DNA of 48,903 nt from Candidatus Rokuibacteriota bacterium (lineage in GTDB: Bacteria; Methylomirabilota; Methylomirabilia; Rokubacteriales; CSP1-6): the NCBI GenBank assembly GCA_016866775.1, contig VGLJ01000035.1, positions 1 to 48,903 of the forward strand, read 5' to 3'. This document shows positions 1 to 48,903 of the stretch, piece after piece. The position numbers and the translations under genes are program-made. Numbering within the stretch: the first letter of the stretch is position 1; every line of letters begins with the position of its first letter. Below the pieces are notes generated by a model. The model had not been told where the DNA came from and searched no databases. It saw nothing but the letters and a program-made list of their open reading frames with translations.

Positions 1-18
1 CTGCTTGATGGCGTTCAT
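1..18 (-). CDS. Start of a gene running off the left edge (partial)
   Basis: Only the first codons of a possible minus-strand gene are inside the window (ATG at 18-16, reading M-N-A-I-K-Q). Two in-frame GTG codons lie just upstream at 30-25, so the true start could be there. It would follow the alcohol dehydrogenase stop by about 20 nt or less, in keeping with the tight operon spacing here. Nothing can be said about the product. Confidence 0.3.
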
Positions 19-36
19 GGCTTTCACCACGGACTG

Positions 37-1149
37 CTAGGGGACGAGCGCGGCCCGCGTGATCGCGCCCGCGTCGCGGCCGTACCACTCCGAGGCCGCG
101 AACGCGTCGTTGATCTTCTCCAGCGGGTACTTGGTGGAGATCAGCCTGTCGAACGCGAAGCGCGTGCGGTTGCGCACGAGGAAGTCGAGCGCGCGCGGGA
201 TCACCCACGGGTCGTACATGATCACGCCGACGATGCGCTTGGCGCCCCACACGAGCTGCGCCGGCTCGAGCTCGATCTTGGCGCCCCGGCTGATCGTGCC
301 GATCTCGAGGTAGGTGCCGCCGGGCCCGAGCATCTCGATGCCTTCGGGGATCACCTGCGGGAAGCCGACGAAATCGCACGCGATGTCGGCGCCGAAGCCG
401 CCGGTCAGCGTGCGCACGAGCGCCACGCGGTCCTTCCGCTCCGGGATCTCCTTCAGGTTGATCGTGTGGTCCGCGCCGAACTGCTTCGCGAGCGCGAGGC
501 GCTCCGGCACCTGGTCGACCACGATGATCGTCGCCGCTCCCATGTCCTTCGCCACCGCCGCCGCCTGCACGCCGAGGCCGCCGGCACCCTGGATGACGAT
601 GCTGCCGCCGAACCGCAGTCCCGCCTGGTGCAGGCCGAACAGCACCTGCGACAGCGCGCAGTTCACCGGCGACACCATCTCGTCGGTGAGCTCGTCCGGC
701 ACCTTGAACACGTGCCCGCCGGGCCGCAGGTAGTAGTACTCGGCGAACGCGCCGTGGAAGTGCGGGAACGTCGACGGGCCGAGCGGCCGGCCGATCTTGT
801 TCGGACACGCGGCGGGCCGATTGTCGAGACACGACGGGCAGCGGCCGCACGCGACGAAATACGAGTAGGCGATGCGATCGCCTTCGCGCAGCGCGCGCCC
901 GAGCGAGTCCGTCTTCACCTTCGCGCCGAGCTTCGCGACCGTGCCCATCATCTCGTGGCCGTAGATCCAGCCGTCGTCGGAGATCTTCAGCGGCGCGTCG
1001 CCGCGCCAGAAGTGAAGATCGGACCCGCAAATGTTCGCGAGCGACACCTTGACGAGGATCGCGTCCGGCTCGACCTCCGGGATCGGAACGTCGCGAAGCT
1101 CGAACGGCTTGCCCACGGCGTAGAAGACGGCGGCTTTGCCCGTGGCCAT
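37..1149 (-). CDS. Zinc-binding alcohol dehydrogenase (MDR family)
   Basis: A 370-residue medium-chain dehydrogenase that would oxidise an alcohol or polyol with NAD(P). The N-terminal GroES-like half has the catalytic zinc ligands (NICGSD near residue 37 and GHEMMG near 62) and the structural-zinc cysteines (CGRCPSCLDNRPAAC). The Rossmann half has a GAGGLG nucleotide loop and a VVDQ acidic end to the second strand, which favours NAD. The length is normal and the ORF is intact. It starts 11 nt after the aroA stop, last in the lysC-aroA run inside the window, and a further gene seems to follow. The substrate cannot be read from sequence; threonine, sorbitol or aromatic-alcohol dehydrogenases are all possible relatives. 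Confidence 0.9.
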   Translation of the reverse strand: MATGKAAVFYAVGKPFELRDVPIPEVEPDAILVKVSLANICGSDLHFWRGDAPLKISDDGWIYGHEMMGTVAKLGAKVKTDSLGRALREGDRIAYSYFVACGRCPSCLDNRPAACPNKIGRPLGPSTFPHFHGAFAEYYYLRPGGHVFKVPDELTDEMVSPVNCALSQVLFGLHQAGLRFGGSIVIQGAGGLGVQAAAVAKDMGAATIIVVDQVPERLALAKQFGADHTINLKEIPERKDRVALVRTLTGGFGADIACDFVGFPQVIPEGIEMLGPGGTYLEIGTISRGAKIELEPAQLVWGAKRIVGVIMYDPWVIPRALDFLVRNRTRFAFDRLISTKYPLEKINDAFAASEWYGRDAGAITRAALVP

Positions 1150-1160
1150 GACTGGCTCCT

Positions 1161-2480
1161 CTATGCGGACGTGATGACGGACTTCAGGTCGGCGAAGAAC
1201 CGCGGATACGTCTTGCCGACGCACTCGACGTCGCGGATCGTGACGCCGGGAATGCGCGTCCCGGCGACCGCGAAGCTCATCGCCATGCGGTGGTCGTCGT
1301 AGGTGTCGATCGCGGCGCTGCGGCCCGGCGCCGGCGTGATGGTGAGCGCGTCGCCCTCGACGTCGACGCCGGCGCCGAGCTTGCGGAGCTCGCGTGACAG
1401 CGCGTCGATGCGATCGGTCTCCTTCACGCGGAGCGTGCGGAGGCCGCGGATCGTCGTCCGTCCGGACGCGAACGCGCCGACCACGCCGAGCGTCTGCGCC
1501 ATGTCCGGCATGCCCGAGAGATCGACGTCGATGCCGGTGATCGCGGCCGGGCCCGTCACCGTGATGAAGTCGGTGCCGATCACCACGTCCGCGCCCATGC
1601 GCCGGAGCACGCTCGCGAATCCGACGTCGCCCTGGAGGCTCGTGTTGCCGAGCCCTTCGATCGTCACCTTCGCGCCCGGGTTGACGGCCGCCGCGGCGAG
1701 GAAGTAGCTCGCGTTGCTGGCGTCCGGCTCCACGGCGTAGCGGGTGGGCGCGTAGCGTGCGGGCGTCACGACGATCCGTCGCGGCGCGCCGGTCGCGGCG
1801 TCGGTCTCGAGCGCCGGCGTCACGCCGAAGCGCGCCATGAGCTGGAGCGTCATCGCGACGTACGGCCAGCTCGTCTGCACGCCGGTGAGCTCGACGCGCA
1901 CGCCCGCGGCCGCACAGGGCGCGGCCATGAGAACGGCCGACAGGTACTGGCTCGACACTTCGCTGCCGTACGCGATCGTGCCGCCGCGCAGTCCGCCGGC
2001 CTCGACGTGCACCGGAGGGAAGCCGTCCGCGCCCGGCTCGTGCGTGATCCGCGCGCCGAGCGTCGTCAGCAGCGCCGTCAGCGCGCCGATCGGGCGCTGG
2101 CGCATGCGCGGCACGCCGTCGAGCGTGTACCGGCCGCGGCCGAGCGCGCACATCGCCGTCAGGAAGCGGATGGTCGTGCCGCTGTTGCCGCAGAAGAGCT
2201 CCGCCCGGCTCGCCGGGATCGTGCCCGCGCGTCCCTCGATCCGCAGCGTGCCCGTGTCGGCGGCGCCCTCCGCGCGATCCGCCTCGAGCGCGAAGCCGAG
2301 GCGCTTCAGGCCGTCGAGCATCACCGCGGTGTCGTCCGCGACGAGGATGTTCGAGATCTCGCAGGGCCCGGCGGCGAGGGCGCCGAGGACGAGCGCGCGG
2401 TTGGTGAGGCTCTTCGATCCCGGCGGGGTGATGCGCGCGGCGAACGGCTGGCGGAGGGGCTCGAGCGTGAGATCACTCAT
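1161..2480 (-). CDS. aroA: 3-phosphoshikimate 1-carboxyvinyltransferase (EPSP synthase)
   Basis: This 439-residue enzyme joins shikimate-3-phosphate and phosphoenolpyruvate in the sixth step of the shikimate pathway. Visible landmarks are PPGSKSLTNRAL at the N-terminus, FCGNSGTTIRFL around residue 92, the RMRQRPI arginine segment, SSQYLSA, PDASNASYF, KETDRI and DDHRMAMS. The GNSGTT and RMRQRPI forms look like the class II (glyphosate-tolerant type) group rather than E. coli class I; that is a family inference. A GTG lies directly before the ATG, and I chose the ATG at 2480. The gene begins 16 nt after the lysC stop, so the two are probably co-transcribed, a common aspartate/aromatic pairing. 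Confidence 0.96.
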   Translation of the reverse strand: MSDLTLEPLRQPFAARITPPGSKSLTNRALVLGALAAGPCEISNILVADDTAVMLDGLKRLGFALEADRAEGAADTGTLRIEGRAGTIPASRAELFCGNSGTTIRFLTAMCALGRGRYTLDGVPRMRQRPIGALTALLTTLGARITHEPGADGFPPVHVEAGGLRGGTIAYGSEVSSQYLSAVLMAAPCAAAGVRVELTGVQTSWPYVAMTLQLMARFGVTPALETDAATGAPRRIVVTPARYAPTRYAVEPDASNASYFLAAAAVNPGAKVTIEGLGNTSLQGDVGFASVLRRMGADVVIGTDFITVTGPAAITGIDVDLSGMPDMAQTLGVVGAFASGRTTIRGLRTLRVKETDRIDALSRELRKLGAGVDVEGDALTITPAPGRSAAIDTYDDHRMAMSFAVAGTRIPGVTIRDVECVGKTYPRFFADLKSVITSA

Positions 2481-2496
2481 CACGGCCGCCCGTGTC

Positions 2497-3726
2497 TCAC
2501 CCCGCGCTGGCGCGGGCGCGTCCGACCTCGAACGTGTCGTGAAGCGCGCGCACCGCGAGCTCCGCGTACTTGTCCTCGATGACGCACGAGACCGCGATCT
2601 CCGAGGTCGAGATCATCTGGATGTTGATCCCCTCGCGCGCGAGCGTCGCGAACATGCGGGAGGCGACGCCCGAGTGGCTGCGCATGCCCACGCCCACGAT
2701 CGACACCTTCGCCACCCGCTCGTCGGAGAGCACGCCCTGCGCGCCGACCTTCGCGGACACGCCTTGCAGCGCGGTCACCGCCCGCTGGAAGTCGGCGCGC
2801 GGCACCGTGAACGACATGTCGGTGTAGCCGTCGCGGCTGATGTTCTGCACGATCATGTCGACCACGATGTTCGCTTCGGCGATCGCTCCGAACACGGTGG
2901 CTGCAATTCCCGGCCGATCAGGCACTCGGAGGATCGAGATCTTTGCCTGATTCCTCTCGTGCGTGACCCCGGTCACGACGACTTCCTCCATCCCCCTCTC
3001 CTCCCTGGTCACGAGCGTGCCGGCGTCGCGCTTGAAGGAGGAGCGCACGTGCACGGGCACGCCCCACTTCTTCGCGAACTCCACCGAGCGGCTCTGCAGC
3101 ACCTTCGCGCCCAGGCTCGCCATCTCGAGCATCTCGTCGTACGACACGCGGTCGAGCTTCTTCGCGTCGGGAACGATGTTCGGGTCCGCCGTGTACACGC
3201 CGTCGACGTCGGTGTAGATCTCGCACACGTCGGCCTTGAGGGCCGCCGCGAGCGCGACGCCCGTGAGGTCGGAGCCGCCGCGCCCGAGCGTCGCGATCTC
3301 GTCCTCCTCGGAGAGGCCCTGGAAGCCCGCGACGACCGCCACCTCGCCCGCGTCGAGCGCCTGGCGGACGCGCCACGGCTCGATCCGCGTGATGCGCGCG
3401 GTCGTGTGGGCGCTGTTCGTGCGCAGCCCCGCCTGCGGGCCCGTGAACGAGCGCGCCTTCGCCCCGAGCCGCTGGAGCGCCATCGCGAGCAGTGCCGTGG
3501 TGATCTGCTCGCCCGTCGCGAGCAGCATGTCCATCTCGCGGGGATCCGGCGAGGGCGTGATCTGCCGCGCGAGGTCCACGAGGCCGTCGGTGGTCTTGCC
3601 CATCGCCGAGACGACGACCACGACCTGGTTGCCGGCGGCGCTGTCGGCGACACGCCGCGCGACGTTCGCGATCTTCTCGGCGTCGGCGACGGACGAGCCG
3701 CCGTACTTCTGCACGATCAGCGCCAT
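2497..3726 (-). CDS. lysC: Aspartate kinase
   Basis: A 409-residue monofunctional aspartokinase that phosphorylates L-aspartate with ATP, the first committed step to lysine, threonine and methionine. It opens with the diagnostic [10 protein letters not shown], carries the kinase motifs [19 protein letters not shown] and [14 protein letters not shown], and ends in two ACT regulatory domains (about 265-340 and 345-405). Feedback inhibition by lysine and/or threonine is expected from the family. It follows the flippase-like gene by 15 nt and precedes aroA. The ATG at 3726 puts the start exactly at the conserved N-terminus. Confidence 0.97.
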
Positions 3727-3741
3727 GGCTCCCGCACTCTA

Positions 3742-4809
3742 CTACGGCGGTGTCGTCTCCGTCGCCGTGACGTGCGCCGCCTCGCCGAGCGTCATGTGCT
3801 CGCGGAGCAGATAGATCCAGCCGACGATCGTGACCGGGATGAACTGGCTCGCGTGGAACGCGATCGCGTAGCCGAGCGCGGTCGTCTCCGGGACGCCGAA
3901 GATCCCCACCGCCATCACCGCCGCGAAGTGGAACACGCCGAAGTAGCCGGGCGCGGACGGGATGCTCACGCCGAGGCCGACGAAGGCGAGGACGACCCAG
4001 CCCGCGAGCGTGGGCAGCGCCAGGCCCGCGGCGCGCAGCGCCGTCCAGGCGGCGAGGGCAGGGCAGAGCCAGACGATGACGGTCACGCCGATCAGCGGCA
4101 CCAGGTGGCGTGGCGTCCTCACACCCTCGAGCCCGTGGAGGAACGTCTCGAAGATGCGGAGCGCGCGCGCCCGGAGCGCGGGCCACCGCGCGGCCAGCCG
4201 CTCGATGACGCGGCGGCAACGGTCCGGCGCCAGCGCGATGCCCGCGAGCACGGACACGCCGAGCACGTCGATGGCGAGCATCACGATGGCGGCGATCTCG
4301 ACCTGGCGCGGCACCTCCACGAAGAAGATGAGCACGCCCAGGATCAGCACGATGCAGAGGCTGTCGAGAACGCGCTCGACGATCAGCGTCGCGGCCGCGG
4401 TCCAGAACCGGCCGCCCCAGCGGCGCGAGACCACGTAGACGCGGACGACCTCGCCCGCGCGCAGCGGCAGCACGTTGTTCACCATGTAGCCGATCATCAT
4501 CGCGGGCACGAGCCCGCGCGGCTCGCTGCGGGGCGGGAAGAGGTAGCGCCAGCGCCACGCGCGCACGAAGAGGCCGATGATGCCGAGCGCCGCCGCCGCG
4601 GAGAGCCACCACCAGTTGGTCCGTGCGAGCTGCCGGCCGAGCTGGTCGAGGTCGACGGCTCGGAAGAGCCACACGAGCAGGCCGACGCTGATCGCGACGC
4701 CGATGATGATGCGGAGATGCCTCAGTATCCACGTAGCGAAACCAGTCACCAATGCGAGCAAGATCAGGGCGGCGACAACGCCAATCGCAACGAGGAACCC
4801 TGTTGTCAT
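3742..4809 (-). CDS. Lysylphosphatidylglycerol-flippase-like (YbhN/LPG_synthase_TM) membrane protein
   Basis: A 355-residue polytopic inner-membrane protein. The first half has a hydrophobic N-terminal segment (about 5-30), a second (35-50), then a run of helices. Conserved-looking pieces are GYMVNNVLPLRAGEVVRVY and the C-terminal GLGVSIPSAPGYFGVFHF, both typical of the UPF0104/LPG_synthase_TM family, whose members move lipids or glycolipid precursors across membranes. The soluble aminoacyl-transferase domain of MprF is absent. It sits between hom and lysC in the same orientation, but its function seems unrelated to theirs. The substrate is unknown. Confidence 0.85.
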   Translation of the reverse strand: MTTGFLVAIGVVAALILLALVTGFATWILRHLRIIIGVAISVGLLVWLFRAVDLDQLGRQLARTNWWWLSAAAALGIIGLFVRAWRWRYLFPPRSEPRGLVPAMMIGYMVNNVLPLRAGEVVRVYVVSRRWGGRFWTAAATLIVERVLDSLCIVLILGVLIFFVEVPRQVEIAAIVMLAIDVLGVSVLAGIALAPDRCRRVIERLAARWPALRARALRIFETFLHGLEGVRTPRHLVPLIGVTVIVWLCPALAAWTALRAAGLALPTLAGWVVLAFVGLGVSIPSAPGYFGVFHFAAVMAVGIFGVPETTALGYAIAFHASQFIPVTIVGWIYLLREHMTLGEAAHVTATETTPP

Positions 4810-4854
4810 CGGAGTCTGTTAAGAAGCGGTCGCGATGATCGGGGGGTGTTCGAG

Positions 4855-4952
4855 CGCCGGCTTTGCCGGCGCAACTCTCCTTGGGGGGAGGCAGGGAGGA
4901 GTGCGCCGAAGGCGCGCGACGACCGCCGGAAGGGGGGCGAAGCCCCCTCCGG
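4855..4952. repeat. Three successive GC-rich stem-loops after hom
   Basis: The 144 nt between hom and the flippase gene hold three short perfect stems, each with a 3-nt loop: 4855-4871 (7 bp, TTT loop), 4903-4915 (5 bp, GAA loop) and 4926-4952 (CCGGA plus GGGGGC arms, GAA loop, small bulge). The last begins 1 nt beyond the hom TAA and is the best terminator candidate for that gene, although no T-tract follows. No ORF is supported here. Confidence 0.6.
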
Positions 4953-4953
4953 G

Positions 4954-6270
4954 TTAAGCAGGGCCGCCCTCCACGCGGATCATCGTCGTGGGCGAGGCGA
5001 CGTCGGGCAGGCGATCGATGAGGCCGAGCGCGCGCCGCATGTCCCGCTCGCGCGACTCGTGGGTCATCATGACGACGGGCACCGCCTCGCGGGGGCCGCG
5101 GCCCTTCTGGATCATCGACGCGATCGAGATGTCGTGCTCGCCCAGGACCCCGGTGACGCGCGAGAGCACGCCGGGACGGTCCTGCGCCATCACGCGCAGG
5201 TAGTAGCACGTGCGCACGTCGTCCATCGGCCGGAGCGGCAGCGCGCGCGCCGCGGGCGACGGCAGCTCGAGGCCGGTCGAACGGATGTCGTGGGCCGCGC
5301 GGTGCGCGATCTCCAGGATGTCGGACCACACCGCCGACGCGGTGGGGAGCTGGCCCGCCCCGCGCCCGTAGAACATGAGGTCGCCGACGGCGTCGCCGGT
5401 GATGAACACGGCGTTGAAGACGCCGGAGACCGCGGCGAGCGGCGAGGCGGCCGGGATCATCGTCGGGTGCACGCGCGCCTCGACGCCGCCCGCTGCCGCC
5501 TTCGCGATGGCGAGCAGCTTGATGCGGTAGCCGAGCTCGCGCGCGTACTCGATGTCCTGTGCTCCGACCTTGGTGATGCCTTCCACGTGGATGTCCTTGA
5601 GATCCACGAACGTGCGGAAGGCCAGGGTCACCAGGATCTGGAGCTTGTGCGCGGAGTCGTTGCCCTCGATGTCGAACGTCGGATCGGCCTCGGCGTAGCC
5701 GTGCGCCTGCGCCTCCTTCAGCACCATGCCGAAGTCGAGGCCTTCGTCCGTCATCTTGGTGAGGATGTAGTTGCACGTGCCGTTGACGATGCCGAAGACG
5801 GACAGGATGCGGTTGGCGACGAGGCCTTCCTTCACCGAGCGAATCAGCGGGATCCCGCCCGCCACCGCGGCTTCGAACGCGAGCGTCACGCCGTTGCGGC
5901 GCGCCTCGTCGTAGAGCTCGGCGCCGTGGTGCGCGAGCAGCGCCTTGTTCGCCGTGACCACGTGCTTGCCGGCCCCGAGCGCCTTGAGGATGAAGGTGCG
6001 CGCGGGCTCGAGACCGCCGATGAGCTCGACGACGATCGCCGTCTCGGGATCGCGCACGATCTCGTCGACGGCCTTGAAGATACCGCGGCGCTTCAGCGCG
6101 TCGAGGTCGAGGCCCTCGCGAGGGGTCGTCGTGTCGAGGTCGGCGATGCCGCCGAGCTCGAGCCGGCAGCCCGCGCGCTCCTCCAGCGTCGTGCGCTGCA
6201 TCTCGAGGAGCTTGACGACGCCGGCACCGACGGTGCCGAGTCCGAGCAGGCCGAGACGGACGCGCCGCAC
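4954..6270 (-). CDS. hom: Homoserine dehydrogenase
   Basis: This 438-residue enzyme reduces aspartate-semialdehyde to homoserine, the branch to threonine and methionine. The Rossmann start reads RLGLLGLGTVGAGVV, followed by GKHVVTANKALLA (about 103-115), the substrate segment GTCNYILTKM, and GYAEADPTFDIEGNDSAHK. A C-terminal ACT domain (YLRVMAQDRPGVLSRVTGVL, about 350 onward) suggests threonine feedback. I chose the GTG at 6270, which lies 8 nt after the aminotransferase stop and puts the glycine-rich loop close to the N-terminus; no good ATG is available. The aminotransferase-hom pair is tightly coupled and presumably one transcript. Confidence 0.95.
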   Translation of the reverse strand: MRRVRLGLLGLGTVGAGVVKLLEMQRTTLEERAGCRLELGGIADLDTTTPREGLDLDALKRRGIFKAVDEIVRDPETAIVVELIGGLEPARTFILKALGAGKHVVTANKALLAHHGAELYDEARRNGVTLAFEAAVAGGIPLIRSVKEGLVANRILSVFGIVNGTCNYILTKMTDEGLDFGMVLKEAQAHGYAEADPTFDIEGNDSAHKLQILVTLAFRTFVDLKDIHVEGITKVGAQDIEYARELGYRIKLLAIAKAAAGGVEARVHPTMIPAASPLAAVSGVFNAVFITGDAVGDLMFYGRGAGQLPTASAVWSDILEIAHRAAHDIRSTGLELPSPAARALPLRPMDDVRTCYYLRVMAQDRPGVLSRVTGVLGEHDISIASMIQKGRGPREAVPVVMMTHESRERDMRRALGLIDRLPDVASPTTMIRVEGGPA

Positions 6271-6278
6271 CGCGCGAC

Positions 6279-7448
<1,170 letters not shown>

Positions 7449-7511
7449 CGCCTCTCTCCCGTCCGGCGATCTTAGCAGTTACGCAGGGTTGGCCCGGGCC
7501 CGGTTTCTGTA

Positions 7512-7540
7512 TTGACACCCCCTCAGGGCCGGTGCTACAA
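7512..7540 (+). promoter_or_regulatory. Sigma70-type promoter of the M23 peptidase gene
   Basis: A perfect TTGACA (7512-7517), a 17-nt spacer and CTACAA (7535-7540) are followed by a roughly 45-nt leader that contains a GGGGGGCCCCC palindrome and AGAGGGGG, ending at the GTG start at 7593. This is the clearest two-box promoter in the window. Confidence 0.55.
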
Positions 7541-7592
7541 CCCGCGCAAGCTTACGGCGACTACTCCACAACAGAGGGGGGCCCCCACCCGC

Positions 7593-8474
7593 GTGAGCCG
7601 CCGTAAACACTTCAGCCTGCTCGTCGTCCGCGGCGACGGCGCCCGTGTCCTCCGCGTCAACTTCCCCAAGCGCTTCATCCTCTTCGGGATCGCGGGTCTC
7701 GTCGTGTCCAGCACCGTCGTCGGCGTGCTCGTGGCGGACTGGCTGCAGCTCCGCCGTCTGACCCGCGACGCGCGACCGTACACCGCGCAGATCGCCGAAC
7801 AGCGCGGCGAGCTGGACCGCGTCCACCAGAAGATCGGCGAGATGCGCCGCGAGGTGAGCGCGTGGCGCGAGATCCACGCGCGGCTCTTCGACACGTTCGG
7901 CCCGGACACGAAGCCGGGCACGCGCGACAAGGGCATCGGCGGTCCCGCGTCGCCCGTCGACCGTGCGCCCGCTCGGCTCTCGCCGCAGGACGAGATCAAT
8001 CGGCTCGCCGACAGCATCATGGAAGAGAGTCAGAACCTGAAGGCGCTGGATGGGCTGATGGCGCGCGTCGGCAAGATGCTGGCGGTGCTGCCGTCGCGAT
8101 GGCCCGTCCGAGGCCCCGTCAACTCCGAGTTCGGGACGCGCCTCTCACCGTGGACGAAGACGCCGGAGTTCCATGCGGGCATGGACATCCGCGCCGAGCG
8201 CGGCACGCGCGTGCATGCGCCGGCGGCCGGCACCGTGAGCCACGCGGGACCACACGCGGAGTACGGCCTCACGGTGATCGTCGATCACGGGAACGACCTC
8301 CGCACCATCTACGGCCATCTCTCGAAGATCACCGTGCAGGCGGGGCAGCGCGTCGACCGCGGCGTCGAGCTCGGACTCACCGGCAACACCGGCCGGTCGT
8401 CCGGCCCGCACCTCCACTACGAGATCCTGGTGAAGGGCCGGCCGGTCAATCCGCGCGGCTATCTCTGGGACTGA
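7593..8474 (+). CDS. Membrane-anchored M23 (LytM-type) peptidase
   Basis: A 293-residue protein: a short basic N-terminus, one membrane segment (about 27-49, FILFGIAGLVVSSTVVGVLV), a helical, coiled-coil-like region (about 55-90 and 128-165), then an M23 domain from about 180. The zinc/catalytic motifs HAGMD (H-x3-D) and HLHYE are both present, so it should be an active glycyl-type endopeptidase acting on periplasmic peptidoglycan, or a divisome activator. I chose the GTG at 7593 over an ATG 81 nt upstream because that ATG overlaps the -35 box of the promoter. A hairpin right after the stop ends the gene against a convergent hydrolase. Confidence 0.92.
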   Translation: MSRRKHFSLLVVRGDGARVLRVNFPKRFILFGIAGLVVSSTVVGVLVADWLQLRRLTRDARPYTAQIAEQRGELDRVHQKIGEMRREVSAWREIHARLFDTFGPDTKPGTRDKGIGGPASPVDRAPARLSPQDEINRLADSIMEESQNLKALDGLMARVGKMLAVLPSRWPVRGPVNSEFGTRLSPWTKTPEFHAGMDIRAERGTRVHAPAAGTVSHAGPHAEYGLTVIVDHGNDLRTIYGHLSKITVQAGQRVDRGVELGLTGNTGRSSGPHLHYEILVKGRPVNPRGYLWD

Positions 8475-8479
8475 TCCGG

Positions 8480-8496
8480 AGGGGACTTCGTCCCCT
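8480..8496. terminator. Bidirectional stem-loop between convergent genes
   Basis: AGGGGAC (8480-8486), loop TTC, GTCCCCT (8490-8496). It starts 5 nt after the M23 peptidase stop and overlaps the stop codon of the opposing hydrolase, so it can serve both genes. Confidence 0.6.
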
Positions 8497-9301
8497 ACTT
8501 CTGTGAGTGCTTCGCGATGAAGTCCAACGCCAGCGCGTTGAATTCGTCGGGCTTTTCCCAGCACCACATGTGACCGGCCTCCGCGATCACGTGAAGCTCG
8601 GCGTGAGGCAGGTGCTCCGCGAGCTCACGCGAGAAGCGGGACGGGACCAGCATGTCGTCCGCGCCGCACGTGATCAGCGTCGGGCACGTGATCGCGTGCA
8701 AGCGGGAGAGCGCGTCGTGAGCGACCGTCGCCTCGCCCTGGCGGGCGAAGCCGGCCTCGCTCGGCGCGTAGGGGTACGCCGCCGCCTGGCGCATCAGCAT
8801 CTCGATCAGCTCCGGCCGCTCGGCGAACGTGCGACGGCCGAAGAGCCAGAGCGCCATCGACTGCTGCACCATCTCGCGGCCGAGCTGCGCGCGCACCTGG
8901 CGCCACGTCTGCGCCAGGATCCGCAGGTAGGGATCGGCGCGGCCCGCGGTCGAGTGGAGCTGGAGGCTCCACACGCGCCGCGGATCCGCGAGCGCGAGCT
9001 CCTGCGCGATCATCCCGCCGAGCGAGAGGCCGACGACGTGCGCGGCGTCGATCCCGAGGTGATCGAGCAGCGCCAGCACGTCGTCCGCCATCACGCGCGT
9101 CGTGTACGCCACGTCGGGCGCGCTGCTGCGACCGGAGCCGCGGTTGTCGAGCGCGATCGTGTGATGCCGCGCGCGGAACGCGGGGAACTGGAGCCCCCAC
9201 GACAGGTGATCGCCGCCGAACCCCGCGAGCAGGACGACGGGCGTGCCGTGCCCCGCCGCGATGTAGTGCAGGTCGATGCCGTTGACGGAAACGCTCGGCA
9301 T
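8495..9301 (-). CDS. Alpha/beta-fold hydrolase
   Basis: A 268-residue hydrolase. The oxyanion region GFGGDHLSW, the DNRGSGRS turn and the nucleophile elbow GLSLGG are clear; the acid Asp lies in ITCGADDMLVP and the catalytic His in EAGHMWCWEKP. Together these resemble the 3-oxoadipate enol-lactonase (PcaD)/haloperoxidase-like group, but the substrate is not determinable. The ORF extends upstream through the TerB-like gene; the ATG at 9301 gives the normal start (MPSVSVNGIDLHYI). It is the last gene of a six-gene operon and ends in the shared hairpin at 8480-8496. Confidence 0.9.
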   Translation of the reverse strand: MPSVSVNGIDLHYIAAGHGTPVVLLAGFGGDHLSWGLQFPAFRARHHTIALDNRGSGRSSAPDVAYTTRVMADDVLALLDHLGIDAAHVVGLSLGGMIAQELALADPRRVWSLQLHSTAGRADPYLRILAQTWRQVRAQLGREMVQQSMALWLFGRRTFAERPELIEMLMRQAAAYPYAPSEAGFARQGEATVAHDALSRLHAITCPTLITCGADDMLVPSRFSRELAEHLPHAELHVIAEAGHMWCWEKPDEFNALALDFIAKHSQK

Positions 9302-9312
9302 GCGTCGGGTCG

Positions 9313-9786
9313 CTAGCGCGGGCCGCCGAGGGCCGCGAGGATCGCCAGGAAACGCTCCTTCTCGCGCCGGCAGAAGCGCTCGCGCACGCCGTACGGATAC
9401 TCGGACACGGCGGCGGCGCCGATGTCGAGGCACCACTCGAGGATCGTCTGCCGTCCCCGGCGGTTCGCGCTCGCGTCCGAGGTCGCGAGGCGCACGGGCG
9501 CGATCTTTTCCGCGCGCGCCGTGAGCAGCGCCTCCGAGGGGCGCGAGGCGAGGAAGCGGCGCAGGAACTCGATCCCTTCCTCGTGCGTCAGGACCCGAGT
9601 GCCGGCCAGCTCGTTGATCGCGTCGACGTGCTGCCGCACGAAGTCGTGGAGCAGCTCCACCTCGACCGACTCGGCGCGCCCGTCGGCCCAGAGCATGTCG
9701 ATGAGCGGGATGACGTCGATCAGATAGAGGCGCCCGCCGCTGATCCCGTGCTCGGCCAGCGCCTCGACGGCCTCCGCCCTGCTCAT
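9313..9786 (-). CDS. Hypothetical protein, TerB-like helical domain
   Basis: A 157-residue, mostly helical cytoplasmic protein with no signal peptide or membrane segment. The stretch YLIDVIPLIDMLWADGRAE (about 21-40) recalls the acidic AW-ADG core of TerB/DUF533-like helical domains, which is the only basis for the name. It is spaced 11 nt from the following hydrolase gene and 28 nt from dppF, so it is probably co-transcribed. Its role is unknown. Confidence 0.7.
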   Translation of the reverse strand: MSRAEAVEALAEHGISGGRLYLIDVIPLIDMLWADGRAESVEVELLHDFVRQHVDAINELAGTRVLTHEEGIEFLRRFLASRPSEALLTARAEKIAPVRLATSDASANRRGRQTILEWCLDIGAAAVSEYPYGVRERFCRREKERFLAILAALGGPR

Positions 9787-9814
9787 CGCCCGCGGCTGGC
9801 GCGGCCGCGGCGCC

Positions 9815-10801
9815 TCAGCCCGCGGCCACGCCCGTGCGCACCTGGCAGGCGACCCAGTGACCGGGCGAGGCCTGCTTCAGCACCTGCTCGTTCTCCGAGC
9901 ACGAGGGCACGCGCAGCGAGCAGCGGGTGTGGAAGCGGCACCCGGACGGTGGGTTGATCGGGCTCGGCACGTCGCCCTCGAGCAGGATGCGCTTGCGCTT
10001 GATTGCAGGATCGGGGATCGGGACCGCGGAGAGGAGCGCCTCCGTGTAGGGATGCTTCGGGTTCGTGTAGAGCTCCTTCGCCGGAGCGATCTCCACGATC
10101 TTGCCGAGGTACATCACGGCCACGCGCGTCGAGATGTGCTCGACGACCGAGAGGTCGTGCGCGATGAAGAGGTAGGTGAGACCGAACCGCGCCTGCAGGT
10201 CCTCGAGCAGGTTCACCACCTGCGCCTGCACGGACACGTCCAGCGCGGACACCGGCTCGTCGGCGACGATCAGCTTCGGGTTCACGGCGAGCGCGCGCGC
10301 GATGCCGATGCGCTGCCGCTGACCGCCCGAGAACTCGTGCGGGTAGCGCCGCAGGTGATCGGCGTTGAGGCCGACGGTCTCGAGCAGCTCGACCACGCGC
10401 TCCTCGCGCTCGCGGCGCGTCTTTGCCAGCTTGTGGATGACCAGCGCCTCGCCGATGATCGACCCGACCGTCATCCGCGGGTTCAGCGACGCGTACGGGT
10501 CCTGGAAGATGATCTGCATCTCCTTCCGGAGCTGCCGCAGCGACCGCTTGTCGAGCGTGGTGACGTTCCTGCTCTGGAACCACACCTCGCCGGACGTCGG
10601 CTCGATGAGCCGGAGGATGGTCCGCCCCGTCGTCGACTTGCCGCAGCCGGACTCGCCGACGAGCCCCATCGTCTCGCCCGGCTGCATCTCGAACGTGACG
10701 TCGTCGACGGCATGCACGCGCGCGACCTCGCGCGAGAAGAGCCCGCCCCGGATGGGGAAGTACTTCTTGAGGTTCTTGACGCGCAGTAGCGGCTCGGCCA
10801 T
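9815..10801 (-). CDS. dppF: Oligo/dipeptide ABC transporter ATP-binding protein (DppF-type)
   Basis: A 328-residue ATPase subunit for peptide (or nickel) import. It has Walker [11 protein letters not shown]-loop [14 protein letters not shown], signature [10 protein letters not shown], Walker [14 protein letters not shown] and the H-loop IAHDLSVV. The C-terminal oligopeptide-transporter extension is present, with [14 protein letters not shown]. Together with dppD it forms the ATPase pair, but no permease or binding-protein gene lies next to them, so they must serve membrane subunits encoded elsewhere. The start at 10801 lies 9 nt after the dppD stop. Confidence 0.93.
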
Positions 10802-10810
10802 GGCGTACCC

Positions 10811-11788
10811 CTAATAGAGGAAGCAGGCGACCTTGTGGCCGGGCCTGACTTCCTTGAGCTCGGGTGTGTTGTCGAAGTGCATGGGCTTCGCGAACGAGCA
10901 GCGCGGCGCGAAGCGGCAGCCCGGCTTCTCGACGCCGCGCAGCGTGGGCACCGTGCCGGGGATCGTCTCCAGCTTGGTCTTCTGGGTGGCGGCGAGGTCG
11001 ATCCGCGGGATCGAGCGCAGGAGGCCCTGTGTGTACGGGTGCAGCGGCTCCTTGAAGAGCTCGCCCACCGGCGCTTCCTCCGCCACCTTCGCGGCGTACA
11101 TGACGACCACGCGCTGGGCGGTCTCGGCGATGACGCCCATGTCGTGGGTGATCAGCAGGATGGCCATGCCGAGCTTGGCTTTCAGCTCGTTGAGGAGCTC
11201 GAGGATCTGGGCCTGGATGGTGACGTCGAGCGCGGTCGTCGGCTCGTCGGCGATGAGGAGCTTGGGATTGCACGACAGCGCCATGGCGATCATGATCCGC
11301 TGCCGCATGCCGCCCGAGAGCTGGTGCGGGTATTCCTTCACCCGGCGCTCGGCGTTCGGGATGTGGACGAGCTTCAGCATCTCGACGGTCTTGTCCATCG
11401 CGTCGCGACGGTTGAGCCCCTCGTGCAGGCGCAGCGCCTCCGCGATCTGCTCGCCGCACGTGAAGACGGGGTTGAGCGAGGTCATCGGCTCCTGGAAGAT
11501 CATCGAGATCTCTTTCCCGCGGATCTTGCGCATCTGCGCGGGCGTGAGATCGAGGAGGTTCCGGCCGTCGTACATGATGCTGCCCTCGGTGATGCGGCCG
11601 GGCGGCTGGGGGATGAGCCGCATGATCGAGAGCGCGGTCACGCTCTTGCCGCAGCCGGACTCGCCGACGACGCCGAGCGTCTCGCCCTTGTTGATGTAGA
11701 AGTCCACGCCGTCGACGGCGCGGACGACGCCTTCATCCGTGAAGAAGTGCGTCTTCAGCCCTTTGACTTCGAGGAGTCGCTCGGCCAT
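10811..11788 (-). CDS. dppD: Oligo/dipeptide ABC transporter ATP-binding protein (DppD-type)
   Basis: A 325-residue ATPase, partner of DppF. Walker A is GESGCGKS, the Q-loop segment [13 protein letters not shown], the signature [10 protein letters not shown], Walker [14 protein letters not shown] and the switch region ITHDMGVI. The C-terminal extension includes [14 protein letters not shown]. The start has a good ribosome binding site (GGAGG, 4 nt before ATG) and lies 8 nt after the threonine aldolase stop. Peptide uptake is the usual role; the actual solute is unknown. Confidence 0.93.
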
Positions 11789-11796
11789 GGAGCCTC

Positions 11797-12834
11797 CTAC
11801 CAGCGCGCGGTGATGTCTTCGAAGACCTCGAGGGCCTTCGTGATGTCGTCGGCATCGATGTCCTTGTGCGTCACGCAGCGGATCGAAGTCGGGCCGGCGG
11901 CGTGCACCTTGACGTTGCGGGCCGCGGCGCCCTTCACCAGCTCGTCGACGCCCCCGGGGCGCTCGACGCTGAACCTGACGATGTTCGTCTGCACGCTCGT
12001 GAGATCGATCGAGACCTTCGGCAGCCGCGCGAGGCCCTCGGCGAGCGTGCGCGCGTTGACGTGGTCGTCGGCCAGCCGGTCGACCATCGTCTCGAGCGCC
12101 ACGATGCCGGCCGCGGCGATGATGCCCGCCTGCCGCATGCCGCTCCCGAACATCTTGCGGAAGCGACGGGCGCGCGCGATGAAGTCACGCGCGCCGCACA
12201 CCACGGAGCCGACCGGCGCGGACAGCCCCTTCGAGACGCAGAACGTGACGGAGTCGACGTGGCGCGTGAAGTCCGACGCCGGCCGCTTCAGCGCGACGGC
12301 CGCGTTGAACAACCGGGCGCCATCGAGATGCACGGGGACGTTCGCGCCGTGCGCCACCGCCGCGACGGCGGCGGTCTCTTCCGGTGTCATGCACGTGCCG
12401 CCGTGCCCGTTGTGCGTGTTCTCGAGACAGACGAGCCCGGTCTGCGGCAGGTGGATGTTCGCGGGCCGGATGGACTCGCGCACCTGGTCCGGCGAGAGGA
12501 AGCCGCGCGGGGTCTTCAGCGGCCGCATCTGCACGCCGCCCAGTCGCGCGCTGCCGGCGACCTCGGCGTTGAAGATGTGGCAGTCGATGTCGAGGACGAC
12601 TTCCTGCCCGGGCTGCGTGTGCGCGCAGACCGACACGAGGTTGCCCTGCGTGCCCGACGTGACGAAGAGGCCGGCCTCCTTGCCCAGGCGCTCGGCGGCC
12701 ATCGCCTCGAGGCGCTTGACGGTCGGATCTTCCTCCCACACGTCGTCGCCGACGTCGGCGCGCGCCATCGCCTCGCGCATCGCCGGCGTCGGCAACGTCA
12801 TCGTGTCGGAGCGGAAGTCGATGATCTGGTGCAT
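11797..12834 (-). CDS. ltaE: Low-specificity threonine aldolase
   Basis: A 345-residue PLP enzyme of the beta-eliminating lyase family that splits (allo-)threonine to glycine and acetaldehyde. It begins [14 protein letters not shown], has the aromatic-stacking histidine in the HIFNAE region, [14 protein letters not shown] with the PLP-nitrogen aspartate, and [12 protein letters not shown] with the Schiff-base lysine at about 202. The glycine it makes could feed the glycine cleavage operon at 21.6-25.9 kb. It is flanked at 4-8 nt by bamD and dppD, so it is transcribed with them. Confidence 0.95.
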
Positions 12835-12838
12835 CCGA

Positions 12839-13582
12839 CTACCTCTGGGCGCTGCGCAGGCGTGCGGCCGCGCGGCGGCCGAAATCGGTGAAGCCGTACT
12901 CGGCTTCGAGGCGGCGGAGCAACGCGACGGCCTCGTCGGTCTTGCCTTCCCTGAAGCTGACCTCGGCGAGCATGAACATGGCTTCGGGGACGACCAGCGT
13001 GCGCGGGTAGTCCTTCAGGACCTTCTCCAGCCGCTGCCGCGCGCCGACGACGTTGCCTTGCTGGTTGTAATTGTACGCCGCGATCCACACTTCCTTCTGC
13101 GCGAGCCGCCCGCGGCAGATGTCGATCTTCGCGAGCGCGTCGGTCGCGTAGCGGCTCTCGGGGTAGTCCTTCACCAGCTTCTTGAACTGGTCGAGGGCTT
13201 TCGCGGCGAGCGTCTGGTCCTGCTCGATGGGCTTGATCTGGTCGTAGTAGCTCATCGACAGGCGGTACTGCACGAGGTCGGCGATCTGGTGGCGCGGGTA
13301 GAACGCCATGAACGTCCCGAACTCACCGATCGCCTTGTCGAACTCCGCCTCGCGGTAGTACGCCTCGCCCATGAGGAAGCGCGCGCGCGGCGCGAACGCC
13401 GAGTTCGGATGGCGCTCGACGATGCGACGGAAGTTGGTGCGCGCTTCCTCGTAGCGACGCTTCGAGAGCTCGTTCTCGCCGATCTGGTAGAGCTCGTCGG
13501 CGGGAAGGATCGGCGTGGGGCTCGGACGGAGCCACGCGCACCCGCCGAAGAGCAGCAAGAGGGCGATCAAGCCTACGCGCAT
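12839..13582 (-). CDS. bamD: Outer membrane protein assembly factor BamD
   Basis: A 247-residue lipoprotein. The signal peptide MRVGLIALLLLFGGC ends in a lipobox-like cysteine at residue 15, and TPR-type helical repeats follow (YQIGENELSKRRYEEARTNF, then FLMGEAYYREAEFDKAIGEF and later copies), as in the BAM complex subunit that recognises outer-membrane proteins. The length is typical. The ATG at 13582 has no Shine-Dalgarno but a TACAGT box 8 nt upstream. It is the first gene of the minus-strand operon reaching to 8495. Confidence 0.9.
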   Translation of the reverse strand: MRVGLIALLLLFGGCAWLRPSPTPILPADELYQIGENELSKRRYEEARTNFRRIVERHPNSAFAPRARFLMGEAYYREAEFDKAIGEFGTFMAFYPRHQIADLVQYRLSMSYYDQIKPIEQDQTLAAKALDQFKKLVKDYPESRYATDALAKIDICRGRLAQKEVWIAAYNYNQQGNVVGARQRLEKVLKDYPRTLVVPEAMFMLAEVSFREGKTDEAVALLRRLEAEYGFTDFGRRAAARLRSAQR

Positions 13583-13590
13583 TGGCGCGG

Positions 13591-13596
13591 ACTGTA
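13591..13596 (-). promoter_or_regulatory. -10-like box for a leaderless bamD transcript
   Basis: TACAGT on the minus strand lies 8 nt before the bamD ATG, and no ribosome binding site intervenes. This fits a transcript that starts at or next to the start codon, a pattern repeated at several other operon heads here. Confidence 0.4.
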
Positions 13597-13661
13597 CCAC
13601 AGCTTTCGGCCAAAAACCCTTTGACTTCAGGCGGGTCCGCCGGTATCAGGGGGGCATGCCA

Positions 13662-14900
13662 ATGCCCCGGATGGTGCGTGTCCGCCAGACGTTCGCCCGC
13701 CCGCGTGTGGCCGATATCCCCCGTCGCGTCGCCGAGACGCTGGCCGCCGGGAACCTGCCGATCACGCGGGGCGACACGGTCGCGGTGGGAGCGGGCAGCC
13801 GGGGCATCGCGAACATCGACGTGATCGTCGGCGCGACCGTGCGGTACCTGAAAGACCTCGGCGCGCGTCCGTTCGTGTTCCCCGCGATGGGCAGCCACGG
13901 CGGCGGCACCGCGGACGGCCAGCTCGACGTCCTCGCGCACTACGGAATCACCGAAGCCACGATGGGATGCCCGGTGCGCGCGACCATGGATGTCGTTCAG
14001 GTGGGCGAGGCGCTCGGCCTGCCGGTGTGGCTCGACAAGCTCGCCTCGGAGGCCGACTGGATCGGCGTCGTCAACCGCGTGAAGCCGCACACCGACTTCA
14101 AGGGCTCGATCGAGTCGGGCCTCTTCAAGATGATGACGATCGGCCTCGGCAAGTGGAAGGGCGCGCTGCAGTACCACCGCGCCAACGTGAACCACGGCTA
14201 CGAGACCGTGATCACCTCCGTCGGCCGCGAGATGCTCGCGAAGGCGCGCATCGGCTTCGGCGTCGGCATCGTGGAGAACGGCTACGACGAGACCGGGCAC
14301 ATCGAGGCGTTCAACGCCGCCGAGCTCGAGGCAGGTGAGCGCCGGCTTCTGAAGGACGCGCGCGAGTGGATGGCGCGCCTGCCGTTCAAGCAGATCGACA
14401 TCCTGATCGTCGAGGAGATCGGCAAGAACGTCTCCGGCTCGGGGATGGACACGAACGTGATCGGGCGCCCGACCAATCCGCACGAGCCGTTCCCCGCCGA
14501 TCCGAAGATCCTCTGGATCGTGGCCCTCGACATCACCGACGAGAGCTACGGCAACGCGACGGGGATCGGCAACGCCGACTTCGCCGCGCGCCGGCTCGTC
14601 GACAAGATCGACATGAAGCCGACGCTGATCAACTGCATCACCGCGTGCTCGCCCGGCATGGCCAAGATCCCCGCGACGTACGACACCGACCGCGAGGCGA
14701 TCGAGACCGCGCTCTCGTGCATCGGGCTCACGCAGCCCGAGAAGGCACGCGTCGTCCGCATCAAGAACACCCTCATGCTCGGCGAGCTCGAAGTCTCCGA
14801 GGCGTACTTGCCGGAGATCAGTAAGCGCGGCGACCTCACAACACTCGGCGAACCCACACCGTTTGGGTTCGACGCCGGCGGTGCCATCCACCATCTGTAG
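13662..14900 (+). CDS. LarA-like (DUF2088) nickel-pincer-cofactor isomerase family protein
   Basis: A 412-residue protein of the lactate racemase homologue family. The N-terminal domain has FPAMGSHGGGTADGQ and NRVKPHTDFKG, matching the segments that in LarA hold the histidines and the lysine tethering the nickel-pincer nucleotide; the C-terminal half ends with GFDAGGAIHHL. It would racemise or epimerise a 2-hydroxy acid, but the substrate is unknown and no larB, larC or larE cofactor genes are in the window. Three ATGs compete (13656, 13662, 13671). AGGGGGG at 13648-13654 is 7 nt before the second, which decided the start. It diverges from bamD. Confidence 0.85.
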   Translation: MPRMVRVRQTFARPRVADIPRRVAETLAAGNLPITRGDTVAVGAGSRGIANIDVIVGATVRYLKDLGARPFVFPAMGSHGGGTADGQLDVLAHYGITEATMGCPVRATMDVVQVGEALGLPVWLDKLASEADWIGVVNRVKPHTDFKGSIESGLFKMMTIGLGKWKGALQYHRANVNHGYETVITSVGREMLAKARIGFGVGIVENGYDETGHIEAFNAAELEAGERRLLKDAREWMARLPFKQIDILIVEEIGKNVSGSGMDTNVIGRPTNPHEPFPADPKILWIVALDITDESYGNATGIGNADFAARRLVDKIDMKPTLINCITACSPGMAKIPATYDTDREAIETALSCIGLTQPEKARVVRIKNTLMLGELEVSEAYLPEISKRGDLTTLGEPTPFGFDAGGAIHHL

Positions 14901-14977
14901 CTGAACACCGCCCGGTCCGCGTCCGCTGCTCCGCATCGTCACTTGGCGGCGGTAAGCGGGTTCGGATATGCCGGCGG

Positions 14978-15033
14978 GGGCGCCTTCGAGGCGCCCGCGC
15001 CGCCCAACCGGAGTGAGAACTCCGCGTGGAGTT
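14978..15033. terminator. Two stem-loops between convergent genes
   Basis: GGGCGCCT (14978-14985), TCG loop, AGGCGCCC (14989-14996), then AACTCC (15018-15023), GCGT loop, GGAGTT (15028-15033), the latter overlapping the stop of the P460 gene. They lie in the 131-nt gap between the convergent LarA-like and P460 genes. No T-tract follows either stem. Confidence 0.5.
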
Positions 15034-15829
15034 ACTTGACCTCGATCTGACCCTTCATGCCGGGGTGGAGGCCGCAGAGGTAGTCGTAGGCGCCGGCGTT
15101 GGCGAAGGTCTGGGTGTGGGCCTGGCCCTTGGACAGGACGCCGGAGCGTGTGACGCCGCCGGTGGTGACGGTGACCTGGTGCGGGCTGTCGTCCTTGTTC
15201 GTCCAGCGAATGGGAGCGCCTTTCGCGACGGAGACCTTCGCGGGGCCGAACTTGACGCCTTCGATGTCGACGGCGGTGGCGGGTGGGACGGCGCCGAAGT
15301 TCGACAGCGGAGCCGACGCGACGAGCGTCGTGTGCGAGATCACGAAGTCCGTTTTCTCGTGCGGCTTGTGGCACTCGAAGCAGCCTTTGTAGTTCGCCTT
15401 CTCGTTGAGCTTGGTGTCGGCGGCGAAGACGGCGTACTCCCACTCGCCGTTGCGCCACTCGGCGGGGTACTCGGTGCCCCAGCCCGTACGCTTCTCCATG
15501 ACGGTGTAGGCGACGAGATCGCCCTTCACGAAGCGGCCGTCCGGACCCGTGATCGGGTTACCGGCGCCGTCGACCTACGCCTTGTACTGCACGAGCGTGA
15601 GCACGCTGCCGGACGGCAGCGGCTGGCCGGCCTTCATGGCCGCCACGGCGGCGGGCGTGCCCCAGAGCTCACGGAACTGCTTGATGTCGTGACGATCGAC
15701 CGTGGTGTAGAGGACGCCGTCCTTGTAGTTCGCCGGGTACTTGATCTTGTCCGGGCCCGCGGTGGACGGAACCGCGAACAGCACAGCGACCAGGGCCGTC
15801 GCAGCGAGCGAGGCGATGAATCGGCGCAT
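15032..15829 (-). pseudogene. Cytochrome P460-cupredoxin fusion, interrupted by one in-frame amber codon
   Basis: The frame runs MRRFIASLAATALVAV (signal peptide, GGAGGG ribosome binding site 4 nt upstream), then a P460 N-terminus (KYPANYKDGVLYTTVDRHD), then TAG at 15577-15575, and continues in the same frame through VDGAGNPITGPDGRFVKGDL, the P460 heme-c site (GCFECHKPH) and a plastocyanin-like domain. In the latter, the copper ligands appear as SPHQ and LCGLHPGM. A CAG to TAG change would explain the break. Intact, it would be a periplasmic hydroxylamine- or NO-oxidising heme enzyme carrying its own copper electron acceptor, which is unusual. Alternatives to pseudogene are a sequencing error or stop readthrough. 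Two separate ORFs (15575-15829 and 15032-15529) remain. Confidence 0.85.
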
Positions 15830-15895
15830 GCATCCCTCCAAGGCGAGGAGAGTCGGCGCGCAGTCTACTGCTACGGACGCCGTGTCGCGGCGGAT

Positions 15896-16393
15896 TTAGA
15901 GGAGCTTCTCCATCACGATCGTGTCGACCCACCGGCCGTCGAGCAGCCCCATCTCCTTGTAGATCCCAACCGTGCGAAAGCCGTGCTTCCCGTAGAGCGC
16001 CATGCCGCCGGTGTTGGTCGGAAACGCCGAGAGGACCATCTTGTGAAAGCCGTGCTCGCGCGCGAGCGCCGTCAGCCGCGCGAGCAGCACGTCGCCGACG
16101 CCCTTGCCGCGCCACGCGCGGTCGACGTAGACCGAGAAGTCCGCGACGAAGCGATACGCCTCGCGCGGATTGTAGACGTTCAAGCTGCCCCATCCCGCGA
16201 CGTCGGGACCACTGACCGCGACGATCACGGGGTGGCGAGGACTGCGCGACGTGAGCCACGCGCGGCGCTCGTCGGGCGTGCGGAGCTCGGTCTCGAGCGT
16301 CGCGACGCGATCTTCGATGCCCTGGTTGTAGATGCGGCAGATCGCGGCGGCGTCGTCGGGCGTGGCGAGGCGAACATCGAAGCGATCGCGCAT
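15896..16393 (-). CDS. GNAT acetyltransferase, ArsN1/phosphinothricin-acetyltransferase-like
   Basis: A 165-residue GNAT enzyme. It shows RLATPDDAAAICRIYNQGI at the N-terminus, NVYNPREAYRFVADFSVYVD in the central strands, and the acetyl-CoA loop RGKGVGDVLL. This arrangement is that of the PAT/bar and ArsN1 group, which N-acetylate phosphinothricin or arsinothricin, so resistance to such an antimetabolite is possible; methionine sulfoximine is another potential substrate. The ATG at 16393 is preceded by TATCGT 8 nt upstream with no Shine-Dalgarno. It diverges from the hydroxyacid dehydrogenase. Confidence 0.85.
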   Translation of the reverse strand: MRDRFDVRLATPDDAAAICRIYNQGIEDRVATLETELRTPDERRAWLTSRSPRHPVIVAVSGPDVAGWGSLNVYNPREAYRFVADFSVYVDRAWRGKGVGDVLLARLTALAREHGFHKMVLSAFPTNTGGMALYGKHGFRTVGIYKEMGLLDGRWVDTIVMEKLL

Positions 16394-16401
16394 CGGCGCC
16401 G

Positions 16402-16420
16402 ACGATAGCACACGTATAAT
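16402..16420. promoter_or_regulatory. Back-to-back -10 boxes for two leaderless divergent genes
   Basis: TATCGT on the minus strand (16407-16402) lies 8 nt before the acetyltransferase ATG, and TATAAT on the plus strand (16415-16420) lies 8 nt before the dehydrogenase ATG at 16429. The whole intergenic space is 35 nt, with no Shine-Dalgarno on either side. Confidence 0.5.
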
Positions 16421-16428
16421 TTCGCTCC

Positions 16429-17418
16429 ATGACACCCGACTCGCGTCCCCTCGTCGTGCTCGGCGGCAACATCCATCCCGACGGCCAGGCGCTGCTCGAG
16501 ACGGAAGCGCGCGTGATCGTCACGATGGAGGAAGACGAAGCGGCGTTCGTGAGGGTCGCCGCGGATGCCGACGGCATCCTCCTGCGCACGAGGCCGCGCT
16601 GCAGCGCGAGCCTCATGACGGCACTCCCGAAGCTCCGGGTCATCGGCCGACACGGCGCCGGGCTCGACATCGTCGACATCGAGGCCGCGACGCGGCTCGG
16701 CGTCGCCGTCGTCCACGGCCCGGGCTCCAACGCGCAGGCCGTCGCCGAGCACGCGCTGATGCTCATGCTCGTGTGCGTGAAGCGCACGCTGATGATCGAC
16801 AAGGCGACACGCGCGGGCGACTGGGCGGCGCGCGGCGGCGGGAACACGGAGCTCCACGGCAAGACTCTGGGCATCGTCGGCATCGGCCACATCGGGCGGC
16901 GCGTGGCGAAGTTCGCCGGCGCGATCGGCATGAAGGTGCTCGCGTACGACAAGTACGTCCCGGCCGACGAGATCCGCCGCCGTGGCGCCGAGCCCGTCGA
17001 GAGTCTGGACGCGCTGCTGCCGCAGGTCGACGTGCTCACGTGCCACACGCCGCTCACCGACGAGACGCGCGCGATGATCAACGACAAGACCCTGGGGCTC
17101 ATGAAGAAGGGCGCGATCTACGTCAACACGTCGCGCGGGCCCGTGCAGCAGGAGCGCGCGCTCTTCGAGGCGCTCACGCGCGGGCACCTCGCCGCCGCGG
17201 GCGTCGACGTGTTCGAGGAAGAGCCGACGTCGCTCGACAACCCGCTGTTCAACCTGCCGAACGTCGTCGTGTCCTCCCACGTCGCCGGTGTGACGCAGGA
17301 AGCCCGTCGGCAGACGTCGACGCAGGTCGCGAGCGAGATGCTGCGGGTGCTGCGCGGCGAGAAGCCCGACGTGCTCGTGAACCCGGACGTCTGGCCGCGG
17401 CTCGGGCGGCGGGGGTAG
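16429..17418 (+). CDS. D-isomer-specific 2-hydroxyacid dehydrogenase (PGDH-like)
   Basis: A 329-residue NAD-dependent dehydrogenase. It carries LRVIGRHGAGLDIVDIEAA, the dinucleotide loop GIVGIGHIGRRVAKF, YVNTSRGPVQQERAL, a catalytic Arg/Glu pair and the catalytic His in VVSSHVAGVTQEA. There is no C-terminal ACT or regulatory domain, so it is a short form; phosphoglycerate, hydroxypyruvate or another 2-hydroxy acid could be the substrate. It lies 9 nt before the DUF1445 gene, which has a separate -10-like box, so co-transcription is likely but not certain. Confidence 0.92.
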   Translation: MTPDSRPLVVLGGNIHPDGQALLETEARVIVTMEEDEAAFVRVAADADGILLRTRPRCSASLMTALPKLRVIGRHGAGLDIVDIEAATRLGVAVVHGPGSNAQAVAEHALMLMLVCVKRTLMIDKATRAGDWAARGGGNTELHGKTLGIVGIGHIGRRVAKFAGAIGMKVLAYDKYVPADEIRRRGAEPVESLDALLPQVDVLTCHTPLTDETRAMINDKTLGLMKKGAIYVNTSRGPVQQERALFEALTRGHLAAAGVDVFEEEPTSLDNPLFNLPNVVVSSHVAGVTQEARRQTSTQVASEMLRVLRGEKPDVLVNPDVWPRLGRRG

Positions 17419-17421
17419 AAT
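17416..17421 (+). promoter_or_regulatory. -10-like box at the head of the DUF1445-PxpBC operon
   Basis: TAGAAT overlaps the stop of the dehydrogenase gene and lies 6 nt before the ATG at 17428, again without a Shine-Dalgarno. This could give a leaderless secondary transcript of the downstream operon. Confidence 0.35.
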
Positions 17422-17427
17422 CCCGCT

Positions 17428-18216
17428 ATGCCGATCGATCGCCGTCATCCGCGAGAGATTCGTGCCGACATCCGCGGCGGCAAGATCAGCGGACACACGT
17501 CGGGCATGGGCGAGGGCTACGTGCAGGCGAACCTCGCGGTGCTGCCCAAGGAGCAGGCCTACGACTTCCTGCTCTTCTGCCAGCGCAACCCGCGGCCCTG
17601 TCCGCTCATCGAAGTCACCGACGTCGGCTCCCCGGAGCCGGTCGGCGTCGCGCCGGGCGCGGACCTCCGCACGGACATCCCGCGCTATCGCATCTACAAA
17701 GACGGGGTGCTCGCCGACGAGGTGACCGACGTGACGCCGTACTGGCGCGACGACCTGGTCGCGTTCCTCCTCGGCTGCTCCTTCACGTTCGAGTGGGCGC
17801 TGCTCGAGGCGGGCATCGATCTCTGGCACGTGAAGCACGGCAAGAACGTCGCGATGTGGCCCACGTCGATCGAGTGCCGCCCCGCGGGCGCGTTCTACGG
17901 GCCGATGGTCGTGTCGATGCGACCGGTCCCGGCGGGGCAGCTCTCGAAGGCCGTGACCGCGAGCGCGCGCTTCCCGAACGCGCACGGCGCGCCCGTGCAC
18001 ATCGGCGACCCGAAGGCGATCGGCATCGAGGACATCACGCAGCCGAAGTGGGGCGACGCGCAGCACTTCGATCCCGGCACCGTGCCGGTGTTCTGGGCGT
18101 GTGGGGTCACGCCGCAGGCGGTCGCGCTCAAGTCGAAGCCGCCGTTCATGATCACGCACAGCCCCGGCTCGATGTTCATCACGGACCTGCCGAACTCGTC
18201 GCTCGCCGCGTTGTGA
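17428..18216 (+). CDS. DUF1445 putative hydro-lyase / D-glutamate cyclase-like protein
   Basis: A 262-residue protein with all the family blocks: GHTSGMGEGYVQANL, LLFCQRNPRPCPLIEV, DLRTDIPRYRIYKDG, YWRDDLVAFLLGCSFTFE, and GPMVVSMRP. The family is usually annotated as a hydro-lyase, but the same domain occurs in the mammalian D-glutamate cyclase that makes 5-oxo-D-proline (established for that protein). Being joined by GTGA overlap to the two 5-oxoprolinase subunits supports work on 5-oxoproline or a similar lactam. It starts with ATG at 17428. Confidence 0.9.
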   Translation: MPIDRRHPREIRADIRGGKISGHTSGMGEGYVQANLAVLPKEQAYDFLLFCQRNPRPCPLIEVTDVGSPEPVGVAPGADLRTDIPRYRIYKDGVLADEVTDVTPYWRDDLVAFLLGCSFTFEWALLEAGIDLWHVKHGKNVAMWPTSIECRPAGAFYGPMVVSMRPVPAGQLSKAVTASARFPNAHGAPVHIGDPKAIGIEDITQPKWGDAQHFDPGTVPVFWACGVTPQAVALKSKPPFMITHSPGSMFITDLPNSSLAAL

Positions 18217-18920
18217 GAGTCGTTCCGGCTGGCGATCTGGCGCTCTCGGTGGAGTTCACCGAGGAGATCAGCGTCGAGACCAACACCCGCGTCCGCGCGC
18301 TCGAGTACCTCCTCCAGCAGAAAGGCGTGCCCGGCATCGTCGAGACCGTGCCCGGCTACCGCGCGCTCCTCGTCTACTACGACCCGTCGGTGATCGGCTA
18401 CGAGCCGTTGAGCGAGACACTTCTCGGGCTCGCCGCGCAAACCGACGCCACCGTGTTGCCGCCGCCGCGCCACGTCGCGATCCCTTGCTGCTACGAGGAC
18501 CCGGAGCTCGGCTTCGATCTCGCCGGTGCCGCCGAGCGGCTCGGACTGCCCCCGGCCGAGGTCGTCCGCGCCCATACGGCCTTCGAGCACCTCGTGTACT
18601 TCATCGGCTTCGTGCCGGGTCTGCCGTACATGGACTCGCCGGAGCGGCTCACGATCAAGCGGCTCGACACGCCGCGAACGAAAACGCCGCCGGGGAGCGT
18701 CTCGATCGGCGGCGCGCAGTGCTGCATCTATCCCGTCGACAGCCCGGGGGGCTTCTGGGTGCTCGGGCGCACGCCCCTCAAGCTCTACGACCCCGCCGCC
18801 GCGGAGCCCGTCCTTCTGCGCGCCGGCGACCGCGTGCGTTTCCGCGCGATCGACCGCACCGAGTTCGATCGCATCGCCGCGGCGGTCGAGGCGCGCACGT
18901 ACCGGGCGGCGATCTCGTGA
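18213..18920 (+). CDS. pxpB: 5-oxoprolinase subunit PxpB (KipI-like)
   Basis: A 235-residue protein whose C-terminal cyclophilin-like domain carries EHLVYFIGFVPGLPYM, RLDTPRTKTPPGSVSIGG and YPVDSPGGFWVLGRT, the hallmarks of KipI/PxpB. With PxpC (and usually PxpA) it hydrolyses 5-oxoproline to glutamate using ATP. The GTG start at 18213 overlaps the DUF1445 stop by 4 nt (GTGA), which fixes the start and implies translational coupling. Confidence 0.95.
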   Translation: MRVVPAGDLALSVEFTEEISVETNTRVRALEYLLQQKGVPGIVETVPGYRALLVYYDPSVIGYEPLSETLLGLAAQTDATVLPPPRHVAIPCCYEDPELGFDLAGAAERLGLPPAEVVRAHTAFEHLVYFIGFVPGLPYMDSPERLTIKRLDTPRTKTPPGSVSIGGAQCCIYPVDSPGGFWVLGRTPLKLYDPAAAEPVLLRAGDRVRFRAIDRTEFDRIAAAVEARTYRAAIS

Positions 18921-19852
18921 TCCGCATCCTCGAGCCGGGGCCGCTCACGACGGTGCAGGACCGGGGACGATTCGGCCAGCTGCGCTACGGCATCCCGCCC
19001 TCCGGGCCGATGGATCGACGCGCGTTCGTCATCGCAAATCGGCTCGTCGGCAACGACGGCACGGCGGCCGGGCTCGAGTGCACATACATGGGGCCGCGCT
19101 TCGAGGTCGAGCGGGCGTGCGCGATCGCCGTGACCGGCGCGCCGGCCCCGGTGACCGTGAACCGCCACCCAGTCCCCGCGTGGACGACGATCGAGCTCGC
19201 GGCGGGCGATCAGGTCCGCATCGGCGCCCCCAAGACGGGCGTGTTCAGCTACGTTGCGTTCTCCGGCGGGCTGGACGTCCCCCTCGTCATCGGGTCGCGC
19301 TCGACGTACATCCGTGGCCGGCTCGGCGGCGTCGAGGGACGCGCGGTGCGCGCGGACGACGTGCTGCGGCTCCTGCCCGCGCCGGCGCCGCCGCGGCGGC
19401 GCGTGGTCGACCCGCGATGGATCCCCGACTTCGGGGGCGACCAGGAGATCCGCGCGGTGCTCGGTCCACAGGCCGATCGGTTCACGGACGAGGGCATCGC
19501 GGCGCTGCTCGGGAGCCCGTACGAGATGCTCCCGCAGTCCGACCGCATGGGCGCGCGCCTGCGCGGACCGCGTATCGCGCACGCCCGCGGTCATGACATC
19601 ATCTCGGACGGGATCCCGCTCGGCGGCATCCAGGTCCCGGGCGACGGCCAGCCGATCGTCCTGCTGGTCGACCGGCAGTCCACAGGGGGCTACACGAAGG
19701 TGGCGACGGTGTGTTCGATCGACATCGCACGGCTCGCGCAGGTGAAGCCGGGCCAGCGCGTGACCTTCCGCGCGATCGACGTCGCGGAAGCTCACCGCCT
19801 CGTGCGCGAGGACGCGGCGTCCCTCGCAGGCGCAGTGAAGGAGACAGCATGA
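18917..19852 (+). CDS. pxpC: 5-oxoprolinase subunit PxpC (biotin-dependent carboxyltransferase-like)
   Basis: A 311-residue KipA/PxpC protein: ILEPGPLTTVQDRGRFGQ at the N-terminus, GIPPSGPMDRRAFVIAN, SYVAFSGGLDVPLVIGS, QSDRMGARLRGP, DGIPLGGIQVPGDGQPI and RQSTGGYTKVATV. It forms the 5-oxoprolinase complex with PxpB. The GTG at 18917 overlaps the pxpB stop by 4 nt. No pxpA (LamB/YcsF family) lies in the operon, which is unusual because the enzyme normally needs all three. Confidence 0.95.
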   Translation: MIRILEPGPLTTVQDRGRFGQLRYGIPPSGPMDRRAFVIANRLVGNDGTAAGLECTYMGPRFEVERACAIAVTGAPAPVTVNRHPVPAWTTIELAAGDQVRIGAPKTGVFSYVAFSGGLDVPLVIGSRSTYIRGRLGGVEGRAVRADDVLRLLPAPAPPRRRVVDPRWIPDFGGDQEIRAVLGPQADRFTDEGIAALLGSPYEMLPQSDRMGARLRGPRIAHARGHDIISDGIPLGGIQVPGDGQPIVLLVDRQSTGGYTKVATVCSIDIARLAQVKPGQRVTFRAIDVAEAHRLVREDAASLAGAVKETA

Positions 19853-21174
19853 GCGTGGAACGCGAGCAGGGCGAGTACATCGGCAAGACGGGGCGCTCCC
19901 GGGCGCTGCACGAGGAGGCCACGGCGGTGATGCCGGGCGGCAACAGCCGCACGACCACCTTCTTCGACCCGTATCCGTTCTACATCGAGCGCGGGCAGGG
20001 CGCGCACGTCTGGGACGCGGACGGCAACGACCGGCTCGACTTCAACGGCAACTACACGAGCCTCATCCTCGGCCACGCGCCGCCCGAGGTGATCAAGGCC
20101 GTGCAGCAGACCGCGGAGCGCGGGCTGTCGTTCCCCGGCCCGACCGAGAGCGAGATCGCGCTCGCCGCCGAGCTCACGCGCCGCATCCCGTCGATGCAGA
20201 CGCTGCGCTTCACCAACTCGGGCACCGAGGCGACGATGAACGCGGTGCGCGTGGCGCGCGCGTTCACGGGCCGCGCGAAGATCGCCAAGTTCGAGGGCGC
20301 GTATCACGGCACGCACGACTGGGCGCTCGTGAGCGTCAGCCCGCCCGTCAAGGCGTCCGGCAGCCGCACGAGCCCGAAGCCGATCCCGTCGTCGGCGGGG
20401 CTGCCGCCGGCGGTGATGAAGCACGTCGTCGTGCTGCCGTGGAACGACCCGGATGCGTGCGAGAAGATCCTCGAGAAGGAAGCCGCCAACCTCGCTGCGG
20501 TCCTCGTCGATCCGCTCCTCGGCATCGGCGGGATCCTGCCGCCGCAGCCGGGGTTCCTCGAGCGCCTCCGCGAGGTGACGGCGCGTCACAACATCGTGCT
20601 GATCTTCGACGAGGTGATCTCGTTCCGCGTCGCCAGAGGTGGTGCGCAGGAAAAGTTCGGCGTCACGCCGGACCTCACGACGCTCGGCAAGATCATCGGC
20701 GGCGGATTGCCCGTCGGCGCGTTCGGCGGACGCGCGGACATCATGGGCGCGTACGACCCGAGAAAGGGCGGCGCGCGCATCGGGCACGGCGGCACGTTCA
20801 ACGCGAACCCGCCCACGATGGCCGCGGGCCTCGCGACGCTGCAGGCCCTCACGCCCGAGGCGTACGAGCGCCTCGACGCGCTCGGCGAGCGGCTGCGCGG
20901 CGGCGTCACGCGGCTGCTCGAGGCCACGCGCAAGAAGGGACAGGTGACCGGCGTCGGCTCGCTGTTCTGCCTGCACTGGGTCACCGGCGCGTTGACCGAC
21001 TATCGATCGAGCCGGCCGAAGGATCCCGACGCGCCGATGCGCGTGTTCCTCGGCTTGCTGAACGAAGGGATCATCCTGAGCCAGCGCGGCCTCGGCGCGT
21101 GCTCGCTCGCGATGGTCGACGAGGACATCGACCGCTTCGTCAACGCGCTGGCGCGGGTGCTCGCGCGCGGGTAG
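19849..21174 (+). CDS. Class III aminotransferase, glutamate-1-semialdehyde aminomutase-like
   Basis: A 441-residue PLP enzyme. It shows VMPGGNSRTTTFFDPYP, DFNGNYTSLILGHAPPEV, RFTNSGTEATMNAVRVAR, FEGAYHGTHDW, LIFDEVISFRVARGGAQ and the PLP lysine in LGKIIGGGLPVGAFGG (about residue 281). HemL itself is the nearest well-known relative, yet operons with pxpBC point to catabolism or modification of a glutamate-like amino acid instead of tetrapyrrole synthesis. ATG at 19849 overlaps the pxpC stop (ATGA), so it is translationally coupled. Confidence 0.9.
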   Translation: MSVEREQGEYIGKTGRSRALHEEATAVMPGGNSRTTTFFDPYPFYIERGQGAHVWDADGNDRLDFNGNYTSLILGHAPPEVIKAVQQTAERGLSFPGPTESEIALAAELTRRIPSMQTLRFTNSGTEATMNAVRVARAFTGRAKIAKFEGAYHGTHDWALVSVSPPVKASGSRTSPKPIPSSAGLPPAVMKHVVVLPWNDPDACEKILEKEAANLAAVLVDPLLGIGGILPPQPGFLERLREVTARHNIVLIFDEVISFRVARGGAQEKFGVTPDLTTLGKIIGGGLPVGAFGGRADIMGAYDPRKGGARIGHGGTFNANPPTMAAGLATLQALTPEAYERLDALGERLRGGVTRLLEATRKKGQVTGVGSLFCLHWVTGALTDYRSSRPKDPDAPMRVFLGLLNEGIILSQRGLGACSLAMVDEDIDRFVNALARVLARG

Positions 21175-21207
21175 GAATCCGCGGACGGGGGTAGAAACGA
21201 CACGCGG

Positions 21208-21560
21208 TCAGGCGGCGAGGACCTGGTCGTGCGTGGCGGCGAGCTCCTCGCACAGCGCCGGCCACTCGAGCGGCTTCGTGAAGACGACGTCGGCGCCCGC
21301 GGCGCCCCCCCCAGCGGCTCGCCGAATCCGGTCACGACGACCACGCGCGGCCCTCCATTTTTTTCACGGCGAGAATTGCCTTGATGAGGTGATCGCCCGC
21401 CACGTCCGGGAGACCGAGGTCGGTGAGGAGCACGTCGAAATCCCATCCGATGGCGTGTTCGAGTGCGGCCCCTGCCGATGCGGCGGCGCGAACCTCGGCG
21501 CCGTTGCCCACCGGCTGACTTCTTCATCCTGCGCGACGACGGAGCAAGAACGATGCCGCG
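21208..21560 (-). pseudogene. Degraded response-regulator receiver domain
   Basis: Minus-strand remnants of one receiver domain lie in different frames. VVAQDEEVSR (near 21545-21515) resembles the acidic N-terminus. EVRAAASAGAALEHAI and FDVLLTDLGLPDVAGDHLI hold the phospho-acceptor region. GGPRVVVVTGFGEPL and ADVVFTKPLEWPALC are the C-terminal strands, ending at TGA 21210-21208. The last three pieces are rejoined by adding one base at the T7 run (21358-21364) and one at the C8 run (21305-21312); a segment after DEEVSR also seems missing. This fills the 440-nt gap between the aminotransferase and gcvT. Confidence 0.75.
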
Positions 21561-21614
21561 TCACGCTCGGCGGCCCTTGACCCCGTCTCCCGCGCGGTGG
21601 TCTACTGAGCGCCC

Positions 21615-22715
21615 GTGAACACGTCGCTGAAGCGTACACCACTGCACGCGGCCCACGTGAAGGCCGGCGCCCGCATGGTCGAGTTCGGTGGCTGGGACAT
21701 GCCCGTGCAATACACCGGCATCATCGAGGAGCATCGCCGCGTCCGTCGCGCCGTCGGACTCTTCGACGTGAGCCACATGGGCGAGTTCGAGGTCGAAGGG
21801 CCGGCGGCGCTCGCCGCGCTGCAGACGCTCACGACGAACGACGTCGCCGCGCTCGAGATCGGGCAGGTCCAGTACTCGCTGTTGCCGTATCCGCACGGCG
21901 GGCTCGTCGACGATCTCACCGTCTACCGTCTCGCCGCCGATCGCTTCATGGTGACGGTGAACGCGTCGAACACGGACAAGGACTGGGAGTGGGTCACGCA
22001 GCGGGCGTCCGGCGCGCGATGGCGCAACGTCTCGAGTGAGACCGGACTGATCGCCGTGCAGGGGCCGCGCGCCGAGGAGCTCGTCGCGGGGCTCGCCGAC
22101 GTCGACGTGCGCGCGATCGCCTACTACCACTTCGCGCGGGGCAAGGTCGCCGGCGTCGCGACGCTGATCTCGCGCACCGGCTACACCGGTGAGGACGGCT
22201 TCGAGCTCTACGTCCCGTGGAACGACACCGAGCGGCTGTGGAACGCGTTGCTCGACGCCGGGCGCCGGGCCGACGTCGGTCCCATCGGGCTCGGCGCGCG
22301 CGACACGCTGCGGCTCGAGATGCGGTACGCGCTGTACGGCAACGACATCGACGAGACGACCAATCCGATCGAGGCGGCCCTCGGCTGGGTGGTGAAGCCG
22401 GCCAAGGGCGACTTCGTCGGCAAGGACGCGATCGAGCGCGTGCGCACGGACGGCCCGAAGCGCAAGCTCGTCGGGATCGAGATGGCGGATCGCTCGGTCG
22501 CACGCCACGGCTATCCGGTGCTGCGCGAGGGCCGGCGGGTCGGCATCGTGACGTCGGGCACGTACGGCCCCTCGGTCGAGAAGTCGATCGCGATGGCCTA
22601 CGTCGAGACGCCGCTCGCGGCCGTTGGGACCGAGGTCGAGGTCGAAATCCGTGGGCAAGGACGCCCCGCGCGCGTGGTGAAGACGCCGTTCCATCCATCG
22701 CGTGTCAAGAAATAG
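21615..22715 (+). CDS. gcvT: Glycine cleavage system aminomethyltransferase (T protein)
   Basis: A 366-residue T protein that releases ammonia from the aminomethyl-lipoyl H protein and makes 5,10-methylene-tetrahydrofolate. It contains RMVEFGGWDMPVQYTGIIEEH, GLFDVSHMGEF, SNTDKDWEWV, RTGYTGEDGFELYV and GLGARDTLRLEMRYALYGND. It opens with a GTG at 21615 and heads an operon with gcvH, gcvPA and gcvPB. No glycine riboswitch is visible in the 75 nt before it, which are occupied by the receiver-domain remnant. Confidence 0.96.
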   Translation: MNTSLKRTPLHAAHVKAGARMVEFGGWDMPVQYTGIIEEHRRVRRAVGLFDVSHMGEFEVEGPAALAALQTLTTNDVAALEIGQVQYSLLPYPHGGLVDDLTVYRLAADRFMVTVNASNTDKDWEWVTQRASGARWRNVSSETGLIAVQGPRAEELVAGLADVDVRAIAYYHFARGKVAGVATLISRTGYTGEDGFELYVPWNDTERLWNALLDAGRRADVGPIGLGARDTLRLEMRYALYGNDIDETTNPIEAALGWVVKPAKGDFVGKDAIERVRTDGPKRKLVGIEMADRSVARHGYPVLREGRRVGIVTSGTYGPSVEKSIAMAYVETPLAAVGTEVEVEIRGQGRPARVVKTPFHPSRVKK

Positions 22716-22733
22716 CGACAGAGGAGACTCCCG

Positions 22734-23123
22734 GTGGCGAACGTCCCCGCTGACCTCAGGTACACGAAAGACCACGAGTGGGCGAAGCCGGAAGGCGAGC
22801 GCTACCGCGTCGGCATCACGGCCTACGCGCAGGAGCAGCTCGGCGACGTCGTGTTCGTCGAGCTGCCGAAGGTCGGCGCGAAGGTCACGGCCAAGCAGTC
22901 GTTCGGCGTGGTCGAATCGGTCAAGGCCGTGTCCGATCTCTTCGCCCCGCTCTCCGGCGAGATCGTCGAGGTCAACGGCGAGCTGCCCGGCGCCCCGCAG
23001 GTCGTGAACCAGGACCCGTACGGCCAGGGGTGGATGATCGCGATCGCGCCGTCGAAGGCCGACGAGTGGAAGGAGCTGCTCACGGCCGCGCAGTACGAGC
23101 AGTTCCTCACAGAAGGCCACTGA
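22734..23123 (+). CDS. gcvH: Glycine cleavage system H protein
   Basis: A 129-residue lipoyl carrier protein. The lipoyl-lysine motif VESVKAVSDLF puts the modified lysine at about residue 64, followed by the GEIVEVNGEL and WMIAIAP segments of the hybrid barrel. The GTG start at 22734 has GAGGAG 7 nt upstream. Its TGA shares one base with the ATG of gcvPA (TGATG). The LipM-like gene at 26001 probably supplies its octanoyl or lipoyl group. Confidence 0.97.
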   Translation: MANVPADLRYTKDHEWAKPEGERYRVGITAYAQEQLGDVVFVELPKVGAKVTAKQSFGVVESVKAVSDLFAPLSGEIVEVNGELPGAPQVVNQDPYGQGWMIAIAPSKADEWKELLTAAQYEQFLTEGH

Positions 23124-24472
23124 TGCAGCGGTACCTCGCGAACACACCCGCCGAGCAGCGCGCGATGCTCGACACGATCGGCGCCCCGTCGATCGAGGCG
23201 CTGCTCGCGCGTATCCCCGCCAAGGCGCGGCTCCCACGCGCGCTCGACCTCCCCGCCGCGGCCGCCGAGCTCGAGCTCATCCGCGAGATGCGCGCGCTGG
23301 CCGCCGCCAACGCGGACGTGAACGGCTACGCGTGCTTCCTCGGCGGCGGATCGTACGACCACTTCGTGCCCGGCGTGATCAACCACATGATCCTGCGCGG
23401 CGAGTTCTTCACCGCGTACACGCCGTACCAGCCCGAGGCCAGCCAGGGCACGCTCCGCACGATCTACGAGTACCAGACGATGATGGCGGAGCTCACGGGG
23501 ATGGACGTCGCGAACGCCTCGATCTACGACGGCGCGTCGTCGCTCGCCGAAGCGGCGCTGATGGCGGCGGCCGTGACCGGGCGCTCGGACGTCGTTCTCG
23601 CGGCCGGCGTCAATCCGCTCTACCGCCGCGTCACGCAGACCTACTGCGACGGGCCCCGCATCAAGCTCCGCACCGTCGCGGCGCCCGACGGGACGATCGA
23701 TCTCGACGCCGCGCGCAAGCTCGTCGACGGCACGAAGACCGCCGCGCTGGTGATCCAGACGCCGAACTTCTACGGCTGTCTCGAGGATATCGCCGCGGCC
23801 GCGGAGATCGCCCATGCCGCGGGCGCGCTGCTCGTGGTCGCCGCGGATCCCGTCAACCTCGGGGTGCTCGAAGCGCCGGGGCGTCTCGGCGCGGACATCG
23901 TCGTCGGCGAGGGGCAGGGCATCGGCGTGCCGATGTCCTTCGGCGGTCCGAGCCTCGGCGTGTTCGCGGCGAAGAAGGCGCTGGTGCGCCGGATGCCCGG
24001 CCGGCTCGTCGGCGCCACCGTCGACCTCGACGGCCAGCGCGGCTTCGTGCTGACGCTGCAGACGCGCGAGCAGCACATCCGCCGCGCGAAGGCGACCTCG
24101 AACATCTGCACGAACGTCGCGCTGTGCGCGCTGATGGCGACGATCTACGTCGCGACCATGGGCACGCAGGGGCTCATCGAGGTCGGCGAGCAGTCCGCGG
24201 CGAAGGCCCGCTACGCCGCAGACCGTCTCACGAGCATTCCGGGGGTCTCGCTGCGCTTTCCCGCGCCGTTCTTCAAGGAGTTCGCGCTGAAGCTTCCCGT
24301 GTCGCCGGACCGTGTCGTCGGCAAGCTGCTGAAGCAGCGGATCCTCGCCGGCGTCCCGCTCAAGCGCTTCGATCGCGCGCTCGGTGACTGCCTCCTGGTC
24401 GCTGTCACGGAAAAGCGGACGCGCGCGGAGATCGACGCGTTCGCGGACGCGCTCCGGAAGGCGGTGGCGTGA
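23123..24472 (+). CDS. gcvPA: Glycine dehydrogenase (decarboxylating) subunit 1
   Basis: A 449-residue alpha subunit of the split P protein. It has [66 protein letters not shown], and a C-terminal [18 protein letters not shown]. With GcvPB it decarboxylates glycine and loads the aminomethyl group onto GcvH. The PLP lysine is in the partner subunit, as expected. The ATG at 23123 is stop-start coupled with gcvH. Confidence 0.97.
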
Positions 24473-25932
24473 TGGCGCACAAGGCCGCCCCCGCGTACGA
24501 CAAGCTGGTCTTCGAGCTTTCGTCGCCCGGCCGTCAGGGGTATGCGCTGCCCGCGAACGACGTGCCCGGCGCCGCGGATGGCGTGCCGGCGAAGTACCGC
24601 CGCACGATACCCGCGGCGCTGCCCGAAGTCTCCGAGTTCGACGTCGTGCGCCACTACTCGCGGCTTTCGCGCATGAACTACGGCGTCGATACGCACTTCT
24701 ATCCGCTCGGCTCGTGCACGATGAAGTACAACCCGAAGCTCAACGAGGACATGGCGCGCTTGCCCGGCTTCATCGCCCTGCACCCGCTGGCACCGGACGC
24801 GGCGAGCCAGGGGGCGTTGACGCTGATGTACGAGCTCGGGCGGATGCTGAGCGAGATCGCGGGCATGGACGCGGTGTCGCTGCAGCCGGCGGCCGGCGCG
24901 CAGGGCGAGCTGGCGGGTGTCTTGATGATCCGCGCCTACCACGCCTCGCGCGGCGAGAAGCGCACCAAGGTCTTGATCCCGGACTCCGCGCACGGCACGA
25001 ACCCCGCGTCGACGGCGCTCGCCGGCTACGAAGTCATCGAGGTGAAGTCGACGCGAGACGGTGAGGTTGAGATCGACGACCTCGCGCGGCACCTCGACGA
25101 GACCGTGGCCGCGTTCATGATCACTGTTCCGAACACCCTGGGAAACTTCGAACCTCGAATCATCGAGATCACGAATCTTTGTCATTCCAAGGGCGTGCAG
25201 GTCTACATGGACGGCGCGAATCTGAACGCGATCCTCGGGATCGCGCGTCCGGGCGATCTCGGCTTCGACGTCTGCCACTTCAACCTGCACAAGACGTTCA
25301 CGACGCCGCACGGCGGTGGCGGGCCGGGCGCCGGGCCGGTCGGCATCAAGGCGCACCTCGAGCCGTTCCTGCCGACGCCCGTCGTGGTGAAGAACGGCGA
25401 GGTGTACGCGCTCGACTGGAAGCGGCCGAAGTCGATCGGCAAGCTGCAGGCGTTCTGGGGCAACTTCGGCATGCTCGTGCGCGCGTACACGTACATCCGC
25501 ACGATGGGGCCCGACGGGCTGCGCGCCGTCTCCGACAACGCGGTGCTCAACGCGAACTACGTGATGAAGCGGCTCGAGCAGGACTACGACCTCGCCGCGC
25601 CGGGGCCGTGCATGCACGAGTGCGTGGTCTCCGCGCGCCGGCAGAAGAAGCACGGCGTGACCGCGATGGACATCGCCAAGCGCCTGCTCGACCTCGGGTT
25701 CTACGCGCCGTCGACGTACTTCCCGCTCATCGTCGAAGAGGCGCTGATGATCGAGCCGACGGAGACCGAGTCGAAGCAAACGCTGGACGCGTTCTGCGAC
25801 GCGATGATCCAGATCGCGCGCGAGGCCGAGCGCGCGCCCGACCTCGTCCACGAGGCGCCGGTGACGACGCCCGTGCGCCGGCTCGACCAGACGAAGGCGG
25901 CGCGCGAGCCCGATCTGAAGTGGACGGGTTGA
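24472..25932 (+). CDS. gcvPB: Glycine dehydrogenase (decarboxylating) subunit 2
   Basis: A 486-residue beta subunit of the split P protein. It has [63 protein letters not shown] and [19 protein letters not shown] with the PLP lysine at about residue 274. I chose the ATG at 24472, which overlaps the gcvPA TGA by one base, over a GTG one codon upstream. Two nucleotides after its stop begins a copy of the G6 hairpin repeat. Confidence 0.97.
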
Positions 25933-25934
25933 AA

Positions 25935-25988
25935 TTGGGGGGCTCCGGGCGCCCCCCCAAGCCCCCCACGAGCGCGCCGTCGGCGCGC
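25935..25988 (-). repeat. G6 hairpin repeat, copy 1, followed by a second palindrome
   Basis: The core (25935-25968) is the reverse complement of copy 2 at 29911-29946, differing by about one extra G and the outermost bases. It has the form GGGGGGCTT plus a GGGGGGGC / GCCCCCC hairpin. It is followed by a near-perfect palindrome, GCGCGCCG-T-CGGCGCGC (25972-25988). It fills the gap between gcvPB and the lipoyl-attachment gene and may attenuate transcription within the operon. Confidence 0.75.
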
Positions 25989-26000
25989 CCGAGCGGTCCA

Positions 26001-26792
26001 GTGACCTGGCGCCTGCTCGTCACCGAGCCCGCGGACGGCGCGACCAACATGGCGGTCGACGAAGTCCTCTGGCGGGGGCGACGCGCGGGGACGTCGCCGC
26101 CGACGTTGCGGTTCTTCGCGTGGGCGCCGCCGACGGTGTCGCTCGGCTACGGCCAGCCGCTCGATCAGGACCTCGATCAGGCCGTGTGCCGCGCGCTCGG
26201 CGTCGGCCTCGTCCGCCGGCCGACGGGCGGCAGCGCGATCTATCACGACGGCCCCGAGCGCGAGCTCACCTACAGCGTCGCGGCGAGCAACGACGACCTC
26301 GGCGTCGGCACGGACCTGCTCGCGAGCTATCGCTGGGTCGCCCGCGCGCTCGCGCGCGGCCTCAGGACGCTGGGCGCGCCGGTCGAGATCGTCGAGCGCC
26401 GCCGCGAGTACGGGCCCGTGCCGGCGTTCTGCTTCGCGCGCACCGGCACGTACGAGCTCGAGCTCGGCGGCCGCAAGCTCGTCGGCAGCGCGCAGCGCCG
26501 TCACGGCAAGTCGTTCCTCCAGCACGGGTCGATCCTGCTCGACGTCGACGCGGCGCGCGTGGCCGAGATCTTTCTCGCGAGCGAGCCGCTCGCGACGGTC
26601 GCGACGCTTGCGGAAGCCCTCGGCCGTCGCCCCGCATGGGACGACTGCGTGACCGCTCTCAGCGGGGCGTTCGAGGCGGAGCACGGCATCACGCTGCGGC
26701 CGGGCGGACTCAGCGCCGCGGAGGCGGGCGACGTCGAGACGCTGGCGCGCGAGAAGTACGCCACCGATGCGTGGCTCGCGGGGCTCCCGTGA
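26001..26792 (+). CDS. Lipoate/octanoate transferase (LplA/LipM-type)
   Basis: A 263-residue BPL/LPL catalytic-domain protein that transfers octanoyl or lipoyl groups to carrier lysines. It has RRPTGGSAIYHDGPERELTY, a cysteine in AFCFARTGTYELELG, and GGRKLVGSAQRRHGKSFLQHGSIL. The cysteine placed before the GRKLVGSAQ block and the LQHGSIL block resemble LipM octanoyltransferase more than LplA. Its position after gcvPB suits GcvH modification. The frame stays open upstream through the repeat; I chose the GTG at 26001, where the conserved TWRLLVTEPADGATNMAVDE begins. It overlaps the Nudix gene by 4 nt. Confidence 0.88.
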   Translation: MTWRLLVTEPADGATNMAVDEVLWRGRRAGTSPPTLRFFAWAPPTVSLGYGQPLDQDLDQAVCRALGVGLVRRPTGGSAIYHDGPERELTYSVAASNDDLGVGTDLLASYRWVARALARGLRTLGAPVEIVERRREYGPVPAFCFARTGTYELELGGRKLVGSAQRRHGKSFLQHGSILLDVDAARVAEIFLASEPLATVATLAEALGRRPAWDDCVTALSGAFEAEHGITLRPGGLSAAEAGDVETLAREKYATDAWLAGLP

Positions 26793-27223
26793 GACGCGAG
26801 TATCCCGAGTGCGCGCGGGTCGGCGTGGGCGCGGTCGTGCTCGACGGCGACCATGTGCTGCTCGTCAAGCGCGGCGGCGGGACCCTGCCGGGCAAGTGGA
26901 GCATCCCGGGCGGCCTCGTCGAGCTCGGCGAGACCACCCGCGAGGCCGTGGTGCGCGAGATCGCCGAGGAGTGCGGGCTCGAGATCGAGCTGGTCGACGT
27001 GTGCGGCGTGCTCGACCGCGTGGTCCGGGATGACCAGGGCCGGGTCCGCTATCATTGGGTGCTGGTCGACTACCTCGCGGTCGCGCGCGGCGGCACGCTG
27101 TGCGCGGGCGACGACGCCGCGGACGCGCGCTGGGTGCCGCTCAGCGAGGTGACGCAGTACGACACGACGGACGGGTTGATGGACATGGTCATGCGCGCCC
27201 TCAAACTACGGGATGCCACATGA
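26789..27223 (+). CDS. Nudix hydrolase
   Basis: A 144-residue Nudix protein with the complete box GGLVELGETTREAVVREI followed by AEECGLEI (G-x5-E-x7-RE-x2-EE-x-G). The short N-terminal REYPECARVGVGAVVLDGDHVLLVKRG and the early box resemble ADP-ribose pyrophosphatase or MutT-like housecleaning enzymes; substrate unknown. The GTG start overlaps the preceding stop (GTGA) and its own stop overlaps pepA (ATGA), so the three genes are translationally coupled. Confidence 0.93.
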   Translation: MRREYPECARVGVGAVVLDGDHVLLVKRGGGTLPGKWSIPGGLVELGETTREAVVREIAEECGLEIELVDVCGVLDRVVRDDQGRVRYHWVLVDYLAVARGGTLCAGDDAADARWVPLSEVTQYDTTDGLMDMVMRALKLRDAT

Positions 27224-28707
27224 AAGTCGAGGTCGTCAGCGGGGCGCTGGGTGAAGTGAAGGCGGATGCCGTCGTCGTCGGCATGTCGGCCGACGACAAG
27301 AAGCTGCCGGCCGGCCTGGCCGCGCTCGACCGGCAGGCGAGCGGGCGCATCGCCGCGGTGCTCGCGGCGGAGAAGTTCCAGGGCAAGCCCGGCGCCGTCA
27401 CGCACCTGCACGTCGCCGACGGCTTCGGCGCCTCGCGCATCGTCGTGACGGGTCTCGGGAGCCGCACGGAGATGGCGGCGGAGATGGTGCGGCGCGCGGC
27501 CGCGGCCGGTGTGCGGCGCGCCCGCGACCTCGGCGCGCGCACGGTCGCGCTCGACGTCCTCGGTGACCGCCTGCCCGCGCGCGAGCGCGCGCATGCCGCC
27601 GTCGAGGGCGCGGTGCTCGGCACCTACGTCTTCGATCGCTACAAGCGCGAGAAGAGCGAGAAGGCGGTCGAGACCCTGCGCGTGGTCGCGCCCGATCGCC
27701 GCCAGACCCGCGAGGTGACCGAGGGCGCGCGCCGCGGCGAGGTCTTCGCCGAGGGCACGTGGCTCGCGCGCGACCTCATCAACGCGCCCGCGAACGACGT
27801 GCATCCCACCTACGTGGCCGAGGTGGCCCGCCAGATCGCGCGCGAGGGCAAGCTGAAGATCAAGGTCCTCGAGCGCGACGAGTGCGCCAAGCTCGGCATG
27901 GGCGCGTTCCTCGGCGTCGCGAAGGGCAGCGAGCAGCCGCCGAAGTTCATCCACCTCACGTACACGCCCTCCGGCCGCGCCACCAAGCGGGTGGCGATCG
28001 TCGGCAAGGGGATCACGTTCGACTCCGGCGGCCTCGACCTCAAGAGCGCCGAGGGCATGGCGCGCATGAAGAACGACATGTCGGGCGCGGCCGCGGTGCT
28101 CGGCATCATGAAGGCGCTCCCGAAGCTCGGCGCGCGCGTGGAAGTGCACGGCCTCATCGCCGCGACCGAGAACATGCCGTCGGGATCGGCCATCCGGCCC
28201 GGCGACATCCTGCGCGCGATGAACGGCACGACGATCGAGATCGGCAACACCGACGCGGAGGGCCGTCTGACGCTCGCGGACGCGCTCTGCTACGCCGCGA
28301 AGTTCATCGAGCCGCAGGAGATGATCGACATGGCGACGCTCACGGGCGCGTGCGTCGTCGCGCTCGGCGCGCTGTGCTCCGGGCTCTTCGCCAACGACCA
28401 GCGCCTCGCCGATCGCCTGCTCGCCTCCGCGCGCGCCGCGGGCGAGCGCGCGTGGCAGCTGCCGCTCATCGACGAGTACAAGGAGCAGTTCAAGAGCGAC
28501 GTCGCGGACCTGAACAACACCGGCGGGCGCAACGGCGGCGCGATCACCGCCGGGCTCTTCATCAAGGAGTTCGCGGGGACGATCCCGTGGGCCCACCTCG
28601 ACATCGCCGGCCCCGCGTTCATCGACAAGGACTCGCCGCTCGGCCCGAAGGGCGCAACGGGTGTCGGCGTGCGCACGCTGCTGACCTACCTCAGCGACGG
28701 GAAGTAG
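27220..28707 (+). CDS. pepA: Leucyl aminopeptidase (M17)
   Basis: A 495-residue M17 aminopeptidase that removes N-terminal residues from peptides with two metal ions. The catalytic domain has VAIVGKGITFDSGGLDLK, MKNDMSGAAAVLG, the family signature NTDAEGRL at about residues 343-350, and PLIDEYKEQFKSDVADLNN. The length is normal. The ATG overlaps the Nudix stop by 4 nt. It may yield glycine and other amino acids for the neighbouring cleavage system, though that link is only positional. Confidence 0.96.
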   Translation: MKVEVVSGALGEVKADAVVVGMSADDKKLPAGLAALDRQASGRIAAVLAAEKFQGKPGAVTHLHVADGFGASRIVVTGLGSRTEMAAEMVRRAAAAGVRRARDLGARTVALDVLGDRLPARERAHAAVEGAVLGTYVFDRYKREKSEKAVETLRVVAPDRRQTREVTEGARRGEVFAEGTWLARDLINAPANDVHPTYVAEVARQIAREGKLKIKVLERDECAKLGMGAFLGVAKGSEQPPKFIHLTYTPSGRATKRVAIVGKGITFDSGGLDLKSAEGMARMKNDMSGAAAVLGIMKALPKLGARVEVHGLIAATENMPSGSAIRPGDILRAMNGTTIEIGNTDAEGRLTLADALCYAAKFIEPQEMIDMATLTGACVVALGALCSGLFANDQRLADRLLASARAAGERAWQLPLIDEYKEQFKSDVADLNNTGGRNGGAITAGLFIKEFAGTIPWAHLDIAGPAFIDKDSPLGPKGATGVGVRTLLTYLSDGK

Positions 28708-28708
28708 C

Positions 28709-29554
28709 CTGGGCGCCGTCGACCTCCACTCCCACACCACCGCGTCGGACGGCACCCTCGCGCCGCGCGACCTCGTCGCGCTCGCCGCGAGGCACGGGGT
28801 GACGGTGCTCGCGGTGACCGACCACGACTCGACGCAAGGTCTGGCCGAGGCGCGCGCGGCGGCGGCCGCGCATCCCGGGATGACGATCGTGCCCGGCATC
28901 GAGATCAACTGCGACGTCGACGGCGCCGAGATCCACGTGCTCGGCTACTTCCTCGACGTCGGGGCGTCCTGGTTCCAGGAGTTCCTCCGCGAACAGCGTG
29001 CCGAGCGCGCCGCGCGCGTGCATCGCGTGCTCGCGAAGCTCGCCGACCTCGGGATGTTCGTCGACGCGGACGAGGTCTGGGCACTCGTGAAGGAGGGCTC
29101 CGCCGGCCGCCCGCACATCGCGCAGGCGATGGTGCATCGGGGCTACGTGCGCTCCGTGCGCGAGGCGTTCGACCGGTTCCTGCGCAACGGCGGTCCCGCC
29201 GCCGCGCCGCGGCGGAAGCTCGCGCCGGAGCAGGCGGTCGGCATCATCAGGAAGGCGCGAGGCGTGCCCGTTCTGGCGCACCCTGGGCTGGCGAACCGCG
29301 ACGCCATGATCCCGCTCCTCGTCGAGGCCGGCCTGGTTGGTATCGAGAGTTACTATCCCGAGCACTCCGCGGGTCAGACGCAGACCTATCTCTCGCTCTG
29401 CGAGCGCCACGGACTGGTCGCAACAGGTGGCTCGGATTTCCACGGCCCCGGCATCGGGCATGCGCCGCATCCCGGCGCGCAGGCGGTCCCGCAGACCGTC
29501 TGGGAGCAGTTGCGCGACCGCGCCGCGGAACTCGGCGCGGTGGTCGCGAGTTAA
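28709..29554 (+). CDS. PHP-domain phosphoesterase (RNase AM/YciV-like), non-canonical start
   Basis: A 281-residue PHP metal-dependent phosphoesterase. Motifs are DLHSHTTASDGT (HxH), VTDHDS, GIEINCDVDG, HVLGYFLD, AHPG and GSDFHG. Relatives include the 5' exonuclease RNase AM and 3',5'-nucleotide bisphosphate phosphatases. The first ATG/GTG/TTG in frame after the upstream in-frame stop (28682) is the GTG at 28799, which would remove the HxH metal site. I therefore start at CTG 28709, one base after the pepA stop; an unusual start or a sequence error are both possible. Confidence 0.8.
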   Translation: MGAVDLHSHTTASDGTLAPRDLVALAARHGVTVLAVTDHDSTQGLAEARAAAAAHPGMTIVPGIEINCDVDGAEIHVLGYFLDVGASWFQEFLREQRAERAARVHRVLAKLADLGMFVDADEVWALVKEGSAGRPHIAQAMVHRGYVRSVREAFDRFLRNGGPAAAPRRKLAPEQAVGIIRKARGVPVLAHPGLANRDAMIPLLVEAGLVGIESYYPEHSAGQTQTYLSLCERHGLVATGGSDFHGPGIGHAPHPGAQAVPQTVWEQLRDRAAELGAVVAS

Positions 29555-29573
29555 CCCGCCGTCACGCGGCGCC

Positions 29574-29954
29574 ATGAACGTCCAGGTGTTCGGCTTCAAG
29601 GATTGCCAGGAGACGCGCAAGGCGCTGCGCTTCTTCTCCGACCGCCGCATCGCCGTGCACTTCGTCGACCTGAAGGAGCGCCCCGCATCGAAAGGTGAGC
29701 TCAGACGCTTCGCCGACAAGCACGGCGCGGCGGCGCTCATCGACAAGACCTCGCCGTGCTTCAAGGCGCTCGGCCTTCACGTCAGCGGCGACTCGCCGCA
29801 GCGCCAGGTCGAGCGCGCGCTCGCGGAGCCGCGCCTGCTCAAGACGCCGCTGGTGCGCATCGACCAGCGCGTGAGCATCGGCTACGTGCCCGACGAATGG
29901 GCGACAACCCTTGGGGGGCTTGGGGGGCGCCCGGAGCCCCCCAATTCCAGATGA
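29574..29954 (+). CDS. ArsC/Spx-family protein with repeat-encoded C-terminal tail
   Basis: A 126-residue thioredoxin-fold protein. The N-terminus MNVQVFGFKDCQETRKALRF has the single N-terminal cysteine and the C-x3-R spacing of the ArsC/Spx/YffB group, and LLKTPLVRID is the cis-proline region. True arsenate reductase activity is not assured. The last residues after EWATT are encoded by the G6 hairpin repeat (LGGLGGRPEPPNSR) and are unlikely to belong to the fold. Its TGA overlaps the ATG of the receiver protein. Confidence 0.85.
   Translation: MNVQVFGFKDCQETRKALRFFSDRRIAVHFVDLKERPASKGELRRFADKHGAAALIDKTSPCFKALGLHVSGDSPQRQVERALAEPRLLKTPLVRIDQRVSIGYVPDEWATTLGGLGGRPEPPNSR
29911..29946 (+). repeat. 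G6 hairpin repeat, copy 2
   Basis: TTGGGGGGCTT followed by GGGGGGC / GCCCGGA / GCCCCCCAATT, able to fold back on itself. It is the inverse of copy 1 and shares the GGGGGGCTTGGGGGGC core with copy 3. It lies inside the 3' end of the ArsC-like gene and stops 4 nt before the next start codon. Confidence 0.8.
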
Positions 29955-30322
29955 ACGTTCTGATCATCGACGACGACGCGGAGATCGGACGGACGCTCGG
30001 GAACCTCCTCGAGCGCCGCAAGCACACCGTCACGCTCGCGACGCGCGGCCAGGAGGCGCTCGGCCTCGCGAAGACGACCGCGTTCGACATCGTGATCCTC
30101 GACGTCCGGATGCCCGACATGGACGGCTTCGGGGTGCTGCAGGCGCTGCGCGCGCAAGGCTCCGCCGGCGGCGTCATCATGCTCACGGGCCAGGGGGACG
30201 TCGAGGACGCCGTGCGCGCGCAGCAGCTCGGCGCCGACGACTACCTGCCGAAGCCGATCCGCATCGCCGCGCTCGATCGCGTGCTCGCCGCGATCGGCGG
30301 TCGTAAGAAACCACCTTCGTAA
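29951..30322 (+). CDS. Receiver-only response regulator (CheY-like)
   Basis: A 123-residue receiver domain without an output domain. The acidic pair is in VLIIDDDAEIG, the phospho-acceptor Asp in FDIVILDVRMPDMDGFG (about residue 52), the Thr in IMLTGQGD and the Lys in YLPKPI. It overlaps the ArsC-like gene by 4 nt and comes 11 nt before the dienelactone hydrolase. No histidine kinase is adjacent, so it is an orphan regulator. Confidence 0.92.
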   Translation: MNVLIIDDDAEIGRTLGNLLERRKHTVTLATRGQEALGLAKTTAFDIVILDVRMPDMDGFGVLQALRAQGSAGGVIMLTGQGDVEDAVRAQQLGADDYLPKPIRIAALDRVLAAIGGRKKPPS

Positions 30323-30333
30323 GGAGACCGATC

Positions 30334-31181
30334 ATGCCGAGGACGAAGAGCCCGCTGTCGCGCAGGGAAGTCCTGAAGTTCGGCGCGTTCACCACCGTCG
30401 GCGGCGTGCTGACGCCCGGGATCTCGATGGCCCAGGCCATCGTCACCGACACCAAGGGGATCAGCGCGCCAGACATCACGCTCACTGTCAAGGGCACGGC
30501 GATTCCCGGCTACGAGGCGCGGCCGGAGGCGCCGGGCCGCTACCCGATCGTCGTCGCCATCTCCGGCTTCACCGGCCTCACCGAGCAGCACAAGGACGTC
30601 TGCCGCCGCTTCGCGCACGCGGGGTACTACGCGGTCGCGCCCGAGCTCTTCCATCGCGAGGGTGGCATGGCGGGCAAGCCCCAGCCCGAGCTGTCGCGCA
30701 TTTCGGCGAGCATCGGCCGCGCGCAGTATCTCGGTGACATCCGCGCCGCGGCGGACCACGCGAAGGGCAGTCGTTCGCGCGCGCCGACCGGATCGGCGTC
30801 ACCGGCTTCTGCGGCGGCGGCGCGCTCACGCTGCACTTCACCGCCGAGAACCCGGACGTGACCGCGGCCGTGCCGTGGTACGGCCATCTCAAGCGCGTGT
30901 ACAACGACACACCGGGCGTGGACGCGTTCAGCCTCGTGAGCAAGATCAAGGTGCCGGTGCTCGGGCTCTACGGCGATGCCGACACGGGCATCCCGAACGA
31001 CGACGTGAAGCGCTTCGAGACCGAGCTCAAGAAGACGAACCCGAACGTGGAGTTCATCCTCTATCCGGGCGCGCCGCACGCGTTCTTCTCCGACGACCGG
31101 CCGCAGGTCTATCGCAAGGACGCGGCGGACGACGCCTGGAAGCGCTGCATCGCGTTCTTCGACAAGCACCTCAAGGCGTAG
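30334..31181 (+). pseudogene. Tat-exported dienelactone hydrolase family protein, frameshifted
   Basis: The N-terminal part has a twin-arginine signal (SPLSRREVLKFGAF, then a hydrophobic stretch to AQA) and the hydrolase strands YPIVVAISGFTGLTEQHKDV. After HAKG (near 30766) the reading frame slips. The nucleophile segment RIGVTGFCGGGALTLHF and the rest (VPVLGLYGDADTGIPNDD, YPGAPHAFFSDD) continue one frame over and stop at 31181. Adding one G at the GGG of 30765-30767 restores a 282-residue protein with cysteine nucleophile, Asp and His. Ribosome binding site AAGGAGA is good. The break may be real or a sequencing error. Confidence 0.88.
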
Positions 31182-31976
31182 GTGGTCGTTTTCATCACCG
31201 GGGCGTCGTCGGGCATCGGCGCCGCGCTCGCGCGGGAGTACGCGCGGCGCGGCGCCGATGTCGCGTTGGCGGCGCGCCGGACGGACCGCCTGGAGACGCT
31301 CGCGAGCGAGCTCTCCGCGAGCGGCCGGCGGGCGCTCGTGCTCGCGTGCGACGTCACGCGGGACGGCGAGCTGGAGGCCGCCGTCGCGAAGACGCGCGAG
31401 GCGTTCGGCGGCATCGACGTCGTCATCGCCAACGCCGGGTTCGGGGTCGTCGGGCCCGTCGAGCGCCTCGGCCTGGCCGACTATCGCCGCCAGTTCGAGA
31501 CCAACGTGTTCGGCGTGCTGCGCACGATCTACGCCACGCTCGACGACCTCAAGCGCTCGCGCGGCCGGCTCGCGATCCTCGGATCCGTCACCGGTCATCT
31601 CGCCACCCCCGGCAGCTCGCCGTACGCGATGAGCAAGTTTGCCATCCGCGCGCTCGCCGAGGCGTTGCGGCACGAGCTCCGTCCCGCGGGGGTCACGGTG
31701 ACGCTCGTCAGCCCGGGGTTCGTCGAGAGCGAGATCCGCCTCGTCGACAACGAGGGCCGGCTCCGCACCGAGACCCGCGACGTCGTGCCGCGCTGGCTCC
31801 GCATGGGCTCGGCGCCCGCGGCGCGCAAGATCATCCGCGCGATCGAGCGTCGCCGCCGTGAAGCCGTCATCACGGGGCACGGCAAGGCGCTCGTGTTCCT
31901 GCAGCGGCACGCGCCCGGGCTGATGAGCGCGCTCGTCGGCCTCTCAGGCTATCGCGGCCGTTCCGAACCGCGCTGA
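31182..31976 (+). CDS. Short-chain dehydrogenase/reductase
   Basis: A 264-residue classical SDR. TGASSGIG cofactor loop, a basic AARRTDR after the second strand (NADP preference), NAGFGVVG, the catalytic serine in LGSVTGHLA and YAMSK with Tyr/Lys. The C-terminal RHAPGLMSALVGL piece resembles DltE-like members. It starts with GTG directly after the dienelactone hydrolase stop (0 nt), so the two genes are coupled. The substrate is unknown. Confidence 0.93.
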   Translation: MVVFITGASSGIGAALAREYARRGADVALAARRTDRLETLASELSASGRRALVLACDVTRDGELEAAVAKTREAFGGIDVVIANAGFGVVGPVERLGLADYRRQFETNVFGVLRTIYATLDDLKRSRGRLAILGSVTGHLATPGSSPYAMSKFAIRALAEALRHELRPAGVTVTLVSPGFVESEIRLVDNEGRLRTETRDVVPRWLRMGSAPAARKIIRAIERRRREAVITGHGKALVFLQRHAPGLMSALVGLSGYRGRSEPR

Positions 31977-31997
31977 AGATTGATCGGCAGTCGCGGA

Positions 31998-32020
31998 GGG
32001 CGCGGATTCACTCCGCGCCC
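31998..32020. terminator. Stem-loop between convergent SDR and MFS genes
   Basis: GGGCGCGGA (31998-32006), loop TTCAC, TCCGCGCCC (32012-32020): a perfect 9-bp stem that begins 21 nt after the SDR stop and covers the stop codon of the opposing MFS gene. Confidence 0.55.
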
Positions 32021-33333
32021 GGAGCGTCGGGGGGCTTGGGGGGCCGCTGGAGGCGGCCCCCCATGTGAAACACATTCCGGCAGCGCGTCTCCGTGACGAA
32101 CGCAGCGCTGATCACGCCCGCGCTCGCGACGGCGAGGCAGAGCGTGAACGCCGCTTCGTAGGCCCGCGCCGAGTAGAGCCGCGCGCCCGCGACCGCGAGC
32201 CCGTCCCACTGCGCGTCCAGCACGACGCCGAGCAGCCACTGCACCACCGCGAACGTGAAGAAGATCGGCATGTTGCAGAAGCCCATCGCGATGCCGACCC
32301 GCGCGGGATCGTTCACCTCGCGCACGCACGCCCACACGAGGATCAAGCCTGACGCGCTCAGTCCCATGAGGAAGAACAGCGCCGGCAGCATGGTCGCGGA
32401 CGGCCGAGCGCCCGCGAGCGCGAGCGGCAGCCAGCACGTCGCGTAGACGATCGCGAACACCACGAAGGGCAGCCGCCGGCGACCGAGCCAGCGGTCCGAG
32501 AGCCAGCCGACGAGCGGCGAGCCGACGATCAGCCCGACGGGGATCAGGGCGAGGCTGTTCGCCGCGCGCACGCGGTCGAAGCCGTACACCTGCATCAGGT
32601 AGGGCGCGCCCCACAAGCCGAGGAACGCGATCGCCGTGGCGTAGACGCCGCCGGCGGCCAGCGCGGGCGGCCACGTCCGCGGGTTGCCGATCACGACGGG
32701 AATCCCGCGTATCACCTCGGCGAGCGTGCCCGGCGCCGGGTGCGCGGCGTTGACCGCCGGCAGGCCGAGCGCCTGCGGCCGATCGCGGATGAGGAGCGCG
32801 CCGCCGAGCGCGAGCACCGCGGTGATCGCGCCGATCAGCACGAAGCTCTGCCTCCACCCGAGCGCTTCGACCGCCAGCGCGAGCGGCGTCGAGGCGAGCA
32901 GCGCGCCGACGTTGCCGACGCCCTGCGTGGAGCCGGACACCGTCGCGAACTCGTCGGGCCGGAACCACTCCGCGAGCAGCGTGAGCCAGGCGATGAGGAT
33001 CACGGAGGCGCCCAGACTCGTGAGGAGGCGGCCCGCGACGGCGACGGAGAACACCGGTGCCACGCCGAACAGCGCGGACCCGGCGCCCATCGCCAGACAG
33101 CCCAGAGTCAGCGTCCACCGCGATCCGAGCGTGTCGACGAGCGAGCCCGCGACGAGCGCCATCACCACGAACGTGTAGGGATAGATCGCGGCGAGGGCGC
33201 CGAGCGTCGAGCCACCGATCGAGAGCGCGCGCATCAGATCGGTGGCGACGACCGCCGGCGCGACGCGATGGAAGTAGGAGAAGAGATAGATGGACGCCGG
33301 CACGAGGAAGATCGCCCAGCGCCACCGCCTCAC
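32008..33333 (-). CDS. MFS transporter with repeat-encoded C-terminal tail
   Basis: A 441-residue, 12-helix major facilitator. It starts RRWRWAIFLVPASIYLFSYFHRVAP, has ASVILIAWLTLLAEWF in the first half and LVGWLSDRWLGRRRLPFV as the loop 8/9 motif. The opening resembles GudP/NarK-like organic anion carriers; the substrate is unknown. GTG at 33333 overlaps the stop of the hotdog gene (GTGA), which fixes the start. The last 18 or so residues (MGGRLQRPPKPPDAPGAE) are encoded by repeat copy 3 and the terminator and are probably not part of the original protein. Confidence 0.9.
   Translation of the reverse strand: MRRWRWAIFLVPASIYLFSYFHRVAPAVVATDLMRALSIGGSTLGALAAIYPYTFVVMALVAGSLVDTLGSRWTLTLGCLAMGAGSALFGVAPVFSVAVAGRLLTSLGASVILIAWLTLLAEWFRPDEFATVSGSTQGVGNVGALLASTPLALAVEALGWRQSFVLIGAITAVLALGGALLIRDRPQALGLPAVNAAHPAPGTLAEVIRGIPVVIGNPRTWPPALAAGGVYATAIAFLGLWGAPYLMQVYGFDRVRAANSLALIPVGLIVGSPLVGWLSDRWLGRRRLPFVVFAIVYATCWLPLALAGARPSATMLPALFFLMGLSASGLILVWACVREVNDPARVGIAMGFCNMPIFFTFAVVQWLLGVVLDAQWDGLAVAGARLYSARAYEAAFTLCLAVASAGVISAAFVTETRCRNVFHMGGRLQRPPKPPDAPGAE
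32029..32062 (+). repeat. G6 hairpin repeat, copy 3
   Basis: GGGGGGCTTGGGGGGC core as in copy 2, then a different loop (CGCTGGAGGCG) and GCCCCCC. It lies inside the 3' end of the MFS gene, immediately after the 31998-32020 stem-loop. Confidence 0.75.
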
Positions 33334-34190
33334 GGAACGTACGCCGGGAACACGCGGCGCAGGACGTCGGCAGGATTGACGGCGAGCAACCCGGTGACGA
33401 GCTTGCGCGCGGCCCCGCGCACGGCGACGAAGGTGATCGCCGCGCTCGCGACGAGCGTCCCCGCGCCGTCCCACGCCGCGACCGACGTCTCCCAGTAGCG
33501 CGGATCTTCCGCGCGCGCGTGCACGGCGGCGCGCGACCCCGCGACGACGATCGGCTTCCCGAATGCCACGGGCGCGTGGAGCCGAACGCGCAGCTCGGTG
33601 GTCATGCCGGACTCACCCGACGCCGCCGCGCCCAGCCAGAACGCTGCCTCGTCGAGCAGCGCCGTGAGCGCGACCGGCGCGAGCCGGTCCTGGCCGGTGA
33701 TGCGGAGCTCGTCGCGCGGTGTCCACACGCTGTGCACGCGGTCGTCGTCGATGGCGAGCTGCACGCGCAGGCCGAGCGCGTTCTCGGTCCCGCAGGCGAA
33801 GCAGGTTTTCGACAGCGGCAGCACGCTCTCGGGCGAGCGCGCGGATGGAGGCGCGTCCGGCGATTCCGGGCCGATCCCGTCCTCGACCGTGCCGTCGACG
33901 AGCAGCGTCGCGCCATCGAGCAGCCGCACGCGCGTGACCGGATCCGAGCGCTCGACCGCGAGCGTGAGCGGCGAGCCGAGCGGCACGCGGCGACGATACG
34001 TGCCGGCGACGACCCGCGCGCCGGCACGTGACGCGCCACCGCGCGACGCCACGGCGTCGAAGAGCGCGAGCACGGTGCCCCCGTGCGCGGTCTCCGGCAG
34101 CCCGGCGAAGCGCGGATCGAGCGTGACGCGGCCATCGGCGCGGACGCTCGCGCGAAGGAGGTCGTCGGTCGATGCGTGCGGAGCGGTCAT
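33330..34190 (-). CDS. Double-hotdog thioesterase-like protein
   Basis: A 286-residue protein with two hotdog-like halves. The first has GLPETAHGGTVLALFDAVAS (about 30-50); a linker carries the CFACGTENALGLRV motif seen in PaaI/DUF4442-type hotdog proteins; the second has RLAPVALTALLDEAAFWL. An acyl-CoA thioesterase or hydratase-like role is plausible but unproven. It is the first gene of a two-gene unit with the MFS transporter (4-nt overlap) and diverges from the second MFS gene. Confidence 0.78.
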   Translation of the reverse strand: MTAPHASTDDLLRASVRADGRVTLDPRFAGLPETAHGGTVLALFDAVASRGGASRAGARVVAGTYRRRVPLGSPLTLAVERSDPVTRVRLLDGATLLVDGTVEDGIGPESPDAPPSARSPESVLPLSKTCFACGTENALGLRVQLAIDDDRVHSVWTPRDELRITGQDRLAPVALTALLDEAAFWLGAAASGESGMTTELRVRLHAPVAFGKPIVVAGSRAAVHARAEDPRYWETSVAAWDGAGTLVASAAITFVAVRGAARKLVTGLLAVNPADVLRRVFPAYVP

Positions 34191-34206
34191 GGCGCGACGC
34201 GCGTGC

Positions 34207-34212
34207 GATAAT
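34207..34212 (+). promoter_or_regulatory. -10-like box for a leaderless MFS transcript
   Basis: GATAAT lies 5 nt before the GTG start at 34218 in a 27-nt divergent intergenic space. There is no Shine-Dalgarno. Confidence 0.35.
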
Positions 34213-34217
34213 CGCGC

Positions 34218-35414
34218 GTGCGGGACATCTTAGCGAACCCCGCGTTCGTCCGCGCGGCGCTCACCAGCTTCTTCTTCTTTTTCGGCCAGAACGCCTTCGT
34301 GCTCCTTCCGCTCTACGTGAAGCGCCTCGGCGGCGGCGAGATCGAGATCGGCCTCGTCATGGGACTCTACAGCGCGGTCGGCATCGTCGCGCAGCCGCTG
34401 CTCGGCCCGTGGGTCGACGCGCTCGGGCGGCGGCCGTTCATGCTCGCGGGCATCGCGTGCATGCTGCTCTCGACGGTGCTCGCGGCCGTCGCGCACACCG
34501 TGCCGCTGCTGATCGTCGTCCGGCTCCTCCAGGGGCTCGGATTCTCGGCGTTCTTCGTCGCGAACTTCTCGTACGTGATCGATCTCATCGAGCCCGAGCG
34601 CCGCGGGATGGCGCTCGGCATCTACGGCGTCTCGGGGTTCGCGTCGACCGCGCTCGCCCCGCTGCTGGCGGAGTGGCTCGTCCGGCGGTGGGGCTTCAAC
34701 GCGCTGTTCCTCGCGAGCGGCGTCACCGTGCTCGTCGCCGCCGGGCTGGCGTGGCGGATGCGCGAGACCCAGCGGACGGAGATCCGCTACGTGCGCGGCC
34801 TCCGCTGGGCGCGCGAGGCCTTCGCCGACATCTTCCGCCGCCACATGGCGGTGTCGTTCTTCTTCGGCCTCGGCACCGGCACGCTGTCGGCGTTCCTGCC
34901 GACGTTCGCGGAAGACCTCGGCGTCCGCACGGTGGCGCTGTTCTACACGGGCTACGCGGTGTCGGCCATCGCGGTGCGCGTGGCAGGCGGCCGCCTCATC
35001 GACACCGCGGGCCGCCGCGCGGTGATCGTGCCGTCGATGTTCGTGCTCGCGCTGGCCGCGACGGTGCTCGCGGCGACGGGGTACGGCGCCGCGCGCGGGA
35101 TGCCGGTTCCGGTCCTCGGCGTGGTGATCGTGGCCGGCACGCTCTCGGGCGGCGCGCACGGCTTCCTTTACCCCGCACTCGCGGCGCTCGTCGCCGACGA
35201 TGCGCCACCCGCGCGTCGCGGCGCCGTGATCGGCATCTTCAGCGCGCTGTTCCTCTGCGGCCAGGCCGGCGGCGCCCTGGCGTTCGGGGCGTTCGCGCAC
35301 GGCCTCGGCTACCCGGTGATGTGGACGGCCCTCGCGGTCGCGATCGCCGCGGGCGGTGTCGTCAGTCTCGGCCTCGAACGCCCGGCGTATACTCGCGCAC
35401 GGGGGAACCCATGA
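34218..35414 (+). CDS. MFS transporter
   Basis: A 398-residue, 12-helix major facilitator of the drug/sugar-efflux type. It begins ANPAFVRAALTSFFFFFGQNAF, has the loop 2/3 motif GPWVDALGRRPFMLAGI, LLQGLGFSAFFVANFSYV, and GGRLIDTAGRRAVIVPS in the second half. No close substrate assignment is possible. The GTG start at 34218 is the only one that precedes the first helix, and ATGA overlap joins its 3' end to the nuclease-family gene. Confidence 0.92.
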   Translation: MRDILANPAFVRAALTSFFFFFGQNAFVLLPLYVKRLGGGEIEIGLVMGLYSAVGIVAQPLLGPWVDALGRRPFMLAGIACMLLSTVLAAVAHTVPLLIVVRLLQGLGFSAFFVANFSYVIDLIEPERRGMALGIYGVSGFASTALAPLLAEWLVRRWGFNALFLASGVTVLVAAGLAWRMRETQRTEIRYVRGLRWAREAFADIFRRHMAVSFFFGLGTGTLSAFLPTFAEDLGVRTVALFYTGYAVSAIAVRVAGGRLIDTAGRRAVIVPSMFVLALAATVLAATGYGAARGMPVPVLGVVIVAGTLSGGAHGFLYPALAALVADDAPPARRGAVIGIFSALFLCGQAGGALAFGAFAHGLGYPVMWTALAVAIAAGGVVSLGLERPAYTRARGNP

Positions 35415-35950
35415 TGATTGGCGGACGGATCGCGATCGTCGCAGTCGTCGTCGGCGCGCTCGCCGGCGGCGCGAGCGCGCGGGACCGCACCGACGCCCAG
35501 GCGCCTCCGCTCGGCACCGCGCAGGAGGCGAAAGTCGTCGCCGTGGTGCTGGATCCCACCACGCAGACACCGGTCGTCGTCCTCGAAGGCAAGCGCGACC
35601 ACCGCACGCTGACGATGGCGATCGGCCTCGCCGAAGCGACGGGCATCGCCATTCCGCTCCAGGGCGTCACGCCGCCGCGCCCGCTGACGCACGACCTGTT
35701 CCTCACGATGTTCGGCCGGCTGAAGGTCTCGCTGAGCCGCGTGGTGATCCACGACTTCCGCGACAACACGTACTTCGCGACGGTGCATCTCGCCGCGGAC
35801 GGCACGCCGATGACGCTCGACTCGCGCCCGTCCGACGCGATCGCGCTCGCCATCCGCGCGAAGGTGCCAGTGTTCATCGAAGATCGCGTCTTCGAGCGCG
35901 GGACCAAACCGCCGCCGCCGACGACGGACCCGAAGAAGCCGTCGATCTGA
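35411..35950 (+). CDS. Bifunctional nuclease family (DUF151) protein with signal peptide
   Basis: A 179-residue protein: an N-terminal hydrophobic signal (MMIGGRIAIVAVVVGALAGG-ASA) followed by a DUF151/BFN domain with VVLEGKRDHRTLTMAIGLAEA, THDLFLTMFGRL and DSRPSDAIALAIRAKVPVFI. Plant members cut DNA/RNA, but bacterial roles are little known. A secreted version is notable because the family is usually cytoplasmic. It overlaps the MFS stop (ATGA), and a TATACT box 17 nt before the ATG could give a separate promoter, with GGGGGAAC as ribosome binding site. Confidence 0.85.
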   Translation: MMIGGRIAIVAVVVGALAGGASARDRTDAQAPPLGTAQEAKVVAVVLDPTTQTPVVVLEGKRDHRTLTMAIGLAEATGIAIPLQGVTPPRPLTHDLFLTMFGRLKVSLSRVVIHDFRDNTYFATVHLAADGTPMTLDSRPSDAIALAIRAKVPVFIEDRVFERGTKPPPPTTDPKKPSI

Positions 35951-35951
35951 C

Positions 35952-36893
35952 ATGGCAAAGAACGCCGACGACCTGCAGTGGGCCCTCCAGCGCCGGCTGG
36001 AGGACGTGTTCGCGAAGCTCGGCGAGAAGTACGGCGACCTCACCGGCCGCGTCGAGATGCGGCTGCGCCCGGACGTCTCGTTCGACGAGGTCGGCGGGCT
36101 TCCGCAGGCGAAGGCGGCGCTGCAGGGCTTTGCGACCGCGCTGCAGCATCCGGAGCGGTACCTCGAGTGGGGGATCACGCCTCCGAAGGGCATCCTGCTC
36201 TACGGACCGCCCGGCACCGGCAAGACGACGCTCGCGCGCGCGCTCGCGACGTCCGCGGGCGCGATCTACTACCACCTCAAGCTGCTGAACCTCACGTCGA
36301 AGTTCGGCGCGAACACCGGCGAGATCCTGCAGGAGTCGCTGCGCATCGCCATCGGCGAGAAGCCCGGCGTGCTGCTCCTCGACGAGGCCGACGCGCTCTC
36401 GCTCGACCACTTGCTGCCGCCGCCGCAGGCGCGCGAGTCCAGCGCGCGTCTCGTCGCCGCGCTCTGCGAGAAGCTCGACGCCGTCGACGCGGCCACCGCG
36501 CGCGTGCTCGTGGTGGCCGCGACGAGCCGCACCGACGTGATCGATCCCTCGCTGGTCGCGCCGGGCCGTCTCGATCACCTCGTGGAGGTGCCGCTGCCCG
36601 ACCCCGCCGGCCAGCGCGAGATCCTCGACCTCCAGCGCGCGAAGCTCGAGCGCAAGGGGGGGCGCGCGCTGTTCAGCGAGATCGATTACGACAAGGTCGT
36701 CCCGCTCATGGGCGGGATGAGCGGCGGTGACATCTCCGACATCCTCCGGCGCGCGCTGGAGGCGAAGGTGCACGGCAGCACCGACGGCACCACGCCGCCG
36801 CCGGTGAGCACGGACGACCTGCTCGTGGCGGTGGAGACGTACCGGCGCGTGCGCGGCGTCGTCGAGAAGATCCGCTATGGTCAGTACCTGTAA
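35952..36893 (+). CDS. AAA-family ATPase
   Basis: A 313-residue AAA protein. A short N-terminal helical region is followed by DVSFDEVGGLPQAKAAL, Walker A GPPGTGKT (85-92), Walker B VLLLDEADAL, a sensor region VVAATSRTD and arginine-finger-like PGRLDH, then the small helical lid with GMSGGDISDILRRAL. It resembles the single-AAA-domain proteins related to proteasome-activating and Cdc48-type ATPases. No protease or membrane domain is attached. The substrate is unknown. Its 3' end overlaps the thioesterase gene by 17 nt. Confidence 0.9.
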   Translation: MAKNADDLQWALQRRLEDVFAKLGEKYGDLTGRVEMRLRPDVSFDEVGGLPQAKAALQGFATALQHPERYLEWGITPPKGILLYGPPGTGKTTLARALATSAGAIYYHLKLLNLTSKFGANTGEILQESLRIAIGEKPGVLLLDEADALSLDHLLPPPQARESSARLVAALCEKLDAVDAATARVLVVAATSRTDVIDPSLVAPGRLDHLVEVPLPDPAGQREILDLQRAKLERKGGRALFSEIDYDKVVPLMGGMSGGDISDILRRALEAKVHGSTDGTTPPPVSTDDLLVAVETYRRVRGVVEKIRYGQYL

Positions 36894-37281
36894 GATCCGT
36901 GTCCGCTACAAGGACACGGACTGCATGAAGGTCGTCTACTACGGCAACTACCTCACGTACTTCGAGGTCGGCCGGGTCGAGTACCTCCGGCAGCACGGGC
37001 TCGCGATGTCCGACGTCGATCAGAAGGTGCACCTGCCCGTCGTCGAGGCGGTGGTGCGCTACGTGAAGCCGGCGCGCCTGGACGAGCTGCTGGACGTGCG
37101 CTGCTGGATCAGCGAGCGCAAGCGCGCGAGCTTCCGCTTCGCGTACGAGATCGCCAACGAGCCGGGCGAGCGCGTGGCGACGGGCTCGACGCTCCACGCG
37201 TGCTGGGACCCGCAGACCAGCCGGATGATCGCCGTCCCGGACTGGCTGGTGACGGCCATGCCGGTGGTGGCGCAAGGTTAG
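36877..37281 (+). CDS. YbgC/FadM-type acyl-CoA thioesterase
   Basis: A 134-residue 4HBT hotdog protein. RVRYKDTDCMKVVYYGNYLTYFEVGRVEYLR contains the catalytic Asp and the Y-x-N-Y pattern of the family. It would hydrolyse acyl-CoA thioesters in the cytoplasm; Tol-Pal linkage is not supported because no tol genes are near. It overlaps the AAA gene by 17 nt, so both are probably co-transcribed. Downstream begins a decayed region with no intact gene. Confidence 0.9.
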   Translation: MVSTCKIRVRYKDTDCMKVVYYGNYLTYFEVGRVEYLRQHGLAMSDVDQKVHLPVVEAVVRYVKPARLDELLDVRCWISERKRASFRFAYEIANEPGERVATGSTLHACWDPQTSRMIAVPDWLVTAMPVVAQG

Positions 37282-37305
37282 GGATGGCGGCGGTCGAGGC
37301 GGAGA

Positions 37306-37358
37306 ATCGCGCTATCCGACGAAATAGGCCGACGGGATAGCCAGTGAGATAGCGCGAT
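37306..37358. repeat. 11-bp inverted repeat after the thioesterase gene
   Basis: ATCGCGCTATC (37306-37316) and its perfect inverse GATAGCGCGAT (37348-37358) are separated by 31 nt that include a third related piece, GGATAGC (37335-37341). It could be a terminator-like fold or the edge of the decayed segment that follows. Confidence 0.6.
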
Positions 37359-37390
37359 CCGCGGCTCACGTTGCTCGGCTCACGATCGGA

Positions 37391-37873
37391 TTGCACGAAG
37401 GGCGTTGGGCAAATCGATACTCCTATCCCGGCGATGCGGAGATCGAAGCGCGAGTGAAACCCGCGCGCCCACGCGGCCACCTTCTTCGCGCCGAATTTCT
37501 CGCACTGTGTCGCTGGAAGACGCCGAGGTCCCAGCCGCGCTGTCGTCGGAATCGCGACGACTACATTCGCGAGGTTACGCGGATCGCCTTGAGCACCACG
37601 AGCGAGGAGCTGAAAATTCGCGTGCTCCTGCTCTTGGATGGCGTCAGCTGGCCAACAGCGTTCGTCATTCTTCACTTCTGCGACCGGGGCAAGTACCCGA
37701 TCCTCGACGTCCGCGCGCTCTGATCAGTGGGATTCCGCCGCGTTCCTGCCTACAGCTTCATGGTGTGGTGGGCATACACACGCTTTATCCGAAGCATCAG
37801 CAGGCGTACCGGCCTCTCAATGCGGACGATCGACCGCGCTCTCTGGCAGTACTCGAAGGAGCGGCAACCTTGA
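37391..37873 (+). pseudogene. Conserved helical (HhH-like) hypothetical protein with an internal stop
   Basis: The frame reads WKTPRSQPRCRRNRDDYIRE, then LLLLDGVSWPTAFVILHF and YPILDVRAL, hits TGA at 37721-37723, and continues in the same frame through SVGFRRVPAYSFMVWWAYTR to a stop at 37871-37873. The family-like context (ALW-S) suggests a Trp codon TGG became TGA. GVSWPTAFVILHF resembles a helix-hairpin-helix core. The upstream start is unclear (TTG at 37391 is the best). The region is visibly less GC-rich than its neighbours. Confidence 0.6.
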
Positions 37874-37965
37874 TCAGACAAGCTGCGATGCAAGCGGCGG
37901 TGAGCGGCCGGGTTCGCCGCTTCGGTTATCCTGATGGCGGTTCTGGGCGACCGACGGAGGGATGG

Positions 37966-38150
37966 ATGGCGTCGGGAAGGGCGAAGCAGAAGGGTCTCGA
38001 AGTCATCGAGAAGCTCCCCGCAGATGCACGCTCGAAGATGCGATCGGACGCCTCGTGCTCTTGGCGAAGGCCGAGCGTGGCGGCGACTCAGGTCGTCTGG
38101 GCACGGCAACTACCGGATCGCCTATCGTCTCCGACACGACGTTGTCGCGG
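37966..38150 (+). pseudogene. Fossil type II toxin-antitoxin module (antitoxin-toxin remnants)
   Basis: From ATG 37966 (with GGAGGG 4 nt upstream) the frame gives LEVIEKLPADA, then slips one base to TLEDAIGRLVLLAKAERG, together the usual N-terminal half of a short antitoxin. The sequence then jumps to GNYRIAYRLRHDVVAV in a third frame, which looks like the C-terminal strand region of a RelE/ParE toxin. The antitoxin C-terminus and most of the toxin are missing, so a deletion fused the two genes. It cannot encode a working module. Confidence 0.6.
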
Positions 38151-38191
38151 TGACGCGCCTCGGGATCGGCGTTGCGCCGCTCAAGTGCGTG

Positions 38192-38197
38192 TATAAT
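38192..38197 (+). promoter_or_regulatory. -10 box for the Gld-type ABC operon
   Basis: TATAAT ends 20 nt before the ATG at 38218. No convincing -35 hexamer and no Shine-Dalgarno are visible; the leader would be about 14 nt. Confidence 0.4.
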
Positions 38198-38217
38198 CAG
38201 CGCTCGGTTCGCCCCGT

Positions 38218-39213
38218 ATGATCGAAGTTCAAGGCCTCACCAAACACTACGGCGCCTTCACGGCGATCCGCGACGTCACGTTCGACGTGGCGCCCGGTCA
38301 GATCGTCGGCTTCCTCGGTCCCAACGGGGCCGGCAAGTCGACCACGATGCGCATCCTGTCGTGCTTCATGCCGGCGAGCGGCGGCACGGCGCGCGTCGCG
38401 GGCTACGACGTCTTCTCGCAGTCGATGGAGGTGCGCCGGCGCATCGGCTACCTGCCGGAGAGCGTCCCGCTCTACACCGACATGCGTGTGGCCCCGTACC
38501 TCGACTTCGTCGCCGAGGTGAAGGGCGTGCCGCGCGCGACGCGCAAGCGGCGCGTCGCCGAGGTCATGGACAAGTGCCTGATCAGCGACGTGCAGTACCG
38601 GCTGATCAGCGGCCTCTCGAAGGGCTACCGGCAGCGGGTCGGGCTCGCGCAGGCGATCGTCAACGACCCGCACGTGCTGATCCTCGACGAGCCCACCATC
38701 GGCCTCGACCCGCGCCAGATCACCGAGATCCGCGCGCTGATCAAGTCGCTGGCGGGCGAGCACACGGTGATCCTCTCGACGCACATCCTCCCGGAAGTCT
38801 CCATGGTCTGCAGCGGCGTCATCATCATCAACAAGGGCAGCGTGGTCGCGCAGGGCCCGATCGACTCCCTGGTCGAAGCATTCTTCCCCCTGAGCCGCGT
38901 GCAGGTCGAGCTGGCCGCGCCGCCGGACAGCGCGCGCGAGGCGCTGCGCGGCATCCCCGGCGTCCGCGACGTCCGCGACGTCCTCACCGGCGACGGCACC
39001 GCCGCCTTCGCGGTCGAGGCCGCGCGCGACCGCGACGTGCGCGGCGAGATCTTCCAGCTCGCGATCGACCAGCGCTGGCGCCTCCTCGAGCTGCGCCGGG
39101 AGGGCATGACGCTGGAGGAAGTGTTCATGAAGATCGTGGCCGGCGAGGAAGCCGGCGAGCCGGAGCCGCGCGTGCCCGCCGAGCCGGTGCCCGCGCACGA
39201 GACGACGTCATGA
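38218..39213 (+). CDS. ABC transporter ATP-binding protein (GldA-like)
   Basis: A 331-residue ABC-2 family ATPase. Walker A GPNGAGKST, the GYLPESVPLYTDM Q-loop region, signature LSKGYRQRVGLAQ, Walker B VLILDEPTIGLDP and STHILPEV. A C-terminal extension after about 225 is typical of GldA/NosF/CcmA exporters. It starts the four-gene operon with a GldF-like permease, a GldG-like protein and a DUF4340 protein. Such cassettes are found in many non-gliding bacteria, so gliding is not implied. The 3' end overlaps the permease start (ATGA). Confidence 0.95.
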   Translation: MIEVQGLTKHYGAFTAIRDVTFDVAPGQIVGFLGPNGAGKSTTMRILSCFMPASGGTARVAGYDVFSQSMEVRRRIGYLPESVPLYTDMRVAPYLDFVAEVKGVPRATRKRRVAEVMDKCLISDVQYRLISGLSKGYRQRVGLAQAIVNDPHVLILDEPTIGLDPRQITEIRALIKSLAGEHTVILSTHILPEVSMVCSGVIIINKGSVVAQGPIDSLVEAFFPLSRVQVELAAPPDSAREALRGIPGVRDVRDVLTGDGTAAFAVEAARDRDVRGEIFQLAIDQRWRLLELRREGMTLEEVFMKIVAGEEAGEPEPRVPAEPVPAHETTS

Positions 39214-39977
39214 AGATCTGGCCCATCATGAAGAAGGAGCTCCGCCTCTACTTCACGACGCCCGTCGCCTACGGGGTGATGTTCTTCTTCCTCCTCGTCA
39301 TGGGCTACTTCTTCTTCTCGATCTTCTCGTTCTACACGATGGCCTCGATGCAGTCGGCGATGAACCCGCAGATGGCGCGGGACCTCAACCCGACCGACAG
39401 CGTGATGCGGCCGCTCTTCTCGAACATGAGCGTGATCCTGCTGCTGCTCATGCCGCTCGTCACCATGCGGCTCTTCGCGGAAGAGCGGAAGAACGGGACC
39501 ATCGAGCTGCTGCTGACGTATCCCGTCCGTGACGGCGCCGTGCTCCTCGGCAAGTTCTTCGCGGCGCTGGTGCTCTACGTCGTCATGCTCGTGCTCACGC
39601 TGCTCTATCCGGGCATCGTCATGTACTTCACGCGGCTCGAGTGGGGGCCGATCCTCACCGGCTACGTCGGGCTCCTGCTCATGGGCGCCACGTTCATCGC
39701 GGTCGGCGTCTGCATCTCGTCGTTCTTCGAGAACCAGATCATGGCGGGGACGGCCACCTTCGTCGTGCTGCTGATGTTCTGGGTCATCGGCTGGAGCGGC
39801 GACGCCGCGGGCGGGATCTGGAAGACGGTCCTGAGCGAGCTGTCGATCATCGAGCACTTCGACACGTTCGCGAAAGGCATCTTCGACACGAAGGACATCG
39901 TCTACTACGTGAATTTCACGCTCCTGGCGCTCTTCATCGGGCTCAAGTCGCTCGAGACGCGCCGGTGGAAGGGCTAG
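39210..39977 (+). CDS. ABC-2 permease (GldF-like)
   Basis: A 255-residue inner-membrane permease with about six helices. The N-terminus MKIWPIMKKELRLYFTTPVAYG, the coupling helix RLFAEERKNGTIELLLTYPV, and YSI-like FFENQIMAGTATFVVLLMF are characteristic. It would form the transmembrane channel with the ATPase before it. ATG overlaps the preceding stop by 4 nt, and the next gene begins 1 nt after its stop. Confidence 0.93.
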   Translation: MKIWPIMKKELRLYFTTPVAYGVMFFFLLVMGYFFFSIFSFYTMASMQSAMNPQMARDLNPTDSVMRPLFSNMSVILLLLMPLVTMRLFAEERKNGTIELLLTYPVRDGAVLLGKFFAALVLYVVMLVLTLLYPGIVMYFTRLEWGPILTGYVGLLLMGATFIAVGVCISSFFENQIMAGTATFVVLLMFWVIGWSGDAAGGIWKTVLSELSIIEHFDTFAKGIFDTKDIVYYVNFTLLALFIGLKSLETRRWKG

Positions 39978-39978
39978 G

Positions 39979-41523
39979 ATGAAGCGCGTCAGCGCCTGGA
40001 CGTTCTACGTGGGAGCCGCGATCGCCGCCGCCGGCGCATTTCTGCCGCTCGCGCTGCCGGCCCGGACCCCGCCGCAGCTCCAGTTCCTGATCCTGTACCG
40101 CTGGTGGATCATCCTCGCGGGCCTGCTGCTCATCGGCGCGTCCTTCCTGGTCGGGATCGAGGACTACCGCGCGGTCGCCAGCCGTCGCTCGACCCGGTAC
40201 GGCACGAACACCGTGGTGATGGTGCTGCTCGTGCTCGGCGTCATCGGGTTCGTCGAGGTGCTGTCGGCCCGGCACAACGCGCGTCTCGACCTCACCGAGA
40301 ACCGGCGCAACAGCCTCTCGCCGCAGACGATCCAGCTCCTGAAGTCGCTCAAGGCCGACGTCAACGCCGTCGGCTTCTTCCGCACGGACCAGCCGGGCAA
40401 GCGCGTGGCCGAGGACCTCTTCAAGCAGTACGCGCGCCACGCCGGCGGGAAGTTCACGTGGAAGGTCGTCGACCCCGACCGCGAGCCGGCGCTTGCCCGG
40501 CGCTACGCCGTGGAGTCGTACGGCACGGTGGTGCTCGAGACCAAGACGAAGTCGGAGAAAGTCCTCGACGCCGAGGAGGAGAAGCTCACCAACGGCCTCG
40601 TGAAGGTCACGCGCGAGGGCAAGCGCGCGGTCTACGTCGTACAGGGCCACGGCGAGCACGAGATCACCAACACCGAGCGCTCGGGCTTCAGCGAGGCGAA
40701 GGGCGCGCTCGAGCGGTCCAACTACGAGGTGAAGCCGCTGACCCTCGCGCGCGAGGGCAAGGTACCGGACGATGCCGCGGTCGTCGTCATCCCCGGCCCG
40801 CGCACCGACCTCTTCCAGCCCGAGGTCGACGCGCTCGACGCGTACGTGGGCAAGGGCGGCAAGCTCCTCGTGATGGTGAACCCGTTCCAGAACGAGGCCA
40901 TGAAGAAGTGGCTCGCGAAGTACGGCTTCGAGCTGGGCGACAACCTCGTCGTGGAGCCCAATCCGATCGGGCGCCTCTTCGGCATCGGGCCGGAGGTGCC
41001 GATCGTCCAGCAGTACGAGGCCCACGCGATCACGCGCGACATGGGGGGCGTGACCACGCTGTTCCCGCTCACGCGCAGCGTGGGCACGGCGAAGACGCCG
41101 CCGCAGGGCATGTCGCTCCAGCCGCTCGCGCGCACGAGCGCGCAGAGCTGGGGCGAGACGAACCGCGATGCGCTCCAGCGCGGCGAGGCGCAGCCCGACC
41201 CGCAGGACGCGCGCGGCCCGCTGCCCGTCGCCGCCGTGGCCACGAAGGAGAAGGCGCGCATCGTGACGTACGGCACGTCGAATCTCGCGTCGAACCAGTT
41301 CCTCAACCTGCAGGGCAACCGTGACTTCTTCCTCAACACCGTGAGCTGGCTCGCCGAGGAGGAGGATCAGATCTCGATCCGGCCGAAGGACGCGCGCTCG
41401 GCCCCGGTGTTCCTCAGCGCGCAGCAGGGCCAGGCCGTCTTCCTGCTGCCGGTCGTCGTCCTCCCCGCGCTCGTGCTGGCCGGCGGGATCGTGGCCGTCG
41501 TGCGCCGCCGCGCCGCGAAGTAA
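39979..41523 (+). CDS. GldG-family ABC-type auxiliary protein
   Basis: A 514-residue membrane-anchored protein: about three N-terminal helices (about 8-28, 38-58, 73-93), a large periplasmic ABC_transp_aux domain (LDLTENRRNSLSPQTIQLL, YVVQGHGEHEI, KVPDDAAVVVIPGPRTDLF) and one C-terminal helix (about 485-507). This layout is the GldG/Gldg_ABC_C type, partner of GldA/GldF. The exported substrate is unknown. It follows the permease by 1 nt. Confidence 0.92.
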   Translation: MKRVSAWTFYVGAAIAAAGAFLPLALPARTPPQLQFLILYRWWIILAGLLLIGASFLVGIEDYRAVASRRSTRYGTNTVVMVLLVLGVIGFVEVLSARHNARLDLTENRRNSLSPQTIQLLKSLKADVNAVGFFRTDQPGKRVAEDLFKQYARHAGGKFTWKVVDPDREPALARRYAVESYGTVVLETKTKSEKVLDAEEEKLTNGLVKVTREGKRAVYVVQGHGEHEITNTERSGFSEAKGALERSNYEVKPLTLAREGKVPDDAAVVVIPGPRTDLFQPEVDALDAYVGKGGKLLVMVNPFQNEAMKKWLAKYGFELGDNLVVEPNPIGRLFGIGPEVPIVQQYEAHAITRDMGGVTTLFPLTRSVGTAKTPPQGMSLQPLARTSAQSWGETNRDALQRGEAQPDPQDARGPLPVAAVATKEKARIVTYGTSNLASNQFLNLQGNRDFFLNTVSWLAEEEDQISIRPKDARSAPVFLSAQQGQAVFLLPVVVLPALVLAGGIVAVVRRRAAK

Positions 41524-41526
41524 CGC

Positions 41527-43290
41527 GTGCGCTGGCAGACGACCCTCGTCGCCGCCATCCTCCTCGCGCTCGTTGGCGGCTTCTACTACGTCTACGAAGT
41601 CCGTATGGGGCCCGACCGCGAGAAGGTCGAGACGCGGAAGGGCCGCGTCTTCTCGATCGAGACCGCCGACGTCATGGCGGTGGAGCTGAAGCGGCCCGAC
41701 GGCACCGTCAAGGCGGCCCGCGAGGCGGAGAACTGGCTGCTCGTGGATCCCGTCAAGGCGCGCGGCGATCGCGGCGCGATCGAGGAGACGCTCACCACCG
41801 TGGTGACCGCGAAGATGGACCGCGAGATCGAGGCGGCGCCGAAGTCGCTCGCCGACTTCGGGCTCGACAAGCCCGCCGCCGAGGTGGACCTCACGCTGAA
41901 GGACGGCAAGACGCTCGGGCTCCTCATCGGCGCCAAGAGCCCGACGGGCGTGTGGGTGTACGCGAAGGAGCGCGACAAGCCGAACGTCTTCGTCCTCGGC
42001 GAGAGCGTGCTCCGCGACTCCACCCGGCCCGTGGGGGACTTCCGCGACAAGACCCTCCTCTCCTTCTCGCGCGCGGACCTGAGCGGGATCGAGATCGTGA
42101 CCGCGGCCGAGTCGATCGCGCTCGAGCCCGAAGGCCAGCGCTGGAAGATGACGCGGCCGGTGCCGCGCCCCGCGGACACCGAGACCGTCAACGACCTCCT
42201 CGAGAAGCTCGGCGCCGCGCGCGTGCGAGAGTTCGTCGCGGAGGCGCCGCCGTCGCTCGCGCCCTACGGCCTCGATCGCCCGGCGCGCGTGGTGCTCCAC
42301 GTGGGCAAGGAGAAGGACCGCGCGGCGCGCGCGCTCCTCTTCGGCAAGATGGACGAGGCCAAGAAGGGCGTCTACGCGATGCGCGCGGGCGAGACGAGCG
42401 TGCTCCTCGTTCCGGAGGAGACGTGGAAGGCCGTGCCGCAGAACGTGGCCGCGCTGCGCGACAAGGCGGTGGTCGCGTTCGAGCGCGAGAAGGTGACGCG
42501 GATCGACATCGAGAGCCCGAAGGGCACCGTGAGCGTCACGAAGACCAAGGACGCGTGGGCGATCACCGCGCCGGAGGCGCTGCCCGCCGACCAGGTCGAG
42601 GTCGGCGCCGTGCTCTCGCGGCTGCGCGAGCTGCGCGCCCAGGGGTTCCTCAGCGACGACGCCACCGGCATCCCGCGCTATCTCGCGAAGCCCGAAGTCA
42701 AGGTCACGGTCCACCAGGAAGGCGCGCCCGCGCCCACGACGGTGCTGCTCGCGCCGGCGCCGGACCGTCGTGGCGGCAAGCCGACCGTCTACGCGGCCGT
42801 CGCCGGCAAGGGGCCCGTCGTCCTCGTGGACGACAAGGCGCTCCAGGGCCTCGGCCGTACCGCGCTCGAGCTGCGCGACCGCCGGGTCTTCGCGGGCCTC
42901 GAGCCGAGGGACGTGAAGCGCGTGCGCGTGAAGGCCGGCGGCCAGACGGTCGTCGCCGAGCGGAGCGGGGACGCCGACTGGAAGCTGGTCGAGCCGGCGA
43001 AGGGCGCCGCGCGCTCGACGAAGATCGACGACCTCCTCTACATGCTTCGCGGCCTCAGGTGGGACGAGATCGCGGCCGATAAGGCGGATACGCCTGCGCG
43101 CTGGGGCTTCGACGCGCCCGCATTCGAGGTGACCATGCTGAGGGCCGACGGCTCCGAGCTCGGAACCCTCGTTCTCGGGAAGCGCGAAGGCGAGCGGTAC
43201 TACGCGCGCACCGCGAGCTCGCCGGTGTACTCCATCCAGGCGGGCGCCGTGGGCCAGCTCCCCAAGATCCCCGACGACCTCAAGGGCTGA
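41527..43290 (+). CDS. DUF4340 protein with three DUF4340-like repeats
   Basis: A 587-residue protein with a single N-terminal membrane helix (about 7-24) and a long extracytoplasmic part. Three copies of the family-like turn are visible: ADFGLDKPAAEVDL (about 110), PYGLDRPARVVLHV (about 246) and RWGFDAPAFEVTML (about 526), indicating tandem domains of which the middle section is more diverged. DUF4340 genes commonly follow gldG in these cassettes; function unknown. GTG at 41527 is the start, 3 nt after gldG. Confidence 0.88.
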   Translation: MRWQTTLVAAILLALVGGFYYVYEVRMGPDREKVETRKGRVFSIETADVMAVELKRPDGTVKAAREAENWLLVDPVKARGDRGAIEETLTTVVTAKMDREIEAAPKSLADFGLDKPAAEVDLTLKDGKTLGLLIGAKSPTGVWVYAKERDKPNVFVLGESVLRDSTRPVGDFRDKTLLSFSRADLSGIEIVTAAESIALEPEGQRWKMTRPVPRPADTETVNDLLEKLGAARVREFVAEAPPSLAPYGLDRPARVVLHVGKEKDRAARALLFGKMDEAKKGVYAMRAGETSVLLVPEETWKAVPQNVAALRDKAVVAFEREKVTRIDIESPKGTVSVTKTKDAWAITAPEALPADQVEVGAVLSRLRELRAQGFLSDDATGIPRYLAKPEVKVTVHQEGAPAPTTVLLAPAPDRRGGKPTVYAAVAGKGPVVLVDDKALQGLGRTALELRDRRVFAGLEPRDVKRVRVKAGGQTVVAERSGDADWKLVEPAKGAARSTKIDDLLYMLRGLRWDEIAADKADTPARWGFDAPAFEVTMLRADGSELGTLVLGKREGERYYARTASSPVYSIQAGAVGQLPKIPDDLKG

Positions 43291-43294
43291 GGCC

Positions 43295-43840
43295 GTGAAA
43301 GGCGTCGTCTTCAACCTGCTCGAGGAGTTCGTGCGACGGGCCCACGGAGAGCACGCCTGGGAAGCGTTGCTCGCGCGCGCGGGCGTCGACGGCGCCTACA
43401 CGTCGCTGGGCAACTATGCCGACGCGGACCTGGGCGCGCTCGTCACCGCCGCGTCCGAGATGCTCGGCCAGCCTCCCCCGACGATCGTCCGCGCGTTCGG
43501 CCGCGCGGCCCTGCCGCTGCTCGCCGAGAAGTACCCGAACTTCTTCCGGCCGTTTCCATCCACGCGCTCGTTCCTCCTCGCGCTGAACGACATCATCCAT
43601 CCCGAGGTCAACAAGCTCTACCGCGGCGCGGAGACGCCGACGTTCCAGTTCGACGCCTCGTCGCCGGACGTCCTCGTCATGGGCTGCACCTCGGCCCGGC
43701 GCCTCTGCCAGTTCGCCCAGGGCTTGATCGAAGGCGCCGCGGCGCCCTACCGCGAAGACGTCACGAGCGACGAGACGCTCTGCATGCATCGGGGGAACGC
43801 GCGGTGCGAGTTCCGCATCGCCCTGCGGAGCGCGTCGTGA
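43295..43840 (+). CDS. H-NOX heme NO-binding sensor protein
   Basis: A 181-residue HNOB-domain protein that binds heme and senses NO (or O2). It starts MKGVVFNLLEEFVRRAHG (GTG start) and has NDIIHPEVNKLY, with the proximal heme ligand at His102 as in the family. The propionate-binding Y-x-S-x-R is C-T-S-A-R here, so the usual Tyr is replaced by Cys. The stop overlaps the GTG of the histidine kinase, the normal H-NOX-HnoK pairing. Confidence 0.9.
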   Translation: MKGVVFNLLEEFVRRAHGEHAWEALLARAGVDGAYTSLGNYADADLGALVTAASEMLGQPPPTIVRAFGRAALPLLAEKYPNFFRPFPSTRSFLLALNDIIHPEVNKLYRGAETPTFQFDASSPDVLVMGCTSARRLCQFAQGLIEGAAAPYREDVTSDETLCMHRGNARCEFRIALRSAS

Positions 43841-45378
43841 GCGAGCCGCACGACGAGCTGCTGGCGCTGCGCCGGCGCGTGGAGCGCGAGCGGAAGGCAC
43901 GGCTCGAGGCCGAGGCGATCGCCGAGCGCATCACCCGGGAGCTCTACGCCAAGGCCGAGCTGATGGGGCTCCTGCAGCGGGTCGCCGTGGCGGCGAACGA
44001 GGCGCAGACCGCGGACGAGGCGCTGCGCGCGGCGGTGACGCACCTCTGCAAGAGCACGGGCTGGCCCGTGGGCCACGTGTACAAGCCGGTGCTCGACGGC
44101 AGCGGCGTGCTCCTCGCGAGCGACATCTGGTACCTCGAGGATCCGGCGCGCTTCGAAGCGTTCCGCGCCAAGACCATGGAGACCGTCCTGCCGCCGGGGA
44201 TCGGCCTCCCGGGGCGCCTCGCGCAGTCGGGGCATCCCGCGTGGGTGCCCGACGTCACCGTCGATCCCAACTTCCCGCGCGCCGAGGCCGCGGCCGCGAT
44301 CGGGATCCGCGCCGGCGGTCGTCGAGTTCTTCGCAACCTACGTGAGCGAGCCGAACGCCGAGTTCCTCGACGCGATGGTCCAGATCGGCAGCCAGTTCGC
44401 GCGCGTGGTGGAGCGCGAGCGCGCCGCCCGGACGCGGGTCAGTTCGAGCAGGTCATCATGAACCTGATCGTGAACGCGCGCGACGCGATGCCGCGCGGCG
44501 GGCGCCTCACGATCGAGACCGCGCTGGTCGAGCTCGACGAGCAGTACGCGCGCGATCACGTGGGCGTGCAGCCGGGGACCCACGTCATGCTCGCCGTCAG
44601 CGATACCGGCATCGGCATGGACGCGGCCACGCGCGAGCGGATCTTCGAGCCGTTCTTCACCACGAAGCCGGAAGGCCCGGGCACGGGCCTTGGCCTCGCG
44701 ACGGTCTTCGGCATCGTCGCCCAGAGCGGCGGCAGCATCTGGGTCTACAGCGAGGTGGAGCAGGGGACCACGTTCAAGGTCTATCTGCCGCCGGTCGCGC
44801 TGGCGCCGGGCGCCTCCCCGCCCGCCGCCGCGACGGCAGCACCTGCCGCGACCGCGCGGCCGCGCGGGACGGAGACCATCCTTCTCGTCGAGGACGACGA
44901 CGGCGTGCGCTTCGTCGGCGAGGACGTGCTGAAGCGCCTCGGCTACACCGTGCTCTCCGCGCGCAACGGCGAGGAGGCGCTCCGGCTCAGCGCGGCGCAC
45001 GACGGTCCGATCGCGATCCTCGTCAGCGACATCGTCATGCCGGGCATGGCAGGCCCCGAGTTCCGGGCGCAGCTCTCACCGCAGCGCCCCGACATGAAGG
45101 TCCTGTTCCTCTCGGGCTACGCCGCGGGCACGGCGGTCCACCACGGCATTCTCGGCCCGGACGCCGCCTTCCTCGAGAAGCCGTTCGGTCCGGAAGCGCT
45201 AGCGCGAAAGATCCGCGCCGTGATCGACGGGCTGGGATGTGACGCGCGCAGGTACAGGCGCTTCATCTCGCAGACGTCGTCGCCGAGCGGGCGGAGCGCC
45301 ACGCAGCCGACGGCGTCGTCGTCAGCGCGGCGCGCGGCGTCGAGCGCCAGCAGGAGACGGCCGCGCGGTGGCGCGTAG
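43837..45378 (+). CDS. GAF-histidine kinase-receiver hybrid with frame-disrupted centre (likely inactive)
   Basis: The 513-codon ORF is open, but it is not one coherent protein. Residues 1-158 are a coiled coil plus the first half of a GAF domain. From 44312 to 44428 the coding signal moves one frame (VVEFFATYVSEPNAEFLDAM, QIGSQFARVVERERAA). From 44431 the original frame resumes with GQFEQVIMNLIVNARDAMP (ATPase N box), DTGIGM and GTGLGLATVFGI. The HisKA phosphoacceptor helix is absent. A receiver domain (Asp398 in VSDIVMPG) follows, and after AVIDGL the ORF runs into antisense sequence of a GNAT. Kinase function is improbable unless the assembly is wrong. Confidence 0.75.
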   Translation: MSEPHDELLALRRRVERERKARLEAEAIAERITRELYAKAELMGLLQRVAVAANEAQTADEALRAAVTHLCKSTGWPVGHVYKPVLDGSGVLLASDIWYLEDPARFEAFRAKTMETVLPPGIGLPGRLAQSGHPAWVPDVTVDPNFPRAEAAAAIGIRAGGRRVLRNLRERAERRVPRRDGPDRQPVRARGGARARRPDAGQFEQVIMNLIVNARDAMPRGGRLTIETALVELDEQYARDHVGVQPGTHVMLAVSDTGIGMDAATRERIFEPFFTTKPEGPGTGLGLATVFGIVAQSGGSIWVYSEVEQGTTFKVYLPPVALAPGASPPAAATAAPAATARPRGTETILLVEDDDGVRFVGEDVLKRLGYTVLSARNGEEALRLSAAHDGPIAILVSDIVMPGMAGPEFRAQLSPQRPDMKVLFLSGYAAGTAVHHGILGPDAAFLEKPFGPEALARKIRAVIDGLGCDARRYRRFISQTSSPSGRSATQPTASSSARRAASSASRRRPRGGA

Positions 45379-45512
45379 GCGCCCGGCAGGGTAGCGAGCT
45401 CCTGCTCGAAGCCCTGGAAGCAGAGATCGACGCCCAGTGACTGTTCGTACTCGCGGAAGAGCGCGCGGACGCGCTCGATCTGTCGCGGCCCGACGGCGGG
45501 AACGATCGTCAG
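45241..45512 (-). pseudogene. Truncated GNAT acetyltransferase (5' half only)
   Basis: The minus-strand frame gives VGPRQIERVRALFREYEQSL, DLCFQGFEQELATLPGAY, GRLLLALDAA and VGCVALRPLGDDVCEMKRLYLRA, the N-terminal half of a GNAT. It stops being GNAT-like at about 45241, just where the receiver domain of the opposite-strand kinase ends, so the acetyl-CoA loop and C-terminus are missing. The apparent start is a CTG at 45512, 4 nt after the stop of the diiron protein gene. The 3' halves of both genes seem to have been deleted together. Confidence 0.7.
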
Positions 45513-45516
45513 GTGG

Positions 45517-46488
45517 CTACTCCGGCTTCGCGAGCAGGCCGATCTCCCGGTACTTCGGCGCGATGCGGTCGGAGATCAGACCGAGGCGGCCGAGCCGCGG
45601 CATCAGGTTGTCGTTGAACAGGAAGCTGTTGAAGTGCTTCGTCGTCGGCGAGTTCGCGACGGTGTCCCGCCAGATCTTGTCGGCGTCCCAGCCCATCTCG
45701 GTCCACACGTTCTTGATCGACTGGAAGCCCGTGCGCTCGTCGCGCGCATAGAGCACGTCGCACGCCTTGAAGCAGAAGTCCTCGAGGTGCTCGCGCTTCC
45801 CGGCGTCCATCTCGGGGATCGCGCGGCGGAGCGCGAAGTAGCCGAAGTTCACGTGGCGCCCCTCGTCCTGCATGACGTAGTCGAGCAGCGTCGCCAGCGT
45901 CGGATCCGCGGTCTGCTTCCGCATGAGGTTGAACGCGGCGATCGCGAGCCCTTCGACCAGCATCTGCATCCCGACCAGCTTCAGCTCCCAGAGGTTCGTC
46001 GCGAGGATCTCGTCGAGGATGCTCTTCAGGAGCGGATCCACCGGGTAGATCTTGTGGAGCTTCTTCACGTACTTCTCGAAGACCTCGACGTGCCGGCCCT
46101 CGTCGACGACCTGCGTGGAGGCGTACAGCTTCGCGTCCAGCTCCGGGATCGAGTTCACGAGCTGGCCGCACACCACGAGCGCGCCCTGCTCGCCGTGGAG
46201 GAACTGCGAGAGCCGCCACGCCGAGACGCGGACCTCGATCTCCTTCTGCTCCTCGGGCGTCAGACGCGTGAAGAAGTTCGTGCCGCCGAAGGCGACCTGG
46301 GTGTTGAGGACGGGCCCCTCGGTGCCGACGGGCCGTGACCAGTCGATCGCCACGCTGCCGTTCCACTGGTTCTTCTTCGCCGTCTCGTAGAGCGTCTCGA
46401 GCTCGTCGTGCGTGGGCTCGTAATCGAAATCCCAGAGGGTCTCGAGCTGATACGCGACACGACGGGCTGCGCTGGCGCTCGCGGTCAT
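45517..46488 (-). CDS. Ferritin-like diiron protein (R2-like oxidase/oxygenase)
   Basis: A 323-residue, all-helical protein with two carboxylate/His iron motifs, DEGRHVEVFEKY (about 128-139) and QDEGRHVNFGYF (about 211-222), plus SQFLHGEQGAL and LVEGLAIAAFN helices that supply further Glu ligands. This resembles ferritin-like/ribonucleotide-reductase-R2 oxygenases. A long-chain hydrocarbon or amine oxygenase is possible, but no substrate can be assigned. The start ATG at 46488 has GGAGGAG 6 nt upstream. Transcription is likely controlled by the palindrome at 46502-46521. A GNAT remnant follows. Confidence 0.88.
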   Translation of the reverse strand: MTASASAARRVAYQLETLWDFDYEPTHDELETLYETAKKNQWNGSVAIDWSRPVGTEGPVLNTQVAFGGTNFFTRLTPEEQKEIEVRVSAWRLSQFLHGEQGALVVCGQLVNSIPELDAKLYASTQVVDEGRHVEVFEKYVKKLHKIYPVDPLLKSILDEILATNLWELKLVGMQMLVEGLAIAAFNLMRKQTADPTLATLLDYVMQDEGRHVNFGYFALRRAIPEMDAGKREHLEDFCFKACDVLYARDERTGFQSIKNVWTEMGWDADKIWRDTVANSPTTKHFNSFLFNDNLMPRLGRLGLISDRIAPKYREIGLLAKPE

Positions 46489-46501
46489 CGGAACTCCTCC
46501 G

Positions 46502-46530
46502 GACTGAATGATGATTCAGTCGCGATTATA
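46502..46530 (-). promoter_or_regulatory. -10 box and overlapping 8-bp palindromic operator
   Basis: TATAAT on the minus strand (46530-46525) is followed 3 nt later by GACTGAAT-GATG-ATTCAGTC (46502-46521), a perfect 8-bp inverted repeat with a 4-nt spacer. A repressor bound there would cover the transcription start of the diiron gene. Inverted repeats of this TGAAT-N4-ATTCA form suit TetR- or GntR-type dimers. No regulator gene is adjacent. Confidence 0.6.
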
Positions 46531-46555
46531 GCCCGCCGCGCGGTACGATGCCGAC

Positions 46556-47254
46556 GTGAGCGAGAACGCGATCTATCTCAAGCAGATGGAGCTCGGCCCG
46601 ATGCAGAACTTCGTCTACCTGGTGGGCGATCCCGTCGCCCGCCAGTGTGTCGTGGTCGACCCGGCCTGGGAGATCGACACGATCGTCGACACGGCTGCGG
46701 CCGACGACATGACGATCGTCGGCGCGCTCGTCACGCACACGCACCAGGACCACGTCGGCGGCAGCCTGGCGTCGTGGGGCATGCCGGGCCGGATCCCGGG
46801 CGTCGAGGAGCTGCTCGGACGCGTGCGCGCGAAGGTCTACGTGCACAACGCGGAGCGGGAATTCCTGCAAGGCTTCGGCTCGGATCTCGTGAAGGTCGAC
46901 AACCACGACACGCTGCCGGTCGGCCGGCTGACGGTCCGGTTCCTCCACACGCCCGGACACACGCCGGGCTCGCAGTGCTTCCTCGTGGACGACCGGTTGA
47001 TCTCCGGCGACACGCTCTTCATCGGCTCGTGCGGCCGCACCGACCTGCCCGGCAGCGATCCGTCCGAGATGTACTACTCGCTCACGCAGCGGCTCGCCGC
47101 CCTGCCCGACGACACCGTGCTCTTGCCCGGGCACAACTACGGCGGCGACGCGTCGACGATCGGCCGCGAGAAGCGTCAGAACCGGCTCATGCAGTTCGCG
47201 TCGCTCCACGATTTCCTCGGCGTGATGGGTGGCGGGCGGATGCGCCTCGGCTGA
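46556..47254 (+). CDS. MBL-fold metallohydrolase (glyoxalase II/ETHE1-like)
   Basis: A 232-residue metallo-beta-lactamase-fold hydrolase. The metal motif HTHQDHVGG is complete, as are HTPGHTPGSQCF, SGDTLFIGSCGRTDLPGSD and PGHNYGG. The DLPGSD form is common in persulfide dioxygenase and glyoxalase II groups; either fits. A GTG starts the gene at 46556, and TACGAT lies 6 nt upstream. It shares one base with the start of the DUF502 gene. Confidence 0.9.
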   Translation: MSENAIYLKQMELGPMQNFVYLVGDPVARQCVVVDPAWEIDTIVDTAAADDMTIVGALVTHTHQDHVGGSLASWGMPGRIPGVEELLGRVRAKVYVHNAEREFLQGFGSDLVKVDNHDTLPVGRLTVRFLHTPGHTPGSQCFLVDDRLISGDTLFIGSCGRTDLPGSDPSEMYYSLTQRLAALPDDTVLLPGHNYGGDASTIGREKRQNRLMQFASLHDFLGVMGGGRMRLG

Positions 47255-47853
47255 TGTCGCGCTACGAGAACTGGCTCAAGTCCCGCTTCATCGCGGGCTT
47301 CTTCTTCACGGTCCCCGTCTTTGCGACCGGCTGGCTCCTCTGGAAGTTCTGGAGCGGCATCGACGACATCTTCGGGCCGATGTACACGCGGATCTTCGGG
47401 CAGCCCGTCCCGGGGCTGGGGTTCGTCACCGCGGTCGGCATGATCCTGCTGATGGGGATCATCGCCCGCAACGTCGTCGGGCGGCGCGTGCTCGGGTGGG
47501 CCGATCGCCTGCTGCTGCGGGTGCCGATCTACCGGCGGCTCTATCCGTCGGTGAAGATGCTGATCGACTCGTTCTCGCCCGAGCGGCGCAGCGCGTTCCG
47601 CGCGGTGGTGCTCGTGCAGCATCCGCGTCCCGGCGAGTACGCGTTCGGCTTCGTCACGAGCGAGCTCACGCTGGACACCCTCGAGGGCAAGCGCGAGATG
47701 GTCACGGTCTTCGTCCCGACCAACAACCTCTACCTCGGCGACATCACCGTGGTCCCGCGCACCGACGTGATCGCGACCGGGCTTCCCGTAGAGGAGGGGC
47801 TACGGATCATCCTCTCCGCCGGAACGGCGACGCCGCCGCGCCTGCCCCGCTAA
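47254..47853 (+). CDS. DUF502 membrane protein
   Basis: A 199-residue protein with two N-terminal helices (about 12-34 and 54-71: FFFTVPVFATGWLLWKFW, FVTAVGMILLMGIIA), then a soluble domain. PIYRRLYPSVKMLIDSFSPER and VTVFVPTNNLYLGDITVVPR are the characteristic family segments. The function is unknown. It begins TGATG with the preceding gene, and its stop overlaps the stop of the opposing hydrolase by 3-4 nt. Confidence 0.9.
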   Translation: MSRYENWLKSRFIAGFFFTVPVFATGWLLWKFWSGIDDIFGPMYTRIFGQPVPGLGFVTAVGMILLMGIIARNVVGRRVLGWADRLLLRVPIYRRLYPSVKMLIDSFSPERRSAFRAVVLVQHPRPGEYAFGFVTSELTLDTLEGKREMVTVFVPTNNLYLGDITVVPRTDVIATGLPVEEGLRIILSAGTATPPRLPR

Positions 47854-48497
47854 GCCTCGCCCTTCGCCACCTCGCGCGCCCAGGCCCCGACGATCTCGCC
47901 GAGCGGGTAGAGCTTGCCGAAGAAGAAGTGGTCGGCGCCGTCCACGGTACGGGCGGTCGCGCGCGGGACCGCGCCCCCCAGGCGCTGCAGCGCCTCGACG
48001 GGGCAGTAGGCGTCGGCAGTCCCCGCGACGAGCAGCACGTGACCCGTCACGTCCGCGAGCCCGTCGAGGTCGCTCAGCTCGCGCACGGCGAGCGCGGGCG
48101 CGACGAGGGCGACACCCGCCAGCGACCGGCGCATGGCCACACGCGCGGCGATGGCGGCCCCGAACGAATAGCCCACCGCGGCCAGGCGTCCGCCGGCGGG
48201 GAGGACCGTCGCCAGGTGATCGAGCGCCGCCTCGAGATCGTCCCGCTCGCCGCGCCCTTCGTCGTGGGCGCCCGTCGAGGCGCCGACGCCGCGAAAATCG
48301 AACCTGAGCGTCGCCAATCCAGCGTCCGCGCACACTTCCGCGGCGCGCACGACGACCGGATTCTCCATGTCACCCCCGTAGAGCGGGTGGGGATGACAGA
48401 GCGCGACGCCGATCGTCGCGTCCGGGGGCACGGACAGGCGGGCGTCCAGCGTGATCCCGGACCCGACGGAGAGGGTGATCCGACGCTCGCTTATCAT
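47850..48497 (-). CDS. Alpha/beta hydrolase (dienelactone hydrolase/KANL3-like)
   Basis: A 215-residue serine-type hydrolase. CHPHPLYGGDMENPVV is the family oxyanion region, RFDFRGVGASTGAHD follows, GYSFGAAIAAR is the nucleophile elbow, and VDGADHFFFGKL holds the catalytic His. This combination matches the YPHxHP/KANL3-Tex30 group of bacterial esterase-like proteins; substrate unknown. The ATG at 48497 is preceded by TATTCT 9 nt upstream. It converges on the DUF502 gene and diverges from the zinc-finger protein. Confidence 0.88.
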   Translation of the reverse strand: MISERRITLSVGSGITLDARLSVPPDATIGVALCHPHPLYGGDMENPVVVRAAEVCADAGLATLRFDFRGVGASTGAHDEGRGERDDLEAALDHLATVLPAGGRLAAVGYSFGAAIAARVAMRRSLAGVALVAPALAVRELSDLDGLADVTGHVLLVAGTADAYCPVEALQRLGGAVPRATARTVDGADHFFFGKLYPLGEIVGAWAREVAKGEA

Positions 48498-48512
48498 GGC
48501 CGTATGAGAATA
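48492..48512. promoter_or_regulatory. Divergent -10-like boxes
   Basis: TATCAT on the plus strand (48492-48497) lies 6 nt before an ATG at 48504, which opens only a 14-codon ORF; TATTCT on the minus strand (48512-48507) lies 9 nt before the hydrolase ATG. The boxes fit the leaderless pattern in this window. Confidence 0.35.
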
Positions 48513-48541
48513 CCGGCGGGGCGGGGAGCCGTCCAACGGAC

Positions 48542-48903
48542 GTGCTGACCTGCTACCGAGCTCGACGACGGCTGGGCGCCTACCTCGATGGCGCGCTCGA
48601 TCCCGCGGACGCGCGCTGGACCGAGCGTCATCTGACGACGTGTAGCGGCTGTCAGACCGAGGTCGGCCAGCTCCGACGCATGAAGGCTCTGGTCGCCGAG
48701 GTCGCCGCAGTGCCGGAGCCCGACTGGACGGGATTCTTCCCGGGCATCGTGCGCGGCATCCAGGACGAGCATCGCGCTGTCGCGGTCGAGTCACGGCCCC
48801 CGGCACGCCGCTGGCGGCCGCAGTGGGCCATGGGAGGCGCCGCGCTCGCAACGCTGGCGCTCGCGTTCGTGCTCTGGCAGGGCGGTTACGTTCCGGGCTC
48901 CGC
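48542..48903 (+). CDS. Zinc-finger (zf-HC2) anti-sigma-like membrane protein (partial)
   Basis: The first about 120 residues of a gene that runs off the right edge. It has TCYRARRRLGAYLDGALDP and RHLTTCSGCQTEV with the H-x3-C-x2-C zinc motif, then a cytoplasmic linker, and a membrane helix begins at WAMGGAALATLALAFVLW. This is the layout of anti-sigma factors that bind ECF sigma factors. The usual sigma gene is not upstream; a hydrolase is. The GTG at 48542 is the start in frame; the ATG at 48504 would only give a 14-residue peptide overlapping it, unless a base is missing. Confidence 0.8.
   Translation, partial: MLTCYRARRRLGAYLDGALDPADARWTERHLTTCSGCQTEVGQLRRMKALVAEVAAVPEPDWTGFFPGIVRGIQDEHRAVAVESRPPARRWRPQWAMGGAALATLALAFVLWQGGYVPGS

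Follow-up and report, generated by a model that had tools for sequence, protein, structure and literature searches.

The locus studied here raises three connected questions: whether a reading frame that joins a heme domain to a copper domain, and that is interrupted by a single TAG, derives from a real two-domain protein, what such a protein would do, and what has happened to the gene in this genome. The window, which is the whole stretch of 48,903 nucleotides that we analyzed, belongs to a Rokubacterial soil bacterium known from a fragmented assembly of 159 contigs. The initial annotation proposed a cytochrome P460 that oxidizes hydroxylamine and is fused to a plastocyanin-like electron acceptor.

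One reading frame and its intact relatives

The frame runs from 15829 to 15032 on the minus strand and comprises 265 codons and a terminal TAA, with the TAG as its one internal stop (Table 1). It starts at an ATG preceded by GGAGG and encodes the N-terminus MRRFIASLAATALVAVLFAVPSTAG..., followed by a PF16694 domain with the motif CFECH and then by a cupredoxin. Comparison of the read-through translation with Pfam gave matches to PF16694 (Cytochrome_P460; profile positions 1-124, E 5e-22) and to PF00127 (E 3e-11); the single frame with a P460-family domain, a CxxCH site and a cupredoxin with His, Cys, His and Met ligands, as the initial annotation had read it, is thus borne out by translation and Pfam down to the exact coordinates. 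Searching the genome itself with the PF16694 profile returned one match, which spans the stop (E 8.7e-22). These profile searches of the genome detected no second P460-superfamily gene, the fusion being the only one, and no other PF00127 cupredoxin gene.

Table 1. Features of the fusion gene in the window, and state or setting of its copies in related genomes
Feature	Positions	Strand	Basis or remarks
Cytochrome c'-beta–cupredoxin fusion gene, interrupted	15032..15829	-	Translation, Pfam, about 30 intact single-ORF relatives
N-terminal signal-peptide-like segment MRRFIASLAATALVAVLFAVPSTA (putative)	15758..15829	-	Read by eye
PF16694 domain, cytochrome c'-beta type	15338..15736	-	Profile match and structure match 7s5o_C
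CFECH heme-c attachment site, residues 150-154	15368..15382	-	Translation; KPH comes next
In-frame TAG replacing Gln85	15575..15577	-	CAG in most relatives
Amicyanin-like cupredoxin domain with His217, Cys252, His255, Met258	15035..15277	-	PF00127 match, 1sfd_A superposition, ligand alignment
Broken copy G028/L010			Loss of about residues 45-98 that also changes the frame; in addition, TAG in place of a Tyr
Broken copy G017/L011			TGA at a Trp, plus in-frame loss of the CxxCH segment
Broken copy G065/L096			Frameshift near residue 105, plus copper ligand His255 to Gln
Broken copy G012/L019			Reduced to the last 47 residues, which share 81% identity with the intact copy in genus mate G031
Copies between ATP synthase epsilon and response regulator genes			L032-L036, L038-L040, L067; broken copies L061, L062, L073

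Related genomes, together with a collection holding one genome per species, contain about 30 fusions, each encoded by one uninterrupted gene; they are 261-278 residues long and share about 53-63% identity with the window copy. The search of related genomes therefore returned single intact open reading frames and not two separate genes, which confirms a true fusion and rules out the chance joining of two neighboring genes. The hosts are Candidatus Rokuibacteriota, isolates of Bradyrhizobium (among them B. jicamae PAC68, B. lablabi, B. murdochi WSM 1741 and B. hereditatis), Xanthobacteraceae, Burkholderiales and other betaproteobacteria, and Pfam calls both domains in representatives of Bradyrhizobium, betaproteobacteria and Rokubacteria. 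In a heme-domain tree, all 32 fusions, window copy included, fall into one group (support 99/98) apart from the stand-alone relatives, with the Rokubacterial fusions nested in it as a group of their own (support 100/100). When an intact Bradyrhizobium fusion was used as query against plasmids, only the heme half was found among the matches listed, none of which covers 80% of the query.

Two observations concern individual loci. In the acidobacterial loci L082 (97-975) and L084 (2106-2951), a distant P460-family domain is followed by a cupredoxin-like region, for which Pfam makes no copper-domain call in L082. Both genes fall outside the main fusion group on the heme-domain tree, in a placement resting on long branches, and they may represent a second, independent origin of the fusion. 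Locus L058 is titled Bordetella parapertussis and comes from an environmental metagenome-assembled genome; its fusion gene groups with one from Burkholderiales, and the species label may be wrong.

In the open-licence literature we found no report of a fusion between a P460 or cytochrome c'-beta domain and a cupredoxin, although a report may have escaped detection, and a 2025 review of the superfamily never mentions copper, cupredoxin or fusion (PMC11928373). The earlier remark that this fusion has no standard description thus stands as far as we searched, and the protein is real and apparently undescribed as a fusion. P460 genes resembling those of Bradyrhizobium are mentioned in a genome paper on Nitrobacter, which does not analyze their domains (PMC12213059).

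A heme domain of the cytochrome c'-beta type

The closest solved structure, by sequence (E 2e-19) and by fold, is cytochrome c'-beta from N. europaea (NeCP-beta, 7s5o). The fusion was modelled with AlphaFold from 51 sequences (mean pLDDT 79), and the best structure match of its heme domain was 7s5o_C (VIA Z 15.9, rmsd 3.6 over 147 residues). For the comparison of active sites, residue numbering was verified against several named residues of each reference protein. Characterized P460 enzymes require both a lysine cross-link to the heme (Lys70 in NeP460, Lys78 in McP460) and a distal carboxylate (Glu96 / Asp102), and hydroxylamine oxidation is absent from the cross-link-free proteins characterized so far (PMC11928373). 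At the position of McP460 Lys78, which is Met79 in NeCP-beta, the window copy has Leu79, and the fusions as a whole have Leu (31/32) or Ile (1/32) but no Lys; K83, four residues away, aligns with McP460 Lys82, which is not the cross-linking lysine. The carboxylate position of P460, Ala109 in NeCP-beta, is occupied by Thr109 in the window copy and by Thr, Ala, Gly or Val in all 32 fusions, never by Asp or Glu. Arg46 aligns with the capping Arg46 of NeCP-beta.

The domain thus combines a P460-like fold and a CxxCH site with the absence of a cross-linking Lys, which is what distinguishes a cytochrome c'-beta, and lacks both residues that characterize catalytic P460. On the definitions given in the 2025 review, it is of the cytochrome c'-beta type and probably not a catalytic P460 (PMC11928373). 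The class that we assign, a cytochrome c'-beta–cupredoxin fusion, follows from the Leu and Thr found at the key P460 sites and from the best match to NeCP-beta.

One further residue sets the fusions apart. His157 (codon 15359-15361 on the minus strand), within the motif CxxCHKPH, is present in 32/32 fusions versus 0/17 stand-alone P460-family relatives, and it was missing as well from five further heme-domain relatives that we read directly. This histidine may help the heme domain to contact the copper domain or to exchange electrons with it.

An amicyanin-like copper domain

The C-terminal domain superposes on amicyanin 1sfd_A with a VIA Z of 14.9 and an rmsd of 1.5 over 90 residues. It has the ligand set of a type-1 copper site (H217, C252, H255 and M258, in a C-x2-H-x2-M loop), invariant in the 32 fusions. 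The amicyanin model TIGR02657 matches it with E 1e-12 and 47.8 bits, under the family cut-off of 110.2 bits, so that the domain does not qualify as an amicyanin equivalog. Of the plastocyanin-like copper domain first described, the cupredoxin with its four ligands was retained, while amicyanin proved to be the nearer relative than plastocyanin. In the model the linker has a pLDDT below 50 and the pTM is 0.60, and the relative placement of the two domains is not reliable.

Gene neighborhood

In most Rokubacteria, the fusion gene lies between the gene for the ATP synthase epsilon subunit and a response regulator gene (Table 1); in one of these loci, L035, the fusion and epsilon genes share four bases. 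It is located elsewhere in the window and in L037, L045 and L055, and in Bradyrhizobium and betaproteobacteria it adjoins unrelated genes. Among the loci compared, no neighbor is shared across phyla and no conserved neighborhood names a function. In the window, the adjoining gene at 13515-14900 (plus strand) has no Pfam match and matches NF052515 of NCBIfam, nickel pincer cofactor-dependent isomerase group 22 (E 4e-153).

The in-frame TAG and repeated loss of the gene

The TAG is the sole break in the frame, the rest of the translation being open as had been noted, and in the assembly sequence the same frame continues past it, which makes the lesion a base change and not a frame change. GC3 is 0.92 both upstream and downstream, and the codon bias of 0.60 bits per codon before the stop and 0.61 after it is like that of ordinary genes of the window. 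Across the 48.9 kb window, a codon-bias test identified this TAG as the only mid-gene stop (its three further signals mark ordinary gene ends that adjoin a neighbor in the same frame), and thereby ruled out a generally poor contig. At this position, 27 of the 31 other fusions have Gln and four betaproteobacterial ones have Arg or Lys; the codon is always CAG in the Rokubacterial genes for which codons were listed. The change from CAG to TAG that had been suggested remains the simplest account, a single C-to-T substitution, because most relatives have CAG. Compared with residues invariant in the other 31 fusions, the window copy differs at three sites, all outside the cofactor sites, which is no more than in some intact fusions, and all its heme and copper ligands are kept; the stop is therefore recent, or a variant, or an error.

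The stop at residue 85 precedes both the heme site and the copper domain. Judged from its sequence, the window copy in its present form should yield no heme site and no copper site in the periplasm, since nothing downstream of the stop carries an export signal. A lesion that prevents the product, together with intact orthologues elsewhere, is one mark of a pseudogene, and the assembly sequence shows both. Loss of this gene is also recurrent: in a family of 57 genomes there are 18 copies of the fusion, 13 whole and 5 broken (window included), each with a different lesion (Table 1), suggesting that the function is dispensable in Rokubacteria.

The most likely reading is that the gene in the window became a pseudogene recently, which makes it one of the family's five independent losses. 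A serious alternative, though a rather unlikely one, is that the population has an intact gene and that the TAG reflects either an error of assembly or a strain variant in the minority: the lesion is a single base in an otherwise flawless frame with every key residue kept, no other broken gene was found in the window by the codon-bias test, and the assembly is fragmented, but four other members of the family show unmistakable decay of the fusion gene, so that gene loss is a plausible fate. Read-through of the TAG by a suppressor tRNA or by recoding, which would yield the full protein, would fit the open frame and the normal codon bias on either side of the stop. It is nevertheless extremely improbable, as in the orthologues this residue is Gln and the terminal stop is itself mostly TAG. 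TAG terminates 16/40 predicted genes in the window and 97/255 in related loci, and since it ends about 40% of the genes in both it is an ordinary stop here; this stop usage rules out recoding. Recent pseudogenization remains the most likely reading for the window copy.

Possible function of the intact protein

In the intact relatives, the signal-like N-terminus suggests that the protein would be exported to the periplasm, where it would load one type-1 copper and one heme c, whose proximal ligand would be His154 and whose distal cap would be Arg46. H2O2 or a similar oxidant would convert the heme to a ferryl species, as in the Arg-capped and cross-link-free NeCP-beta; the tethered Cu(I) would feed electrons to the heme, and the periplasmic pool of electron carriers would recharge the copper. 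NeCP-beta does not oxidize hydroxylamine; H2O2 converts it to a ferryl species, and it acts as a guaiacol peroxidase, an activity that the K70A mutant of NeP460 acquires too (PMC11928373). By this analogy, we tentatively propose, with somewhat less than even confidence, that the intact protein is a copper-fed, peroxidase-like, self-contained periplasmic redox unit, of which the window holds a recent pseudogene. As for substrates, peroxide would come first and NO second, hydroxylamine oxidation being unlikely.

This peroxidase-like proposal has to be weighed against two others, and the analogy behind it is with a protein about 30% identical, whereas the fusions have Leu and not Met at position 79; in addition, a ferrous heme at the potentials usual for cytochromes c'-beta would reduce the copper instead of receiving electrons from it. 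The main rival is a role in NO handling, in which an open periplasmic heme would bind NO, as McCP-beta does. NO binding by cytochromes c'-beta is both very fast and tight, and the heme potential of McCP-beta is near -205 mV (PMC11928373). The cupredoxin would then oxidize the ferrous-NO adduct or the heme, giving nitrite or a recycled site. For such a heme, a type-1 copper is a downhill electron acceptor. We consider NO handling rather improbable all the same: the Arg-capped pocket resembles that of NeCP-beta, unlike those of the Phe-capped gas binders, and nirK, one source of NO, occurs in only 1/18 genomes with an intact or broken fusion versus 8/39 without it (weak matches counted), so that it does not travel with the fusion and a NirK-linked role in denitrification has no support. 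Far less probable is the function first proposed, a hydroxylamine-oxidizing cytochrome P460 whose copper domain serves as a built-in electron acceptor. It has on its side the Pfam name, the matches to McP460 in sequence and structure, and the alignment of Arg53 with McP460 Arg50, but neither the cross-link Lys nor the proton-acceptor carboxylate is present in any of the 32 fusions and the best match is a cytochrome c'-beta; on these two active-site residues we dismissed it.

In broader terms, it is quite possible, if short of probable, that the fusions are a conserved multi-phylum clade in which each cytochrome c'-beta has its own blue-copper electron donor or acceptor built in. His157 would lie in the electron path, and the periplasmic reaction, on peroxide or NO, would be one so far assigned to no known enzyme. 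The covalently attached partner found here points to a class of electron partner for cytochromes c'-beta, namely type-1 copper. Intact copies in cultured Bradyrhizobium species bring the role within reach of expression and gene-deletion studies.

Comparison with known systems

The nearest known protein, NeCP-beta (c'beta-Met, 7s5o), shares with the fusion the CxxCH site, a non-Lys residue at the cross-link site, a non-acidic residue at the carboxylate site and the Arg46 cap, but has Met at 79 where the fusion has Leu, Ala at 109 where it has Thr, and no cupredoxin domain. McP460 (6hiu/9hrk; Z 13.5-13.7) and NeP460 (2je3) belong to the same Pfam family and have the same fold, whereas the fusion has neither the cross-linking Lys nor the distal carboxylate and has a copper domain attached. 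With amicyanin (1aac and variants), the C-terminal 90 residues superpose at about 1.5 Å and all four copper ligands are shared, but the fusion's version is a fused domain that scores under the amicyanin family cut-off. Finally, the NiR/HAO fusion that is an encapsulin cargo in anammox bacteria also brings heme and cupredoxin domains together in one chain, in nitrogen metabolism, but it does so with multi-heme HAO and nitrite reductase domains, which are unrelated to the P460/c'-beta fold (PMC6934571).
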